Positions 1-64,000 of a DNA stretch of 64,000 bases are shown here, one piece after another (positions within the stretch are counted from its first letter, which is position 1; the number at the start of each line of letters is the position of its first letter). Under the pieces are notes generated by a model. The model ran no database searches, had not been told where the DNA came from, and saw only the letters and a program-made list of their open reading frames with translations. Origin of the DNA: Legionella saoudiensis (GTDB taxonomy: Bacteria; Pseudomonadota; Gammaproteobacteria; Legionellales; Legionellaceae); NCBI RefSeq assembly GCF_001465875.1, contig NZ_LN901324.1:496001-560000 (forward strand), given 5' to 3'. Made by a program: the position numbers and the translations under genes.

Positions 1-44
1 TTTGTGCCGCTTTGGGTGGAGAACTTATTGAGGGAGGTAGAGTA

Positions 45-79
45 TAGCCCGTATTAGACGCCAGTCGTAATACGGGCTA
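45..79. repeat. REP-like palindrome, TAGCCCGTATTA family
   Basis: The arms TAGCCCGTATTA (45-56) and TAATACGGGCTA (68-79) are perfect inverted repeats around an 11-base centre. The element lies six bases beyond the htrA stop codon. Neither strand has a T-tract after the hairpin, so it is more like a REP element than an intrinsic terminator. Related copies lie at 6991-7023 and 29789-29865. Confidence 0.8.
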
Positions 80-84
80 CAGAT

Positions 85-1464
85 TTAGATAATCAACAGA
101 TAAAGAGCTCCAGGTCCACGCAATACCTGTACTAGTAACTCATTTTTCTTCTGTTGAGCAACTTGTTGCAATGATTTTACATCTTTAACTGGAGTCTTAT
201 TAGCTGAGATAATAATATCACCAGGTCTCAGCCCCGCACGCCAGCCCGCACTACTTTCTACCGCACCGACAACTTGTACTCCTGTTACATTGCCATGAGG
301 TGGCGTTTCTTGATCAAATGCTCTTAATGCCAAACCATAAAGGAATGGGTTACTTGATTGTAGCTTTTGTTCATGGGTTTTAACGTCAGTAACTACCGCA
401 TCAAGAGTAATGGGCTTACCATCACGTTGGACCATAATTTTGGCACTAGAACCTACACGTAATAAGCTGACGGTTGTTTTTACCTGGGTTCCTTGGGTAA
501 TTTTAGTATTATTAATTTGAGTAATAATATCGCCAGCTTTTAAACCTGCAAACTCTGCTGGAGAACCAGGATTAACCTGTGCAACTAAAGCCCCTTGAAA
601 ATCTTCTGGATAGCCCATTGCTTGAGCCAATTCTGGAGTTAAGTGTTGGACAAAAATCCCCATCAATCCACGATGAATTGAACCGTATTTTATAATTTGT
701 TGGGCTACATCCTTTGCCATGTTAATTGGAATAGCAAAACCAATACCTACGTTACCACCATAAGGCGAAAGAATTGCAGTATTAATACCAATTAACTCTC
801 CTTTAGAGTTAACCAAAGCCCCACCTGAGTTACCTGGGTTAATTGCAGCGTCAGTTTGGATGAAGTTTTCTACCCCTTCAATATTTAAATCGCTACGCTT
901 TAAGGCACTAACAATACCGAAGGTTGCAGATTGACTGTTACCAAAACTGTTTAAACCAAAGGGATTACCAATTGCTACTACGAAATCACCGACTTGCAGT
1001 TGATCAGAGTCACCGATAGGTAATGATTTTAGGTTTTTGGCATCAATTTTTAATACTGCCAAATCAGTTTCGCTATCACCGCCGATTAGTTTTGCTTTCA
1101 AACGTCGACCATCTTGTAAGGTAATGGTAATCAGTGTGGCATTGCGAATCACATGATCATTGGTAATAATTACTCCATTTTTAGGATCGACGATTACCCC
1201 TGAACCAATGCTTTCAAACTTGCGTCCTTTTTCAGGCAATTGTCTAGAGCGTCTATTATTTTGTGCTTCTTCTTCAGCAGCAGCTCCGGGAGCACTGATT
1301 TCATTGGGTAAGTAACCTTGTACGGCAACATTTACTATGGCAGGCATAATATTTTTTAATACCGGTGCCATGCTTGGTATAGCCACCACTTCATCTGCTG
1401 CATGAGCGAGCGGCATAGTTGCCAGAAGCAGGGCACTAAAGAGTAGTTTCATGCTTTTTATCAT
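85..1464 (-). CDS. htrA: HtrA/DegQ-type periplasmic serine protease with two PDZ domains
   Basis: A protease and chaperone for misfolded envelope proteins. The protein has 459 residues. A signal peptide ends near residue 22 (LAHAAD). The trypsin-like domain shows the full triad: His104 in TNDHV, Asp134 in SETDLAVLK and Ser213 in GNSGGAL. Two PDZ domains follow, at roughly 265-355 and 370-455. AGGA six bases before the ATG supports this start. An insert rich in Glu, Asn and Arg at about 60-80 fits the LA loop of the DegP/DegQ group. The gene is followed by a REP-like palindrome and starts 2 bases after the pgeF stop, so it is probably the last gene of the miaB-rluD-pgeF run. DegP versus DegQ cannot be settled from sequence alone. 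Confidence 0.95.
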   Translation of the reverse strand: MIKSMKLLFSALLLATMPLAHAADEVVAIPSMAPVLKNIMPAIVNVAVQGYLPNEISAPGAAAEEEAQNNRRSRQLPEKGRKFESIGSGVIVDPKNGVIITNDHVIRNATLITITLQDGRRLKAKLIGGDSETDLAVLKIDAKNLKSLPIGDSDQLQVGDFVVAIGNPFGLNSFGNSQSATFGIVSALKRSDLNIEGVENFIQTDAAINPGNSGGALVNSKGELIGINTAILSPYGGNVGIGFAIPINMAKDVAQQIIKYGSIHRGLMGIFVQHLTPELAQAMGYPEDFQGALVAQVNPGSPAEFAGLKAGDIITQINNTKITQGTQVKTTVSLLRVGSSAKIMVQRDGKPITLDAVVTDVKTHEQKLQSSNPFLYGLALRAFDQETPPHGNVTGVQVVGAVESSAGWRAGLRPGDIIISANKTPVKDVKSLQQVAQQKKNELLVQVLRGPGALYLLII

Positions 1465-1466
1465 TT

Positions 1467-2210
1467 CTAGTCCTGAGGTTGAGGTTGATTATTAAACCAG
1501 ATTAAGGTGCCTATTCTACCTGTTTGAGAGGTTTTTCGATAGGAAAACAACTCATTTTCTGACTCAAAAGTACATAATTCGGACTGATATACCGCATTTA
1601 TGCCTTGAGAGATCAGCACCATCTCCGCAATTTTCGGCAAATTAGCCAGCCATTTGGTGTTAGCTGGTTTAAATGCTTCTTTGCTAAAAGGATATTTTGT
1701 GGTGAAGGCTTGGTATACCTCATCGCCCACTTCATAACATTTTTGGCAAATTGCGGGTCCTATCCATGCGAGCAGATCAGAGGCCTTGCTGTGCATTTTG
1801 GCAAGCGTGTTTTCAACGATGCCATTTACTAAGCCTTTCCAACCTGCATGAATGGCGGCAATTTCATTGCCTTGTACATTGCATAGAGTAATGGGTAAAC
1901 AATCTGCAGTAAGAATCACCAGCGGATGTTTACTTGAGCGTGTTACTGAGGCATCTGCCTCTCGGTTTGCATCTTCTTCGACTAATACGCAACGAGTACT
2001 GTGTGTTTGGCGCAACCATTGAGGTTCACCAGGTAAATGCAGTAACTCCACCAATTGTTGGCGGTTTTGCAAAACATGATGATCGTTATCTCCAATTCCT
2101 AATCCCAGGTTATTAGAGTTATATGGGGCCAAGCTATATCCCGATAGGCGTGTTGTGCTTAGAGCGGTAATATTCTTAGGCGCTGGCCAACAGGCTAAAT
2201 TAGTCTTCAT
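1467..2210 (-). CDS. pgeF: PgeF/YfiH-type laccase-domain protein (peptidoglycan editing factor family)
   Basis: About 247 residues, matching the YfiH/DUF152 family, which is described as a multicopper-oxidase-like enzyme, purine nucleoside phosphorylase or peptidoglycan editing factor. The conserved zinc/copper-site segments are visible: TADCLPI, HAGWKG, IGPAIC and the C-terminal NELFSYRKTSQTGR. An upstream in-frame codon at 2249 gives 13 extra residues with no family character. The ATG at 2210 starts MKTNLACWPAP and overlaps the end of rluD by 11 bases, which suggests translational coupling, so I chose it. The rluD-pgeF pair is common in gamma-proteobacteria. Family assignment is firm; the physiological substrate is not readable from sequence. 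Confidence 0.9.
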   Translation of the reverse strand: MKTNLACWPAPKNITALSTTRLSGYSLAPYNSNNLGLGIGDNDHHVLQNRQQLVELLHLPGEPQWLRQTHSTRCVLVEEDANREADASVTRSSKHPLVILTADCLPITLCNVQGNEIAAIHAGWKGLVNGIVENTLAKMHSKASDLLAWIGPAICQKCYEVGDEVYQAFTTKYPFSKEAFKPANTKWLANLPKIAEMVLISQGINAVYQSELCTFESENELFSYRKTSQTGRIGTLIWFNNQPQPQD

Positions 2211-3165
2211 AATGCGCGTCCAGTGTGTTAAGAAGATGTTGAAAATCATCAGGCAAAGGAGCGGTAAATGTCAACTCCTCGTCCGTTTCGGGATGGAAAA
2301 AAGAAAGGCTGCAGGCATGCAGTGCTTGTCTTTTAAACTCCTGAATAAGTGTTCTTAGCTCGTCTGATGCTTGAGCTGGAACCTTCATACGGCCACCATA
2401 AAGTTGATCACCTACCACGGGATGATTAATATGAGCCAGATGAACGCGAATCTGATGGGTGCGTCCGGTCATTAATTTAACATCCAGCAGCGTAAAGTCC
2501 TGATATTGTTTATTTATGGAGTAATGAGTGATGGCTTCACGACCATGCTCAAGTACCGCCATCTTTAGGCGGTTACGAGGATGACGTCCAAATCCTGTCT
2601 CAATTGTAGCACCCGAAATGAGATGGCCTTGCACTAAAGTAATATAGTGGCGTTGAATTTCTCGAGCCTGCATTTGTCGTATAAGAGAGGTATGAGCCGT
2701 TAAACTTTTGGCTACTACTAATAATCCCGTTGTGTCTTTATCCAAGCGATGAATAATTCCAGCTCTAGGCAAAAGGTGTTGAGAGGGCGCATGGTGTAGT
2801 AAGGCGTTAACCAATGTATGTTCTCTATTTCCTGCACCTGGGTGTACTACCATATTCGCAGGTTTATTCAATACCAGTAATTCCTCGTCTTCAAAAACGA
2901 TATTTAATGGAATTTCTTCCGGGGCACAAGAGTCAAAACTGGGATCACTGACATTAAAATCAACGTTAATTTCAATGAGGTCACCATCTAAAGCTTTATC
3001 TTTAGGCTTGCAGGGTTTCTGGTTCATGGTGACTGAGCCACTCTTAATCCAGTTACTGATTTGTGAGCGGGAGTATTCGGGAAGTAAATGCGCGAGCACG
3101 CTGTCTATGCGCTGATTATGGTGCTCGCGAGGAACGGTTAATTGTTTTTGAATATGTTCTATCAT
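2200..3165 (-). CDS. rluD: RluD, 23S rRNA pseudouridine synthase
   Basis: Isomerises uridines to pseudouridine in helix 69 of 23S rRNA (family function). The 321-residue protein has an N-terminal S4 RNA-binding domain (residues about 15-75, with the SRSQISNWIKSG segment). The RluA-type catalytic domain carries the signature HRLDKDTTGLLVV, whose Asp is the catalytic residue. GRTHQIRVHLAHINHPVVGD follows, also typical. The start overlaps the miaB stop by one base and the end overlaps pgeF by 11 bases, so the three are probably one transcript. RluC-type enzymes share the fold, but the size and the pgeF neighbour favour RluD. Confidence 0.93.
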   Translation of the reverse strand: MIEHIQKQLTVPREHHNQRIDSVLAHLLPEYSRSQISNWIKSGSVTMNQKPCKPKDKALDGDLIEINVDFNVSDPSFDSCAPEEIPLNIVFEDEELLVLNKPANMVVHPGAGNREHTLVNALLHHAPSQHLLPRAGIIHRLDKDTTGLLVVAKSLTAHTSLIRQMQAREIQRHYITLVQGHLISGATIETGFGRHPRNRLKMAVLEHGREAITHYSINKQYQDFTLLDVKLMTGRTHQIRVHLAHINHPVVGDQLYGGRMKVPAQASDELRTLIQEFKRQALHACSLSFFHPETDEELTFTAPLPDDFQHLLNTLDAHYED

Positions 3166-4508
3166 TAGGATGTGTGAGCCTCAACTTCAACAAGACGTCC
3201 ACGTAATGAGTTAGGTAATGCCTCATTAATATGAACATTAACAAATTGGCCAATTAAATGGGCCGGTCCATCAAAATTCACCACACGATTGCACTCAGTA
3301 CGACCAGAAAGTTGTTGGCTATCTCTTTTGGCATGCCCAGTAACTAATATTCTTTGCGTGCTATCAATCATTGATTGGCTATAGCGTGATGACTGCAGCA
3401 GTAATCGGTTTTGGAGGATTTGTAGACGTTGTTTTTTGACTTCCATTGGGGTGTCATCAGGTAAGTTAGCCGCAGGTGTTCCTGGTCTTGGGCTATAAAT
3501 AAAGCTAAACGAGATGTCAAAACCGATTTCGTGTACTAGATCCATTGTTGCTTGGAAGTCTTTATCCGTTTCCCCAGGAAAACCAACAATAATGTCTGTA
3601 GACAGGCGAATATCAGGACGTACTTTACGTAGTTTTCTGATTTTTGATTTAAACTCTAAGGCGGTGTAGCCGCGTTTCATAAGACCCAAAATACGGTCAG
3701 AGCCACTTTGTATTGGTAAATGTAAGTGATTCGCCAATTCAGGCACTTCTGCATAGGCGTTTATTAAGTTATCTGAAAATGCTAAGGGATGAGAAGTGGT
3801 GAAACGAATTCGGCCGATTCCATCAATTGCAGCAATATAATGAATTAATAAAGCTAAATCAGCAATGTCTCCATTTTCCATTTTGCCACGGTAATCATTA
3901 ACGTTTTGCCCCAGTAGGTTGATTTCACGCACACCTTGGGTCGCTAAATGGTAGCATTCAGCCAATACATCATCAAAAGGACGGCTGATTTCTTCACCGC
4001 GAGTATAAGGGACGACACAGAAACTGCAGTATTTGCTACAACCTTCCATTATAGAAACGAAAGCTGTTGGTCCTTCTGCTCTTGGCGCAGGTAAATGGTC
4101 AAATTTTTCAATTTCTGGGAAGCTAATATCGACAACCGGCTTTTTCTTTTCGATACGTTCATTTAACATGGCTGGTAGGCGATGTAAGGTTTGTGGGCCA
4201 AAAACCAGATCGACAAAAGGGGCTCGTTTCACAATATCAGAGCCTTCTTGGCTTGCCACGCAACCGCCAACACCAATGACTACATGGGGATTTTTGGCTT
4301 TATAATCACGCCATTGTCCTAATTGAGAGAAGACCTTCTCTTGTGCTTTTTCGCGAATAGAGCAGGTATTAAGTAATATTACGTCTGCCTCTTCTACGTG
4401 ATCCGTTTTTTCCAGACCATGAGACTCTCGCAATACTTCTGCCATTTTTGTTGAATCGTATTCATTCATTTGGCAGCCATTTGTTTTGATATACAGTTTT
4501 TTAGCCAT
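3165..4508 (-). CDS. miaB: MiaB, tRNA-2-methylthio-N6-isopentenyladenosine-37 synthase
   Basis: A radical-SAM enzyme that adds the methylthio group to i6A37 of tRNAs. It has 447 residues, the usual length. The N-terminal UPF0004 domain shows its three cluster cysteines in [16 protein letters not shown] and GGCVAS. The radical SAM cluster motif is [10 protein letters not shown]-terminal TRAM domain (about 378-443) ends the protein. It heads the minus-strand run miaB-rluD-pgeF-htrA, with a one-base overlap to rluD. Confidence 0.96.
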
Positions 4509-4653
4509 GTTAAAAATCTACTTTTAAAGATAATGCAGGTTTGTTGCGTGCCGATTAAACCTACATTGAGATCACAATTTGAGTGTATTATACCCAAGAA
4601 ACTTCAAAATGCCATTTTTGTGAGTAAGTTCATGATTAGTTGGGGAAGGGGTA

Positions 4654-4715
4654 CTCCTCATTTTGAGGAGTTACGGCGAAGTATCTCCTGAATGTGGCAT
4701 ATCCCTACCACATTC
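4654..4715. repeat. Composite palindromic element upstream of miaB
   Basis: Two small perfect palindromes lie close together: CTCCTCA/TGAGGAG (4654-4660 and 4664-4670) and GAATGTGG/CCACATTC (4690-4697 and 4708-4715). GGGATGACGT follows directly. The same GGGATGAC string occurs in the hairpin at 63699-63734. It looks like a dispersed repeat in the gap between miaB and the MFS gene. I cannot tell whether it is mobile. Confidence 0.55.
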
Positions 4716-4738
4716 GGGATGACGTTGCATGAAGAAGC

Positions 4739-6034
4739 TTAATTCACGCTTTGACAATAAGTTTCTTTAATCTTAGGTAAAATAAGTAAGGCAATAAACA
4801 TGCCTAAAGGAAGAATAGCTAATCCCGTATGATAAGCCTCCATGGGATAAACACGAACGTTTCCATTTAACTCACCCGTCCATAATCTATCAAGAATATA
4901 GCCGATAAGTGGTTGTGCCAGAGCAATCCCTATCATATTCATCATGTTCATAAAACTTAAGCCAGTAGCAACATATTTTTTATTGCACAATTCTTTTACT
5001 ACGGTAAACGCAGGTAAAAATCCCGCAGAAAATATACCAAAGAAAAAGAGGAAAAATTGCATTAAAAGAGAGGAACTAATTGGAGCAAAGATAAAGAATG
5101 AGGAGCAGAAAAGGGCGCCAACACAACCTATATACATTGGTGGTTTACGTAAGCCTATACGGTTGGAAAATATTCCCCATAAAGGGCTAGCTATTGCCCA
5201 GCCAACGAATACTAAGGAAATATAATTAGCGGCAGCTTCTTTACTAATCGCCATTTTTGCCATAAGAAATGACACTCCCCAAAGCCCACAAAATACAGGA
5301 GTGGCCATATACATCAACCCACCATAACAGGCGACTAACCAAATTTGCTTATTTTTCATTAAGGCAATTAAGCTAGGAATTAAATGCTCTTCTTCTTCTT
5401 CGGGGTGCTGATGTTCGGTCGGATGGTAGTTCTTGGGGGTATCTTTAGCAATTATAAAAATCAAAATGGCAAGAACAAGGCCTATATACCCCATAATCAT
5501 CATGCTTTTACGCCAGCCGAAAACATCAATAAGCAAGGCTAATGGCGCTTCACCGCCAATGGCGCCAAGCATACCAATGGTTACCATTAAACCTGTTAAT
5601 AAGGCAAAGCGATGTGCAGGAAACCAGTTTGCTGCCAATTTCATGGTTCCTACTGCTGCAAATGCAGAGCCAAAGCCAATCATTAGTCGGGCAATGCATG
5701 CCATAAAAAAGTTATCCGTCATCCCAAAGGCAATGGTACTTACAGCGCAAACTAGGGTTGCTAGTGTTAAAAGGCGATGGGGTCCAAAATAATCCATTAG
5801 TACACCACCGGGAAGTTGCATCGCCGCATACGAATAGAAATAGACTCCTGATAAGATACCTAGTGTTTGGCCGGTAACCGCAAAATCCCGCATTAACTCA
5901 TTACTCATTACACCGGGGGATACTTGGAGAAGGCACTCATAAAAATAGAACAAACAAGCTAATCCCCATACAATCCATGACATAATGGAACCTTTGCCAG
6001 AATGTTCTAGCGATTGCGTATTGTAATGTGCCAT
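4739..6034 (-). CDS. Major facilitator superfamily transporter
   Basis: A polytopic inner-membrane protein of 431 residues with about 12 hydrophobic segments in two sets of six. The halves are separated by a hydrophilic, acidic loop near residues 200-220 containing a run of five Glu. The loop 2-3 motif (LMDYFGPHRLL) and the second-half equivalent (IFSNRIGLRKPP) are degenerate forms of the MFS G-x-x-x-D-R motif. Legionellae carry many such MFS paralogues, including Pht amino-acid or nucleoside transporters and siderophore transporters. The substrate cannot be inferred here. It stands alone, flanked by gaps of about 230 and 130 bases. Confidence 0.85.
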   Translation of the reverse strand: MAHYNTQSLEHSGKGSIMSWIVWGLACLFYFYECLLQVSPGVMSNELMRDFAVTGQTLGILSGVYFYSYAAMQLPGGVLMDYFGPHRLLTLATLVCAVSTIAFGMTDNFFMACIARLMIGFGSAFAAVGTMKLAANWFPAHRFALLTGLMVTIGMLGAIGGEAPLALLIDVFGWRKSMMIMGYIGLVLAILIFIIAKDTPKNYHPTEHQHPEEEEEHLIPSLIALMKNKQIWLVACYGGLMYMATPVFCGLWGVSFLMAKMAISKEAAANYISLVFVGWAIASPLWGIFSNRIGLRKPPMYIGCVGALFCSSFFIFAPISSSLLMQFFLFFFGIFSAGFLPAFTVVKELCNKKYVATGLSFMNMMNMIGIALAQPLIGYILDRLWTGELNGNVRVYPMEAYHTGLAILPLGMFIALLILPKIKETYCQSVN

Positions 6035-6161
6035 TATTGTTTCATTCTCCAGATTCGTCCATCAAAAGCCAACCGCCAAAAATAACACATTAATATCAAA
6101 CACATCAAATAAAATATCAGCTTGCTTAGTTGGAACCCATATTTTATGACCAGTAAGCATC

Positions 6162-6899
6162 TTATTTATCATTTGCATCATTCGGAGCATCAATAACCAC
6201 TCTGGTTCCTTGCATACCTCCGCCTGGTAAATCTACAAACTCTTCATTAAGCCATCGCGCATCCTCAGTAAACATACGTACACAACCATGACTTGCTCTA
6301 TACCCTGGAACATCATCGCTACCATGCAATGCATAGCCACGGAAAAAGTGCATGCAATAAGGCATTAAAGCGCCACCGCTTTCACCATAAGCTCGTTGTG
6401 GAAACACCGTAGAGACACAATCTATATCTTGCTTGCGGATAATACGAAAAGAACCAGTGGGTGTTGTACATCCACCACGTACACCAGGACATTTACTGAT
6501 TCCAGATGAAATAGGCCCCCACCAAAGAAGTTCTCCGTCAACATCATAGGCAGCCCAGGCTAATTTTTTTTGGCTTACGTAAATTGTTTTTTCACCTGTA
6601 GATTCTATATAACGAGGGAAAGGGGATACATCATAAATTGTTAAGCGATCAATGTTCTTAGGGACGGCAATGGTCATCCCTGGGCGTAAGGAGATATTCA
6701 TGCGATTAATACGACGTACCATATCGCGTTCTTCGGCATCAGGAAAGAGCGTATCCCAACTTTCCCCTTTTTTTATTTTGATGCAGAGGTAATCGGGTGA
6801 GCTACATAAGCTTTCTCCATATCGTGTGGTGGCAGCGAGTGCAGATGGATAGGGCAGCATAAAATATGCCGCAATCAACATTGATATCATAATTTTCAT
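6162..6899 (-). CDS. L,D-transpeptidase (YkuD), EnhA-like
   Basis: A secreted 245-residue protein with a signal peptide of about 22 residues ending LAA. A short LysM-like stretch follows (KIKKGESWDTLFPD to LRPGMTIAVP, about 41-80). The YkuD catalytic domain has the diagnostic HGSD...SHGCVRM motif, with Cys as the nucleophile. YkuD enzymes make 3-3 peptidoglycan cross-links or attach proteins to peptidoglycan. In L. pneumophila, homologues beside the flagellin locus are annotated EnhA (enhanced entry); the same position next to fliS here supports that relationship. Family is certain; the role in host entry is only known by association. Confidence 0.9.
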   Translation of the reverse strand: MKIMISMLIAAYFMLPYPSALAATTRYGESLCSSPDYLCIKIKKGESWDTLFPDAEERDMVRRINRMNISLRPGMTIAVPKNIDRLTIYDVSPFPRYIESTGEKTIYVSQKKLAWAAYDVDGELLWWGPISSGISKCPGVRGGCTTPTGSFRIIRKQDIDCVSTVFPQRAYGESGGALMPYCMHFFRGYALHGSDDVPGYRASHGCVRMFTEDARWLNEEFVDLPGGGMQGTRVVIDAPNDANDK

Positions 6900-6990
6900 G
6901 GCATGATCTCAATTTGGAGTTTTATATTATCGTTAGCGGCATGTTTCTGAATAACTTTAATAAATTGTATTGTCAGAGAGGGTAATGCTA

Positions 6991-7023
6991 TAGCCCGTAT
7001 TACGACTCGTCAAATACGGGCTA
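6991..7023. repeat. REP-like palindrome, TAGCCCGTATT family
   Basis: TAGCCCGTATT (6991-7001) and AATACGGGCTA (7013-7023) form an 11-bp perfect inverted repeat. It lies five bases beyond the fliS stop. It is the same family as the element at 45-79 and ends in the same GGGCTACAG string. As with that copy, no T-tract follows on either strand. Confidence 0.8.
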
Positions 7024-7027
7024 CAGG

Positions 7028-7435
7028 TTAGTTTGTTGTTACTGCAGGGGTGGGTTTAATTTCTTTCCAGGCTGCATGTATATCACCCAGTAATTCATTT
7101 GATTTGACCAATAATTCAGCATCATTATGTAAATTAGCTTTTAAAAGTAATATTTCTATATGCTCATAAATTTGCAGTAAGTTAGCTGCTATTTCGCCGC
7201 CTTCTTCCTGATTTAGGCAGGCTTTTAAACCTGCAATAATACTTAATGCTTTACTTATATGTTCGCCTTTTTCTTGAATTTGTTTACGTGCCATACTTCC
7301 CTGCGCTGAAGCAATATGGTTACGGGCGCCCTGCAGGAGCATGTTGATTAACTCATGTGGATCTGCTGCTTCTACTCGAGTTTTTAGCTCAATGGTCTTA
7401 TATTGATCTGCTACTTTTTTATAGGGATTTTTCAT
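7028..7435 (-). CDS. fliS: FliS, flagellin export chaperone
   Basis: A small cytosolic chaperone that binds the C-terminus of flagellin and prevents premature polymerisation. It has 135 residues, the normal size, and is mostly helical. The N-terminal NPYKKVADQYKTIELKTRVEAA and the LINMLLQGARNHI segment are family hallmarks. It lies 70 bases downstream of fliD in the same orientation, the usual fliD-fliS order. Confidence 0.93.
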   Translation of the reverse strand: MKNPYKKVADQYKTIELKTRVEAADPHELINMLLQGARNHIASAQGSMARKQIQEKGEHISKALSIIAGLKACLNQEEGGEIAANLLQIYEHIEILLLKANLHNDAELLVKSNELLGDIHAAWKEIKPTPAVTTN

Positions 7436-7505
7436 GCATTAATACCTCTTAGGTCCATTCTCAATTGACCACCATAGTTAAAGCTGGTCAATTGAGTTTA
7501 TCTAT

Positions 7506-9143
7506 TTAATCTTTAACCTTTAGCTTAGGTAAATTAGCCAGAACCTGTGTAAGCATTCCGCTGGTGTCTTGCAGTTTGGAGATAAGCAGATCAACAGCAT
7601 TCCAGCGTTTTAAGTATTTCTGCTCAAGCACCTTACTTCGTTCATCAATTTGTTTTTGTTCTTTATCCAACTGAGTAATGTTTTTATTTAATGTTTCGTT
7701 TCGTTCTTCAAACTCACCTTTTTCGCCTATATAGCTATCAAGCATCTTATTCAGGAGAACGGCTACTCCATCATTGACAAGAATCTGACCACGGTTACCC
7801 GTACCACCACCAATAACATTAATTGATAGGGTATTGAATTTCCCAGCTCCCGTCAGGGTCACACCGTCGGTTGATATTCCGGGTAGATCTCCAATTCTTC
7901 CTGTTAAACTCACTCCAGGAACGAAATCAGTTAAAACAATATCATAACTACCTGCAGCAACTTTCGTATCTATGGAGTTAATTTGAATATTGGGATCCGT
8001 AGCGGTGATGGATTTTGCAAATAACGCGCCAATTGCTTCGAAATTTTCATTAAGAGCTGTTTTAAACGTTTCTTGGTTTAATTCCAATATGCCGCCTCTC
8101 TTGGTTGTAATCCCTATATCAGCAAGTGATTGGAACGGATTACCTGCAGGACCAGTAAAATTACTTATGACTTGCTGCAAGTCCTGTTTTAAACTTTTTA
8201 TTTGTACATCACCTTGGAAATAACCACTTGTTTTAGTTTCTTCATCATAGCCAAGAGCGTTGCTTATAAGCGTCATGCATTCATTATATTTTTTAATGAA
8301 TTCGTTGATGCATGTTGTTAAATGCTCTTGGTTGTTTGTAATCGTTAAGTTAATGTTTGTACTGGTAACTTCTTTTAAATTAAGTGTAACCCCTGCAAAC
8401 ACGTCATTAAGCTGATTAGTACTTTGAGTTATTTTCATACCATTAACAAGCACAATACTATTCTGCGCTGCCAAATTCTGCGTTAAGGACGTATTATTAG
8501 TTGTCGGATCGTAATTTAATGCTGCAATATCACTAATAATTTGCATCGCATGATTTTCTCCAGTTTCCGATGAGCTAAGGCTTAACCGGGCTCCTAAGCT
8601 ATCCTGTACGATGCAAGCACTTACTCCAGAATTGGCGGCATTAATTGCATCACAAACAGCAGCCAAGCTATCGCTGCCTGGCGAAATGGTAACCGTTAGC
8701 GGTGTTACCTCAGAGTTTGCTGTAAAAGTACTCAGATCACTATTATAGGTTCCGAAATTAAAGGTAATAGTACCAGTTCCTATAGAGGCTCCACTGTTTG
8801 CAAAATAGGCACTGGAAAGACTTTGTGATTGAGCTAAAGATTGTACTTGTACTTGATATGTTCCTGGTTGAGCCTGATTCGTAACTGTCGCATCAAAATA
8901 TTTAGGATCGCTGATGGAGCTTTTCATTTTGTTGATTTGGCTCATATTGGATAAATTATTCAGCGTCGACTGCAAATTGGATAAAACGCTTTTAACTTGT
9001 CCAATAGCAGATATTTCTGCATTTGTAGAGATGAGTTTTTTATCGTGACGAGCTTGGATACGCGCTATGTCCGCCTTCACCATCGCATCTACCATGCCTT
9101 TAATATCGAGTCCAGATCCTATTCCAGGTGATGATAAGCCCAT
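7506..9143 (-). CDS. fliD: FliD, flagellar filament cap (HAP2)
   Basis: Forms the cap under which flagellin subunits fold and add to the filament. It has 545 residues. The N-terminus GLSSPGIGSGLDIKGMVDAMV is typical of FliD_N. A Ser/Thr/Asn-rich variable middle follows. The C-terminal coiled-coil segment (about 475-545, with NKNITQLDKEQKQIDER) matches FliD_C. FliD is exported without a cleaved signal peptide and none is seen. It lies 55 bases after flaG and before fliS. Confidence 0.95.
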   Translation of the reverse strand: MGLSSPGIGSGLDIKGMVDAMVKADIARIQARHDKKLISTNAEISAIGQVKSVLSNLQSTLNNLSNMSQINKMKSSISDPKYFDATVTNQAQPGTYQVQVQSLAQSQSLSSAYFANSGASIGTGTITFNFGTYNSDLSTFTANSEVTPLTVTISPGSDSLAAVCDAINAANSGVSACIVQDSLGARLSLSSSETGENHAMQIISDIAALNYDPTTNNTSLTQNLAAQNSIVLVNGMKITQSTNQLNDVFAGVTLNLKEVTSTNINLTITNNQEHLTTCINEFIKKYNECMTLISNALGYDEETKTSGYFQGDVQIKSLKQDLQQVISNFTGPAGNPFQSLADIGITTKRGGILELNQETFKTALNENFEAIGALFAKSITATDPNIQINSIDTKVAAGSYDIVLTDFVPGVSLTGRIGDLPGISTDGVTLTGAGKFNTLSINVIGGGTGNRGQILVNDGVAVLLNKMLDSYIGEKGEFEERNETLNKNITQLDKEQKQIDERSKVLEQKYLKRWNAVDLLISKLQDTSGMLTQVLANLPKLKVKD

Positions 9144-9198
9144 AATGTCCCTTATTATTTTTTTTATGTCGGTTATTTATCAGTAAACGGGTAATTTT

Positions 9199-9480
9199 TT
9201 AAACCCGTTTATTAACGGATCCATCAACTATTTCATCAAGTAAACTTAATAAATGCAAGTATTCGTCTGAAGGTATTTTACGTAGTACTTTATCTGAAAT
9301 TTTTATTGTTACAATGCTTTGTAATAAGCCAGTTACGTTGTCAATTGTTTGCTTTACATCCGTATCCAAATTCTCTGTGGAGGTAGCACTTTTAGTCATT
9401 GGCTTAATATTTTTATCATTAAGTTTTACTAAGTCTGATTGTAATGTTTTATTTGTTGGTGGTATGGATTCAATTGTCAT
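9199..9480 (-). CDS. flaG: FlaG family protein
   Basis: A short 93-residue protein. The conserved C-terminal core (TGLLQSIVTIKISDKVLRKIPSDEYLHLL) carries the family IP-x-E-like ending, here IPSDEYL. FlaG proteins influence filament length and usually sit between flagellin and fliD, exactly as here. AGGA lies before the ATG at 9480. The N-terminal half is polar and poorly conserved. Synteny carries much of the call. Confidence 0.8.
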   Translation of the reverse strand: MTIESIPPTNKTLQSDLVKLNDKNIKPMTKSATSTENLDTDVKQTIDNVTGLLQSIVTIKISDKVLRKIPSDEYLHLLSLLDEIVDGSVNKRV

Positions 9481-9529
9481 TTATTATTCCTATTTCCCAT
9501 CGCAAACAGATGATAAGCTGTTAGGGCAA

Positions 9530-9564
9530 TAAATAAAAACCGAAGTACAGATAACTGTACTTCG
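9530..9564 (-). terminator. Intrinsic terminator of flaA
   Basis: CGAAGTACAG (9541-9550) and CTGTACTTCG (9555-9564) form a perfect 10-bp stem with an ATAA loop. On the minus strand it is followed by GTTTTTATTT. It lies 15 bases past the flaA stop and before flaG, so flaA is probably mostly monocistronic. Confidence 0.88.
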
Positions 9565-9579
9565 ATTTAATACCTACTA

Positions 9580-10986
9580 TTAGCTTAATAGAGAAAGAAC
9601 AGATTGTGGCATGCTGTTTGCTTGTGCCAACATTGCTGTTCCAGCTTGTTGCAGGATTTGGTTTTTGGTTAATGTTGCCATTTCAGCTGCATAGTCAGTA
9701 TCCTGGATACGGCTACGAGCAGCTTGAGTGTTATCAGAAATGTTTTCCAGGTTAGCAATAGTTGCTTCAAAACGATTTTCCATAGCACCCATAGCAGCAC
9801 GGTTAGAAGAAATGCTTGCTAATGCTGAATCGATTCTTTGGATTGCTGTTTGTGCACCAGACTGAGTACTAATATCCAGAGTGTCGATACCGCTGGTATC
9901 AGTCATAATTGTACCAGAGGAGAATCCTAAGTTAGCAATAGTACCTCCTAGATAAATTACGTTATTACCAGTCATTGTTAATTGACCAGTTAACGCAGTA
10001 CCTGATGTAAATGAACCTGAAGCTGTTAATGGAGTATCTCCAGTTTCAGTTACAGTAATATCACGTCCATCAGCAGCAGTTAAGGTAATGATAGTACCAG
10101 TTGCGTCTAATGAAGATACCACACCAGTTTGCGATGATTGGCTGTTAATCAAATCGTTAAGTGTAGTTGCTGTTAAGCCAGTATCGTCACCATTGAAGAT
10201 GGTTATGCCATTGATGTCTAAATCATAAGCACCACCAGCAAAAGTAAGGGCACCAGTAGTACCTTGAGTTTTTGCAGTAACAGATAAACCATTAACATTT
10301 GCTGCATTGATTGCTGCGGCTTTAGCGAATGCAGAACCGGCACCTTGACCAGTAATGCTTGTAGCGTAAAGTGCAGAAGAAGCAATTGTTTTACTGCCTG
10401 GAGTGCCTGCCATAGCAATAGTAATGTCAGTAGCAGTAGCTGCAGCAACGTTAGTACCGGTAGCAGTTGCCAAGAAACCTACAGCACTAGCAGAAATACT
10501 CTCAATTCCAAAAGAAGTAGTTTGGTTTGCGTTAGCGCCAATCTGGAATGTAGCACTTGAGAATGCACCGTTAAGAATGCTTTGACCATTGAATTGAGTA
10601 AAGTTTGCAATATCGTTTAACTCGCCGATCAACTGAGTCACTTCATCTTGTAAGGCCAGGCGGTCAGCAGAACTGTTAGTACCGTTTGCTGCCTGAACTG
10701 CTAACATACGCATATCTTGCAAAATGTCAGTCGCTGTACCCATGCCGCCCTCAGCAATTTGCGAAAGAGAAATCGCATCGTTTGAGTTTTGAGCCGCTTT
10801 ATTGACCCCATTAATTTGCGCAGTCATTAAGGTAGAAATTGCCAGACCTGCAGCATCATCTTTTGCACTATTAATTTTTAAACCAGATGAAAGTCTTTGA
10901 ATTGCTGTAGACATTGCATCGGTGCTTTTCGCTAAATTACGCTGTGCCAATAGCGATGATACGTTGGTGTTAATAACTTGAGCCAT
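9580..10986 (-). CDS. flaA: FlaA, flagellin
   Basis: The major filament subunit, 468 residues. The N-terminal D0/D1 region is a classic flagellin start (AQVINTNVSSLLAQRNL, then LSSGLKINSAKDDAAGLAI). The C-terminal D0/D1 region is equally typical (IQDTDYAAEMATLTKNQIL, ending SVLSLLS). The middle (about 175-380) is rich in Ala, Gly, Ser and Thr and has no Cys. It has a consensus sigma-28 promoter at 11084-11110 and its own terminator. In L. pneumophila the C-terminal D0 helix is sensed by host NAIP5. Leu-rich frames antisense to this gene are compositional artefacts. Confidence 0.97.
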   Translation of the reverse strand: MAQVINTNVSSLLAQRNLAKSTDAMSTAIQRLSSGLKINSAKDDAAGLAISTLMTAQINGVNKAAQNSNDAISLSQIAEGGMGTATDILQDMRMLAVQAANGTNSSADRLALQDEVTQLIGELNDIANFTQFNGQSILNGAFSSATFQIGANANQTTSFGIESISASAVGFLATATGTNVAAATATDITIAMAGTPGSKTIASSALYATSITGQGAGSAFAKAAAINAANVNGLSVTAKTQGTTGALTFAGGAYDLDINGITIFNGDDTGLTATTLNDLINSQSSQTGVVSSLDATGTIITLTAADGRDITVTETGDTPLTASGSFTSGTALTGQLTMTGNNVIYLGGTIANLGFSSGTIMTDTSGIDTLDISTQSGAQTAIQRIDSALASISSNRAAMGAMENRFEATIANLENISDNTQAARSRIQDTDYAAEMATLTKNQILQQAGTAMLAQANSMPQSVLSLLS

Positions 10987-11083
10987 ATTTATAGTCTCCT
11001 CAGACCTGATCCCTGTGTGGGATTTTTTTCCGTTTAGTAATCAGGAGTCTCATTTTTATATGAGCTTCCCGTTCCCAAAATGT

Positions 11084-11110
11084 TTATCGGCCAAGGTGAT
11101 AAAAACTTTA
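11084..11110 (-). promoter_or_regulatory. Sigma-28 (FliA) promoter of flaA
   Basis: Read on the minus strand: TAAA (11107-11110), a 15-base spacer and GCCGATAA (11084-11091). This matches the sigma-28 consensus TAAA-N15-GCCGATAA at every position. It lies about 100 bases upstream of the flaA ATG. Confidence 0.93.
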
Positions 11111-11284
11111 GGAGAAAAATGAAAATTTTTAAAAAAAAATAAAAAAAATGCGTAGTAAAATGAATATGTTGCATTTTGGGGCCTGACAAAAATTATTGAG
11201 GATGTTTTGTTTACTTTTATAGAGTTTTATGGTAATCCGCCTAAGGTATTCGCAGTATACGATTTAAGAATATTTTTTTATGTG

Positions 11285-11290
11285 TATAAT
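11285..11290 (+). promoter_or_regulatory. Possible -10 box for accD
   Basis: A perfect TATAAT lies 90 bases before the accD ATG. The -35 region 16-17 bases upstream (ATTTAAG) is a poor match to TTGACA. The call rests on the -10 alone. Confidence 0.4.
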
Positions 11291-11379
11291 ATTAGCGAAA
11301 AAAACAAGAGATTTTTCCTATACTGGAAAAGGCTGCTTTTTTTATGATTAAGATTCTATAAATAAATGGGTTCCAATTT

Positions 11380-12234
11380 ATGAGTTGGTTAAAAAAATTA
11401 TTACCATCAAGAGTAAATACTGATACCTCGCAGAAAAAAGGGGTACCTGAAGGTTTATGGCTTAAATGTTCTGGCTGTAATGAAGTTCTATACAGTACCG
11501 AACTGACTAAGAATTTAATGGTCTGTCCATCATGCAACTTTCATCATAGAATTTCAGCGCGAGTTCGTATTGGACAGTTTCTTGATGAAGCAGGGCAAGA
11601 GGAAATCGCTGCATCTTTAGAACCAGTTGATAGATTGAAATTTAGAGATTCGAAAAAATACAAAGACAGAATTTCTCAAGCTCAAAAAGCTACGGGTGAA
11701 AAAGAAGCTTTAATTGTCGTTAAAGGTACACTAATGCAGCAACCCGTAGTGATAAGCGCTTTTGAGTTTAACTTTATGGGCGGCTCAATGGGTGCTACTG
11801 TTGGTGAAAAATTTGTACGGGCAATTGCCGTAGCTACAGAAGAGCATCGTCCTTATATTTGTTTTACGGCCAGTGGTGGTGCTCGTATGCAGGAAGGTTT
11901 ATTTTCGTTAATGCAAATGGCTAAAACCTCAGCCGCATTAGCGAAATTCGCTGAAACTGGGCTTCCATTTATTGTTGTGTTGACAGATCCCACTATGGGG
12001 GGGGTATCGGCCAGTTTTGCAAGCTTGGGGGATGTCATTATCGCAGAACCTAATGCCTTAATTGGTTTTGCTGGGCCAAGAGTAATTGAGCAGACTGTAC
12101 GACAAACTTTGCCGGAAGGTTTTCAACGCAGTGAGTTTCTTTTAGAGCATGGCCATATTGATATGATTGTGCAACGGAAAGAACTGCGTCCGGTAGTTTC
12201 TGAATTGGTATCGAAGCTAACGCGCAAAAATTAA
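11380..12234 (+). CDS. accD: AccD, acetyl-CoA carboxylase carboxyltransferase subunit beta
   Basis: Pairs with AccA to transfer the carboxyl group from biotin to acetyl-CoA, giving malonyl-CoA. It has 284 residues. An N-terminal four-Cys zinc finger is present (CSGC at about 27-30 and CPSC at about 46-49). The carboxyltransferase core shows [12 protein letters not shown] and [13 protein letters not shown]. folC follows about 115 bases downstream, the accD-folC order common in gamma-proteobacteria. Confidence 0.96.
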
Positions 12235-12286
12235 TCTTGTAGATTATGGTTATCCTCGAAAAGAGAGGCTATTAATATAATTTCCG

Positions 12287-12318
12287 ATTGTCACTCCCGC
12301 CAGCGCGGGAAGGACAAT
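12287..12318. repeat. Interrupted palindrome between accD and folC
   Basis: An outer stem ATTGTC (12287-12292)/GACAAT (12313-12318) encloses an inner stem CCCGC (12296-12300)/GCGGG (12305-12309). There is no good T-tract, so it resembles a dispersed REP unit more than a terminator. It lies 32 bases before the preferred folC start. Confidence 0.6.
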
Positions 12319-12349
12319 ATTCTTAATTTGCCGCTTGCAGGAGTATTTT

Positions 12350-13612
12350 TTGTTAAAGCCTTATAACGAATGGAGCTTAGCTGAATGGTTATCTGATTTG
12401 GAAGCGCGCAATATCAATGAAATTCAATTAGGTTTATCGCGAATCCAAATGGTTGCGGAACGATTACAATTACTTAAGCCTAATTGTAAAGTGATTACCG
12501 TAGCAGGAACTAATGGAAAAGGGTCTACAGTAACGGCTTTAGAGCACATTTATCATACTGCAAATTATAAAGTAGGAACTTATACCTCTCCCCACCTTAT
12601 TCAGTTTAATGAGCGTATCCGCATTGGCTTAACTTATATAGCTGATGACACCTTATGCCAGGCCTTCACGTTAATTGAATCAGCACGAGATAATACCGTG
12701 TTAACCTATTTTGAATTTATAACGCTTGCGGCATTATGGTATTTCCAAAAAGAGCAGGTGGATATTATTATTTTGGAGGTTGGTTTAGGGGGACGTTTGG
12801 ATGCGACCAACATTATTGATGCAGATCTTTCTATCATTACTACCATTGATTTAGATCATCAAGATTTTCTAGGAGATACCCTAGAGGCGATTGGTTATGA
12901 AAAGGCAGGCATTCTTCGTAGTGGGAAACCATTCATTTATGCTGACGAGAACCCACCTTTAAGTATCGTTAAGGTGGCAACAACATTACCAACTATCTCT
13001 TATTATTTAGGGAGGGAATTTTCCTTTGAAGAGGGCGCGCAAACCTGGAGTGTGCAATGTGGTGAAACAAAAATAAATGATTTGCCTAAACCTTCCATAC
13101 AATTGAAATCAGCGGCAGCAGCAATTACTGCCTCGATTTTATTAGCCCCTAGCCTTCCAATATCCTATGAGCATATACAAAAGGCGATGGAGCGTATTTT
13201 TATTCCTGGCCGTTTACAATTGCAAAAGGGTACTATAGATATTCTTTATGATGTATCGCATAATCCGCAGTCTGCAAGGTTATTAGCTAAAACTTTGCAA
13301 CAATATGGTAAAACAGCTAAGGTTCATGCTGTTTTTTCAGCTCTAAAAGATAAAGATATTCTTGGTTTAATCTTGCCATTAAAGGATCTCGTAGATTATT
13401 GGTACCCCGCACAATTAGATGTTAAACGTGCTATTAGCGCCAATTTATTGCTTTCTTATTTTAAGGATGCAGAAATTTTCGTGAAAATTTGTTATAATGA
13501 ACCACTTCTTGCCTTTAAAACGGCATTAGATCAGGCACAACCAGGTGATTTAATCGTTGTTTATGGGTCATTTTTTACTGTGGGTCATATAATGGCTATC
13601 CAGCCTAATTAG
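12350..13612 (+). CDS. folC: FolC, folylpolyglutamate synthase / dihydrofolate synthase
   Basis: Adds Glu to dihydropteroate and to folates. It is a Mur-ligase-fold enzyme of about 420 residues. The P-loop is VAGTNGKGST, followed by YTSPHLIQFNERIR, and EVGLGGRLDATN is the FolC signature. DVSHNPQSARLL marks the C-terminal domain. There is no ATG start. In-frame TTG codons occur at 12335 and 12350; GCAGGAG at 12337-12343 sits six bases before the second, so I place the start at 12350. It is followed 8 bases later by the SPOR-domain gene. Confidence 0.94.
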   Translation: MLKPYNEWSLAEWLSDLEARNINEIQLGLSRIQMVAERLQLLKPNCKVITVAGTNGKGSTVTALEHIYHTANYKVGTYTSPHLIQFNERIRIGLTYIADDTLCQAFTLIESARDNTVLTYFEFITLAALWYFQKEQVDIIILEVGLGGRLDATNIIDADLSIITTIDLDHQDFLGDTLEAIGYEKAGILRSGKPFIYADENPPLSIVKVATTLPTISYYLGREFSFEEGAQTWSVQCGETKINDLPKPSIQLKSAAAAITASILLAPSLPISYEHIQKAMERIFIPGRLQLQKGTIDILYDVSHNPQSARLLAKTLQQYGKTAKVHAVFSALKDKDILGLILPLKDLVDYWYPAQLDVKRAISANLLLSYFKDAEIFVKICYNEPLLAFKTALDQAQPGDLIVVYGSFFTVGHIMAIQPN

Positions 13613-13620
13613 GAGGTTCC

Positions 13621-14457
13621 ATGAAACTGGTAATGGATGAAAAATTAAAACATCGTTTAGTAGGCATATCCGTGGTTTTATCATTGGGCGCAATTTTTTT
13701 GCCTGCTATGATGAAAAAATCAAGCCAACGTTTAGAAAATAGCCTTAGTGTTAATGTTCAATTACCCCCTAAACCCATTGCTCCAAATGTCGCCGTCACT
13801 GATGAAGAGCAAATGTTTAAAACGATTAAAATCGCTAAAGTAAACATTAAATCGGCTGTCTCGCAAAAAACCGTTAAAGAGGATTTTATTGCTTCAGCTC
13901 CAGTCCATGAAAAACCAAGTATTCCTGTTGCTAAGATAGAACCAGCACCAGCTGTGATCGAGAAGCCAATTGAACTTGCGTTAAACAATGCAGCGCAAGC
14001 TTCGGTACATAAAGAAATTAAAGTAGTTCAGGCTAAAATTGAAAAAAATACGGTAAGATCGATTGAGCCAGTAGCTAAGCCCGCTGCACCAATAGCTAAG
14101 CCCGTTCAGGTTGCAGCGCAGCAAGTTATTAAGCCTAAACCAGAAGTTGTTAAACCTAAAATACAGACAAAACCGGTTGTGGCTCAAGCTGTTGTGAGAA
14201 AGCCCACGGTGAAACGGGATATTTACGCGTTACAATTGGCATCTTTTTCAAAGTTAGGTAATGCTGAAGCTTTGGTACGTAAATTGCAAGGAAAAGGATA
14301 TAAAGCGAGTTACACCCGTGTAGCAGGAAGGAATGGGACCATTTACAAAGTATATGTTGGGCATTCTCCAATTCGAGATAATGTAGTTAAATTAAAAACT
14401 CAATTGGCAAGTGCAATGCAATTAAATGGATTTGTTGTCAATACTGGAGTTAGTTAG
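13621..14457 (+). CDS. SPOR-domain membrane protein (DedD-like)
   Basis: A bitopic inner-membrane protein of 278 residues. A short cytoplasmic start is followed by one hydrophobic segment (about 12-30). A long linker rich in Pro, Lys, Val and Ala (about 45-190, with repeated IAKP/VVKPK units) spans the periplasm. The C-terminal SPOR domain (about 199-276, beginning IYALQLASFSKLGNA) binds denuded septal peptidoglycan in this family. Its place between folC and cvpA is the dedD position in E. coli. Confidence 0.85.
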   Translation: MKLVMDEKLKHRLVGISVVLSLGAIFLPAMMKKSSQRLENSLSVNVQLPPKPIAPNVAVTDEEQMFKTIKIAKVNIKSAVSQKTVKEDFIASAPVHEKPSIPVAKIEPAPAVIEKPIELALNNAAQASVHKEIKVVQAKIEKNTVRSIEPVAKPAAPIAKPVQVAAQQVIKPKPEVVKPKIQTKPVVAQAVVRKPTVKRDIYALQLASFSKLGNAEALVRKLQGKGYKASYTRVAGRNGTIYKVYVGHSPIRDNVVKLKTQLASAMQLNGFVVNTGVS

Positions 14458-14459
14458 TG

Positions 14460-15005
14460 ATGCAATTGCAATGGATAGATTTAGTTCTTATAGTGATGAT
14501 CGGGTTATCTACAATAACTGGATTATTTCGTGGGGTAATAAAAGAAGTAATTGCTTTGGGTATTTGGATAGTTGCCATATGGACAGGGTATAACTATTCT
14601 CAAAGTTTAACTCCATGGTTATCGCAATTTATATTAAACCAAACAGCTCGAACCGCCGCAGCGTTTATGATTATTGTTATTGGGGTGTTGTTTGGTGGGG
14701 CGGTAATTAATTTTATTTTAGGTCTTATGCTTCGCCGTTCGGGTTTGAGCGCCATTGATAAAATTTTGGGAGGGTGCTTTGGCTTTGGCAAAGGCGTTTT
14801 AGTGGTGTCATTAATATTAGCTGTATTAAAAATGACGTCCTTACCTTATCAGCCTTATACTCAAAATTCAGTAGTTTGTAATCAATTGCAGCCCGTAGTA
14901 AACTGGGTTTCTAGTTATATTCCTATCGTGATTAATCGCATGAAGTCAATGGATGCTGTTTCAGGAAATATAGGTAACATTATCGACTCCATCCCTCATC
15001 CATAA
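14460..15005 (+). CDS. cvpA: CvpA family membrane protein
   Basis: About 181 residues with four hydrophobic segments. It is typical of CvpA: WIDLVLIVMIGLSTITGLFRGVIKE at the start, with the G-x-x-R-G-x-x-x-E motif. The family is needed for colicin V export and for envelope robustness; the molecular activity is unknown. A GTG at 14457 overlaps the SPOR-gene stop, but the ATG at 14460 is the better start. In many gamma-proteobacteria purF follows cvpA. Here a terminator and an unrelated glycan-like operon follow instead. Confidence 0.88.
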   Translation: MQLQWIDLVLIVMIGLSTITGLFRGVIKEVIALGIWIVAIWTGYNYSQSLTPWLSQFILNQTARTAAAFMIIVIGVLFGGAVINFILGLMLRRSGLSAIDKILGGCFGFGKGVLVVSLILAVLKMTSLPYQPYTQNSVVCNQLQPVVNWVSSYIPIVINRMKSMDAVSGNIGNIIDSIPHP

Positions 15006-15034
15006 AAATCTAATAAAGTCTTAGAGTTAAACTT

Positions 15035-15069
15035 ACCTGGTTGCATTGCAACCAGGTTTTCTTTCTTTA
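15035..15069 (+). terminator. Intrinsic terminator of the accD-cvpA run
   Basis: ACCTGGTTGCA (15035-15045) and TGCAACCAGGT (15047-15057) are perfect inverted arms, followed by TTTTCTTTCTTT. The CCTGGTTGC stem recurs at 35139 and 36265, each time past a gene end. Confidence 0.88.
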
Positions 15070-15158
15070 TAATATTGATTAATTACTAATAATCGAAAAG
15101 AATTTGTGAGCGTGTATTTTCAAGATAAAGCACGTTTTAATAGGATAAATCTCAATCT

Positions 15159-16778
15159 ATGGCAGGATTAATTAATTTCTTATCTTTTCTCGCATTACTG
15201 GGAATTATTCCCGTTATTACACTATTCCTGCAATTTCTCTTAGTAGGCATACATGGATTAAAAAACCATTATTCAAAATGTAAAAATTATACTCCGCGGG
15301 TGGCAATTATTATTCCGGTGTGGAATGAAGAAGATGTAATTGCTTTCAGTATTGATAGTTTAATGAGCTTGAATTATCCCTATGAATGTTTACGGGTCTA
15401 TGCCATTGATGACGTCAGTACGGATAAAACGCCGCAAATTCTTGCAGCCAAAAGCCTGGAATATCCAAATCATGTATTTAACGTTCGACGCACAGAAAAA
15501 ATTGATTTTGGTAAAGCTGCCGTAGTTAATCATGGGTTAAAAACCATTTTAAACGACCCCTGGGCTGAAGCTATTATGATTATTGATGCAGATGTGATGT
15601 TTGAAAAAAATACATTGCTAAGAATGACACGGCATTTTGCCGATCCTAAAATAAGTGCGGTAACAGCCTACATCAAGGAAGGACAAAATCCAGGCAATAT
15701 AATAACCCGCAGTATCGGTTTTGAATATATAGTCTCCCAAGCAGCAACACGGCGCGCACAAAATGTTCTTGGTGTTATGGCGTGTTTAGCTGGAGGGGCG
15801 CAATTGCATACAAGAGCGAACATTGAGCAGTTAGGTGGTAAAGTTGATACGTCCACTTTAGTTGAAGATACTTATACAACATTTCAAACCCAACTGAATA
15901 ACAACAAGGTTCTTTTCGATGGAAATGCAATTGCCATTGCGGAGGAGCCTGGTGATATAAGCAGTTTATGGCGGCAACGCTTTCGTTGGGCAGAAGGAAA
16001 TATACAGATTATTCGAAAGTTTAAAAAAATATGGTTTCACCCCAAGGCTCCGGGAGGATTAGGAGGCATTTTCTTTGGCTTGATCTGGTTTAGCACGGTT
16101 TTAATGCCGATAATTATGATTGGCACATCCGTAGCACTCAATATTCTTTATTTTTTAAATAGTTCCTTATCTTGGCAGTTTTTCCGCATTTTTTCTTTAG
16201 TGAGCTTTACTTCTTATTTATTTACCACATTTTATAGTTTTTGCATTGATCCAAAAACTGCGAAACGAGTTTGGTTTGAAGGAATCATGTTCCCAGGGTT
16301 AATTTCTTTATTTAACATGCTGGTTGCTGTTTTTCCAGACCATATGACTTGGCTTATTCATCAATATGGCTCTTCAGAATTAACTTATCTTTATGATCAT
16401 TATTTTCTCCTTTGGGCTAATAGTTGGATTTCTTTGTGTATGTTTTTTGCCTGGATTACCTATCGGTTGGATAGGGCAAATGTTTCCCAAAAAATTACTA
16501 GTCCATTACTTTTATTAGTGGGTTATGGCCCCTTACTTTGTGTTATTACCTTAGCTGCGTATCTTATGCAATTCTTTCATCGTGAAATGAAATGGAATAA
16601 AACTATAAAAACTGGCAAAGTAGAGGCGAAAAAGAAGTCATTAACGCAAACCTATGATTTTAAAAAAATATTAGCGGCTGATCAGAAAGAAGAGCGTCGT
16701 TTATTTTATTATGAAGTATTACTACTTCTGATCTTAATTACTTTTTGTGTGTTACATCGATATTATGGATTCTCATGA
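15159..16778 (+). CDS. Membrane family-2 glycosyltransferase (PgaC/BcsA-like)
   Basis: A processive-type sugar transferase of the inner membrane, 539 residues. One N-terminal hydrophobic segment (about 8-30) precedes the GT-A domain. Several C-terminal segments (about 300-325, 340-360, 375-395, 425-445 and 450-475) follow, with a last one at about 520-535. Catalytic motifs are complete: DD at 84-85, DAD at 143-145, ED at 236-237 and QRFRW at 273-277. This set is the signature of poly-beta-linked polysaccharide synthases such as PgaC, IcaA and BcsA. Its stop overlaps the next gene by ATGA, so the TPR/outer-membrane protein is its partner. The sugar is not deducible. Confidence 0.9.
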   Translation: MAGLINFLSFLALLGIIPVITLFLQFLLVGIHGLKNHYSKCKNYTPRVAIIIPVWNEEDVIAFSIDSLMSLNYPYECLRVYAIDDVSTDKTPQILAAKSLEYPNHVFNVRRTEKIDFGKAAVVNHGLKTILNDPWAEAIMIIDADVMFEKNTLLRMTRHFADPKISAVTAYIKEGQNPGNIITRSIGFEYIVSQAATRRAQNVLGVMACLAGGAQLHTRANIEQLGGKVDTSTLVEDTYTTFQTQLNNNKVLFDGNAIAIAEEPGDISSLWRQRFRWAEGNIQIIRKFKKIWFHPKAPGGLGGIFFGLIWFSTVLMPIIMIGTSVALNILYFLNSSLSWQFFRIFSLVSFTSYLFTTFYSFCIDPKTAKRVWFEGIMFPGLISLFNMLVAVFPDHMTWLIHQYGSSELTYLYDHYFLLWANSWISLCMFFAWITYRLDRANVSQKITSPLLLLVGYGPLLCVITLAAYLMQFFHREMKWNKTIKTGKVEAKKKSLTQTYDFKKILAADQKEERRLFYYEVLLLLILITFCVLHRYYGFS

Positions 16779-19306
16779 ATATAACCTGGTCTAGAAACAG
16801 CTTAATACTCTTTCTGCTCAGTCAGACTTTTTTACTACGAGCAGAAAATGGACCCTCGGTATGTAATGCCAACCAGGGGCTTGCTTTATTAAACCAAGAA
16901 AATCCGCCTTTTGCACAAATTAAAAGCATCCTCACTGTTTGTGATAAAAGTAAGCCTAAAGATATTCAGGTTTTGCTTTTGCATGGCTTGCTCGCCAGAA
17001 AAGAGGGTATGAAAAATAATCAGTTTGCGGATGCTATTTTTTGGTTGACGCAGGCCAAAGCCGCTGCACCAGATACAAATGCTATTCCTGCACTAGAATT
17101 AGCGGTCACCTATGAATGGTCCAACCAACCTGATAATGCGCAGGTTATTTACGAACAAATTTTGACGAAAAATCCCACCTCTCGTCCTGCATTGCTAGGC
17201 CTGGCTCGAACAGCAACAGCAAATAATCATTTAGAGAATGCTCTAAAGATTTATAAAAAATTATTAAGCCAAAACCCTAAAGATGCAGATGCCTTAAATG
17301 GGATGGGACGTGTTATGATGGCTTATAAAGAATATGATGAGGCTACTTTTTATTTTAATCGGGTCTTAGCCCTGCAACCCAGTAATGCCGACGCGCAAAT
17401 TGGTATGAAGCAGGTTAAGGTATTGCAAGAGCAAGTGGCGAAAGTAGACTCTGCTATTGCTCCTATTTTTACCTGTGATCCTGCTCAAGGGCTAAAGCTA
17501 GTTAATCAATCTCCTCCTCAATTATTGCTGGTACAACAAATTCTCTTAAATTGTACACGTGAAAAAAATACTGATGCACAAGTATTATTATTGCAGGGCT
17601 TAAACGAGCGGGTGCAGAAAAGATATCCCCAAGCTATAGAATGGCTAAAGAAGGCTAAGGATGCAGCTCCAAAAGATAACCCAGTACCAGCATTGGAGCT
17701 GGCAGTAACCTATGAATGGACCCATTTTTATTTAACAGCAAAAAATATTTATGAAACACTTTTGGCTGTTCATCCAGATCTACGACCTGCTTTGCTTGGT
17801 AAAGCGCGAATTGATTTATGGCAAAAAAATAATATAGATGCCCAGCAAATCTATACTCGCTTGTTACAAAAAAATGCGAATGATGTGGATGCTTTAAATG
17901 GTTTAGCGCGTATTCATATGATAGAAAAAAATTATACTCAAGCGCGACAATACTTTGATAAAGTCTTGAGCTTGGAACCAGGAAACGCTGATGCCAAGAT
18001 CGGTTTGGAGCAGCTGAGCTTAAGTAAACCCGTCAGCCAGCCTTTGCCTAAAATTGCCCCAGTCAAACCTTCTCCTTGTAATACGGCTGAAGGGTTAATG
18101 TTAGTTAATGCCAAAAATCTTCGCGTGCAAGAGGTGCAACGTATTCTGAATTATTGCGATAAATTAAAGCCGCATGATTCTCAAGTAGCGTTACTGCATG
18201 GCTTATTAGCACGTTCACAAAAAAATTATCCAGAGGCTATACGTTGGTTGGCACGTGCCAAAAACGCTGCGCCAGCTAATGATTCAGTGCCAGCGCAGGA
18301 ATTGGCATTAACCTACGAATGGTCTTTGCAATTGAAAAAAGCGCAAGCAGAATATCAAGAGCTATTGGCTAAAAATCCCAAATCTCGCCCAGCATTACTA
18401 GGGTCGGCACGTGTGGAAGCAGCACAATACCATATTCACATTGCAGATTTAATTTATAATCAATTGCTGACCACCAACCCTAAAGATGTGGATGCCCTAA
18501 ATGGCATGGGGCGTTTGCAGATGACTAATAAAAAATTTAAACAGGCCCGCGCTTATTTTAATCAAGCTTTACAGTTTAGCCCTAAAAATAATGATTCATT
18601 AATGGGCTTAGAGCAACTTAATAATTCTACACGTTATATGGCCAGCTTTAATCAAGGACAGTATCGAGTTCTTAACAAACAAGCAAATAGTAGTGTGCTT
18701 TATGGTTATAGTGATATTAACGCAACGGACAGAGTTATTGGAATTGCCACCCATAACAGCCAACAATTGAATTTGGATTTGACGGTTGAGCCAACAATTT
18801 TGCCGAATAATAGTATTTTTCTTGCATACCAGCGCCAACTGCCAGGTAAATACGGTTGGGGAATTAGCTATGATTTCCGACAACATAACAACTTACCTAT
18901 TGAATCACGTGTGGGTGGGACGGGTAATGTTTATTTGCTTAACTCCTTACAATGGTTTGGAGGCTTTTGGGCGGGCTTTCCCTCGCCCTGGAATAATCAA
19001 CTGTACTTTTCAGGCTTAACCTACTATACCTCGCTTCCTTTTAACATCAGTGCAACCGGGTTTTGGGCTAACCAACAGATAGGGGGACAAACAGCAACCT
19101 ATACTGTTGATTTAAGCAAAGAATTAGCAAATTCAGCATTTTATGATCTCGGTGTTTCCTACAATACAACACAAAAATTTTGGGGGTATCATGGACGGAT
19201 TATTTGGCCCACTTTTAGACATCAAGCACTTGAGGGAGCTGTAGAGCATTACCAACTTAATAATATAACCATTTTCAGTGTGGGCTGGCGGGTGTATTGG
19301 GGTTAA
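16775..19306 (+). CDS. TPR protein with C-terminal outer-membrane barrel (YaiO/PgaA-like)
   Basis: About 843 residues. A signal-like hydrophobic start (9-22) is followed by three large homologous units of about 190 residues (roughly 30-215, 220-410 and 420-620). Each unit opens with a Cys and a QGL/EGL segment, then AVTYEW or ALTYEW, RPALLG and DALNG-led TPR pairs. The last ~215 residues are rich in aromatic alternating strands and end in WRVYWG, as expected for an outer-membrane barrel. TPR-plus-barrel is the architecture of PgaA and BcsC polysaccharide exporters. The ATG at 16775 overlaps the glycosyltransferase stop (ATGA) and is preferred over an upstream GTG. The export role is inferred from architecture and coupling. 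Confidence 0.8.
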   Translation: MNITWSRNSLILFLLSQTFLLRAENGPSVCNANQGLALLNQENPPFAQIKSILTVCDKSKPKDIQVLLLHGLLARKEGMKNNQFADAIFWLTQAKAAAPDTNAIPALELAVTYEWSNQPDNAQVIYEQILTKNPTSRPALLGLARTATANNHLENALKIYKKLLSQNPKDADALNGMGRVMMAYKEYDEATFYFNRVLALQPSNADAQIGMKQVKVLQEQVAKVDSAIAPIFTCDPAQGLKLVNQSPPQLLLVQQILLNCTREKNTDAQVLLLQGLNERVQKRYPQAIEWLKKAKDAAPKDNPVPALELAVTYEWTHFYLTAKNIYETLLAVHPDLRPALLGKARIDLWQKNNIDAQQIYTRLLQKNANDVDALNGLARIHMIEKNYTQARQYFDKVLSLEPGNADAKIGLEQLSLSKPVSQPLPKIAPVKPSPCNTAEGLMLVNAKNLRVQEVQRILNYCDKLKPHDSQVALLHGLLARSQKNYPEAIRWLARAKNAAPANDSVPAQELALTYEWSLQLKKAQAEYQELLAKNPKSRPALLGSARVEAAQYHIHIADLIYNQLLTTNPKDVDALNGMGRLQMTNKKFKQARAYFNQALQFSPKNNDSLMGLEQLNNSTRYMASFNQGQYRVLNKQANSSVLYGYSDINATDRVIGIATHNSQQLNLDLTVEPTILPNNSIFLAYQRQLPGKYGWGISYDFRQHNNLPIESRVGGTGNVYLLNSLQWFGGFWAGFPSPWNNQLYFSGLTYYTSLPFNISATGFWANQQIGGQTATYTVDLSKELANSAFYDLGVSYNTTQKFWGYHGRIIWPTFRHQALEGAVEHYQLNNITIFSVGWRVYWG

Positions 19307-19365
19307 TGGGCATCTTAACAAGGAATAAGCTAAACTGAAATTAGCATTGCAATGAGGGAAAAATA

Positions 19366-20331
19366 ATGAAAATTTTGCTTACAGGAGCAGGTGGTGCGGC
19401 TGCAATTAGTGTATGGAAAAGCCTTAACCTGGAGCATGAGCTTTTTATGGCCGACATTGATCCTTGTGCGGCGGGATTATATTTAGTTCCACCTGAACGC
19501 AGATTGATTATTCCTCGTGGCAATGCCCCGCAATTTCCATCTACCTTACTTCAAGAATGTCACAAACGACACATTGAATTACTTATTCCTACTGTAGATT
19601 TTGAACTAACTCATTTGGCATTACAAGAAAAACAATTTACAGAGCACGGTATTAAAATGCCACTTAGCTCCGTAGAAGCATTAGAACGCTGCCGTGACAA
19701 ATACTCGCTGTTAACTTATTGTCAAAGTACGGGTCATACCCCAGAATTTGTTCTGTACACACCGGAGCTTGATTTAGCCCAATGGCAATTTCCTTGCTTC
19801 GCCAAACCACGTTGTGGTGCGGGCTCAAATGGCGCGATGACAATTAATCGTGTAGAAGAGCTCAAGATGTTGCCTGATGATGGCAGTTATTTGCTCCAGG
19901 AATTGCTTCCTGGGGATGAGTATTCTGTAGATATCTATATTCATAGCACAGGCCAACCGGTAGCTGCTGTCCCGCGTTTACGTATGAAAATTGATTCAGG
20001 TATCGCCGTTGCTGCCCGAACTTGTATTAATCCGCAATTATCCATGATGGCCCTAGACATTGCTCAAAAGGCAGGAATTACTTATGTTGCTAACGTTCAA
20101 TTTAAAGCTGATGCAAATGGACAATTTAAGTTATTAGAAATTAATCCGCGTTTTCCTGGAACCTTACCCTTAACAGCGGCTGCCGGGATCGATATACCGC
20201 AATTATTAATTGACGATATATTAAAAAAACCTATGGCTAAAGATTTATTACCCTTTAAAGAGTTAATGGTTGTGCGTTACTGGGAGGAACAATTTATCAG
20301 CCCTGATGAATGGAGAGCATTATGTCCCTAA
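19366..20331 (+). CDS. ATP-grasp domain protein (carbamoyl-phosphate-synthase-like)
   Basis: A 321-residue soluble enzyme. The N-terminus (KILLTGAGGAAAISVWKSL) is a Rossmann-like pre-ATP-grasp domain. The ATP-grasp core has FAKPRCGAGSNGA, the LLQELLPGDEYSVDIY segment and the metal-binding ending LLEINPRFPGT. Such enzymes ligate a carboxylate to an amine or thiol through an acyl-phosphate. It has a strong ribosome site (GAGGGAAAAATA) and overlaps the next gene by 10 bases. It follows the TPR gene by 59 bases in the same direction. The substrate is unknown; ligation of a small molecule to a glycan or peptide would fit the neighbours but is speculation. Confidence 0.83.
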   Translation: MKILLTGAGGAAAISVWKSLNLEHELFMADIDPCAAGLYLVPPERRLIIPRGNAPQFPSTLLQECHKRHIELLIPTVDFELTHLALQEKQFTEHGIKMPLSSVEALERCRDKYSLLTYCQSTGHTPEFVLYTPELDLAQWQFPCFAKPRCGAGSNGAMTINRVEELKMLPDDGSYLLQELLPGDEYSVDIYIHSTGQPVAAVPRLRMKIDSGIAVAARTCINPQLSMMALDIAQKAGITYVANVQFKADANGQFKLLEINPRFPGTLPLTAAAGIDIPQLLIDDILKKPMAKDLLPFKELMVVRYWEEQFISPDEWRALCP

Positions 20332-20903
20332 GGTTATGGTTAATTAGACATGGAGAAAGCCATGTAAATGCTGGAGTCTGGCATGCTAATCCTAATGAAG
20401 CAGTTTTAACTGCGCTGGGTGAAGAACAGGCACAACAAGTAGCTGCAGAAATTAATGAAGCCCCAACGTTAATCATTACCTCACCCTTATCCCGCGCCCA
20501 ACAAAGCGCAGAGTACATTATGCAACGTTGGCCTCAATCACCAACGACTATTTGGCCTATCCAAGAAATAGTTTATTTATCTGCAGAAAAGATGGGACGA
20601 TTAAGTCCAAAAGAGCGAAAGCAGCGCGTTAATGAGTACTGGCAGAGAAGCGACCCTTTTTATTGTGATGGGGATAACGCTGAATCATTTGCTTCATTTT
20701 TACAGCGAGTCATTAGTTTTCATGAGCAAATAGTAAATCATCAGGGGTTACTCGTTGTGGTTGGTCATGGCCAGTTTTTTAAAGCATATCAATTAGGATT
20801 AACTCATGGGTTTAAAATCAGTTCAGACTGGATGCGCTTATTCCGGCAACAAGAGACGATGAATCCTATAAAGAACAGTGAATTATTGCGATTAGAGTTT
20901 TAG
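20322..20903 (+). CDS. Histidine phosphatase superfamily protein
   Basis: About 193 residues with the phosphoglycerate-mutase-like fold. The catalytic RHGES motif is near the N-terminus (LWLIRHGES), TSPLSRAQQSA follows, and the second catalytic His is in VVVGHGQFFKAY. These enzymes remove phosphate through a phospho-His intermediate. Two starts are possible; the ATG at 20322 has GGAGAG just upstream, while the ATG at 20310 would add four residues. It overlaps the ATP-grasp gene by 10 bases and is probably co-translated with it. The substrate is unknown. Confidence 0.85.
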   Translation: MSLRLWLIRHGESHVNAGVWHANPNEAVLTALGEEQAQQVAAEINEAPTLIITSPLSRAQQSAEYIMQRWPQSPTTIWPIQEIVYLSAEKMGRLSPKERKQRVNEYWQRSDPFYCDGDNAESFASFLQRVISFHEQIVNHQGLLVVVGHGQFFKAYQLGLTHGFKISSDWMRLFRQQETMNPIKNSELLRLEF

Positions 20904-21008
20904 GTACATGAGCAGGACAGCTCTTTTAATAAGTTATTCAAGATAAATTATTTTTTTCTCCTATACTTATCATATAACTGCTTAAAATTTTTGACATTTG
21001 AGTACGCT

Positions 21009-22001
21009 ATGGATAGACAACTTTATAAAATTTTACTTATAGAACCTGATCTTAGGGTTGCTCGTAGCATTTTAAATTGGTTACACAATAAAGCGGAAAT
21101 AACCCATGTATTAGATGCGGATGCCTGCAAAAGAAAAGTGATGCTTACTGATTGGGATCTGGTCATTACTGATATGAACTCCCCTGAAATGGATGATCTA
21201 GATATTACCATCATGGTAAAAAAAGCAAATCCAGAAACTTCCTTACTTATTGTTACAGAAGATAAAAAGGTAGATTTTATTATTTCTGCCATGCAAAACC
21301 ATGCTGATGGTTTATTTTTTAAGCCCTTGCAAGAACATGAGTTCGTCTCTAAAGCCTTAAATCTAGCAGAAGAATCAAGAAACAGACGTTCCAAAGGGAA
21401 AAAAATAGTACTCGCTATAGGGGCTCATCCTGATGACGTAGAGTTTGGTTGTGCGGGTACTTTAGCAAAGCATCGTGCCGATGGGGATTCACTCAATATT
21501 CTTACTTTAAGTATGGGAGAGGTTGGAGGGGATTCATTAACTCGAAGACAAGAATCCCAGAAAGCGGCTGAGATGCAAAATGCGCAATTATTTATGGGAA
21601 ATTTTATTGATACAGACATTACTCATTCATCCACTACCATTCAGTTTATTGAGAAAATAGTGGAAGAAGTACAACCTACACATATTTACACACACTCATT
21701 TCATGATAGTCATCAGGATCATCGCAGTACCTATCAAGCCACAATCACTGCATGTAGAAAAATCCCTAATTTATATTGTTACTTATCCCCATCAGGTACA
21801 GTAGATTTTAAGCCTAATGTATTTATTAATATTGATAAACTTATTGAGGTTAAATTGCTAGTCTTAGGCGCCTTTTCAAGCCAAATGAGTATTCGTCCTT
21901 ATTTAGAACCAGACTTGATTAAAGCAACTGCACGCTATTGGGGACGTTTTAGTAATTATCACCTGGTTGAACCCATGGAGGTTATTAAAGGACACTCCTA
22001 A
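21009..22001 (+). CDS. Response-regulator receiver fused to PIG-L/LmbE deacetylase
   Basis: A two-domain cytosolic protein of 330 residues. Residues about 5-122 form a receiver with phospho-acceptor Asp55, Thr83 and Lys105 in place; the acidic pair is reduced to Glu12 with Asp14. Residues about 130-325 are a PIG-L (LmbE) domain with the zinc motif HPDD (140-143) and HxDH (His235, Asp237, His238). PIG-L enzymes deacetylate N-acetylglucosamine-type substrates. The fusion suggests an enzyme switched by phosphorylation. No histidine kinase is adjacent. The ATG at 21009 is preferred over a TTG 18 bases upstream. It lies about 105 bases after the phosphatase gene. Confidence 0.88.
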   Translation: MDRQLYKILLIEPDLRVARSILNWLHNKAEITHVLDADACKRKVMLTDWDLVITDMNSPEMDDLDITIMVKKANPETSLLIVTEDKKVDFIISAMQNHADGLFFKPLQEHEFVSKALNLAEESRNRRSKGKKIVLAIGAHPDDVEFGCAGTLAKHRADGDSLNILTLSMGEVGGDSLTRRQESQKAAEMQNAQLFMGNFIDTDITHSSTTIQFIEKIVEEVQPTHIYTHSFHDSHQDHRSTYQATITACRKIPNLYCYLSPSGTVDFKPNVFINIDKLIEVKLLVLGAFSSQMSIRPYLEPDLIKATARYWGRFSNYHLVEPMEVIKGHS

Positions 22002-22037
22002 CGTGATATAGGTAAGTATAAGTTGCTTCCTAAGTCT

Positions 22038-22673
22038 TTAGTGATACAGTCCCTCGTCTTTAATATAGTCATTTACTTCTTTAGGTATTTTGCATTCTAC
22101 GTCCTTACCCATTTTAATCTTTTCTCGAATCCTCGTTGAAGATATTTCATAATTTCCGGCATCAAACATCACAACAGTACCTGCTTTATGCTTCAAGAGG
22201 TCAGTTTTTTTATTACATTGATATTTAACTAAGAATTGGTGCATTAACTTAGGAATTTGATGGTGAACAAATTCATTACGATTGATTACAAGAATGTTCG
22301 CCAAAGTAATTAGCTTTTCCCATTGATGCCACTTTGGTAATGAAATAAACGAATCATAACCAATAATTAATGTGATTGAGGCATTGGGAAATTCATCTCT
22401 AAAACTCTGTAATGTTTCAACCATATAGGAGGGGGTATTGCGCTCTATTTCCCGTAAATCCAATTTAAAATAAGGATAGGCCTTTATGGCTAACCTAATC
22501 ATATTGATGCGTTGTTTGTTGCTGGCAACAGCTGTTGGTTTTAAGGTGGGTACTTTACATGGTAAAAAAAAATAGGTGTCAAATTTAAAAAATGATTGGA
22601 TCGTTAAACTTGTTTGTAAATGCCCATTATGAATTGGGTCAAAGGTACCACCAAAAATTGCTATATGCTGCAT
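22038..22673 (-). CDS. nadD: NadD, nicotinate-nucleotide adenylyltransferase
   Basis: Makes deamido-NAD from nicotinate mononucleotide and ATP. It has 211 residues. The nucleotidyltransferase signature GGTFDPIHNGHL is at the N-terminus and the second motif ISSTRIREKI is near the C-terminus. The start overlaps holA by 13 bases. leuS-lptE-holA-nadD is a widely conserved gamma-proteobacterial order. The usual next gene, rsfS, is not present here. Confidence 0.95.
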   Translation of the reverse strand: MQHIAIFGGTFDPIHNGHLQTSLTIQSFFKFDTYFFLPCKVPTLKPTAVASNKQRINMIRLAIKAYPYFKLDLREIERNTPSYMVETLQSFRDEFPNASITLIIGYDSFISLPKWHQWEKLITLANILVINRNEFVHHQIPKLMHQFLVKYQCNKKTDLLKHKAGTVVMFDAGNYEISSTRIREKIKMGKDVECKIPKEVNDYIKDEGLYH

Positions 22674-23686
22674 GTGTCACCTATTAATTTTCCCAGGCAT
22701 AGTGAAAGGGCTAGATTCTCCAGTGCATTCCATATTTGGTTACTAAAACTTGATTTAATGCGCTCATCGATTAGATAGCAATACTGGTGCAGTCGTTGGA
22801 GTTCCGTGCTAGTTAATCGTTTGCTGGCGGCTTGATAGTGGCTAAAACGTTGAGGCCATATTTTAAGCTGGCTGCAGGCACTTTTAATATCTACCTGTTG
22901 GTGCAACAAATGAGACAGTTGAAGCAGGAGTCTTACTTCTTGGGCAAGCATCCACAATACTAACGTCGCCTCTGTTTTATTGTTGGCGGCATGTCTTAAA
23001 ATGGGAATAGCTTGCGTAGCCTGACCTAGAAGACAGGCTTCAGTTAATTCAAATAAATCATGGTCACATTGATCGGATAAATGTTCTTGGGCTTGCTGCA
23101 CACTAATCTTATCATTTGGTGCATAAGTTAAAACCAACTTCTCAATGACTTGTGCGCAAGCCAGCATGTTACCTTGAGTATAATGATGAATAACATCGGG
23201 CACTAAGGGATCGAAGGTAAATGTATTAGCTCGTAGCTGATTTGCAATCCAACTTTTCATGTTTGCTGGATTTAAAGGGTATGCTACTGAAAGAATAGCT
23301 TGCTCGTGAGAGGCTAACCATTGCAGTTGTTTTGCGGGTATATTAGGAGCGCGAATAATAATAAAGCAACGCGTATTAATTGAGTTTAAATAATTAGTAA
23401 GAATCTTTTTGCCAGTGGCATCCAGCGATTTTTTATCAAAATAAATATTTAATAAAACGGCATCAGAAAATAAGGAGTAGCTATTGGCTTCTTCCTGGAC
23501 ATTATTCCAGTCTTCTGCAGATTGAATGGTGATGACTTTCTCATCATATTCATAATTTTTTTTAATTGCTGCTTTTATCACACCTAATGAGTTATCAAGA
23601 AGGTAAGTATCCTGTCCAACCAGCATATAGAATGGGGCAATTTTTTTTTGTACCTGCTGAGCAAGCATTTGCTGTTTAATTTGCAT
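22661..23686 (-). CDS. holA: HolA, DNA polymerase III delta subunit
   Basis: The clamp-loader subunit that opens the beta clamp. It has 341 residues and an AAA+-like fold without a functional P-loop. The N-terminal MLVGQDTYLLDNSLGVIK segment and the ending SLCLGKLI are typical. It starts 13 bases after the lptE stop and overlaps nadD. Sequence identity across HolA is low, but position and length make the call secure. Confidence 0.92.
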   Translation of the reverse strand: MQIKQQMLAQQVQKKIAPFYMLVGQDTYLLDNSLGVIKAAIKKNYEYDEKVITIQSAEDWNNVQEEANSYSLFSDAVLLNIYFDKKSLDATGKKILTNYLNSINTRCFIIIRAPNIPAKQLQWLASHEQAILSVAYPLNPANMKSWIANQLRANTFTFDPLVPDVIHHYTQGNMLACAQVIEKLVLTYAPNDKISVQQAQEHLSDQCDHDLFELTEACLLGQATQAIPILRHAANNKTEATLVLWMLAQEVRLLLQLSHLLHQQVDIKSACSQLKIWPQRFSHYQAASKRLTSTELQRLHQYCYLIDERIKSSFSNQIWNALENLALSLCLGKLIGDTCSI

Positions 23687-23699
23687 GGTATTTCACTAG

Positions 23700-24221
23700 T
23701 TAATTAACAGGCTGAATTCCATTGACATTTAGTTCTACATCACGATGACTGAGCTGGTTAAGCAGTTGGATGGCAGCATCTTGCTTCATTTCACTTATTA
23801 ATATGGCCTCTTCATCGGTAGAGCCCAAAATACGATCATTATTTATGGTAATTTGACGCGTGACTTGCACTTGTTTAGGTACTTTTAGTATTTTTCCCTT
23901 GCGGGTTTGCAGCATAAACTCAATGAGTAAGGTGACTGTAAATTGTCTGGGATTGGTACTTGCGCCAACACTAATGATTTGACGCGAAATAAGCTCACGA
24001 TTGATGACTAGCCAATATTTAGCTAGAGCTGGATCTGATTCCACATGAACATTATATCCTTCTAGTTGCGCTTGAAGTATTGCAATAAGTTCCTTATCTT
24101 GCTCTTTAGTAACAATTGCAACATCATTGAGCCAACTTGGAATATTCAGCATACCACGAAGGTGAAAGCCGCATGCGCAGAGCATGAGGCTTAGCATTAA
24201 TGGTATGAATAATTTTTTCAT
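23700..24221 (-). CDS. lptE: LptE, LPS-assembly lipoprotein
   Basis: The outer-membrane lipoprotein that plugs the LptD barrel and delivers LPS to the surface. It has 173 residues. The signal peptide ends in the lipobox LCAC, with Cys17 the likely lipidated residue, followed by the family-typical GFHLRG. The start shares one base with the leuS stop, so translation is coupled. Asp is absent at +2, which fits outer-membrane sorting by Lol. Confidence 0.92.
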   Translation of the reverse strand: MKKLFIPLMLSLMLCACGFHLRGMLNIPSWLNDVAIVTKEQDKELIAILQAQLEGYNVHVESDPALAKYWLVINRELISRQIISVGASTNPRQFTVTLLIEFMLQTRKGKILKVPKQVQVTRQITINNDRILGSTDEEAILISEMKQDAAIQLLNQLSHRDVELNVNGIQPVN

Positions 24222-26695
24222 TAGGCAACAACCAGGTTAATTAATTGCCGATGGGCTACAACAATTGCTTTTTTAACAGTTTTATCAGCGATAAAGTCAT
24301 GAGCATGCTCTTTCGCTGCTTCGATAAGAGCATCTTCAGCCGCATCAACGCTTGCTGTAAATTGGGCTCTTAGCTTACCGTTAACCTGAACTACAAAATC
24401 AACTTCTTCAGTCTTTAATGCCCCTTTATCAACTCTAGGCCAATTAGCATCAATGATTGCCTTTTCAAAACCTAATTGCTGCCATAAATGGTGGGTAATA
24501 TGAGGGGTAATTGGTGCAAGCAAGCGTAACAAAATACTCATGCTGGAGTGAATAAAGAATTTATCCTCTTCAGTTTCTATTGAGTATGCGGAAATTTCAT
24601 TAAATAGCTTCATGCAACCAGATACAACTGTATTAAATTGATTTCGGTCATAGTCATGAGTTGCTTGAGCAAGAATCTGATGCACCACATGCCGTGATTT
24701 TTTCAAACGACTATCGGCTTGTTGCCAATTCACATGCCCATTGCCGCCTAGAATAATATCATTAATATCAACGAACATATTCATGTGCTGGTATGCATAA
24801 GCCCATACTCGTTTTAAGAAACGGTGAGCTCCTTCAACCCCAGCATCAGACCATTCGAGCGATTGTTCCGGAGGCGAGGCGAACATAACAAATAAACGCG
24901 CTGTATCTGCACCATAAGTGTCAATGAGTTGGTTAGGATCAACAATATTACCAACAGACTTAGACATTTTATGACCGTCTTTTAATACCATACCTTGAGT
25001 CAATAAGGCTTTAAATGGCTCATCGGAATTTACTAAGCCTTCATCGCGCATCAGCTTATGGAAAAAGCGAGCATAAAGTAAATGCATCACTGCATGCTCA
25101 ATCCCGCCCACATATTGGTCTACAGGAGTCCAATATTTAGCACGATCATCTAACATAGCATTTTCTTGGCCTTTACATGCAAAACGTGCGTAATACCAGG
25201 ATGACTCAACGAAGGTGTCAAATGTATCGGTTTCGCGAGTAGCGTCCTGTCCACATTTGGGGCAGGGTACATTAACGAACTCGGGGCATTGGGCTAAGGG
25301 TGAGCCTGTGCCTGTAAATGATACGTTCTCAGGTAAAACTACCGGTAAATCAGAGTCTGGAACTGGGACAGTGCCACATTGCTCACAGAGAATCATTGGT
25401 ATTGGGGTACCCCAGTATCTTTGTCTGGAAACGCCCCAATCACGTAAGCGATAATTAATGGTTGCCTTACCCGCATCATTCTCTTCAAGGAAGTGGGTAA
25501 TGGTTGAAATAGCTGTAGTTGAATCTATCCCATCAAACTGGCCTGAGTTAATTAGGGTACCTTCGCCGGTGTATGCTGATTTTTTAAAATCATGATCTGC
25601 ATCGCCAGCAGGCTTAATTACTTGTTTGATTGGCAGATTATATTTTTGCGCAAATTCCCAATCTCTTTGATCGTGAGCAGGAACGGACATTACCGCCCCA
25701 GAACCGTATTGCATTAATACGAAATTGGCGATCCAAATCGGAAGTTCTTCGCCGGTAATTGGATGAACTGCGGTCATGCCTGTTGCAATTCCACGTTTTT
25801 CCATGGTAGCCAGTTCTGCTTCTGCCATTTTGGTGCCTTGGCAGCTAACAATAAAATCGGCTACTTCTTGGCTGTTCGTTGCTGCTTCTTTCGCAATAGG
25901 GTGGTCGCTGGCAACTGCAAGATAGGTTGCGCCCATTAATGTATCAGGACGAGTAGTATAGATTTTCAACCGCTTGGGATAGTTATTAACGTTGAAATGG
26001 ATTTCTGTACCTGTGGAGCGGCCAATCCAGTTACGCTGCATTTGTTTTACTTGAGCAGGCCACTCATCTAAAGTATCTAGTGAACTTAATAATTCATCGG
26101 CATAGGCGGTGATTTTAATAAACCACTGAGAAATTTCTTTGCGTTCAACTAGGGCACCAGAACGCCAACCGCGGCCATCAACTACTTGCTCATTTGCAAG
26201 AACAGTTTGATCTACGGGATCCCAGTTAACTACAGCATTTTTTTTGTAAACTAAACCTTTCTCATATAGGCGAATAAAGAACCATTGCTCCCAACGATAG
26301 TATTCCGGCGCACAAGTGCAAATTTCACGACGCCAATCATAAGCATTGCCTAAACGCAAGAATTGCTTCTTCATCGATTCAATATTCTGTTTAGTCCATA
26401 CTGCAGGATGGATGCCATTTTTTATCGCAGCATTCTCGGCAGGTAGGCCAAAAGCGTCCCAACCAATTGGTTGCAGTACGTTTTTCCCTAAGGCCCTCTG
26501 GTAACGTGCAATTACATCACCAATGGTGTAATTACGGACGTGCCCCATATGTAACGTTCCACTGGGGTAGGGAAACATGGATAAACAATAAAATTTCTCT
26601 TTGTTTAAGTCTTCAGAAACATTGAAAGACTGTTTTTTATGCCAATACTGTTGAGCTTGTTCCTCAACTTCTTGTGGTATATAGGTATTATCCAT
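24221..26695 (-). CDS. leuS: LeuS, leucyl-tRNA synthetase
   Basis: A class I synthetase of 824 residues. The HIGH-type motif is HMGH (in [16 protein letters not shown]). KMSKS is intact ([10 protein letters not shown]). The CP1 editing domain lies at about 220-415, and a zinc-ribbon-like CEQCG and CPKCG pair occurs within 430-480. The gene heads the leuS-lptE-holA-nadD operon. No T-box or other leader is seen, as expected outside Firmicutes. Confidence 0.98.
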
Positions 26696-26995
26696 GGTTC
26701 AATATTATTTAATAAGTAACTTTAAGATCGCTAAGGATAACTCCTCTTGTGCTTGCCAGCAATAGAAAATCGGGCTGCCGCATGCATAAAAATTTCTTGA
26801 CATTTTATAGGCATCACGTTAGGACTGGCCAAAAGGGCGGCTATCTTTAATTCTCGGCGAGTCACGATTTCAAGTTAGAGAAGGCCTGGAAGTTAAATTT
26901 GGAAATTATTGCTTAACTATAGGCCCATAGCGCGGTCTGAAGTTTCTTAATTTACCAGAAAGCATTAAAAAACTTCACTCTAAGGCATCATGGAG
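26696..26995. other. Gap between leuS and lnt
   Basis: A 300-base non-coding stretch. GAAGTTT and AAACTTC (near 26940 and 26970) could pair across a long loop but no T-tract follows. No gene, tRNA or convincing promoter was recognised, although the leuS operon promoter should lie here. Confidence 0.5.
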
Positions 26996-28528
26996 TTACG
27001 CCTTTTGCCGAAACCACATCAATAAAGTAAATGATAGAAATACCGCACAAAAGATAAACGCCGGCATTTCACTCCATCTAATCCAAGGAGTTACTCCTAC
27101 CGCCGGGTAAACGCTACCTTGTAAAATCCCAGCGCTAAAGGGTGGAAGCATTTCGGTTATCTCGCCATTGGCATTAATTACAGAAGAGAGTCCATCATTA
27201 TTTACTACAACCTGATAGCGGCCGGTAAGAACTGATAAAATCTGGGCCATTTGTAGTTGTTGATAGCTAGCCAGGGAGTGGCCAAACCATCCATTATCAC
27301 TGATAGAAACAATCCACTGAGCCTCTGGCATTTGCATTCTCAGGATATAAGGATAGGCAATTTCATAACAAATAAGGCTTGCAATCGGGTGGTTCGCTAT
27401 TTTAACCAGTGATTGGTGGATTTTTCCTGGAACGAGATTAGCATCTGGCAAATTAAACCAACGATTAATCGTCTGCAAGGGTTTGGGAATATATTCGCCA
27501 AAAGGAACAAGTTGTCTTTTTAATACTTTTCCTTTTCCTAATCCTAAGGTAATGACCGAATTATAGTAATTAGCTTCACTATCATTGGTAGGTTGTAATA
27601 TGCCTAACATAAGGGCACTATTTGCTTTGATTGCCTTATCATTGAGGTTATGCAAGTACTTATCCAAATAGCTTGCGGGCAGTGGTAGTGCGGATTCTGG
27701 TAAAATAATTAATTGCTTACCCAAAAGCTTATTAATTGCCTGCTCATAGTGTTTTAACATATTCCAAAACAAGGCTTCATCCCATTTATCACGCATGGAT
27801 AAGTTAGCCTGGACTCCTCCAATAGTGATGGGGTCTTTTTGTATTTGTGTCCAATTAATATTTTTGAATGCAAAAGGGCTAAGCATCATTAGAATAAAGA
27901 CAACCACGTAGAGAGAGCGTTTTTTGGAGTGCTCCTCCTGCACTGTAAGCACCAAAAAAGCTGAAAGAAAGGCACAAACTAAGCTTAAGCCATAAATCCC
28001 TAAAAGAGGAATTAGGTATTTAATTGGTGTATCAATCAGAACGGTACCCACAAATAGCCAAGGAAAGCCACTAAATAAAGTCGCTCTAAGGTATTCACTG
28101 ATACACCATAAAACAGCAAAAAGCACAGCAGATAATAATTTACCGTGTTTGAATTCAAGAATTTTGAAGGAATAAGCAACCAGTGCCGGGAAAAGTGACA
28201 AATACATAATAAAAATTAAAGTCACTAGCCCAGAAAGAAAATAATTTAACTGGCCATAGTCATGAATACTGACAATAACCCAGGACACGCCTAGGCCGAA
28301 GTAGCCTATCCCATAAAAAAAACCGAGGTATGCGCTTTGTTTCTTAGAACAATTTTTTAAACTTGCATATAAGAAGGCCAGGCTTAGAATCGTTAATCCA
28401 GGCATGTGAAAGGGAGCAAAACCCAATGCCGCTACCAGCCCTAGAATGAGCATCAATAAATATTTAATGTAGCCAATACGTATGGAACTACTTAGTGGGA
28501 TGGAATTGGCTAAAGCAGTTTGCTTCAT
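26996..28528 (-). CDS. lnt: Lnt, apolipoprotein N-acyltransferase
   Basis: Adds the third acyl chain to lipoproteins in the inner membrane. It has 510 residues, with about six N-terminal membrane segments and a nitrilase-like periplasmic domain (about 215-470). The catalytic Glu-Lys-Cys triad is visible in LPESALPLP, LKRQLVPFGEYIP and ASLICYEIAYP. A final membrane helix lies near the C-terminus. In many relatives corC/ybeX is adjacent; here lnt stands alone. Confidence 0.95.
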   Translation of the reverse strand: MKQTALANSIPLSSSIRIGYIKYLLMLILGLVAALGFAPFHMPGLTILSLAFLYASLKNCSKKQSAYLGFFYGIGYFGLGVSWVIVSIHDYGQLNYFLSGLVTLIFIMYLSLFPALVAYSFKILEFKHGKLLSAVLFAVLWCISEYLRATLFSGFPWLFVGTVLIDTPIKYLIPLLGIYGLSLVCAFLSAFLVLTVQEEHSKKRSLYVVVFILMMLSPFAFKNINWTQIQKDPITIGGVQANLSMRDKWDEALFWNMLKHYEQAINKLLGKQLIILPESALPLPASYLDKYLHNLNDKAIKANSALMLGILQPTNDSEANYYNSVITLGLGKGKVLKRQLVPFGEYIPKPLQTINRWFNLPDANLVPGKIHQSLVKIANHPIASLICYEIAYPYILRMQMPEAQWIVSISDNGWFGHSLASYQQLQMAQILSVLTGRYQVVVNNDGLSSVINANGEITEMLPPFSAGILQGSVYPAVGVTPWIRWSEMPAFIFCAVFLSFTLLMWFRQKA

Positions 28529-28687
28529 ATGCTGTCATAAAATTGGAAAATCATAAGATAAATGAGTACTGTTTTCAGGTCAAGAAATTTGAAAAAGCTA
28601 TTTTGAATATAGATTAACACGGCTCACTTTGCAATTAGCAAGTTTTTGTGTAGGATGATCCCCGACTTACAATGGAGAGGGATTTAT

Positions 28688-29776
28688 ATGTACAATGTCA
28701 TGATTACGGGTGCAGGGAAAATTGGTAGTTTAATTGCCTGTTTATTAACGGAAAGCGGCTCTTATCAAGTCCATTTAGTCGATGTTGATTTTAATGGGTC
28801 TGATGTAAAGCGATTACTCAGTGCTTTACCCAAAGTAAAAACAGTAGCTTTAGACGTTACCGATGAACAAGCCACAAAAGCCTATATGGAAAAGAATAAT
28901 ATTGTGGCGGTTATTTCAAGTTTACCTTATTTCTTAAACACACATGTTGCCTCAGCAGCCAAAGCAGCTGGAGCTAATTATTTTGACTTAACTGAAGATA
29001 CGTCTGTTACTGACGCAGTAAAAGCAATTGCTAAAAATGCTGAAACTGCCTTCGTTCCTCAATGTGGATTAGCCCCAGGGTTCATTAGTATTGCGGCAAA
29101 TAGCCTTATGCAAGAATTTGAAGAGTGCCACCATGTTAAAATGCGTGTAGGCGCATTGCCTCAAAATGCAAATAATGCATTGCATTACTCACTAACCTGG
29201 TCTACTGATGGGGTAATCAATGAGTACGGAAATCTTTGCTATGGTATTAAATATGGCAAGGAAGTTACCTTATCTCCTTTAGAAGGTTTAGAGGCGATTC
29301 AAATTGATGGTTGTGAGTATGAAGCATTTAATACTTCGGGTGGTTTAGGTAGTTTGGCAGAGTTATATGCTGGCAAAGTGCAAACTATGAACTACAAAAC
29401 AATGCGCTATCCTGGGCATTGTCAAAAAATGAAGTTCTTAATGAATGACTTACGCTTAAATGAAGATAGAGCAACCTTAAAGCGTATTTTAGAAAATGCC
29501 ATTCCCAAGACTTATCAAGATCTAGTCATCGTTTATGTTACTGTCGAAGGGATGAAACGTGGTGAGCTGACTGAAAAGAACTACGTGAAGAAAATATACC
29601 CACAAGTTATTGCAGGATTAGAATGGTCTGCAATTCAAGTAAGTACCGCCTCTGGTGTTTGTGCCGTAGTTGACCTGGTATTAGGACAAGCTAATGAATA
29701 CAAAGGCCTGGTTTATCAAGAAAACTTCCAATTATCGGCAGTATTAGAAAACCGTTTTGGTCGTTATTACGCTTAA
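28688..29776 (+). CDS. Saccharopine dehydrogenase family protein
   Basis: About 362 residues. An N-terminal Rossmann domain (MITGAGKIGSLIACLL) is followed by a saccharopine-dehydrogenase-type catalytic domain; CGLAPGF is the family signature around residue 125. It would release alpha-aminoadipate semialdehyde and glutamate from saccharopine, or run a related reaction. The next gene encodes an ALDH7-type dehydrogenase, which consumes that semialdehyde, so lysine catabolism is the best reading. The ATG at 28688 has GGAGAGG just upstream; an in-frame TTG at 28646 is unlikely. Confidence 0.85.
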   Translation: MYNVMITGAGKIGSLIACLLTESGSYQVHLVDVDFNGSDVKRLLSALPKVKTVALDVTDEQATKAYMEKNNIVAVISSLPYFLNTHVASAAKAAGANYFDLTEDTSVTDAVKAIAKNAETAFVPQCGLAPGFISIAANSLMQEFEECHHVKMRVGALPQNANNALHYSLTWSTDGVINEYGNLCYGIKYGKEVTLSPLEGLEAIQIDGCEYEAFNTSGGLGSLAELYAGKVQTMNYKTMRYPGHCQKMKFLMNDLRLNEDRATLKRILENAIPKTYQDLVIVYVTVEGMKRGELTEKNYVKKIYPQVIAGLEWSAIQVSTASGVCAVVDLVLGQANEYKGLVYQENFQLSAVLENRFGRYYA

Positions 29777-29788
29777 GGCAACAACGTA

Positions 29789-29865
29789 ACCCCTATTAGA
29801 CGAAGTCCTAATATGGGTATCAGTGCCACAATATTCCCGTATTAGGACTTTGTCTAATACGGGCT
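29789..29865. repeat. Double REP-like palindrome, CCCGTATTAG family
   Basis: CCCGTATTAG (29836-29845) and CTAATACGGG (29854-29863) form a perfect 10-bp hairpin. A degenerate hairpin of the same kind precedes it at 29789-29820 in inverted orientation, so the whole element is itself roughly palindromic. It lies between the saccharopine-dehydrogenase-like and ALDH genes. Same family as 45-79 and 6991-7023. Confidence 0.8.
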
Positions 29866-29921
29866 ACAAATTTAAGTCAATCCCGTTTTATCCTATATAA
29901 AAAGTTTTCAAGGAGTTATAC

Positions 29922-31442
29922 ATGGAATTATTAAGGCAATTACACATTCAAGATACCAATGCCGGAGCTTTTAGTGGCCAAGGCTGGCAGAGCACGGTCC
30001 ATGCAGATACTTTTTCCTCTTTTTGCCCAACTAATAATGAAAAGCTCGCTGAAGTTGCTTCTTGCACTATGGATGATTATGAACAAGTGATGATTCGTGC
30101 ACAAAGTGCTGCTCAAGCCTGGAGAATGGTTCCCGCTCCAAAGCGTGGGGAAATCATTAGACAAATCGGCCAAATTCTCCGTGAGAAAAAAGATTTACTT
30201 GGAAGCCTGGTTTCTTTAGAAATGGGTAAATCGAAACAAGAAGGGGATGGTGAAGTTCAGGAAATGATTGATATTGCGGACTTTGCAGTAGGCCAGTCAC
30301 GCATGCTTTATGGTAATTCCATGCATTCTGAGCGCCCTAATCATAGAATGTATGAGCAATGGCACCCTTATGGTATTGTTGGTGTTATTTCTGCCTTTAA
30401 TTTTCCGGTGGCTGTTTGGGCTTGGAATGCTTTTTTGTCTGCCATCTGTGGGAATGTGACTCTATGGAAACCTTCTGAAAAGACGCCACTTTGTGCGATA
30501 GCAGTTCAGCATCTATGTAATCAAGTTTTAAAAGCAAACAACTGCCCAGAAATTTTTAGTTTAATCATTCCACAAGGACATGCGGTAATCGACGCAATGG
30601 TTAATGATAAGCGTATTCCTTTAATTTCTTTTACAGGTTCCACCGCTGTAGGAAAACAAGTTGCTGCAAAAGTTGCCGCCCGCTTAGGGAAGACTATTTT
30701 AGAGTTGGGTGGTAATAATGCCATCATTCTTGATGAATCAGCGGATTTACACTTGGCAATTCCAGCGATTGTTTTTGGTGCTGTGGGAACAGCTGGTCAA
30801 CGATGTACTACCACACGACGTTTATTTGTTCATGAGTCGCAGTACGATTTTATTATTGAAAAACTGCGCTCTGCCTATGAGCAAATAACAATCGGTGATC
30901 CTTTAGATACTCATAATTTAATGGGCCCTTTAATTGACAAACACGCAGTAGAGCAGTTTAAAAAGACGGTTGCCCGTGTTAAAGAGGCTGGAGGTAAAGT
31001 CGTATTTGGTGGCGAGGCTTTGAATCAATCGGGCTCTTTTGTACAACCAACTTTGGTTTGTAATGTAAAAAATGATTGGGATGTTGTGCAAGAAGAGACT
31101 TTTGCGCCTATCTTATATGTGATGTCGTATCGTTCTTTAGATGAAGTGATTGAGATGCATAATAATGTTCCTCAAGGTTTATCTTCTGCAATGTTTACTC
31201 AAAACTTAAAGCATGCAGAGCGCTTTTTAAGTGCTTGGGGTAGTGACTGTGGGATCGCAAACATCAATATAGGTACTTCCGGAGCTGAGATTGGCGGTGC
31301 CTTTGGTGGGGAAAAAGATACGGGTGGGGGGCGTGAGTCGGGTTCAGACTCTTGGAAGGCTTACATGCGCCGTCAAACCAACACGATTAACTGGGGTAAT
31401 GAGTTGCCATTAGCTCAGGGTATTAAATTTAATCTATCTTAA
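29922..31442 (+). CDS. ALDH7-type aldehyde dehydrogenase (aminoadipate-semialdehyde dehydrogenase)
   Basis: An NAD(P)-dependent dehydrogenase of 506 residues. The cofactor segment FTGSTAVGK, the ELGGNNAI motif and the catalytic Cys in [12 protein letters not shown] are all present. This last string is typical of the ALDH7/AmaB group, which oxidises alpha-aminoadipate semialdehyde (in equilibrium with piperideine-6-carboxylate) to aminoadipate. AAGGAG precedes the ATG. The saccharopine-type gene upstream supports a lysine-degradation role; the two beta-oxidation genes downstream may handle later steps. Confidence 0.9.
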
Positions 31443-31508
31443 ATTATTGGTCCTGCTGCGCAGGGCCTTGAGTGTGAATGATATTCATTAATTAATGAGG
31501 GAAAAATA

Positions 31509-33872
31509 ATGCAGGAACCATTTTTCATAAAAAAAGTCGCGGTTCTCGGTGCAGGGGTTATGGGCGCACAGATAGCAGCACATTGCGTCAATGCTGGAAT
31601 AGAGACTCTACTCTATGATCTGCCTTCTAAAGATGCGAATACCAATGCATTAATTGACAAGGCAATTGCCAATTTAACCAAATTAAAACCAGCTCCGCTT
31701 GCTACAGCACAAACAGCTGCGCTGTTACAAGCACGAAATTATGAGCAAAACTTAGCTGAGCTGGCTGAGTGCGATTTAATTATTGAAGCAATTGCAGAAC
31801 GTTTGGATTGGAAGGAAGATTTATACAAACGTATTTCCCCTCATTTAACTAAACGCTCGATTTTAGTTAGTAATACTTCAGGACTTAGTATTAATACACT
31901 TTGTTCTGTATTACCCGAAGCACACCGAAAAAATTTCTGTGGCGTTCATTTTTTTAATCCCCCACGTTATATGCATCTTGCGGAACTTATTCCAGCAAAT
32001 ACTACAGATGCAAAATTAGTGGACCATTTAGAAGCTTGGCTAACCAGCTATTTAGGTAAAGGCGTGGTTCGCGCTAAAGATACCCCTAACTTTATTGCCA
32101 ATCGTGTGGGGGTGTTTTCTTTATTAACTACTTTGCATCATGCCTCTGCCATGAATATGGGACTCGATGAAGTTGATGCATTGACTGGCCCTTTATTAGG
32201 TCGACCCAAATCTGCAACGTTCCGCACTATGGATGTGGTGGGTTTAGACACTATGGAGCATGTAGTCCGCACCATGCAAGAACAATTAAAAGAGGATCCT
32301 TGGCACTCAAGCTTTAAGTTACCTGAGTGGTTATCCGGGTTAATTAAAGAAGGGCATTTAGGTCAAAAATCGGGCCAAGGTATTTATCGAAAAAATGGTA
32401 AAGTGATTGAAGTGTATGACATTCAATCAGCAAGCTATCGCCCATCAAAAGCAGAAGTAAGTGACGAGCTTAAAGCCATCATGGGAAATGCAGACCCTGT
32501 TGCGCGTATGCAAGGTTTAATGACCTCTAGTAATAAGCAAGCTAAGTTCTTAGCCGCGTGTTTTAGAGATCTATTCCACTATTGTGCTTATCATCTAGAA
32601 GCAATTGCTGATAACGTAAGAGACGTAGACTTGGCAATTCGCTGGGGTTTTGGCTGGATGCAAGGACCATTTGAAACGTGGCAATTATCCGATTTAGCCA
32701 AAACAACTCAGTTTATTAATGAAGCCATTAAAGACAAAGCGACACTAAGTATTGCACAATTACCCGGATGGCTTTTTGAAATCGATGCGTTTTATAAGCA
32801 AGAAGGAGCTTATTCACCACACCAAAATAAATACCAACCGCGAAGCGAATTGCCTGTCTACACGCGTCAGTTTTTCCCTGACCGCGTAATTAAAGAGCCA
32901 GCGCGTACAACCCCTGTCCTTTATGAAAATGATGGGGTACGTTTATGGCATTTACAGGACGATGTTGCTGTTCTTAGCTTCAAGAGCAAAGCCAATACTT
33001 TAGGGCAGGCTGTTTTGGACGGCTTGGAAGCATCCTTGGATGTTGCTGAAAAGCAATGCCGTGGGCTTATTATATATCAACAGGACGCGGCAAATTTTAG
33101 CTCTGGTGCTGACTTACGCTATGTCATGAAACTGATCCAGGATAATAAGATGCAGGCGCTTGATGACATGATTGCACAATTTCAAGCCGGAGCGATGCGT
33201 TTAAAATACAGCTCAATTCCAACAATTGCCGCCTTAAGAGGTCGGGCTTTAGGTGGTGGCTGTGAATTCATGATGCATTGTGACGCAGTTGTTGCTGCAT
33301 TTGAATCATATCCTGGTTTAGTTGAAGTAGGTGTTGGGGTCATTCCTGCTGGTGGTGGATGTAAGGAAATGGCGATGCGTGCTGCCAATATTCCTCATGC
33401 TGATTTAATGGCAGTTATCCAAAGCTACTTCCAACAAATTGCTATGGCGCAAGTAGCTGGCTCCGCTACCGAAGCAAAACAAATGGGGTATTTACAAAGC
33501 ACCGATACGTTTGTAATGCATGCGGATGAAGTTCTTTATGCTGCGTTAAATAAGGTTAAATTGATGCATGCGGAAAATTACCTTCCACCTTTACCAAGAC
33601 AGTTTAAAGTCGCAGGAATTGAGGGACTGGCTAGATTACAAACAGGTTTAGTGAACTGGCTAGAAGGTGGATTTATTTCACAGCATGATTATTTCTTATC
33701 CACTGAATTAGCAAAAGTACTTTGTGGTGGCAACCTCAATCAAGGGACGTTAGTTGATGAGGCTTGGATGTTGAAATTAGAGCGTGATGCCTTTGTTACT
33801 TTAGCCTCAACGCCAGCAACACAAGCTCGTATCAGTCATTTATTAGAGACTGGTAAGCCATTACGTAATTAA
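31509..33872 (+). CDS. FadN-like 3-hydroxyacyl-CoA dehydrogenase / enoyl-CoA hydratase
   Basis: A two-step beta-oxidation enzyme of 787 residues. The order is dehydrogenase first (NAD motif GAGVMGAQIAAHCV at about 12-25, HFFNPPRYMHLAEL at about 150) and hydratase-like domain last (about 485-680, with ALGGGCEFMMHCD and EVGVGVIPAGGG). That order is opposite to FadB/FadJ and matches Bacillus FadN. The ribosome site is GAGGGAAAAATA. A thiolase gene follows 63 bases later, as in the fadNA pairing. Confidence 0.92.
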   Translation: MQEPFFIKKVAVLGAGVMGAQIAAHCVNAGIETLLYDLPSKDANTNALIDKAIANLTKLKPAPLATAQTAALLQARNYEQNLAELAECDLIIEAIAERLDWKEDLYKRISPHLTKRSILVSNTSGLSINTLCSVLPEAHRKNFCGVHFFNPPRYMHLAELIPANTTDAKLVDHLEAWLTSYLGKGVVRAKDTPNFIANRVGVFSLLTTLHHASAMNMGLDEVDALTGPLLGRPKSATFRTMDVVGLDTMEHVVRTMQEQLKEDPWHSSFKLPEWLSGLIKEGHLGQKSGQGIYRKNGKVIEVYDIQSASYRPSKAEVSDELKAIMGNADPVARMQGLMTSSNKQAKFLAACFRDLFHYCAYHLEAIADNVRDVDLAIRWGFGWMQGPFETWQLSDLAKTTQFINEAIKDKATLSIAQLPGWLFEIDAFYKQEGAYSPHQNKYQPRSELPVYTRQFFPDRVIKEPARTTPVLYENDGVRLWHLQDDVAVLSFKSKANTLGQAVLDGLEASLDVAEKQCRGLIIYQQDAANFSSGADLRYVMKLIQDNKMQALDDMIAQFQAGAMRLKYSSIPTIAALRGRALGGGCEFMMHCDAVVAAFESYPGLVEVGVGVIPAGGGCKEMAMRAANIPHADLMAVIQSYFQQIAMAQVAGSATEAKQMGYLQSTDTFVMHADEVLYAALNKVKLMHAENYLPPLPRQFKVAGIEGLARLQTGLVNWLEGGFISQHDYFLSTELAKVLCGGNLNQGTLVDEAWMLKLERDAFVTLASTPATQARISHLLETGKPLRN

Positions 33873-33935
33873 ATGCAAAATTATCTCCTCTCAAAGCTTA
33901 GTCGAGAGAGGAGGAAGCAGAAGGAAGATTAACCA

Positions 33936-35120
33936 ATGACTAATGTATACATAGTTGATGTATTAAGAACTCCAGTAGGAAAGGCACCACGTGGTGTCTT
34001 TAAACATACGCTGCCTGATGACTTATTAGCACATACCATAAGAACCCTAATGAGTCGCCACCAGGATGTTGATTGGGAAGAAATTGGCGATGTTGTGATT
34101 GGTTGTGCTATGCCCGAAGCAGAACAAGGTATGAACGTAGCACGTATTGCCTCTTTGCTTGCAGGTATGCCACAGTCAGTTCCTGCAATGACAATTAACC
34201 GTTTTTGCTCTTCAGGAGTGCAAAGTATAGCAACTGCTGCAGCATCGATCCGCAGCGGTGAAATGCAACTGGCTCTTGCGGGTGGCGTTGAAAGCATGTC
34301 TATGGTGCCATTAGGCGGAAATAAGTACACAGCAAATCCTGCAATTTTTAATGATGAACACGTTGCTATTGCTTACGGGATGGGGATAACCGCGGAAAAT
34401 GTAGCTAAGCAGTGGGAGATTACTCGCGAACAACAAGATGAATTTGCTGCTGAAAGTCATAAAAAGGCAGTTGCTGCACAATTGCGCGGTGACTTTAAAG
34501 CCGAAATTACGCCAGTGGAAATTACAGTGCGACAACCGGACTTAGCTAATTCAACAACAAATATTAAGAAAAAGATGATTGCTGATGATGAGGGCCCCAG
34601 AGCTGATACCTCTTATGAGGTGATTTCTAAATTAAGACCTGTTTTCGCGTTAAAGGGCACAGTTACAGCCGGCAATAGCTCACAAACCAGTGATGGAGCT
34701 GGTATCGCATTACTAGCAAGTGAAGAAGCAGTCCGTAAATACAATTTAAAACCAATGGGGCGATTATTAAGTTATGCGGTAGAAGGTGTGCCACCCGCAA
34801 TTATGGGTATTGGACCTATAAAGGCTATTCCTGTTGCCTTAAAGCGTGCAGGATTAACACTAGATCAAATCGACTGGATTGAATTAAACGAAGCTTTTGC
34901 CGCTCAAGCTTTAGCAGTGATTAAGGATCTAGGCTTACCTCGTGAGAAAGTTAATCCTTTAGGTGGTGCTATTGCATTAGGACATCCTTTAGGGGCGACT
35001 GGAGCAATTAGAACAGCAACCTTATTGCACGGCTTACGTCGTACTAAAGGTAAATATGGTATGGTAACTATGTGTATCGGCACAGGTATGGGGGCTGCTG
35101 CAATATTTGAAGCATTATAA
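33936..35120 (+). CDS. Acetyl-CoA C-acyltransferase (thiolase)
   Basis: The last enzyme of beta-oxidation, cleaving 3-ketoacyl-CoA. It has 394 residues. The active-site Cys is in INRFCSSGVQSI (about 90), with the C-terminal catalytic His and Cys in GHPLGATGA and CIGTGMGAA. AAGGAAG lies before the ATG. It completes a FadN/FadA-type pair with the upstream gene. FadA versus FadI cannot be separated with confidence. Confidence 0.94.
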   Translation: MTNVYIVDVLRTPVGKAPRGVFKHTLPDDLLAHTIRTLMSRHQDVDWEEIGDVVIGCAMPEAEQGMNVARIASLLAGMPQSVPAMTINRFCSSGVQSIATAAASIRSGEMQLALAGGVESMSMVPLGGNKYTANPAIFNDEHVAIAYGMGITAENVAKQWEITREQQDEFAAESHKKAVAAQLRGDFKAEITPVEITVRQPDLANSTTNIKKKMIADDEGPRADTSYEVISKLRPVFALKGTVTAGNSSQTSDGAGIALLASEEAVRKYNLKPMGRLLSYAVEGVPPAIMGIGPIKAIPVALKRAGLTLDQIDWIELNEAFAAQALAVIKDLGLPREKVNPLGGAIALGHPLGATGAIRTATLLHGLRRTKGKYGMVTMCIGTGMGAAAIFEAL

Positions 35121-35138
35121 TACTCATATTTTGGAAAA

Positions 35139-35159
35139 CCTGGTTGCTGTGCAACCAGG
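35139..35159. terminator. Bidirectional hairpin terminator, CCTGGTTGC family
   Basis: CCTGGTTGC (35139-35147) pairs perfectly with GCAACCAGG (35151-35159). It lies 19 bases past the thiolase stop and also downstream of infA. The minus-strand side is followed by TTTTCC and the plus-strand side only by ACTTCCTT. Confidence 0.65.
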
Positions 35160-35333
35160 ACTTCCTTAAACAGCAGCTTCAGTTTGCAAAACTGCTCCTG
35201 TTATCAACAACTAATGGTGCTTACTTAAGACTTTTGAAAGCATCACCAGGAAGCCTGAATACCGAGAACTCCCCTGAATAAATGAACCTCCAGGAGAGCC
35301 TAAGCGAAAAAAGCGGTCTTAAATATGAAGGGA

Positions 35334-35555
35334 TTAATTCTTATCGCGGAATATAATGCGACCTTTAGATAAGTCGTAAGGAGTTAGTTCCACTTTAACT
35401 TTATCACCAGTTAAAATTCTAATGTAGTTTTTGCGCATGCGACCAGAAATGTGAGCAGTAATAATATGCCCATTTTCTAATTCAACACGAAACATAGTAT
35501 TGGGCAGGGTATCTATAACTGTGCCAGCCATTTCTATATGATCTTCTTTTGCCAT
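35334..35555 (-). CDS. infA: InfA, translation initiation factor IF-1
   Basis: An S1/OB-fold protein of 73 residues that binds the ribosomal A site during initiation. The sequence is nearly invariant for the family: [18 protein letters not shown] at the start and [19 protein letters not shown] in the middle. It is monocistronic, with its own promoter at 35623-35652. About 170 bases without a recognised gene lie between its stop and the hairpin at 35139. Confidence 0.98.
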
Positions 35556-35589
35556 AGGTCTCTCAAATGATTACCAAATTGATTAATTA

Positions 35590-35610
35590 ATGTTTTCAAA
35601 ATGAAAACAT
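35590..35610. promoter_or_regulatory. Palindrome in the infA leader
   Basis: ATGTTTTCA (35590-35598) and TGAAAACAT (35602-35610) are perfect arms around AAA. The element starts about 13 bases downstream of the infA -10 box. It could be an operator or an mRNA hairpin; no known consensus is claimed. Confidence 0.5.
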
Positions 35611-35622
35611 GACTCTCCGGCA

Positions 35623-35652
35623 AGTATACTGCTAAAATGAAGACAATGGCAA
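35623..35652 (-). promoter_or_regulatory. Sigma-70-type promoter of infA
   Basis: Read on the minus strand: -35 TTGCCA (35647-35652), an 18-base spacer and -10 TATACT (35623-35628). It lies about 70 bases before the infA ATG. Confidence 0.6.
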
Positions 35653-35882
35653 TTATGCAATGCCGAAATTTAAACTATAGGTATAAATTGTAAATTAATA
35701 GTACTAAATGGGTGTTCTCCTGTAACCCAGGGCTCACATATTTATGATGTTGAAAATTATCCAAGTTGTATTGTTTTAATCTAAGGTTTCGGCTACCATT
35801 GTTCCCTTTACTATAAAACTGTATTTTTTGCCTCCGATTAAATGGAAATTGCTAATACTTTATAAAACAACTGGAGCATCAA

Positions 35883-36245
35883 GTGAACCGTATTTTGCTA
35901 TTTATCCTAATTAGTATTGCTGGTGTTGTTAATGCTGCACAATTTGGGCCTAGAGTAAAACCTACCTGTCCAATTCCTAGAATATCCATGAATGTGGATG
36001 ATTTTCGAATAGTGTCTACAGGGGCTACTTCAGTAATTGAAGATGAGAAGGGCCGTGAATGGAATGTGTACATCTACAGTAAAAACATAACGATAAATAA
36101 AGAAATCATTAAAGAAGTAATTTTCAATCCCGCAAATGAACTACCTCGACAAGCAAATGATGTATTTGGTGCTTGGTTATGTGTTTATGAAGGGAAAGCT
36201 AACGATGTAACATTTGAAGGCAGTTCAAGTTATATAACACCCTAA
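35883..36245 (+). CDS. Small secreted protein of unknown function
   Basis: I do not recognise a family. The 120-residue product starts with GTG, preceded by GGAG seven bases upstream. A clear signal peptide (NRILLFILISIAGVVNAA) leaves a mature protein of about 100 residues. Two cysteines, in KPTCPIP and AWLCVYE, could form a periplasmic disulfide. A hairpin terminator follows at 36265. It is a stand-alone gene convergent with aat. Confidence 0.75.
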   Translation: MNRILLFILISIAGVVNAAQFGPRVKPTCPIPRISMNVDDFRIVSTGATSVIEDEKGREWNVYIYSKNITINKEIIKEVIFNPANELPRQANDVFGAWLCVYEGKANDVTFEGSSSYITP

Positions 36246-36264
36246 GTTAAATTTATCGGAGTAG

Positions 36265-36290
36265 CCTGGTTGCTTGCAATCAGGTTTTCC
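36265..36290 (+). terminator. Intrinsic terminator, CCTGGTTGC family
   Basis: CCTGGTTGC (36265-36273) pairs with GCAATCAGG (36276-36284) through one G-U pair, followed by TTTTCC. It lies 20 bases past the secreted-protein stop. Confidence 0.75.
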
Positions 36291-36313
36291 TAACTTAAGA
36301 AATTTCGCAATCG

Positions 36314-36994
36314 CTAGGAGAATGAGGCTTGCCAAACTCCTTGCCGAGTCGGATACTCCAAAGTATCTTTTAACAAGCGCATAAATTCACTCCGACTAAT
36401 AATTTCCGCACCTAAGCTTAGTAAATGTGGCGTAGGAAGTTGGCAATCAATAAAATCAAAGCCCCACTCTTTCATTGTTTGGCATAAATAATATAAAGCA
36501 ACTTTTGATGCATCCGTGACTTTATGAAACATTGATTCACCAAAAAAAGCATGCCCAAGACTAATACCATATAATCCACCAACTAATTCACCATCAAGCC
36601 ATACCTCAAAAGAATGGGCAAAACCCAGCATGTGCATTTGTGTATAGACGTCAATCATATCGTTAACAATCCATGTATTATCTGCACGACCTGAGTGGGT
36701 CGCACAAGCACATATCACTTGGTGAAATACTGTATCAATAGTTATTTTAAATGGTTTTTTTAGCGATTTTTGTAAACTATGTGATACCTTAAATGCAGTA
36801 GGGCGCAAAATAAGTCTTGGATTTGGCGACCACCATAAAATAGGCGATCCCGGGCCATACCACGGAAAAACGCCTTGTGAATAAGCTTGCAAGATACGTT
36901 TGGGGTTCAAGTCGCCACCGATAAGTAATAATCCTTGTTTATCGCTGGTTTCAGGATCTGGAAATACGAAATCTTCGTTAGGGTCTATTACCAT
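36314..36994 (-). CDS. aat: Aat, leucyl/phenylalanyl-tRNA-protein transferase
   Basis: Attaches Leu or Phe to N-terminal Lys or Arg of proteins, marking them for ClpAP (N-end rule). The product has about 226 residues. GLLLIGGDL, GVFPWYGPGSPILWWSPNPR and LGHAFFGESMF are family hallmarks. The open frame extends upstream to 37093, but those 33 residues have no family match and would overlap the divergent gene. The ATG at 36994 (MVIDPNEDFVFP) lines up with known Aat starts. A GGAG lies 11 bases upstream, which is long, so the exact start is moderately sure. Confidence 0.9.
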   Translation of the reverse strand: MVIDPNEDFVFPDPETSDKQGLLLIGGDLNPKRILQAYSQGVFPWYGPGSPILWWSPNPRLILRPTAFKVSHSLQKSLKKPFKITIDTVFHQVICACATHSGRADNTWIVNDMIDVYTQMHMLGFAHSFEVWLDGELVGGLYGISLGHAFFGESMFHKVTDASKVALYYLCQTMKEWGFDFIDCQLPTPHLLSLGAEIISRSEFMRLLKDTLEYPTRQGVWQASFS

Positions 36995-37087
36995 TTGTAC
37001 AATTTCTCCATGGAGCCCATAAAATCCGTGATTGGAAGTATATTGAATATATTCTACAATTACTATAAATAAGCAAGGGGAAATCAA

Positions 37088-37744
37088 TTGCAATTAGACT
37101 ATCTTTACAGTTTGGGAAATATTTTAATTCTTCTTAGTCTGAGCTGCAGGAAAGTTCTTTTAATCCGTATTATCTTTGCTTTATCAGATACTTCATTTCT
37201 TATGTATGGAGTATTAGCTCACATCCCCCCAATGGCTTATTGGGCCATTGCTTCCTTACTTATTAATTTCGTACAAATTGGTTTTTTGATACGGGATATG
37301 ATGCCTAAATATTTAAGTGATGAATTACAATCAATAAAAAAAATATTTTTTGACAGCATGCAAACTAGTGATTTCTTACGCTTAATTAAATTAAGTCACC
37401 GGGGGACAGCAAGTAATTCAATCGTGTTAGAAAAGAATAAGCCAGTAAAAGCCTTAATGTTGATTATTAAAGGTCAAGTATATATTGATATTCAAGATTC
37501 AATCTTAGAGCTGGGGCCGTATCATTTTATTGGTGAAATGAGCTATTTTAGTGATGGTAATGCCAGCACGACAATCCATGCACGGGAACCGGTAGAGTAT
37601 TTATATTGGAATTACAGCGACTTACGACGTTTACAAATCAAAAACCCTCCCTTATTTATGAAAATGATTGAAGCTATGGGGAAAGATATTATGTTGAAAA
37701 TGTTGAACCGCAATAAAGAAACTCCCAAATCGGCAAATCAATAA
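37088..37744 (+). CDS. Popeye-like membrane protein with cyclic-nucleotide-binding domain
   Basis: A 218-residue protein starting at TTG, with AGGGGA seven bases upstream. Three hydrophobic segments (about 8-24, 26-45 and 48-69) precede a cytosolic cNMP-binding-like beta-roll (about 90-200) containing FIGEMSYFSDGNASTTIHA. Three membrane helices followed by this domain is the architecture of Popeye (POPDC) proteins. The phosphate-binding Arg of Crp-type sites is not obvious, so binding of cAMP is uncertain. It is divergent from aat and convergent with trxB, probably monocistronic. Confidence 0.75.
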   Translation: MQLDYLYSLGNILILLSLSCRKVLLIRIIFALSDTSFLMYGVLAHIPPMAYWAIASLLINFVQIGFLIRDMMPKYLSDELQSIKKIFFDSMQTSDFLRLIKLSHRGTASNSIVLEKNKPVKALMLIIKGQVYIDIQDSILELGPYHFIGEMSYFSDGNASTTIHAREPVEYLYWNYSDLRRLQIKNPPLFMKMIEAMGKDIMLKMLNRNKETPKSANQ

Positions 37745-37765
37745 ATTTAGCGGTTATCATTATTA

Positions 37766-37794
37766 AAAGAGAGGCTCCCCTGTAGAAAGGGGAG
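37766..37794 (-). terminator. Probable intrinsic terminator of trxB
   Basis: CTCCCCT (37775-37781) and AGGGGAG (37788-37794) form a 7-bp stem. On the minus strand CCTCTCTTTT follows. It lies about ten bases past the trxB stop. Confidence 0.6.
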
Positions 37795-37803
37795 GTGGGA
37801 CGC

Positions 37804-38787
<984 letters not shown>

Positions 38788-38821
38788 TTAAGATGGCGGG
38801 CATTATGACATAAACAAACCT

Positions 38822-41296
38822 ATGAATATACCTATGGCAAAACAACAATCGGGAAGAAAGGCTGGCTCCCTAAAAAAAACCATGCCAAGTTTCATTATCA
38901 AGCGCCTTAGTGAAGGCAGTTTTATCTTGTCTTTAACGGGAGCTTTATTTGTTCTTTTATCGTTAATGACGTACCAATTTACAGATCCAGGTTGGTCGCA
39001 TGTAACACGCGCAGGAACAGCGGTTGCCAACTCAGGCGGACAAGTAGGAGCGTATATTGCGGATGCTCTTTATTTTGTTTTTGGCTATTTTGCTTATTTA
39101 TTACCGGTTGTTTTTGTTTATATTACTTGGTCAATACTTCAAGATCTACGTGAATTAAAGATCCTTGATCTTCGTGCATTATCTCTACGTTTAGGCGGTT
39201 TTTTGCTGATGGTTGTTGGGGGTAGTGGTATATTAAGTTTTCAAGCACACTGGAATCGCTTAGATCCGATGCATGGTCCTGGAGGGCTTATTGGCCAAGC
39301 CGTTGGTAAGGCATGGTTTAATATGCTGAATTTACATGGCGCAGTGCTGGTTTTATTAGCTATGTTTTTAGTGGGAACAACCTGGCTTACGGGAATATCC
39401 TGGTTACAGGCAGTTGAGCTAATTGGTTTTTACACACTATCATTGATCAATAAGGCTTATGCCTCAGTGAAAAAGATAATCAGTACAAGTAGTGAATGGA
39501 TTCAAGCGTATAAAGCCCGCAAGCCAGCGGCAGAAGCTAGACCTGTTCAAGAAAAAGCGGCTCCTAAATTATTTAACTCTAAAGCTGAGCCAGAAAGAGA
39601 GCAAAATGCTCCAGTATTAATGGCTAATATAGAAAAATCCGTTGCTCCAAGGCCTGAGTCAGTGCGGCCAGAAATAACCAGGCCCGAACCTGTTAAGCCA
39701 GAGCCAGTCCGAGCTGAAGTGGTAAAACCTGCACCTGTGGTTGTTGCCGCTCCTCAACGTGATTTAAAAGAAATCCGCGCCCCTAAGCTGCATAATCCAG
39801 GTACTTTACCTGGATTAGATTTGCTGGATAAAGGAGAGCCTGGAAAGCCAATGGGTGGATATACTCATCAAGAGCTGGAAAATGTTTCTCGAGAACTAGA
39901 GCAGCATCTATTAGATTTTGGGGTGCAAGCTGATGTGGTTGCTGTACATCCAGGTCCAGTAGTTACTCGCTTTGAATTGCAATTAGCTGCGGGAGTTAAA
40001 GTCAGTAAGTTAACGGCTTTATCTAAAGATTTAGCGCGCTCTTTATCTGTAATTTCCGTACGTGTGGTCGAAGTGATTCCTGGAAAAACGGTTGTTGGTT
40101 TGGAGTTACCCAATCATTCGCGCGAAATGGTTCGCTTGTCTGATGTCTTATCTGCCGATGTATACCAACAAGCTCATTCACCAATTACCTTAGCTCTTGG
40201 TGTAGATATTGCGGGACATCCAGTTGTTGTTGATTTAGCTAAAATGCCACACTTATTGGTTGCCGGAACAACAGGTTCAGGTAAGTCAGTAGGGATTAAT
40301 GCCATGATTTTGAGTATTTTATTCAAGGCTACTCCAGAGCAAGTTCGCTTAATCATGGTGGATCCAAAAATGTTGGAATTATCAGTTTATGATGGTATTC
40401 CACACTTATTAACTCCAGTAGTCACTGACATGAAAGAAGCAGCAAGCGCCCTGCGTTGGTGCGTTGAGGAAATGGAACGTCGCTACCGATTAATGGCCTC
40501 TTTGGGCGTAAGAAACCTTGCAGGTTTTAATACGAAAGTTGCGGAAGCTATTGCCAATGGCGAGCCCTTAACGAACCCATTATGGAAGCCTGTAGATTCA
40601 ATGGATGAAACGGCTCCTCTATTAGAAGCATTACCGCATATCGTTGTGGTTATTGATGAACTTGCTGACATGATGATGGTTGTCGGTAAAAAAGTAGAGC
40701 AGTTAATTGCGCGTATCGCTCAAAAAGCACGTGCAGCCGGAATCCATATGATTCTGGCAACTCAGCGTCCATCAGTGGATGTTTTAACAGGATTGATTAA
40801 GTCCAACATTCCCACACGAATGTCATTCCAGGTTTCTTCAAAAATTGATTCTCGTACTATACTGGATCAGCAAGGCGCAGAACAATTACTAGGACATGGG
40901 GATATGCTGTATTTAGCTCCTGGAAGTGGAGCTCCATTGCGTGTACATGGCGCTTTTGTTGATGATAAAGAAGTGCATCGTATTGCAGATGATTGGCGTG
41001 CTCGTGGTGAACCGGATTACATTGAAGACATCACGAGAATAGGTGTCGATGGTGACGAAGGCGGTGGTGCTTTGGATGGGGATAGCCAGGCTGAAGATGA
41101 TGATCCACTTTATGATCAAGCCGTAGAGTTTGTCATTCAAACACGTAAAGCCAGTATTTCTGCAGTACAGCGACGATTGAAAATTGGTTACAACCGTGCC
41201 GCACGTATGGTTGAAGAAATGGAACGTACAGGGATTGTTGGCCCCTTAGATGGTGGCTATCGTGATGTCTTAGTAAACTCAGTAACAGAGGATTGA
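38822..41296 (+). CDS. ftsK: FtsK, DNA translocase
   Basis: Couples chromosome segregation to division. It has 824 residues. Four membrane segments lie in the first ~210 residues. A Pro/Glu/Val linker (about 235-320) is short compared with E. coli. The RecA-like motor carries Walker [10 protein letters not shown] and Walker [12 protein letters not shown]. The C-terminal winged-helix gamma domain (about 755-820, [19 protein letters not shown]) reads KOPS. The first ATG is used; another at 38834 is possible and neither has a strong ribosome site. lolA begins three bases after its stop. Confidence 0.96.
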
Positions 41297-41298
41297 TC

Positions 41299-41907
41299 AT
41301 GAAAAAAATACTGCTTGCAGTTCTTATGAGTTTTTCTGCCGGTGCGTTTTGTGAAACGGCTGAGGAGGTATTACAAACTAAATTAAACGGCATTCGTTCA
41401 ATGACTGCCAGTTTTAAACAGGTCGTAAAAGCGAAGGAGCGTGTGGTTTCCCGCTCTTCTGGGACTATGGCGCTGCAAAGACCTGGTCATTTCCGCTGGC
41501 AAACTAAAGAACCGATGACCCAATTAATGGTTGCTGATGGCCAGCGTATTTGGATTTATGATAATGATCTTGAGCAAGTTACCGTAAAAAAACAAGAAAA
41601 GGGCCTAGGAGGCACAGCTGCTTTATTTTTAAGTGGTTATGACAATACGGTAACCAGAGACTTTATTGTGGCTCAAAGTGGTTCAGCTGATAATCCTACT
41701 TTTGATTTAAAATCTAAATCACCTAAGGCTAATTTTCAGAGAATGAAATTAGTATTTCATAAAAATCTGTTAACTGAACTGGTGTTGTATGATCAGTTAG
41801 GGCAGGTGACTACAGTACAGCTAGCACAAACTAAATTAAATCCTCAATTGGCTGGTTCTTTGTTCCAATTCAAGCCGCCAAAAGGGGTTGATGTGGTACA
41901 GCAATGA
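41299..41907 (+). CDS. lolA: LolA, periplasmic lipoprotein carrier
   Basis: Shuttles outer-membrane lipoproteins from LolCDE to LolB. It has 202 residues. The signal peptide (KKILLAVLMSFSAGAFC) ends near residue 18. The core has RPGHFRWQTKEP and the QLMVADGQRIWIYDNDLEQVTV strand pair, diagnostic for LolA. It sits between ftsK and rarA, with ATGA overlap to rarA; ftsK-lolA-rarA is a conserved operon. The upstream TTG at 41293 overlaps ftsK and is less likely as start. Confidence 0.95.
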   Translation: MKKILLAVLMSFSAGAFCETAEEVLQTKLNGIRSMTASFKQVVKAKERVVSRSSGTMALQRPGHFRWQTKEPMTQLMVADGQRIWIYDNDLEQVTVKKQEKGLGGTAALFLSGYDNTVTRDFIVAQSGSADNPTFDLKSKSPKANFQRMKLVFHKNLLTELVLYDQLGQVTTVQLAQTKLNPQLAGSLFQFKPPKGVDVVQQ

Positions 41908-43211
41908 CCGAGTTTAGGAAAAACTCCTCTCTTCCATTGGCCGAGTTATTACGACCGAAGCATATTGATGAGTTAATCGGTCAACAGCATTTGCTCGGGG
42001 AGGGAAAACCCTTACGACTTAGTTTTCTGGGTGGCAAGCTCCACTCCATGATTTTATGGGGGCCACCTGGGGTTGGTAAAACAACCCTGGCGCGGATTAC
42101 CGCCGATGCTTTTGATTGTGAGTGGATCGCACTTTCAGCTGTTTTCTCAGGTGTTAAAGACATTCGAGCAGCAATGGAACAAGCCCAAGAGAATTTAGCT
42201 CAAGGCAAACACACCATTCTATTTATTGATGAAATTCATCGTTTTAACAAATCTCAACAAGACGCCTTACTACCTTATACTGAATCGGGTTTGGTTACTT
42301 TTATCGGGGCCACAACGGAAAATCCTTCCTTTGAGGTAAACTCGGCATTACTATCACGAGCACAGGTTTATGTGCTAAAGCCATTAACTAATGAAGAGTT
42401 AAAACAATTATTTGAAAAAGCACATCAAAAAGCTCTCAACGAAATTCCATTCGATGAAGCAGCAACCGCTATCATTATTGATTTTGCCGATGGTGATGCA
42501 CGAAGATTATTCAACTGTATGGAGCAGTTGCAAACCGCCTGTGCAGCCGCGAAAGTCACTGAGGTAACGAAGGATTTTGTGATTAACTCCTTAGCCCAGA
42601 ACATGCGCCGATTTGATAAGGGTGGTGAGAATTTTTACGATCAAATTTCTGCCTTACATAAATCAGTGCGTGGCTCTAATCCGGACGCTGCACTGTACTG
42701 GCTTTGCCGTATGTTAGATGGGGGAGTTGATCCTCTATACCTATCTCGACGCATTATTAGAATGGCATGGGAAGATATTGGCTTAGCCGATCCCCGAGCG
42801 ATGCAAATTGTAAATGATGCCGCAGAAACTTATGAACGATTAGGCTCGCCAGAAGGAGAGTTAGCTTTAGGCCAAGCAGTAATTTATCTGGCAATAGCTG
42901 CTAAAAGTAACGCAGGCTACAATGCGTTTAACGAAGCCATGGCTTTTGTAAAAAAAGACAAATCGCAAGAGGTGCCTATTCACTTACGTAATGCTCCCAC
43001 ACGCCTAATGAAACAATTAGGTTATGGACATGAATACCGCTACGCTCACAATGAGCCGCATGCTTATGCCGCAGGAGAACGCTATTTACCTGAAGGCATG
43101 AAAGAGCCTAATTGGTATCAGCCTGTGCCACGAGGTTTGGAAATCAAAATTGCTGAAAAGATAGAATTTTTAAGGAAGCTTGATGAGGAATATAAATACA
43201 AAAAGCCCTGA
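41904..43211 (+). CDS. rarA: RarA/MgsA, replication-associated recombination AAA+ ATPase
   Basis: Acts at stalled replication forks. It has 435 residues. Walker A is GPPGVGKTT, Walker B is FIDEIHRF, and sensor 1 is [14 protein letters not shown]. The C-terminal MgsA domain ([16 protein letters not shown], then [15 protein letters not shown]) is complete. Translation is coupled to lolA through ATGA. Confidence 0.96.
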
Positions 43212-43244
43212 AATAATTCATTTTTAAATGTGCCAGAAAGAAGC

Positions 43245-44573
43245 TTATTTATGAGCAATCCTAATACATCCTCTAAAGAACTTAGAGTCTTCTGCAGGGA
43301 GAAGAGCCTCTCCATTTGTTAAAGAAGGATAAAAACGTTGGTCTGCTTTAAGAAGTTCTCCCACATTACTAATTAGCCCATCAATATCATTTGAGTTGTG
43401 AAAAAATGAAATTTCTATGTTTTGTGCGATATGTTGAATAATTGTATTAGAGCAAAAATGGTTATCTTTAATAAGTTCACTAAGCATATCTACGCATATG
43501 TCCTTAAATTCACGCATTGCTTCCATGATGCTGGATTTTCTAGAGTTGGGTGAAAAAGAACGGGTCGTAGGGTATTGTAGCGAATAATAAACAGGTAATG
43601 GCTTATCTGAGTTAATTTTAAAATATGATGGCCCCATGATTGTAGGCAGTTGGTGTTTAAGGCCATAACTATTTAGAAATACATCTTGAAGTATTTCTAA
43701 AGGAAGTAAGTCATGATTCATTTGAGGTGAAAAACCTGGTGTTTCACCAGTCATTATATCAATTAAATGTTTGAATGAATCAAACAAGTAGGGATTGGGC
43801 TTTTGATTCGTTGTTTCCAACAGCAAGGAATAAGCCGTCTGGTAGTGCGGGATATGCCTTAAATACATTGCTGCTTTAGCAAAAATGGTATAAAAATATC
43901 GTCGAACATCAAACCAATCCGGGTCATTTTTAATGTGATGTATCCAATTTTCGGAAAAATAGATTAGGCTGGAGTACCATGATTTATCTATTTCAGGGCA
44001 ATTTAATATGGTTTTAAATAAATTAAAATGTTCATATAAAGAGCCGGGTGGTTTAGTTTTTATTTTTAAGTCACGACACAGCTTGGTTATTCTTGATTGA
44101 CATCCAATACTGGGAAGCATAAAAATAGATCTTCCGCCAGAAATTGCTGATAAAACCCCCATGGGAGAATAATTAAATTTACTCTGAACATCTACAATAC
44201 GGGTGTAACTAAAAAATTCACCAGGAGATTGGATCCGAACGGGAAGCGTTAATTTTTTTTGAGGTAAATCAACGTACCATTCAAATTGTTTATCTATAAT
44301 CATCCCCAAGGGGGAGCTACTTTTACCATATCCGAGATGTAAATTTAGCTCATTCGGAAGTCGCGGATCATTTAACCTGAACAGAGTACCATTTTCTAGA
44401 GGCAGGAATTGGCTGTGTTCATCACCAATTAACTCTCCATAGGGAAAATTAAGTATATATAGTGGAAAATCTACCCCAGGATTTAATCGGTCTACAAGCG
44501 TATAAAATTCAAAATTAGCATTTTTAATTTTATCTTTAATTTCATGCCAATAAACTTTCCTGGTCCCGATCAT
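43245..44573 (-). CDS. Unrecognised 443-residue protein in AT-rich island
   Basis: I do not recognise a family. The product is soluble, without signal peptide or membrane segment. It is rich in aromatic residues and Pro in the first half (YWHEIKDKIK, FPLYILNFPYGELIGDE). The second half looks helical. The ATG at 44573 is preferred (AGAAG nearby); the open frame reaches a TTG at 44642. It is convergent with rarA (33-base gap) and divergent from the AfsA-like gene. Codon use is strongly A/T-biased. An uncharacterised enzyme or a Dot/Icm effector are both open. The C-terminus carries only a weak acidic patch (PAEDS). Confidence 0.7.
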   Translation of the reverse strand: MIGTRKVYWHEIKDKIKNANFEFYTLVDRLNPGVDFPLYILNFPYGELIGDEHSQFLPLENGTLFRLNDPRLPNELNLHLGYGKSSSPLGMIIDKQFEWYVDLPQKKLTLPVRIQSPGEFFSYTRIVDVQSKFNYSPMGVLSAISGGRSIFMLPSIGCQSRITKLCRDLKIKTKPPGSLYEHFNLFKTILNCPEIDKSWYSSLIYFSENWIHHIKNDPDWFDVRRYFYTIFAKAAMYLRHIPHYQTAYSLLLETTNQKPNPYLFDSFKHLIDIMTGETPGFSPQMNHDLLPLEILQDVFLNSYGLKHQLPTIMGPSYFKINSDKPLPVYYSLQYPTTRSFSPNSRKSSIMEAMREFKDICVDMLSELIKDNHFCSNTIIQHIAQNIEISFFHNSNDIDGLISNVGELLKADQRFYPSLTNGEALLPAEDSKFFRGCIRIAHK

Positions 44574-44714
44574 ATATTCTTCTAATTGGTTGGATTTAGC
44601 TCTATTATTTTGCCCTCTTATTTTATCATAAAATAATCGCAATAGAATTTGTAAATGTAAACTTTTTACGTTTAGTGGTTAAATATTTTAATCAATCATT
44701 TGCAAAATAAAAAT

Positions 44715-45383
44715 ATGAAAAATATAAATATAATAATTATCGGCAATCAATTCGCAGAATTTTCTAATGGTCAGAATATACTCACTTATGGGCAATTTCG
44801 ATGCATGCTCAAAAAGGGACTTCCAGACAACCAAGTGAAATATCAAATATATATAGGCCAAGGTCTAAGTGATTCAATGATTGATTCAATTTATAAGATG
44901 CTTAAGAGCTTTTCATGGACTGAGCGATTTTCGTTTATTGGTTTGATGCAGCGTAATAGACGTGCTGTTAGTTATTTTAATCATAAACAATGCATTATTT
45001 CAGAGCCAGAAAAAATATCGGACTATTTATTTAGATGCTATTTAATGCTGAATGAGCAAGATACAACGCATTCGACTGAGCAGCATATACAGGGGTTGGC
45101 TCTTTTAGAGGCAGCCCAGCAAATGGTTGAATCTATATCTGCAAAGTTTTTTATTTCTCCCTTAAGGAGTGAGAAAAAAAGTTTTGTTCTAAATCAAGTA
45201 AATTCAACTTTTTGGGAATATGTTTTTCCTTTAGATGTGGAGTTTATCTGTAAATTAAAGCAATTCCGTTATGGTCTTGATGGTAACTTCAAAGCTGATG
45301 CAGCTATTCAAGTGAAACAAAACAAAAAGATAGTGATGCTGTTGATATTGGTTTTAGCATTATGGAAAAGGCTACGCTTTTAA
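44715..45383 (+). CDS. AfsA-type hot-dog protein, frame 0 part of a frameshifted gene
   Basis: The product reads as an A-factor-biosynthesis (AfsA) hot-dog protein. The core segment QHIQGLALLEAAQQM matches the family's D/H-x-x-G-x-x-L-L-E-A-A-x-Q pattern, preceded by YRCYLML-like strand YLFRCYLML. In this frame the homology stops near residue 205 and the last 17 residues (IVMLLILVLALWKRLRF) look spurious. The true C-terminus continues in the -1 frame to 45517. AfsA enzymes condense a beta-ketoacyl group with a small alcohol. An acyl carrier protein gene follows directly, which fits acyl chemistry. The ATG at 44715 lacks a strong ribosome site. Confidence 0.7.
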   Translation: MKNINIIIIGNQFAEFSNGQNILTYGQFRCMLKKGLPDNQVKYQIYIGQGLSDSMIDSIYKMLKSFSWTERFSFIGLMQRNRRAVSYFNHKQCIISEPEKISDYLFRCYLMLNEQDTTHSTEQHIQGLALLEAAQQMVESISAKFFISPLRSEKKSFVLNQVNSTFWEYVFPLDVEFICKLKQFRYGLDGNFKADAAIQVKQNKKIVMLLILVLALWKRLRF

Positions 45384-45517
45384 ATATTGAGAATCATATG
45401 GGGACATCTTTAGTAAATGATCTAATAAACGGACCTTGTTTACGTCTAGTTGAGCAACTTATAGCTTTGATAGGTGAATTGTGGCTCTTAGATAATCGAA
45501 TAAACAAAAAGGAGTAA
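45329..45517 (+). other. Frame -1 continuation of the AfsA-like gene
   Basis: From GAT at 45329 the -1 frame reads DSDAVDIGFSIMEKATL and onward for 62 codons, without stop, to TAA at 45515-45517. That ends four bases before the acyl carrier protein ATG. The junction is the heptamer C AAA AAG (45323-45329). The stretch restores a hot-dog C-terminal strand (VDIGFSIMEKA) and a plausible helix. Programmed slippage, a real mutation and a sequence error are all possible. Confidence 0.65.
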
Positions 45518-45520
45518 GAA

Positions 45521-45763
45521 ATGAATAAAGATCTTTTATTAACAGATTTAGCTACATTGCTCATGGTTGATAAGAATTTGCTAGTAGATTCTATTTACTT
45601 AAACAATGAACTCTATTGGGATTCACTTTCTCTAATTTCAACGGTTGCAGCCATTTATCAGCGCTATGGTGTAACTGTTCAAGGAGTCGAATTGATGCAG
45701 TGTGAAACTATAGGCGATATTTTCTCATTAATAGGAAAGAGAGAACAAGCCGCCTGCGCTTAA
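45521..45763 (+). CDS. Small acyl carrier protein
   Basis: An 80-residue protein with the phosphopantetheine site WDSL (Ser35). The flanking helix (LISTVAAIYQRYGVTVQG) and final TIGDIFSLIG match the ACP/PCP fold. It is less acidic than FabD-pathway AcpP, which suggests a dedicated carrier. AAAAAGGAG precedes the ATG and overlaps the stop region of the frame -1 AfsA continuation. It probably carries an acyl group for the hot-dog enzyme. No ketosynthase or acyl-ligase gene is adjacent. Confidence 0.85.
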   Translation: MNKDLLLTDLATLLMVDKNLLVDSIYLNNELYWDSLSLISTVAAIYQRYGVTVQGVELMQCETIGDIFSLIGKREQAACA

Positions 45764-45866
45764 TAGCAGTTTAAAATATGATAAAAAAATAACTGTTAAT
45801 TTAATTATTAGTTAAGGTGAGTAATATATAATCATAATTACTAGGGTTCATTATGCCTGGCTAAAA

Positions 45867-47342
45867 ATGATAAAAACGATTGAGCAAGTCACTGCTTTCT
45901 TAAAAAAAGCAACTTCTTGGTATGAACAACGTAATACTGAGCAAGCTGTAAAAATGCTTTACAGCAGGCAAAAATACCTTGCTGGATTTTTTAATGGCTT
46001 TAATACTTTTTTAGATCATTTCGCTAAATACGGAGCTGTTATAACCCTTGCCTTATCTATTACCTCCTTTTTGGGGCTGTCTATGACACCAGCAGGCTGG
46101 GTGATGGTTGGCTCTGCAATGCTGATAGGTGGTGTGGTTTTAGCCGGAAATGGCATATACAGCTACCTTAATAAATCGAAACAGCTGATGGAGGCTATTG
46201 AGACCAGAGATGCACATGAAAGTCAAATCCAGGAACTTGCAAAAGAAATTGAGCTCCAATATGCACAACATGATGTATTAGAAAAAGAACTGAAAATACT
46301 TCAGGAATCTGCAAAAAACTTAAACCTTTCTCCTGATTTAGAAATTGCAAGTACTCCACCTGTTAAGGTTAATATAAAACCTACAGAGGGCGTTAAAAAT
46401 ATTGAAAAGGAAAACCCATTTGTCCAAGGCTTAAGAAAATTAGTTGCCTATGCAGCAGTACCTTTTATTGCTCTGGGGCAGCAGTTTATGAAATTAGTTC
46501 CCCTGTTTAAGTTATCCACAGAATTGGCAAATGCGACCTCACCGATACAAAAAAGATTAAGAGAATTTGCTGCCCTTTTAACTTTTGTAACTACTTCATT
46601 TACCGGACTTTTTGCTTGGGCGTCCTCTTTGCTAGGTGGGGGAATTACACAATTAAGTTTCCTGCAGACGCTTAGCGCATTAGCAGCTTCATTAACCCCT
46701 ATTGGTTTACAAATGATTTGCGCTACTATCTTATTAATTTCGGCAAGCCTACTTTTAAATAAGGTTTTCTTCCAAGATCCCTTCGATCAATTAACTAAAG
46801 AGCTAGAAGAAAAAAGGGCAGTCCATATTGATAGTTTGAACCAAAATCAACTTTTATTGTCTCAAATTGAATATAAGAACGAATCTTTAAAAGAAAAAGT
46901 TAAATTACTAACGCTGCAAATAGATTTAAAATTACAAAATACAAAAAATGAAGAATATAATAAGAAACCTACAGTTGAAGCGGATGAGCAAATTGAGCAT
47001 GCTCCAGACTCCAACGATGCGAGTAAAATAGACCTTAAGCAAAAGTTAATCGGTAATATTCAACATCTTCAACTAGCTCTTCAAAAATATCAAGAACAAT
47101 TAAGCAAATTAGAACAAGAAGAAATGTTAGGAGCTAGCGATAAAAACACTTCCTCCAAAGAAGAATTAAAACTGCAGGAGCTACCAATTCCAGCCTCCTT
47201 ACCTGATGCCACCACTGAATTTAATGTGCGAAAAATCGTGGAGTCAGAAAAAAGCCCTCTTCGAAAATTTAGTATTTTTAAGGATAATATAGCGTTATCT
47301 GATGAGGATAAAACTCTAACTCCTAAAAATAGGGCACCCTAA
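45867..47342 (+). CDS. Coiled-coil membrane protein, candidate Dot/Icm effector
   Basis: No family recognised. The 491-residue protein has two similar halves. Each contains a hydrophobic hairpin (about 55-98 and 232-302) followed by a charged coiled coil (about 105-150 and 312-355, with a further one at 392-430). There is no signal peptide. A Pro/Ser/Glu-rich tail ends SDEDKTLTPKNRAP, with an acidic patch 11-13 residues from the end. Paired membrane hairpins plus coiled coils are common in Legionella proteins sent into host membranes. The effector label is inference. No good ribosome site precedes the ATG. Confidence 0.65.
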   Translation: MIKTIEQVTAFLKKATSWYEQRNTEQAVKMLYSRQKYLAGFFNGFNTFLDHFAKYGAVITLALSITSFLGLSMTPAGWVMVGSAMLIGGVVLAGNGIYSYLNKSKQLMEAIETRDAHESQIQELAKEIELQYAQHDVLEKELKILQESAKNLNLSPDLEIASTPPVKVNIKPTEGVKNIEKENPFVQGLRKLVAYAAVPFIALGQQFMKLVPLFKLSTELANATSPIQKRLREFAALLTFVTTSFTGLFAWASSLLGGGITQLSFLQTLSALAASLTPIGLQMICATILLISASLLLNKVFFQDPFDQLTKELEEKRAVHIDSLNQNQLLLSQIEYKNESLKEKVKLLTLQIDLKLQNTKNEEYNKKPTVEADEQIEHAPDSNDASKIDLKQKLIGNIQHLQLALQKYQEQLSKLEQEEMLGASDKNTSSKEELKLQELPIPASLPDATTEFNVRKIVESEKSPLRKFSIFKDNIALSDEDKTLTPKNRAP

Positions 47343-47636
47343 TTTTGTAAGTCAGCAAAAAAGCTCATATCTCGGGTAAATAATTGTCCTAAACAATACC
47401 TTGACCATCTGGCTTGGTCGTATAGTTCTGTTAAAGATAGGAATTAATATAGTAAACAGCCGCAAATCCCTCGTTGTTTTTACTAAGAAATAAGCCAAAA
47501 AAACTTAAATTCTATTTATTTCCCCGTGCTTTGCTCAATTTATTATCACACGGTATTCAAAATTAATTCCATGATTTTAAAAGCATTTTGCTTTCCATTT
47601 AAAATTTGTTACAGTCTTTAAATACACATAATCATA

Positions 47637-48647
47637 ATGTCTAGTATGCATTATTCAAATTACCAAACTTGTGCAGTAAGGCCTCAGATTCCTATATCTG
47701 AATGGGATATTTTATCGAGCCTTCCGACTGCGTTAGTTATTATAAATTCTCAAGGTAGGATTGTCTGGTTGAATCCACCTGCTGAGGCAATGCTGGGTTA
47801 TGGTTTACTGGGATCATTATGGTTGGATGTTTTATTACGTGCTTTTGCTCCACGAGCCGATGATGGGCATGAGGTTTCTTTGGCTGATGGTCGGCGTGTG
47901 CATGCCGCTCTTGCTACTTTAGATAGCTTGCCAGGTATTTTAATTAGCTTGACGGACGTCACCACAACGCGCGATTATGAGAAAGCGAAAGAAAATGATA
48001 AGCGTTTGGTTTCTATTGGTACAATGACTGCTCAATTAGCACACCAGATTAGAACGCCTTTAGCTTCAGCTATGTTATTTACCGATCATCTACATAGCCT
48101 TACCGATATTGATGAACGGGCGCAAAATTGGCTTCATCGCTTAAAGGAGTGTCATAGCAGTATCGAGCAGCAGATTCAGGATTTGTTGCTATTTGCTCGA
48201 GGCACCACAATAGAACCTTCACGGATGGATATGAATTATTGGTGCTCGCAATTAATCCAGAGAGCCCAACCTTATGTTACCTCGCATTCGATAGTGTTTG
48301 AGGTAAATAACCAATTAATTTCCCAAGAAGGGATGATTCATGGAGAGTCATTAATTGGTGCAGTTTTAAACTTAGTCATTAACGCTATACAATCCGGGGC
48401 AACAGAGGTTTACTTAACCCTTGCTTCTATGGATAATTTGGGTATTCATATATCTGTTGAAGACAATGGGAACGGAATGTCGGAGGAAGTGAAAAGCCAT
48501 GCTTTTTCACCTTTTTATACGACTAAGGCCCAGGGAACAGGTTTAGGTTTAGCTGTAGTTTTTGCAGTAGTAAAGGCTCATGGAGGAACCGTGAGCTTAG
48601 AGTCTATGGAAGGGGTAGGTACGCAGGTTAATTTGTATTTGCCATAA
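47637..48647 (+). CDS. fleS: FleS-like sensor histidine kinase
   Basis: The kinase of the flagellar two-component system. It has 336 residues and no membrane segment. A PAS domain (about 20-110) precedes HisKA with the phospho-His in AQLAHQIRTPLASAM. The HATPase shows N box LNLVINAIQ, G1 DNGNGM and G2 GTGLGLAVV. Architecture and the fleR and fliE neighbours match FleS/FlrB, which is cytosolic. A second ATG at 47646 is possible. The 294 bases upstream are AT-rich with no recognised motif. Confidence 0.92.
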   Translation: MSSMHYSNYQTCAVRPQIPISEWDILSSLPTALVIINSQGRIVWLNPPAEAMLGYGLLGSLWLDVLLRAFAPRADDGHEVSLADGRRVHAALATLDSLPGILISLTDVTTTRDYEKAKENDKRLVSIGTMTAQLAHQIRTPLASAMLFTDHLHSLTDIDERAQNWLHRLKECHSSIEQQIQDLLLFARGTTIEPSRMDMNYWCSQLIQRAQPYVTSHSIVFEVNNQLISQEGMIHGESLIGAVLNLVINAIQSGATEVYLTLASMDNLGIHISVEDNGNGMSEEVKSHAFSPFYTTKAQGTGLGLAVVFAVVKAHGGTVSLESMEGVGTQVNLYLP

Positions 48648-48770
48648 TCTTAAAACTTGATTTTTTAAGATGGTGCGTAAGCCTTAAGATAAAATCAGGG
48701 CCGTTTACATTTAATTTCATTAAATGAGTAAAATGTATCAGGTCTTAGCTTGGAAAAAGGGATTTTTATT

Positions 48771-50081
48771 ATGAGTCATGTTCTAATTGTTGAAGATGAT
48801 CCAGTCTTAAGAGAAGCCTTAGCTGAAACAATGACCATTGCTGGACATACCTATATCACCGCTAAGGATGGTAAAGAGGCGCTTGTGCTGCTTGAATTGC
48901 ATAATCCAGCTGTTGTTCTGACTGATATACGCATGGATGGTTTAGATGGTAATCAAATATTAAATGAAATTCAAAAAAGGCGTCCTGGTTTGCCTGTTAT
49001 TTTGATGACCGCTTATGGTTCAGTGCAAGATGCTGTTGATGCAATGCGCCGGGGCGCTGTTGATTACTTACAAAAGCCTTTTAGCGCCCAAATACTTATT
49101 GAGAAAATTAACCAATTCATTAAAGTTGAGCGAGATGTCGATACTGGCGAACCTATAGCCCAGGATCCCAAAAGCCAAGCTTTGTTATCTATGGCGTTAA
49201 AAGTTGCACAATCTGACGTAGGGGTAATGATCAGTGGCGAAAGTGGAACAGGGAAAGAAGTACTTGCTCATTTCATTCACGACCATTCATCACGTAAGAA
49301 AAAGCCATTCATTGCGATAAATTGCGCGGCAATTCCAGAACAGATGCTAGAAGCTACGTTATTTGGCTATGAAAAGGGATCATTTACAGGGGCTTATAAA
49401 TCTACTCCTGGTAAATTTGAACAAGCTCAGGGTGGAACCTTACTTCTTGACGAAGTTAGTGAAATGCCCTTAAGTCTACAAGCAAAATTATTACGAGTCT
49501 TACAAGAAAAGGAAGTTGAACGCATTGGTTCAAATAAAACGATTAGTTTGGATGTAAGAATTCTTGCGACAACAAATAGGCAATTAAAGGATGAAGTGCA
49601 AGCGGGACGTTTCCGTGAGGACTTATTTTATCGACTGAATGTGTTTCCATTACAGTGGCACCCTTTAAGAGAGCGAAAAAATGATATTATTCCTTTGGCC
49701 AATTACCTAATACGTAAACACTGCCATCATAAGCAGCCAATTGTGCCTGTCATTAGTCCTGCAGCACAAAAATCTATGCTTGCATACGCTTGGCCTGGAA
49801 ATACTCGCGAATTAGATAATGTCATTCAACGAGCTTTAGTATTACAAACGCAAGGCATTATTGAAGTAGAACACTTACAACTTTCATCGGTCGCTATTCA
49901 AGAAACAGAAGTTGCCGCGGCGAGTAGTAAAAATTTGCAAGCTCATGAATTTGAACTGATTGTTAAAACTTTAATGGAAAATAATGGGAATCGGCAAAAA
50001 GTCGCTGCATTATTAGGAGTTAGTGAGAGAACTTTACGTTATAAGCTAGCAAAAATGCGTGAAGAAGGGTATGTTGTATAG
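48771..50081 (+). CDS. fleR: FleR-like sigma-54-dependent response regulator
   Basis: Activates class III flagellar genes with RpoN in the FleSR/FlrBC scheme. It has 436 residues. The receiver (1-120) has EDD, phospho-Asp in LTDIRMDG, MTAYG and QKPFS. The AAA+ domain has Walker A GESGTGKE and the sigma-54 contact loop as GSFTGA rather than GAFTGA. The C-terminal Fis-type helix-turn-helix is at about 395-430 (NRQKVAALLGVSERTL). The ATG at 48771 starts directly at the receiver; an upstream TTG at 48750 is less likely. Confidence 0.94.
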   Translation: MSHVLIVEDDPVLREALAETMTIAGHTYITAKDGKEALVLLELHNPAVVLTDIRMDGLDGNQILNEIQKRRPGLPVILMTAYGSVQDAVDAMRRGAVDYLQKPFSAQILIEKINQFIKVERDVDTGEPIAQDPKSQALLSMALKVAQSDVGVMISGESGTGKEVLAHFIHDHSSRKKKPFIAINCAAIPEQMLEATLFGYEKGSFTGAYKSTPGKFEQAQGGTLLLDEVSEMPLSLQAKLLRVLQEKEVERIGSNKTISLDVRILATTNRQLKDEVQAGRFREDLFYRLNVFPLQWHPLRERKNDIIPLANYLIRKHCHHKQPIVPVISPAAQKSMLAYAWPGNTRELDNVIQRALVLQTQGIIEVEHLQLSSVAIQETEVAAASSKNLQAHEFELIVKTLMENNGNRQKVAALLGVSERTLRYKLAKMREEGYVV

Positions 50082-50275
50082 GTTTCATGTTAGTATATTA
50101 GTGAAAACATAGGTTTACGTTCAAAGTATGTTAAACCTGATTTTTCATTGAACTAAGCTGAATAGTTACCATGTTTTTTAAGGCGGAGCTAAACAGCGAG
50201 CGTTAGGGACTAAATGCGTTCGAGGTTTAAGTTTTATAGATATAATATGTATGTTATGTAGAGGAAGACGAAGGA

Positions 50276-50590
50276 ATGAATGACATTAATACCGTTGGCC
50301 TGTTTGATCAAATGCAATCAATGGCAGCAAAGGCTGAAGGCGCAATAGTCGATAGGGAAGTAAATCAATCTTCATTCAGTGCAATTTTTCAGAATGCGTT
50401 AAATCAAGTGAGTGATTTAAGCAATAAAGCCGATTCTTTAAAAAGCCGTTTTGAACTTGGCGATCCCAATGTAAGTATCGGCGAAGTAATGATAGCAACT
50501 CAAAAATCAAATCTTGGGCTTGAGGCCGCGTTGCGCGTCAGGAATAAATTTTTACAAGCATATCAAGACATTATGGGCATGCCAGTATAG
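50276..50590 (+). CDS. fliE: FliE, flagellar MS-ring/rod junction protein
   Basis: Links the MS ring to the rod and is needed for export gate function. It has 104 residues. The C-terminal half (GDPNVSIGEVMIATQKSNLGLEAALRVRNKFLQAYQDIMGMPV region) is the conserved FliE core. It begins fliEFGHIJ. A TATAAT lies at 50241-50246 but I find neither a good -35 nor a clear sigma-54 site in the 194-base gap after fleR. Confidence 0.94.
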   Translation: MNDINTVGLFDQMQSMAAKAEGAIVDREVNQSSFSAIFQNALNQVSDLSNKADSLKSRFELGDPNVSIGEVMIATQKSNLGLEAALRVRNKFLQAYQDIMGMPV

Positions 50591-50643
50591 ACAAATCATA
50601 ACTCCCACGTTATTTTACAGGGTAGATTTTACAGGAGTTTAGT

Positions 50644-52272
50644 ATGGCATTGGCTGATAATGCTTCAATGGTGGCAGCAAAATTTGCAAGCTTATCTATA
50701 CCGCGACAAATTGGTTTATTAATCGGTTTGGCTGCGAGTGTTGCTATAGGTTTAGCAGTAGTTTTATGGTCTCGTGATCCTAATTATGTTCCTTTATATA
50801 CTCAAATGAATGCCCGGGACACGGCTGAAGTCGTATCGGCGCTTGAGCGCAATGGTATTGAATTTAAAATTGATAATAATAACAGTACCATTTTGATTCC
50901 ATCTGAGAAACTACAGGCTACGCGTCTGAAGCTGGCTGCAGAAGGTTTACCTCGCGATCCCGTTGGTTCAGAAGAGTTATTTACTAGCGGTAATGCATTT
51001 AATAGCAGTCAGTTCATGGAGGTTGCGCGCTATAAGCAGGCCTTGGAAGCGGAGTTGGCTCGAACTATTAGCAAGTTTAATGACATTAAAGCTGCACGTG
51101 TGCACTTAGCGATTCCACGTGAATCTGCTTTTGTACGCGATACACAGCAGCCCAGTGCTTCAGTTTTTATTGATGTTTACTCAGGACTTGAGCTCAAAAA
51201 GCAAACAATTGCTGCCATTGTTAATTTGGTTGCCTCCAGTATCCCTAATTTATCAGCTAGCCGTGTTACGGTTGTAGATCAAGATGGTCAATTACTCAAT
51301 GAAGGGGGCGGGCAGACTTTATTTACTGAGACGGAACGTTTCTTAGATTACAGACAGAACCTTGAGCGTCAATATGCACAAAAAATTCAAGATATTTTGA
51401 CCCCATTGTTAGGTTTTGGTCGTGTGCGCGCTAAAGTGTCTGCGGACATTGATTTTACCAGCTATGAACAAACTCAAGAGTTATTCAACCCAGAGCAATC
51501 CTCTTTGCGTAGTGAACAAACGCTGCAAGAGAAACGTAATTCGAATAGTGATGCGCAAGGCGTTCCTGGTTCATTATCTAATACACCGCAATCTAATCCG
51601 GCGCTTACGGGTAAAAATCCTAATGCCCCAGCAAATCAGCAGCAATCCTCGGAGGCGACACAAAATACTGATGTACGTACGCAAAGTACCAGGAACTTTG
51701 AACTGGATAAAACTATTAGTCACACTAGAAATCAACCGGGTTCGATTAAGCGTTTATCCGTGGCTGTGTTAGTAGATAATCCGGCAATAATGGATGAAAA
51801 AACTAAGAAAATGACGAAGAAAGTCCTATCTGCCAAAGAAATCGATCAAATCAAGTTGTTGGTGGCTGATGCGATTGGTTTAAATGCAAAACGTGGCGAT
51901 AGCTTGAACGTAATCAATAGTGATTTTGTGAAGCCAGATCCTATTGCTCCAATGCCGGAAGAACGCTTTTGGCAGAAAGAAATTTTCTGGTCTATAGTGA
52001 AACAAGTTGTTGGTGCGCTATTCATTCTGTCTATAATCTTTGGGGTTTTAAGACCAATGCTTAAAACCCTGGCAAGCAATAAGGGAGTAGGTGGAGATAT
52101 ACCTCTTCTTGAAGAGCAGCCAGAGACTCAAGGGGAATTACCTTTTGATGATGGAATTAATGTAGGCGACGCACATGATTATGAGTCACAACTAAATTTA
52201 TTACGCCAAGTTGTAGATAAAGAACCCAAGCGTGTTGCGCAGGTAGTTAAAACTTGGGTTGATCGAGGGTAA
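50644..52272 (+). CDS. fliF: FliF, flagellar MS-ring protein
   Basis: The inner-membrane ring on which the flagellum is built. It has 542 residues. One membrane helix lies near the N-terminus (about 21-42) and one near the C-terminus (about 446-464). The ring-building motif domains lie between (VVLWSRDPNYVPLYTQM, then LAIPRESAFVR). A Ser/Asn/Gln-rich insert (about 285-350) is the usual variable region. The last ~30 residues are the FliG-binding tail. It follows fliE by 53 bases and precedes fliG by 3. Confidence 0.97.
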   Translation: MALADNASMVAAKFASLSIPRQIGLLIGLAASVAIGLAVVLWSRDPNYVPLYTQMNARDTAEVVSALERNGIEFKIDNNNSTILIPSEKLQATRLKLAAEGLPRDPVGSEELFTSGNAFNSSQFMEVARYKQALEAELARTISKFNDIKAARVHLAIPRESAFVRDTQQPSASVFIDVYSGLELKKQTIAAIVNLVASSIPNLSASRVTVVDQDGQLLNEGGGQTLFTETERFLDYRQNLERQYAQKIQDILTPLLGFGRVRAKVSADIDFTSYEQTQELFNPEQSSLRSEQTLQEKRNSNSDAQGVPGSLSNTPQSNPALTGKNPNAPANQQQSSEATQNTDVRTQSTRNFELDKTISHTRNQPGSIKRLSVAVLVDNPAIMDEKTKKMTKKVLSAKEIDQIKLLVADAIGLNAKRGDSLNVINSDFVKPDPIAPMPEERFWQKEIFWSIVKQVVGALFILSIIFGVLRPMLKTLASNKGVGGDIPLLEEQPETQGELPFDDGINVGDAHDYESQLNLLRQVVDKEPKRVAQVVKTWVDRG

Positions 52273-52275
52273 GCG

Positions 52276-53265
52276 ATGGATGGAATAGAGCGTGCGGCCA
52301 TATTGCTACTAAGCATGGGCGAAAAAAATGCGGCAGAGGTTTTAAGACATTTGGAGCCAAGACAAGTACAGAAAGTTGGAATGGCGATGGCTGCGCTAAA
52401 TAATGTCAGTAAAACGAAAATGCAAAATGTTTTAGCTGATTTTACTAGCGCTATAGGTGATCAAACGAGTTTGGCTGTAGACACAGAACATTATTTAAGA
52501 ACCATCCTTATAGAAGCTTTAGGGCTGGAAAAAGCAACGCCATTCATTGATCGTATTCTGGTATCAGACAAAGACAGTGGCCTTAACCGTTTGAAGTGGT
52601 TGGATGGGCGGTTAATTGCCGATGTTATTCGTAACGAACATCCGCAAATTATCGCCACTATTTTAATTCATCTGGATAGTGAACAGGCCGCTGAGGTAGT
52701 CAGTTATTTCAGCGTAGAAAAGCGTTCAGAAGTTTTATTGCGTATGTGTAATATTGATACAGTAAAACCGGAGGCGATTAGTGAGCTTGGACAGGTAATT
52801 GAAAAACAACTTAGTGGTCAAAAAGTAAGTAAATCAGCTTCAGTTGGGGGGATCAAAAGTGTTGCTGATGTTATTAACTATTTTGATGGCGCGATGGAAG
52901 AAGAGGTCCTGGATAAAATTAAGGAGTGGGATTCTGATTTAAGTGAAAAAATTCGCGATAAAATGTTTGTATTTGAAAATTTAGTCGATATGGATGATCG
53001 CAGCGTGCAAACTTTATTACGTGATGTTTCCCAAGAATTATTGAAGTTAGCTTTAAAAGGTACCACCGAAATAACTAAAGAGAAAATATATTCTAACATG
53101 TCCAAAAGAGCTGCTGACCTATTGCGTGAAGATATTGAGCTTCAAGGTCCGGTCAAGGTCGTGGATGTAGAACGGGCACAGCGAGATATACTCACCATCG
53201 CCAAGAGTTTAGCTGAAGAAGGGAAGATTGCGTTAGGCTCTAAGGGTGGGGATGAAATGATTTAA
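52276..53265 (+). CDS. fliG: FliG, flagellar motor switch protein
   Basis: The rotor protein that contacts MotA. It has 329 residues. The N-terminal FliF-binding part begins ERAAILLLSMGEKNAAEVL. EHPQIIATILIHLD marks the middle domain. The C-terminal torque helix (MFVFENLVDMDDRSVQTLL) has its charged residues. GKIALGSKGGDEMI is a typical ending. Its ATG lies 3 bases after fliF. Confidence 0.97.
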   Translation: MDGIERAAILLLSMGEKNAAEVLRHLEPRQVQKVGMAMAALNNVSKTKMQNVLADFTSAIGDQTSLAVDTEHYLRTILIEALGLEKATPFIDRILVSDKDSGLNRLKWLDGRLIADVIRNEHPQIIATILIHLDSEQAAEVVSYFSVEKRSEVLLRMCNIDTVKPEAISELGQVIEKQLSGQKVSKSASVGGIKSVADVINYFDGAMEEEVLDKIKEWDSDLSEKIRDKMFVFENLVDMDDRSVQTLLRDVSQELLKLALKGTTEITKEKIYSNMSKRAADLLREDIELQGPVKVVDVERAQRDILTIAKSLAEEGKIALGSKGGDEMI

Positions 53266-53324
53266 TTTCGAATGTGAACGCATTCACGAAATGGCATTAA
53301 TTTAATTAAATATTAAAGGGTAAA

Positions 53325-53399
53325 TGTAGGCTGGGCTGTTAAGCCCGGCAATCGCAGCTCATGCTAACCCCAATGCTGGGCTTAACAGCCCAGCCTACA
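53325..53399. repeat. Long inverted repeat between fliG and fliH
   Basis: Arms of 26 bases (53325-53350 and 53374-53399) match as inverted repeats with one mismatch, separated by 23 bases. The arm begins TGTAGGCTGGGCTGTTAAGC. There is no T-tract. It resembles dispersed MITE/REP units of the TGTAGGCTGGG type seen in many genomes. It sits inside the fliEFGHIJ run, so the transcript would carry a strong hairpin. Confidence 0.85.
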
Positions 53400-53467
53400 A
53401 ACAAGCTGCAAATTTTATCGTTTGCAAGCGCAATGATGATCGCGCTATAAGGGACTAAGGGTTTTAC

Positions 53468-54115
53468 ATGGCAAATAAATTTGAGCCTTATCATACAAAA
53501 CAAACTAACGATAACGATTTTAGTGTATGGGACTATCAGTCAACACAAAAAAAAGAAGAGGAAGCTCCTGCAGTTGACGAGCGAGAAGTCTTTCGAGCTG
53601 AATGCGAGCGTTTAAAGCAGGAAGCAATCAAAAAAGGCTATGAGCAGGGATTACAGCAAGCCCAAGCAGAAATTGATAAAAAAAAGGAAGAGCTTATTCG
53701 TTGGCTTGATTTAGTTAAAAACCCAGTAAAACTTTTGGATGAGCATGTTATCCAGGAAACATTACAAACTATTTTGTGGCTTAGCCAACATTGTATCGCT
53801 GTGGAGCTCTCTGTAAATCCAGAAAAATTGCGGGATTTACTTAATGAAATTAAAACTGAATTGCCTACCTTAAATAACCATCGTATGCTGGCTATGCATC
53901 CATCCGATGTTGAGTGGCTGAAGGCTGAAATCACTGAAAATGAATTTCCAGGCTTACATGAAATTTTGGCCGCAGATCCCACATTAAATCGCGGTGATTT
54001 CTATTTAAAAGGTGAACATAGTGAATTGGATGGTCGTATTCATACTCGCTTTGCCACTCTTTTTTCTAAATACATCACTAAAGATAATTTAATGCCCATG
54101 AAGGTCCAGGATTGA
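53468..54115 (+). CDS. fliH: FliH, regulator of the flagellar export ATPase
   Basis: Binds and restrains FliI and delivers it to the export gate. It has 215 residues. A charged coiled-coil N-terminal half (about 30-80, rich in Glu, Lys and Gln, with GYEQGLQQAQAEI) leads to a FliH/HrpE-type C-terminal domain (LNRGDFYLKGEHSELDGRI). It lies directly before fliI. A 202-base gap with a long palindrome separates it from fliG. Confidence 0.9.
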   Translation: MANKFEPYHTKQTNDNDFSVWDYQSTQKKEEEAPAVDEREVFRAECERLKQEAIKKGYEQGLQQAQAEIDKKKEELIRWLDLVKNPVKLLDEHVIQETLQTILWLSQHCIAVELSVNPEKLRDLLNEIKTELPTLNNHRMLAMHPSDVEWLKAEITENEFPGLHEILAADPTLNRGDFYLKGEHSELDGRIHTRFATLFSKYITKDNLMPMKVQD

Positions 54116-54118
54116 TTT

Positions 54119-55456
54119 ATGGAACAATATGAATCCCGCCTGGTAAAAATTATGGCTGATGTACGAAATCAAGAGCATTCTGGCCTATTACATTGTGGAC
54201 GGATAAGTCGCGCTGTGGGCCTTACTTTAGAGGCAAAGGGCTTTAATCAGCCAGTAGGGGCTCGATGTTTTATTAATGTCAGTGAATCTCATTCAATTGA
54301 AGCTGAGGTTGTCGGTTTTGGCCAAGATCGTACCTACTTAATGTCAATTGGAGCCATTCAGGGACTTGCTCCTGGGATGATTATTGCGCCTACTGGACGT
54401 GTTGCGCGAATTGAAGTGGGTTGGCCTTTGCTAGGGCGTATCGTCAATGGTTCAGGAGCAATTATTGACGAAGGTGCTCCAATTGAACTTACCGAAACCT
54501 ATCCATTAGAGTCTGGAATAATAAATCCGCTTAAAAGAGCTGCTATAGATACTCATATGGACGTTGGAATCCGCGCAATTAATGGCTTGCTTACTGTTGG
54601 CCGTGGTCAGCGCATAGGTCTTTTTGCAGGAAGCGGGGTAGGTAAATCAGTATTATTAGGTATGATGACTCGCTTTACAAAAGCCGATGTAGTTGTTGTT
54701 GGTTTAATTGGTGAGCGAGGTCGTGAGGTTAAAGAGTTTATTGAATGCAGCCTAGGTGAAGAGGGCTTAAAGCGCGCAGTGGTTGTTGCGGCTCCTGCGG
54801 ATGAGAGTCCCTTAAGACGGCTGCATGGAGCAAAGGTTGCCACCAGCATTGCTGAGTATTTTCGTGATCAAGGCAAGCATGTACTTTTGCTGATGGATTC
54901 TTTGACTCGTTTTGCCCAGGCACAGCGTGAAATCGCTTTATCTATCGGTGAGGCGCCTGCTACAAAAGGTTATCCTCCCTCAGTATTTACCAAACTTCCT
55001 AAGTTAGTGGAGCGAGCAGGAAATGGGGAGCCTGGAAGCGGGTCTATTACTGCATTTTATACGGTCTTAACTGAAGGTGATGACTTGCAAGATCCAATTG
55101 CTGATGCCGCACGCGCTATTTTAGATGGGCATATCGTTTTAAGTCGCTCTTTAGCGGAGGAAGGACAATATCCCGCAATCGATTTAGAGGCTTCAATTAG
55201 CCGGGTAATGCAAACAGTAGTTTCTGACGAGCAAATGAAAAATATGTTGCTGCTGAAAAAATATTTGTCTCTTTATGAAAAGAATAAAGATTTTATTTTG
55301 TTAGGGGCCTATGTAAAAGGTTCTGATCCTAATTTAGATAAAGCAATTTTAGCGCGAGATAAAATTAGAAAATATATGGAACAGGGAATGAATGAACAGG
55401 TTAATTATGAGGAGAGTGCCCGTTTATTATCCGAGTTGGCTAAGTCATTTAGGTAG
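54119..55456 (+). CDS. fliI: FliI, flagellar export ATPase
   Basis: A type III export ATPase of 445 residues, related to F1 beta. The P-loop is FAGSGVGKS, the catalytic Glu region is [12 protein letters not shown], and Walker B is [31 protein letters not shown] and the ending segment are standard. Starts 3 bases after fliH and is followed by fliJ 10 bases later. Confidence 0.97.
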
Positions 55457-55466
55457 GAGTTAGTTT

Positions 55467-55922
55467 ATGAATCAGCGATTGGACCGCTTGATGCAATTAT
55501 GGGAAATAAAAAAGGAATTAACCAACACTGCATACCAACAATTGTTACATGCACAAGAGCAATTTAGTAAAAATAAAGCAAAACATGACCAGTTAGTTGG
55601 TTATCGGCAAGATTATTTGCAACAATTAGAAACAATGGGTGAACAGGGTGCCTATGTGCGGCGCTTGCGAAATCGTATCGACTTTATTAGTCATCTCGAT
55701 ATGGCTTTAGCGCAATTAAATGGCCATTTAGCTCAACTTGCCAAGGTAAGGCGAAGTGCAGAATCAGCGTATAAGCAAGCCAAAATTTCTGAAGAAGGCG
55801 TTAATTTATTAATAGAGCGTCTTAAAAAGACGCAAAAATTTAAATTGAACCAGCAAGAACAGAAAGAAAATGATGAGTATGCACAAAAGCAGTGGTATAG
55901 TAGAGAACTTAACGACGAGTAA
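55467..55922 (+). CDS. fliJ: FliJ, flagellar export protein
   Basis: A coiled-coil protein of 151 residues that acts as the stalk in the FliI hexamer. It is nearly all helical, with heptad-like Leu/Gln/Lys patterns, and resembles the gamma subunit of F-ATPase. It has no Cys. FliJ is recognised mainly by length, coiled coil and position after fliI. It ends the flagellar run; fliK is not found in this window. Confidence 0.88.
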   Translation: MNQRLDRLMQLWEIKKELTNTAYQQLLHAQEQFSKNKAKHDQLVGYRQDYLQQLETMGEQGAYVRRLRNRIDFISHLDMALAQLNGHLAQLAKVRRSAESAYKQAKISEEGVNLLIERLKKTQKFKLNQQEQKENDEYAQKQWYSRELNDE

Positions 55923-55933
55923 AAGCGGATACA

Positions 55934-58900
55934 GTGAATAAGATTATTAAAAAAATTTGGATGACCCTTGCCATCCTCATTATTCTTATGGCTGTTTTGT
56001 CCAGCGTGTTTCGTTCGTTAACTCCTTGGGCAAAACAATATAAAGGTGAGGTTGAGCAGCATCTGTCAATCCTTTTAGGCCAACCTGTGACCATTCAAAC
56101 TATGGAAACTGGATGGTATTGGTTTCAACCCGTACTTAAGTTAAAGCAAGTCACATTCGGTGGCGACTCTAAAAAATCATTTCATTTAAATAAATTACTC
56201 GTAGGGATTAATGTTTTTCGCTCAATATGGAACTGGCAGATTCAACCTGGCGTTCTTTATATTGATGATATGCATCTGACCCTAAGAGAAAAAGGGGATC
56301 ATTGGACTATTGATGGTATTAGTACAGATACACTTAATAGTGAGGACATGACTCCTGAAAAGACAAAACAGATCCTGGTTTGGTTATCCCAACAAGAGCG
56401 TTTAATTATTAAACGCGTTTCCATGTATTTTCATTTTAGTGATGGTGGTTTGATTCCCGTTGATGGGCTCAATGTTTCCGTCATGAATAGTGGGGGGCAT
56501 TATAAATTAAAGGGCAGTGCCAGACTGGAACAAACGAATAGCACTGATTTTCAATTACTCGGGGATGGCTATTTTGATCCTGATAATTTTGGTGAAATTG
56601 AAGGAAAGTTTTATTTCTCTGCGCAAAATATTATGCCGGCCCAATGGCAGAGCCTCTTTCCTAATGCGACGGAACATTTAGAGGGTGGAAAAGGGGGCTT
56701 ACAATTATGGATGGATGTGCATAAAGGCTCAGTCGCATCAGTACAGGCACAAGTAAAGTTAGAGCATTTAGCTTGGCGCTTATTAAATAAAGAAAAAAGC
56801 CAGTTAGTACAATCCTTTTTTGCTAACTTGTCTTGGAAACCAGACGATAAGGGATGGCAATTACATGGCGATCACATCCAGTTACGTGTTGGTGGCTTAA
56901 ATTGGCCTGAAAACCAGCTTTTGGTCAAATACAATCATGAACAGCAAACGTATCAGTTTTTTATTAAAAATATCATTATTGAATCATTACTTTCAGATGC
57001 AGTGAATTGGCCTAAGAGCATTCAAGGCGTGTTGCAGATAAAACCTCAAGGTGTTTTGCATGATACTCAAGTTTTAATGCAGCTTGCAGATCCATCTTTC
57101 CAAATCCCGGTAATTCCGCAATTACCGGCTAGCGCGGCTAATGAGCCCGTTAAAATATGGATGCAAAAGAATGAAATAACCTATGTATTAACTCGCTTTG
57201 AACAGTTAGGATGGAATGGAAGTCCGAAAAAGAAAATACCTGAAGTAAGAAACCTTACTGGTGTAGTGAATTGGCAACCAGAAGAGGGACGCTTGGAATT
57301 GGATTCAGAGAACACGCTGCTTGCGATACACGGCTATCCTGCACAAAATTTAACTTTGCTTAATGGGGCTGTCGATTGGAAAGAGTTAAGTGATGGTTTA
57401 CGCATCAGTGTCGATCGTTTCGTATTAAGCAAACCAGAAATTACATTAAGTGCCCAAGGCGCTGTGGATCAGGTAACGCGTGATTCTGTTGGCGCTATCC
57501 GTTTAAATGCTGAGTTTTCAGGTAAAAATTTTGAGCAATGGGCTCCATTTCTTCCTAAAAAACATATGAAAGCCAAATTGTATACTTGGCTCACCCGTGA
57601 CTTGAAGCATATCGCTGAAATTAGTGGAACTGTGAGCTTGAATGGTATGGCTCAAGACTTTCCTTTTGATGAACATAACGGTGAATTTATTATTACAAGC
57701 CACGCAAGTGGTGGTGAGCTTTACATTAATCCCAAATGGAAGATAATTAAAAACATCGAAGGGGATATTCAGTTAACTAATCGTAATTTAAATATTAATA
57801 TTATCAATGCGGATTTCCAGGGGGTTCCTGTTAATCAAATGAATTTACGTATCGATAATATAGGCAATAATAAAGAAAATCTAATTATCACTGGCAGCAT
57901 CAACGCACCTGTACAAAAAATGGTGAATTATGTGATGTCTTCTCCATTAAAAAATAAGTTAGCCCTACTAAAGCAATTAACAATAAAAGGTTTTGCTCAG
58001 TTAAATCTCCATTTACAAGTGCCTTTATATCCTGAAAATGACAAGGTATTAGCAAAAGGCGATTTAACCTTTAAAGATAATGAAATTACCGTAAACTATG
58101 ACTTTGTGAAGTTTTTGTTAAAAGGCGTAACCGGGGAATTATTCTTTACTGATGACGGAGTAAGCGATAGTTCCTTAGTCGCTAACTCATTAGGACAACC
58201 TCTTAATATTAAGATCCAGTCAGTGAAAACACCAAAACCCGCAACCTCAATTGCAGTAGAAGGTACGTGGACCGTTGAGTCCTTAAAAACTCGCCATAAT
58301 GCGCCATTTCTTGCTTTATTAAATGGTTCTTTCCCAGTTAAAGCTATCTTAAAATTAGCAAATAAAGCTTCTGAGGCAGATACAATTAAGTTAACCTCTT
58401 CATTGCAAGGTTTGGCTGTTAATTTGCCGGCGCCTCTGGGGAAAACGCATAAGGATACGCTCCCGTTAGAAGTAAATGTAGATTTAAATCCAGACAAATC
58501 AATACGCCTAAAATCTAATTATGATGCGCGTTTAAGTTCGGATTTATTATTTAAGACGACTAATGGCATCTTCGATCTGGATTCAGGTCAGTTGCGTTTA
58601 GGCAGCGCCAAGGCAATGAGTCAAAAATTACCAGGATTAGCTGTAGTCGGTTCATTAAAAGGTTTTGATCTGGACGAATGGAAGAATGTGTATAACCACT
58701 ATACATCGGCTCAAAATGCCGGCCCTTCGCTATTTAATAAGCTACGAATCATTAATGTTACTTTGGACAAGTTTAACATTTTGAAACAGCAATTTGATGC
58801 ATTAACTGTAAAGGCAAAGCTATTGCCCAATAAGGATTGGTCTTTTAGTCTGAATCAAAAAAATATTGCTGCAGACTTATTGTATCGGGTATCAGCAAAT

Positions 58901-59881
58901 GAATTGAGTGGTCATGTCCAACGTTTACATCTTGAGAAGCTAGATACCAAAGATCTCAAATCAGGCGAGGCTGCAACAAAAATGCATCCAGATCAAATCC
59001 CTAATCTTAATCTGCGAGTTGATAACTTATCCGTGGGCGATGTGCTTATTGGAGATGTAACCTTAAAAAGCCAGTCAACCGCGAAGCGATGGTCATTGAA
59101 TTATTGTCGTATTGATTCTCCTGTATATCAATTTAATATTGAAGGAGCATGGACTCAGACAAAAACAGCAGATCATTCAGCGTTCCATTTAAAGCTTGAG
59201 ATGAATAACTTAGCGAAAAGCCTCGAGCGCTGGGGCGTTAACCCGACAGTTCGAGCAAAAAAAGGATATATTGAATTTAAGGGGGGCTGGAATGATGATT
59301 TAGCTGGTTTTTCCTTAGCGAAAATAAATGGTGATATGTTTTTACAGCTTAAAAATGGCAGAATCACTGATTTAAGTAAATCGACTGAAGGAAAATTAGA
59401 TTTAGGCAAATTACTGAGTATTTTAAGTTTGCAAACAATACCAAGGCGATTGCAACTTGATTTCAGCGATTTAGCGCATCAAGGATACAGTTTTGATATC
59501 TTTCAAGGGAATTTTTCGATTCACAAGGGGAGAATGACAACTCAAGACAGTTATATTGATGGGCCTGTTGCTTATGCAAGTATGAAGGGTGATTTGGATT
59601 TAGTACGACGAACTTATGATATGAATTTGAAAATATCTCCGCACATTACTGCCAGCTTACCTATTGTGGCCACAATTGCAGGCGGCCCTGTTGCTGGAGT
59701 TGCCACTTGGGTTGCAACAAAAATTATTAATCAGGGCATGCAAAAAATCTCTGCGTACAGCTATAAGATTTCTGGTCCATGGAAACAACCAGTAGTGCAA
59801 CAACTAACGATTGTTCGAAAAAAGAATAATTCGATTCAAACAGGGCAAGGGCCCCTGAAAGTCCAACCCAATCTAGATTAA
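55934..59881 (+). CDS. yhdP: YhdP/AsmA-like giant envelope protein
   Basis: A 1315-residue protein with one N-terminal membrane helix (about 10-28) and a long periplasmic region rich in beta strands. It belongs to the YhdP (DUF3971, AsmA-like C-terminal) group, bridge-like proteins proposed to move phospholipid to the outer membrane. Near the C-terminus, TTQDSYIDGPVAYASMKGDLDL-like text and GGPVAGVATWVATKI match the family end. The start is GTG at 55934 with only a weak ribosome site, 11 bases after fliJ. It probably uses the flagellar transcript in part. Confidence 0.9.
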   Translation: MNKIIKKIWMTLAILIILMAVLSSVFRSLTPWAKQYKGEVEQHLSILLGQPVTIQTMETGWYWFQPVLKLKQVTFGGDSKKSFHLNKLLVGINVFRSIWNWQIQPGVLYIDDMHLTLREKGDHWTIDGISTDTLNSEDMTPEKTKQILVWLSQQERLIIKRVSMYFHFSDGGLIPVDGLNVSVMNSGGHYKLKGSARLEQTNSTDFQLLGDGYFDPDNFGEIEGKFYFSAQNIMPAQWQSLFPNATEHLEGGKGGLQLWMDVHKGSVASVQAQVKLEHLAWRLLNKEKSQLVQSFFANLSWKPDDKGWQLHGDHIQLRVGGLNWPENQLLVKYNHEQQTYQFFIKNIIIESLLSDAVNWPKSIQGVLQIKPQGVLHDTQVLMQLADPSFQIPVIPQLPASAANEPVKIWMQKNEITYVLTRFEQLGWNGSPKKKIPEVRNLTGVVNWQPEEGRLELDSENTLLAIHGYPAQNLTLLNGAVDWKELSDGLRISVDRFVLSKPEITLSAQGAVDQVTRDSVGAIRLNAEFSGKNFEQWAPFLPKKHMKAKLYTWLTRDLKHIAEISGTVSLNGMAQDFPFDEHNGEFIITSHASGGELYINPKWKIIKNIEGDIQLTNRNLNINIINADFQGVPVNQMNLRIDNIGNNKENLIITGSINAPVQKMVNYVMSSPLKNKLALLKQLTIKGFAQLNLHLQVPLYPENDKVLAKGDLTFKDNEITVNYDFVKFLLKGVTGELFFTDDGVSDSSLVANSLGQPLNIKIQSVKTPKPATSIAVEGTWTVESLKTRHNAPFLALLNGSFPVKAILKLANKASEADTIKLTSSLQGLAVNLPAPLGKTHKDTLPLEVNVDLNPDKSIRLKSNYDARLSSDLLFKTTNGIFDLDSGQLRLGSAKAMSQKLPGLAVVGSLKGFDLDEWKNVYNHYTSAQNAGPSLFNKLRIINVTLDKFNILKQQFDALTVKAKLLPNKDWSFSLNQKNIAADLLYRVSANELSGHVQRLHLEKLDTKDLKSGEAATKMHPDQIPNLNLRVDNLSVGDVLIGDVTLKSQSTAKRWSLNYCRIDSPVYQFNIEGAWTQTKTADHSAFHLKLEMNNLAKSLERWGVNPTVRAKKGYIEFKGGWNDDLAGFSLAKINGDMFLQLKNGRITDLSKSTEGKLDLGKLLSILSLQTIPRRLQLDFSDLAHQGYSFDIFQGNFSIHKGRMTTQDSYIDGPVAYASMKGDLDLVRRTYDMNLKISPHITASLPIVATIAGGPVAGVATWVATKIINQGMQKISAYSYKISGPWKQPVVQQLTIVRKKNNSIQTGQGPLKVQPNLD

Positions 59882-60183
59882 ATGGCCGTGAGCCTGGTTG
59901 CTTGTAATTAAAGAGATATGGCTCGCCAAGCTAGAAAAAATTTCCTCCGGGCCTTCTTCCGCCTTTGTCTATGGGGTTTGATTCAAATTTCTCCGTGGGT
60001 GAGGGGGAAATAATCCACCATAATATTTTTTATTAAGATAGTAGAATTATCAGCCTCTCCTAGACTAAACTTAGCTATGAAAAGATTAATTTTTCAACAG
60101 GATGTGTATATGTTGCCTACCAAGCTGTAACCTGTAGCAACATTCTTCACAATTTAGGCTACACATAAAAATGAAGGTTTTAA
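59882..60183. other. Gap after yhdP
   Basis: A 302-base gap. It starts with a decayed CCTGGTTGC unit (59892-59900) that has lost its right arm. The rest is AT-rich with no recognisable gene, tRNA or promoter. A 16-codon open frame at 60077 has no support. Confidence 0.6.
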
Positions 60184-60726
60184 ATGATTCACTTTGTTTT
60201 GGGCCGATATTGGAATATTTGTTTACTAAAGGAAAGCCCTGAAAATACACCCTATTCGATTATCCGGGTATTTTTAAGTGCTATTATCTTAGCCGTCATT
60301 ATGGTAATTGAATGGAACTATTCTTATTACAACTCCTCAGGGGACTTGGGGTGGTTGTTAATTATTGCTACTTGTTTACTGTTATCCTATGCAATTTATA
60401 CCTACGCCGTATTATTTTTAAAAGGATTTACTTCAAGATTAGTACAAACACTAACAGCATTATTTTATACTAGTATCATTATTCACATTCTGGTGGCACC
60501 ATTGGTATTTTTTGCCCCGTATTTATCACATATACATATAAAAACCCCAATTCTCTTATTTTTAGGTGTCCTTTATCTATTTATGAGTATTGGATTATCT
60601 GTATGGCAGTTTGTAATTACTGCACATATTTATAAATACGCGTTGAGCATTTCACCGATACAGTCAGTGCTTACCGCTTTTGGTTTAATGGCTGTTAACA
60701 TTTTAACTGTTTCTTCACTACAATGA
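60184..60726 (+). CDS. Five-helix inner-membrane protein of unknown function
   Basis: I do not recognise a firm family. The 180-residue product has five hydrophobic segments (about 27-43, 56-79, 88-110, 122-145 and 158-177). The overall layout, with short loops and Pro in helices, resembles Yip1-type proteins, but the match is weak. AAGG lies before the ATG. Its stop is 8 bases before mpl, so the two may be co-transcribed. Confidence 0.8.
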   Translation: MIHFVLGRYWNICLLKESPENTPYSIIRVFLSAIILAVIMVIEWNYSYYNSSGDLGWLLIIATCLLLSYAIYTYAVLFLKGFTSRLVQTLTALFYTSIIIHILVAPLVFFAPYLSHIHIKTPILLFLGVLYLFMSIGLSVWQFVITAHIYKYALSISPIQSVLTAFGLMAVNILTVSSLQ

Positions 60727-60733
60727 GAGAATT

Positions 60734-62107
60734 ATGCATTTACATATTTTAGGGATAAGTGGGACCTTTATGAGCGCACTCGCGTTACTTGCACGCGATT
60801 CAGGTTATACCGTTACTGGGAGCGATGCCAATTGTTATCCTCCAATCAGTGATTTGTTAACTGCCAAAGGTATTACTTGGACTGAGGGATATGATGATGC
60901 CAGTTTGGCCCTAAAAGCAGATGTAGTTATTGTTGGAAATGCAATTAAACGTGGTATGCCAGTTCTTGAAGCAGTTATTGAGGCTGGAACAAATTATACT
61001 TCCGGTCCACAGTGGTTTGCAGAAAATATTTTATCTAAATACCAGGTTATAGCAGTTGCGGGCACTCATGGAAAAACCACTACAACGTCTATGGTTTCTT
61101 GGATCTTAGATCAGGCAGGATTAAATCCTGGATTTTTAATTGGTGGTGTGTCTTCAGATTTTAAAACCAGTTCGCGACTTGGTAGTGGTAAATGGTTTGT
61201 TATAGAGGCGGATGAATACGACAGTGCCTTTTTTGATAAAAGACCGAAATTTATGCATTATCGCCCACGAATCGCTATTCTAAATAACCTTGAATTTGAT
61301 CATGCAGATATTTATCCTGATTTAGCAGCTATTCAGCAGCAATTTCATTATTTATTGCGTACTATTCCAGCCAATGGCGTCGCCATTAAACCACGTGATG
61401 ATAAGGCATTGAATGAAGTGTTAGCGCGAGGTCGCTTTTCTCGGATTGAGGAACTTGCTTTACATGGAGATGCGGATTGGAGCGCTAAACTCATTGAGGA
61501 AAATGGTAGCTGGTTCAAAGTACTGCATTGTGGTGAAGAGGTTGCGGAAATCAATTGGTCCCTAATAGGTCGTTTTAATGTAGAAAATGCCTTAGCTGCT
61601 CTCGCTGCGAGTGTAAATGCAGGAGTAGACCCTAAAGTGGCGGCAGAAGCTTTGGAACGCTTTACACCAGTAAAACGTCGGTTGGAAGTAAGATCAAATA
61701 AGTATGGAATCACGGTTTATGATGATTTTGCGCATCATCCTACAGCAATTACCCGAACAATTGATGCTTTAAAGCGAAGCAATCGACATCACCGTATTTT
61801 CGCAGTTCTGGAATTTGCTTCCTATACTATGCGCACAGGAGTCCATGCCACTGAAATGGCGCAAGCTTTAGCCCCAGTTCAGGGCGCTTATGTATTAGAA
61901 CCACATGATTTTGATCTTACTGAAACTATTGGTAATTGGACATGCCCTTATCGTATTTGTAAAAATACTGAGGAAATCGTTCAGGAAGTTACTGGTAATG
62001 TGCAAGAGGGGGATGCTATTTTGGTTATGAGTAATCGGGGATTTAATGGTATTCATCAGCAATTAATTAACTCTATTGATGCCCGTTACTCTGGGATTTC
62101 TTGCTAG
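60734..62107 (+). CDS. mpl: Mpl, UDP-MurNAc:L-Ala-gamma-D-Glu-mDAP ligase
   Basis: Recycles murein tripeptide by attaching it to UDP-MurNAc. It has 457 residues and the Mur-ligase fold. The N-terminus is MHLHILGISGTFMSALALLA, as in Mpl. The P-loop is VAGTHGKTTTTSM. YDDFAHHPTAITRTI marks the C-terminal domain. MurC is a relative, but the GISGTFM motif and length favour Mpl. It may link peptidoglycan recycling with the L,D-transpeptidase elsewhere in the window. Confidence 0.94.
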   Translation: MHLHILGISGTFMSALALLARDSGYTVTGSDANCYPPISDLLTAKGITWTEGYDDASLALKADVVIVGNAIKRGMPVLEAVIEAGTNYTSGPQWFAENILSKYQVIAVAGTHGKTTTTSMVSWILDQAGLNPGFLIGGVSSDFKTSSRLGSGKWFVIEADEYDSAFFDKRPKFMHYRPRIAILNNLEFDHADIYPDLAAIQQQFHYLLRTIPANGVAIKPRDDKALNEVLARGRFSRIEELALHGDADWSAKLIEENGSWFKVLHCGEEVAEINWSLIGRFNVENALAALAASVNAGVDPKVAAEALERFTPVKRRLEVRSNKYGITVYDDFAHHPTAITRTIDALKRSNRHHRIFAVLEFASYTMRTGVHATEMAQALAPVQGAYVLEPHDFDLTETIGNWTCPYRICKNTEEIVQEVTGNVQEGDAILVMSNRGFNGIHQQLINSIDARYSGISC

Positions 62108-62115
62108 ATATTAGT

Positions 62116-62160
62116 GCTGTAAAGGTCATTTTATATAATTAAGAGATGACCTTTTGCAGC
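62116..62160. repeat. Hairpin downstream of mpl
   Basis: AAAGGTCAT (62121-62129) pairs with ATGACCTTT (62146-62154), and GCTG/CAGC extend the stem after a bulge. It lies 9 bases past the mpl stop but no T-tract follows, so its role as terminator is doubtful. Confidence 0.5.
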
Positions 62161-62379
62161 TCAATCCCCCATGAAAAAATGCGAATGATTCTTTTTCTGT
62201 TCAACTAGTTGAATTAATAGTTGCAATATTTCAGATTGATTGTTATAAAAAAAGAGTGCCCTTAGAGATTAATGACACGCTGATATTCCTATGCTCTGAA
62301 CAAGTTAGAGGATAGAATATAGCAGGCTAAGAAAAGAAGAAAATCCTTAGGAATTAGGGTATGAGCAAAAGGAGATTGT

Positions 62380-63675
62380 ATGACATTAGAAACTGTAGGG
62401 TATGAATTTCTACGACTTAATATTCAAAATTTAAATAGAGAATATTCTAATTACTTAGCCCGTTATACAATCGAGATGACCGAAGCAGAAAAGAAAGAGG
62501 CATCTGAAGTAACAAATGACCCTCTTTCGATTTTACTTGCTCGAGTGAACAGGCACGTTGTTCAATGTCAGACTGATCGAGCCAGTGGTCGAGATGTATT
62601 TCCTCAATTGACCGATGAGATACGACGCTCGGTGGAAAAGAAACCGGAAGATAGAAAAAGAAATACCCTTTATTTACTAGGCGCATTAATCCATCGCTAC
62701 TTAAGAATCGAAACTGAATATAAAGACTATAACGAGTCTAGATTAAATCTCTATACATGGTTTAGCAGCAAACCTCTTTGGAAGCCTACTCATAGCCGTT
62801 TATATAATGCAATAGTGAGTGCATTGGGGTTGAGCGATGCCAATAAACTCGATGACTATACCATAATTAATGCCTTAGAGGTATTTAAAGAAAATATGGA
62901 GATGGAAATTGAAGTTGAGGTACTCGTAAATAAAGAAAAAAAGTTAGTCAAAAAAAAGCGATATGAAACATATGAGCATTTTAATACGGCCGATCCAAAC
63001 TTTAAGACTAATCTAGAGAAAATGATTTCCGCTCATAAAGAGAGTGGCAAATTGATGGTTCGACAGTTTGGAGCTATTGATTTTCTGCAATCGTTAATGA
63101 AGAAGCTTGATCAGGAAAACCAACCCGTCGAACGAGAGATAAATGAATGGTGTGCGAGTCTGGCTAAGACCCACAAAAACTTTAATTTATTAAACAAAGA
63201 ATTAATTGAGCAGCATCTTAATCAATATTACCAATCAAAACCTGAAAAAAGGAATGAGAAAGAGCATATACAGTACTTGCTTGAGGGGATATTGAGTAAT
63301 GAGAACTTCATCGCAAATAATGATCATACTAAGTTTTTGAAAGAATTAGTTACCTCCAATACGGATCCTAGTCGCAATATTTGCTGTGGTGCATATATTT
63401 TATTGATAAAGCAAGGGAATTTAGATAAAAAACTAGTTACACAAATGACGGATGCTTTTGGTTTTAGTGGGAAACTCACAATCGAAATTCAGATAGCTTG
63501 TCTTAAGGCTTTTAAAGCTTACGCGGATGCGGTTGCAGAGTCTGAAGTGCTTGCTCAGGAAAATGAAGTAAAATTAGATTATAAATTTTTTGGTGCCTCA
63601 AAGACTATGATTAACCAGACAACGCAATTAATCGTCGAGTTAGGTGAGGAAACGGTTCATTCTTTAGTTATGTAG
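62380..63675 (+). CDS. Orphan 431-residue protein, candidate Dot/Icm effector
   Basis: I do not recognise a family. The protein is soluble, strongly charged and predicted mainly helical, without signal peptide or membrane segment. AAGGAGA lies before the ATG. The extreme C-terminus (VELGEETVHSLVM) has Glu at -8, -9 and -12 and Leu at -3, which fits the E-block plus hydrophobic pattern of Dot/Icm signals. A paralogue-like Glu/Lys stretch (about 168-190) gives an unusual charged segment. It is convergent with clpB. Effector status is inference. Confidence 0.7.
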   Translation: MTLETVGYEFLRLNIQNLNREYSNYLARYTIEMTEAEKKEASEVTNDPLSILLARVNRHVVQCQTDRASGRDVFPQLTDEIRRSVEKKPEDRKRNTLYLLGALIHRYLRIETEYKDYNESRLNLYTWFSSKPLWKPTHSRLYNAIVSALGLSDANKLDDYTIINALEVFKENMEMEIEVEVLVNKEKKLVKKKRYETYEHFNTADPNFKTNLEKMISAHKESGKLMVRQFGAIDFLQSLMKKLDQENQPVEREINEWCASLAKTHKNFNLLNKELIEQHLNQYYQSKPEKRNEKEHIQYLLEGILSNENFIANNDHTKFLKELVTSNTDPSRNICCGAYILLIKQGNLDKKLVTQMTDAFGFSGKLTIEIQIACLKAFKAYADAVAESEVLAQENEVKLDYKFFGASKTMINQTTQLIVELGEETVHSLVM

Positions 63676-63698
63676 CTGAAGGCTCAGGAGTTTTAAAC

Positions 63699-63734
63699 GT
63701 ACGTCATCCCAAGCATTCATAAGGGATGACGTAC
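63699..63734. repeat. Perfect 12-bp palindrome between orphan gene and clpB
   Basis: GTACGTCATCCC (63699-63710) and GGGATGACGTAC (63723-63734) are perfect arms with a 12-base loop. It lies between two convergent genes and could act as a terminator, but no T-tract is seen. GGGATGACGT also occurs at 4715-4725. Confidence 0.75.
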
Positions 63735-63741
63735 CACTAAC

Positions 63742-64000
63742 TTAAATCGTAAACTGCATCAAACCATCCTGGTAACTAACCCGTATAGTATCCCCAGACT
63801 TAAACTTCCCTGACAATATTGACTGCGCTAATGGATTTTCAAGTTGCTGTTGAATTGTACGTTTTAAAGGACGGGCCCCATACACCGGATCAAACCCAGC
63901 CTCGGCCAAATGTGCAAGAGCCTCAGCACTAACATCAAGATGCATTTCTTGTTGGCTCAAACGCTTACGTAGGTGCTCAATTTGGATGTCAGCAATTTTA
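63742..64000 (-). CDS. clpB: ClpB disaggregase, C-terminal part (runs off window)
   Basis: Only the last 85 or so codons are in the window, and the reading frame stays open to base 64000. The sequence [12 protein letters not shown], then [24 protein letters not shown], is the AAA2 C-terminal (D2-small) domain of ClpB. ClpB works with DnaK to dissolve aggregates. The end [17 protein letters not shown] matches the normal ClpB terminus. ClpA or ClpC are less likely because of the [20 protein letters not shown] form. Confidence 0.92.

What the first reader, a model, noticed from the sequence alone, without database searches (positions are those of the whole stretch)
15159..22001. Possible undescribed surface-glycan cassette: GT2 synthase, TPR/barrel exporter, ATP-grasp ligase, phosphatase, receiver-deacetylase
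Seen: five plus-strand genes after the cvpA terminator, with ATGA overlap between the first two and a 10-base overlap between genes three and four. Known: PgaC/BcsA-type synthases pair with TPR-barrel exporters (PgaA, BcsC), and poly-GlcNAc systems need a deacetylase (PgaB). Here the barrel protein has three internal repeats, the deacetylase is a cytosolic PIG-L fused to a receiver, and an ATP-grasp enzyme is added. Inference: a polysaccharide or glycoconjugate whose modification is controlled by phosphorylation. No PgaB, PgaD or BcsB homologue is visible.
Basis: partly seen in the sequence, partly recalled or inferred. Interest (0 to 1): 0.75.

Follow-up and report, generated by a model that had tools for sequence, protein, structure and literature searches.

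The report
Hybrid surface-polysaccharide operon in Legionella
Five neighbouring genes in a Legionella genome travel together as a unit that very probably makes and exports a surface sugar polymer, using an unusual mix of parts from several known polymer systems plus three enzymes that seem to prepare an amino-sugar building block.

Summary
In detail: five intact plus-strand genes at 15159-22001, with both overlaps as described. In 45 same-genus genomes the first two genes occur in 7 and the last three in the same 7 plus one; in the exception the trio sits beside a different synthase and TPR-protein pair. So the genes keep company. Wider sampling changed the picture. Six relatives in three genera carry a seven-gene form with BcsB and a GH81 (endo-beta-1,3-glucanase) gene in front; the window's genome has no BcsB. 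The synthase lacks the hallmark motifs of bacterial beta-glucan synthases and scores best, far below cut-off, against the poly-GlcNAc synthase model. Deacetylase and phosphatase active sites are conserved, but the receiver has proline in place of an expected acidic residue in 11 of 12, so control by phosphorylation is doubtful. Best reading: a synthase-dependent surface-polymer cassette with a cytosolic deacetylate-and-reacylate trio. The sugar and the trio's substrate are unknown. The nearest named precedent for a PIG-L gene beside a GT2 and an outer-membrane barrel is E. coli yaiS-yaiP-yaiX-yaiO.

The parts
15035..15057 (+). terminator-like hairpin behind cvpA, upstream edge of the cassette
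   Evidence: 10 pairs, T-rich tail; such sites are near the shuffled mean in the region
15159..16778 (+). gene 1, membrane GT2 glycosyltransferase (539 aa)
   Evidence: DD, DAD, ED and QRFRW invariant in 9 orthologues
16775..19306 (+). gene 2, TPR protein with C-terminal beta-barrel (843 aa from ATG 16775)
   Evidence: N-terminus looks like a signal peptide (by eye)
16835..18640 (+). three TPR blocks of about 190 aa: 16835-17419, 17459-18034, 18059-18640 (approximate)
   Evidence: pairwise 46-51% identity
18614..19303 (+). C-terminal beta-barrel domain, 13 strands of eight or more residues in the model, aromatic residue next to last
   Evidence: mean pLDDT 77.4, pTM 0.49 for the 421-residue piece; no Pfam match in 11 of 11 orthologues up to E 10
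19366..20331 (+). gene 3, ATP-grasp ligase (321 aa), PF15632 / PRK12767-like
   Evidence: K147, E258, N260 invariant in 12
20322..20903 (+). gene 4, histidine phosphatase branch 1 (193 aa from ATG 20322)
   Evidence: R9-H10-G11, R58, E82, H149 invariant in 8
21009..22001 (+). gene 5, receiver-PIG-L fusion (listed from TTG 20991)
21033..21353 (+). receiver domain of gene 5, degenerate phosphorylation site
21411..21752 (+). PIG-L deacetylase domain of gene 5
   Evidence: H146, D148, D149, H241, D243, H244 invariant in 12

Best explanation
The locus is a synthase-dependent surface-polysaccharide cassette. Shown by sequence: a membrane GT2 with a complete processive-type active site, a TPR protein ending in a predicted beta-barrel, and three enzymes without visible export signals, which in the genus are found in the same genomes. 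Inferred: the GT2 polymerises a chain and passes it across the inner membrane; the TPR blocks hold it in the periplasm and the barrel passes or anchors it at the outer membrane. The three cytosolic enzymes work on a small precursor or primer: the phosphatase removes a phosphate, PIG-L de-N-acetylates an amino sugar, and the ATP-grasp enzyme puts another acyl group (an amino acid or similar) on the freed amine. The degenerate receiver is more likely a contact or dimerisation domain than a phospho-switch. The fuller form of the cassette adds BcsB as periplasmic partner and a GH81 enzyme where cellulose operons have BcsZ. For the polymer I favour an amino sugar (about 0.5) over a beta-1,3-glucan (about 0.35).
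For: Co-occurrence in 45 same-genus genomes: genes 1 and 2 in 7, genes 3-5 in the same 7 plus G030. All 12 carriers of the receiver-PIG-L fusion among 140 family genomes also have the ATP-grasp and the phosphatase. In G013 and G020 the phosphatase, and in G025 the PIG-L gene, lies elsewhere in the genome but is kept. Pairwise identities of GT2 and barrel go together (r 0.99, 45 pairs; other gene pairs 0.62-0.85; G030 left out). Active-site residues invariant. GT2 scores best against PgaC_IcaA (114.3 bits; CelA 38 bits) and lacks KAG, QxPH/Q and FxVTxK at their places in 10 of 10. The one out-of-family best match that I read through fuses GT2 to GH18 and a polysaccharide deacetylase. E. coli has PIG-L, GT2, acetyltransferase and outer-membrane barrel side by side.
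Against: No substrate, product or transcript is known. GH81 in the fuller form points to a beta-1,3-glucan, not an amino sugar. The barrel's fold was not identified and may be too narrow for export. In G030 the trio stands with another GT2 and TPR pair, so it is not tied to this synthase. Of 10 class genomes outside the genus with an ATP-grasp relative I looked at 4 neighbourhoods; PIG-L was nearby in 1, and the trio in none. The carriers are related, so co-occurrence counts are not independent.
Confidence: 0.5

Rival explanations
1. The core makes a beta-1,3-glucan (curdlan- or callose-like). GH81 trims it in the periplasm as BcsZ trims cellulose, BcsB guides it, and the trio adds a rare substituent or is only loosely linked.
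For: BcsB and GH81 stand in front of GT2 in 6 genomes of three genera. GH81 members are endo-beta-1,3-glucanases (recalled).
Against: The GT2 lacks the motifs that PMC6821405 (passages) reports as fully conserved in bacterial beta-glucan synthases, while E. coli BcsA and three Legionella BcsA proteins have them. PIG-L makes little sense for a pure glucan. The window's own lineage has no BcsB or operon-type GH81.
Confidence: 0.3
2. The trio is not a polymer enzyme set but makes a small glucosaminyl metabolite, as in mycothiol or bacillithiol synthesis (phosphatase, PIG-L deacetylase, ligase), and merely shares the operon.
For: The order of activities resembles mycothiol assembly (recalled). The best NCBIfam model of the PIG-L part is BshB1 (77.4 bits).
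Against: Below the BshB1 cut-off of 182.5. No MshA/BshA-type glycosyltransferase among the cassette genes. In the genus the trio is found only where a GT2 and TPR-protein pair is present, adjacent in 6 of 8 carriers or with one gene displaced.
Confidence: 0.1
3. The receiver is a working phospho-switch that turns the deacetylase on and off.
For: A receiver domain is present in 12 of 12 fusion proteins; phospho-Asp in 11 of 12 and Lys in 11 of 12.
Against: The second acidic residue, a magnesium ligand in ordinary receivers (recalled), is P in 11 and S in 1; the switch Thr is Ala in 4 of 12; G008 has Asn for the phospho-Asp (alignments to RstA, CtrA and PmrA).
Confidence: 0.12

Closest known systems
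E. coli yaiS-yaiP-yaiX-yaiO cluster and plasmid copies
   Same: A PIG-L deacetylase (36% identical over 62% of the query) beside a PgaC-like GT2, an acylating enzyme and an outer-membrane barrel.
   Different: An acetyltransferase instead of ATP-grasp; no receiver, phosphatase or TPR blocks; the YaiO barrel shows no sequence kinship to this one.
PgaABCD / IcaADBC poly-GlcNAc systems
   Same: GT2 synthase scoring best against the PgaC model; TPR protein with a barrel.
   Different: Far below the equivalog cut-offs; no CE4 deacetylase in the cassette; BcsB and GH81 in the fuller form.
Bcs cellulose synthase operon
   Same: BcsB, a glucanase and a TPR-barrel protein in the seven-gene form.
   Different: The synthase lacks BcsA motifs and PilZ; the glucanase is GH81, not GH8; the trio is added.
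GH18-polysaccharide deacetylase-GT2 fusion proteins
   Same: Best GT2 match outside the family that I read through (G372).
   Different: The deacetylase is fused and of another family; no BcsB, ATP-grasp or receiver in that protein.
Mycothiol and bacillithiol synthesis
   Same: A PIG-L deacetylase with an amide-forming ligase; a phosphatase step in mycothiol (recalled).
   Different: Below BshB cut-offs; the ligase family differs; no MshA/BshA in the cassette.

Membership tests
PgaABCD / Ica poly-GlcNAc system | PgaC_IcaA equivalog score | tested here: not met
   114.3 bits against a cut-off of 422.3
PgaABCD / Ica poly-GlcNAc system | PgaA equivalog score of the exporter | tested here: not met
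   57 bits against 366.65
PgaABCD / Ica poly-GlcNAc system | CE4 (PF01522) deacetylase in the locus | tested here: not met
   five matches in the genome, all outside the window
[quoted passage not shown]
   KAG and FxVTxK absent in 10 of 10; QxPH/Q only as two strings in N-terminal extensions; present in four BcsA controls. E. coli PgaC also has a QxPH string, place not checked
Bcs cellulose synthase | PilZ domain on the synthase | tested here: not met
   no PilZ match for the window or G008 GT2
Bcs cellulose synthase | BcsB subunit | tested here: not met
   none in the window's genome; present in 6 relatives of the cassette
Bcs cellulose synthase | BcsC equivalog score of the exporter | tested here: not met
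   64.6 bits against 858
E. coli yai-type cluster | PIG-L gene next to a GT2 and an outer-membrane barrel | tested here: met
   in the window PIG-L is three genes away from the barrel gene
E. coli yai-type cluster | YaiO barrel (TIGR04390) | tested here: not met
   no match up to E 1; profile comparison E 0.12
Bacillithiol deacetylase BshB | BshB1 equivalog score | tested here: not met
   77.4 bits against 182.5
Phosphorylatable receiver | acidic pair, phospho-Asp, switch Thr/Ser and Lys | tested here: not met
   second acid is P in 11 of 12; others partly kept
Outer-membrane polysaccharide exporter | barrel of exporter fold wide enough for a glycan | tested here: inconclusive
   13 strands in a middling model; structure searches listed only TPR-type matches
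Synthase-dependent polysaccharide system | a polymer lost when the GT2 is removed | not testable with these tools
   needs an experiment

The most novel reading that the evidence does not exclude
An unnamed class of exopolysaccharide system, found in full here only in Legionellaceae genomes, in which a PgaC-like synthase works with a BcsB-type partner and a GH81 enzyme, and a dedicated cytosolic phosphatase, PIG-L and ATP-grasp route supplies an N-aminoacylated (or otherwise re-acylated) hexosamine, giving a polymer or cap of a chemistry not known to me from synthase-dependent systems.
Probability: 0.2. Interest if true: 0.8.

Novelty: new variant of a known kind. Interest (0 to 1): 0.5.

Why it matters
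The cassette mixes parts of poly-GlcNAc, cellulose and E. coli yai-type loci, sits at different genomic sites, appears to have passed between genera, and pairs a polymer synthase with amide-forming enzymes. If the reading is right it would add a new chemistry to synthase-dependent polysaccharides, give a first handle on non-LPS surface glycans of these bacteria, and suggest a use for the E. coli yai genes, for which my two searches listed no functional study.

Tried and rejected
Phospho-control by the receiver: weakened. Plain Pga or Bcs membership: rejected on cut-offs and motifs. YaiO kinship of the barrel: no signal. Barrel by sequence against PDB: the best rows are fluorescent proteins from E 0.09 up, read as chance. 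Fold searches with the TPR-barrel model: the rows shown are TPR-type matches, so the barrel was barely tested and a known exporter fold is not excluded. GT2 structure: model too poor to use (mean pLDDT 49.8). Foreign base composition: cassette G+C 0.35-0.42 against 0.36-0.45 in the flanks, no contrast. ATP-grasp relatives in the class: 10 genomes besides the window's own; I fetched 4 neighbourhoods, PIG-L nearby in 1, phosphatase-plus-PIG-L trio in none. GH81 and GT2 relatives on plasmids gave no similar operon name; their neighbourhoods were not opened. An empty cvpA-nadD site in a relative was not looked for (genome searches spent, 12 of 12). GT2 tree: 8 of 17 inner forks open, long-branch warnings, no outgroup; it shows only that the BcsA rows part from the other 16. 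Class scans score at most 3-6 candidates a genome, so misses are possible. Literature: ten searches listed no description of this cassette; passages seen only in PMC6821405, PMC7112194 and PMC12239567; all others seen as listing and abstract start.

Rows dropped before counts: G002 (25% hit to a TPR part); G033 and six other family hits with PIG-L or receiver only; GT2 hits of low identity or partial length.

Full report
WHAT IS THERE. The five plus-strand genes at 15159-22001 are intact. Gene 1 ends at 16778 and gene 2 starts at 16775 (ATGA); genes 3 and 4 share ten bases, 20322-20331. Gene 5 probably starts at 21009, where its orthologues begin. The unit lies between a terminator-like hairpin behind cvpA (15035-15057) and a converging gene that I read as nadD (recalled from its sequence). 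Domains are GT2, TPR, ATP-grasp, histidine phosphatase, and receiver plus PIG-L. The three repeats of gene 2 are 46-51% identical.

WHOSE GENOME. The same-genus genome G023 has a contig of 247,880 bases, the length of the Legionella shakespearei record found with the ATP-grasp protein. I therefore take the genus as Legionella; this is inference.

DO THE GENES KEEP COMPANY? In 45 same-genus genomes, full-length GT2 orthologues (48% identity or more) are in 7 and the TPR-barrel protein in the same 7; ATP-grasp, phosphatase and receiver-PIG-L are in those 7 plus G030. In G030 the trio lies beside another GT2 (27% identical over 256 residues) and another TPR protein. Relatives of that pair in G015 and G018 have no trio beside them, nor trio genes elsewhere at the limits used. 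In G013 and G020 the phosphatase, and in G025 the PIG-L gene, sits elsewhere in the genome but is kept. Carriers are related, so these are not independent events. Among 140 family genomes, drawn evenly, the receiver-PIG-L fusion is in 12, and all 12 have ATP-grasp and phosphatase. GT2 of this type is seen in 10 of the 12; G140's contig ends inside the barrel gene; the last is G030. In 369 genomes of the class only the window's own had the fusion (at most 5 candidates a genome were scored; the one other hit, G358, has no receiver part in the match). Whether ATP-grasp or GT2 relatives stand alone in other genera of the family was not searched.

THE FULLER FORM. In G008, G023, G031, G102, G120 and G133 two more genes precede GT2: a BcsB and a two-domain GH81 enzyme. 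Pfam gives BcsB at 2.4e-51 (G008) and 1.8e-46 (G023), and GH81C at 1.6e-71 and 2.6e-65. G031 is supported by genome searches (3.6e-40 and 3.6e-73). G102, G120 and G133 rest on BLAST to the G008 proteins; their BcsB genes were seen only in part, at the ends of my stretches. The window's genome has no BcsB and one longer GH81 gene elsewhere (open frame 1009 aa). The cassettes lie in different neighbourhoods in most carriers. G023 and G102, of different genera, are sisters in the barrel, ATP-grasp, phosphatase, PIG-L and GH81 trees (support 0.98-1.0) and weakly so in the GT2 tree (0.72). Passage between genera is my inference; no species tree was made.

THE SYNTHASE. DD, DAD, ED and QRFRW are invariant in 9 orthologues. 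The best NCBIfam model is PgaC_IcaA (114.3 bits in the window, 145.2 in G008; cut-off 422.3); CelA gives 38 and 66 bits. PMC6821405 (passages) reports KAG, QxPH/Q and FxVTxK as fully conserved in bacterial beta-glucan synthases. KAG and FxVTxK are absent from all 10 cassette GT2s, and QxPH/Q occurs only as two strings in N-terminal extensions; E. coli BcsA and three Legionella BcsA proteins have all three. E. coli PgaC, which is no glucan synthase, also has a QxPH string. In a tree of 20 rows the four BcsA rows part from the other 16 with support 100/100; without an outgroup, and with long-branch warnings, this says only that the cassette GT2 is not a BcsA. Outside the family the three best matches have open frames of 1146-1175 aa; the one I read through has GH18, polysaccharide-deacetylase and GT2 domains. 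This favours an amino-sugar polymer. GH81 in the fuller form favours a beta-1,3-glucan. I cannot reconcile the two and give 0.5 to 0.35.

THE OUTER-MEMBRANE PROTEIN. The model of its last 421 residues shows TPR helices, then 13 strands of eight or more residues (mean pLDDT 77.4, pTM 0.49). The window protein has a tryptophan next to last. No Pfam family matches any of 11 barrel domains up to E 10. Fold searches returned TPR-type matches only in the rows shown, so the barrel's fold class is untested. G120 and G133 have longer versions of the protein, 1038 and 1034 aa.

THE TRIO. PIG-L residues H146, D148, D149, H241, D243 and H244 are invariant in 12; phosphatase R9-H10-G11, R58, E82 and H149 in 8; ATP-grasp K147, E258 and N260 in 12. 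Their roles are recalled. The receiver has E-P where ordinary receivers have two acids (11 of 12; G-S in G030), Asn for the phospho-Asp in G008, Arg for the Lys in G030, and Ala for the switch Thr in 4 of 12. Genes 3-5 show no export signal by eye, so they should act on cytosolic precursors. In one class genome, G235, an ATP-grasp relative and a PIG-L lie 3.5 kb apart in a sugar-biosynthesis cluster; in the three other ATP-grasp neighbourhoods that I opened no PIG-L relative was found. That PIG-L and ATP-grasp together swap the acyl group of an amino sugar is inference.

PRECEDENT. The best-placed PIG-L matches on plasmids (36% identity over 62% of the query) are E. coli genes; in two of three records opened they lie with a GT2, an acetyltransferase and a YaiO barrel, and in the third with the last two (that gene table is incomplete). 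The GT2 of the first scores best against PgaC_IcaA. The K-12 chromosome has yaiS, yaiP, yaiX (annotated as a fragment interrupted by IS2) and yaiO. This is the nearest named arrangement; the barrel and the acylating enzyme differ.

VERDICT. A real, co-inherited variant of synthase-dependent polysaccharide loci. Ten searches of one open-access library listed no description of it; absence from print elsewhere is not shown. Product, substrates and expression are open.

Noticed in passing
L125:4070-8617 (E. coli K-12) and L122:6992-10189 (plasmid): yaiS-yaiP-yaiX-yaiO: PIG-L, GT2, acyltransferase and outer-membrane barrel side by side, also on E. coli plasmids near integrase or transposase genes.
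   Followed up: partly
G-handle genomes of the genus, e.g. L128, L129, L130: 20 of 45 same-genus genomes have a strong canonical BcsB (E below 1e-180); in the three loci opened a BcsA with the usual motifs lies beside it.
   Followed up: partly
L058, L059, L065 (G010, G044, G006): Distant BcsB-like proteins beside another large membrane protein whose start looks NfrB-like (recalled) and, in L059 and L065, epimerase-like genes.
   Followed up: no
L035:9177-13273 (G030), L062:8599-12534 (G015), L064:8391-12326 (G018): A second GT2 and TPR-protein pair in the genus (54% and 31-32% identical to G030), with the trio only in G030.
   Followed up: partly
L061:7528-9936 (G038): A GH81 protein 36% identical to the operon type of G008, standing without BcsB or GT2 relatives in the stretch.
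   Followed up: no
G000:C10:1678575-1679648: The window's genome has one GH81 match in a longer open frame (1009 aa) away from the cassette; similar ones occur in other same-genus genomes.
   Followed up: no
L117:4228-14608 (G235): A sugar-biosynthesis cluster with ATP-grasp, a His_biosynth-domain protein and PIG-L together; neighbours look like nonulosonic-acid genes (recalled).
   Followed up: no
window 50644-53265: fliF and fliG (flagellar) genes, ordinary.
   Followed up: no
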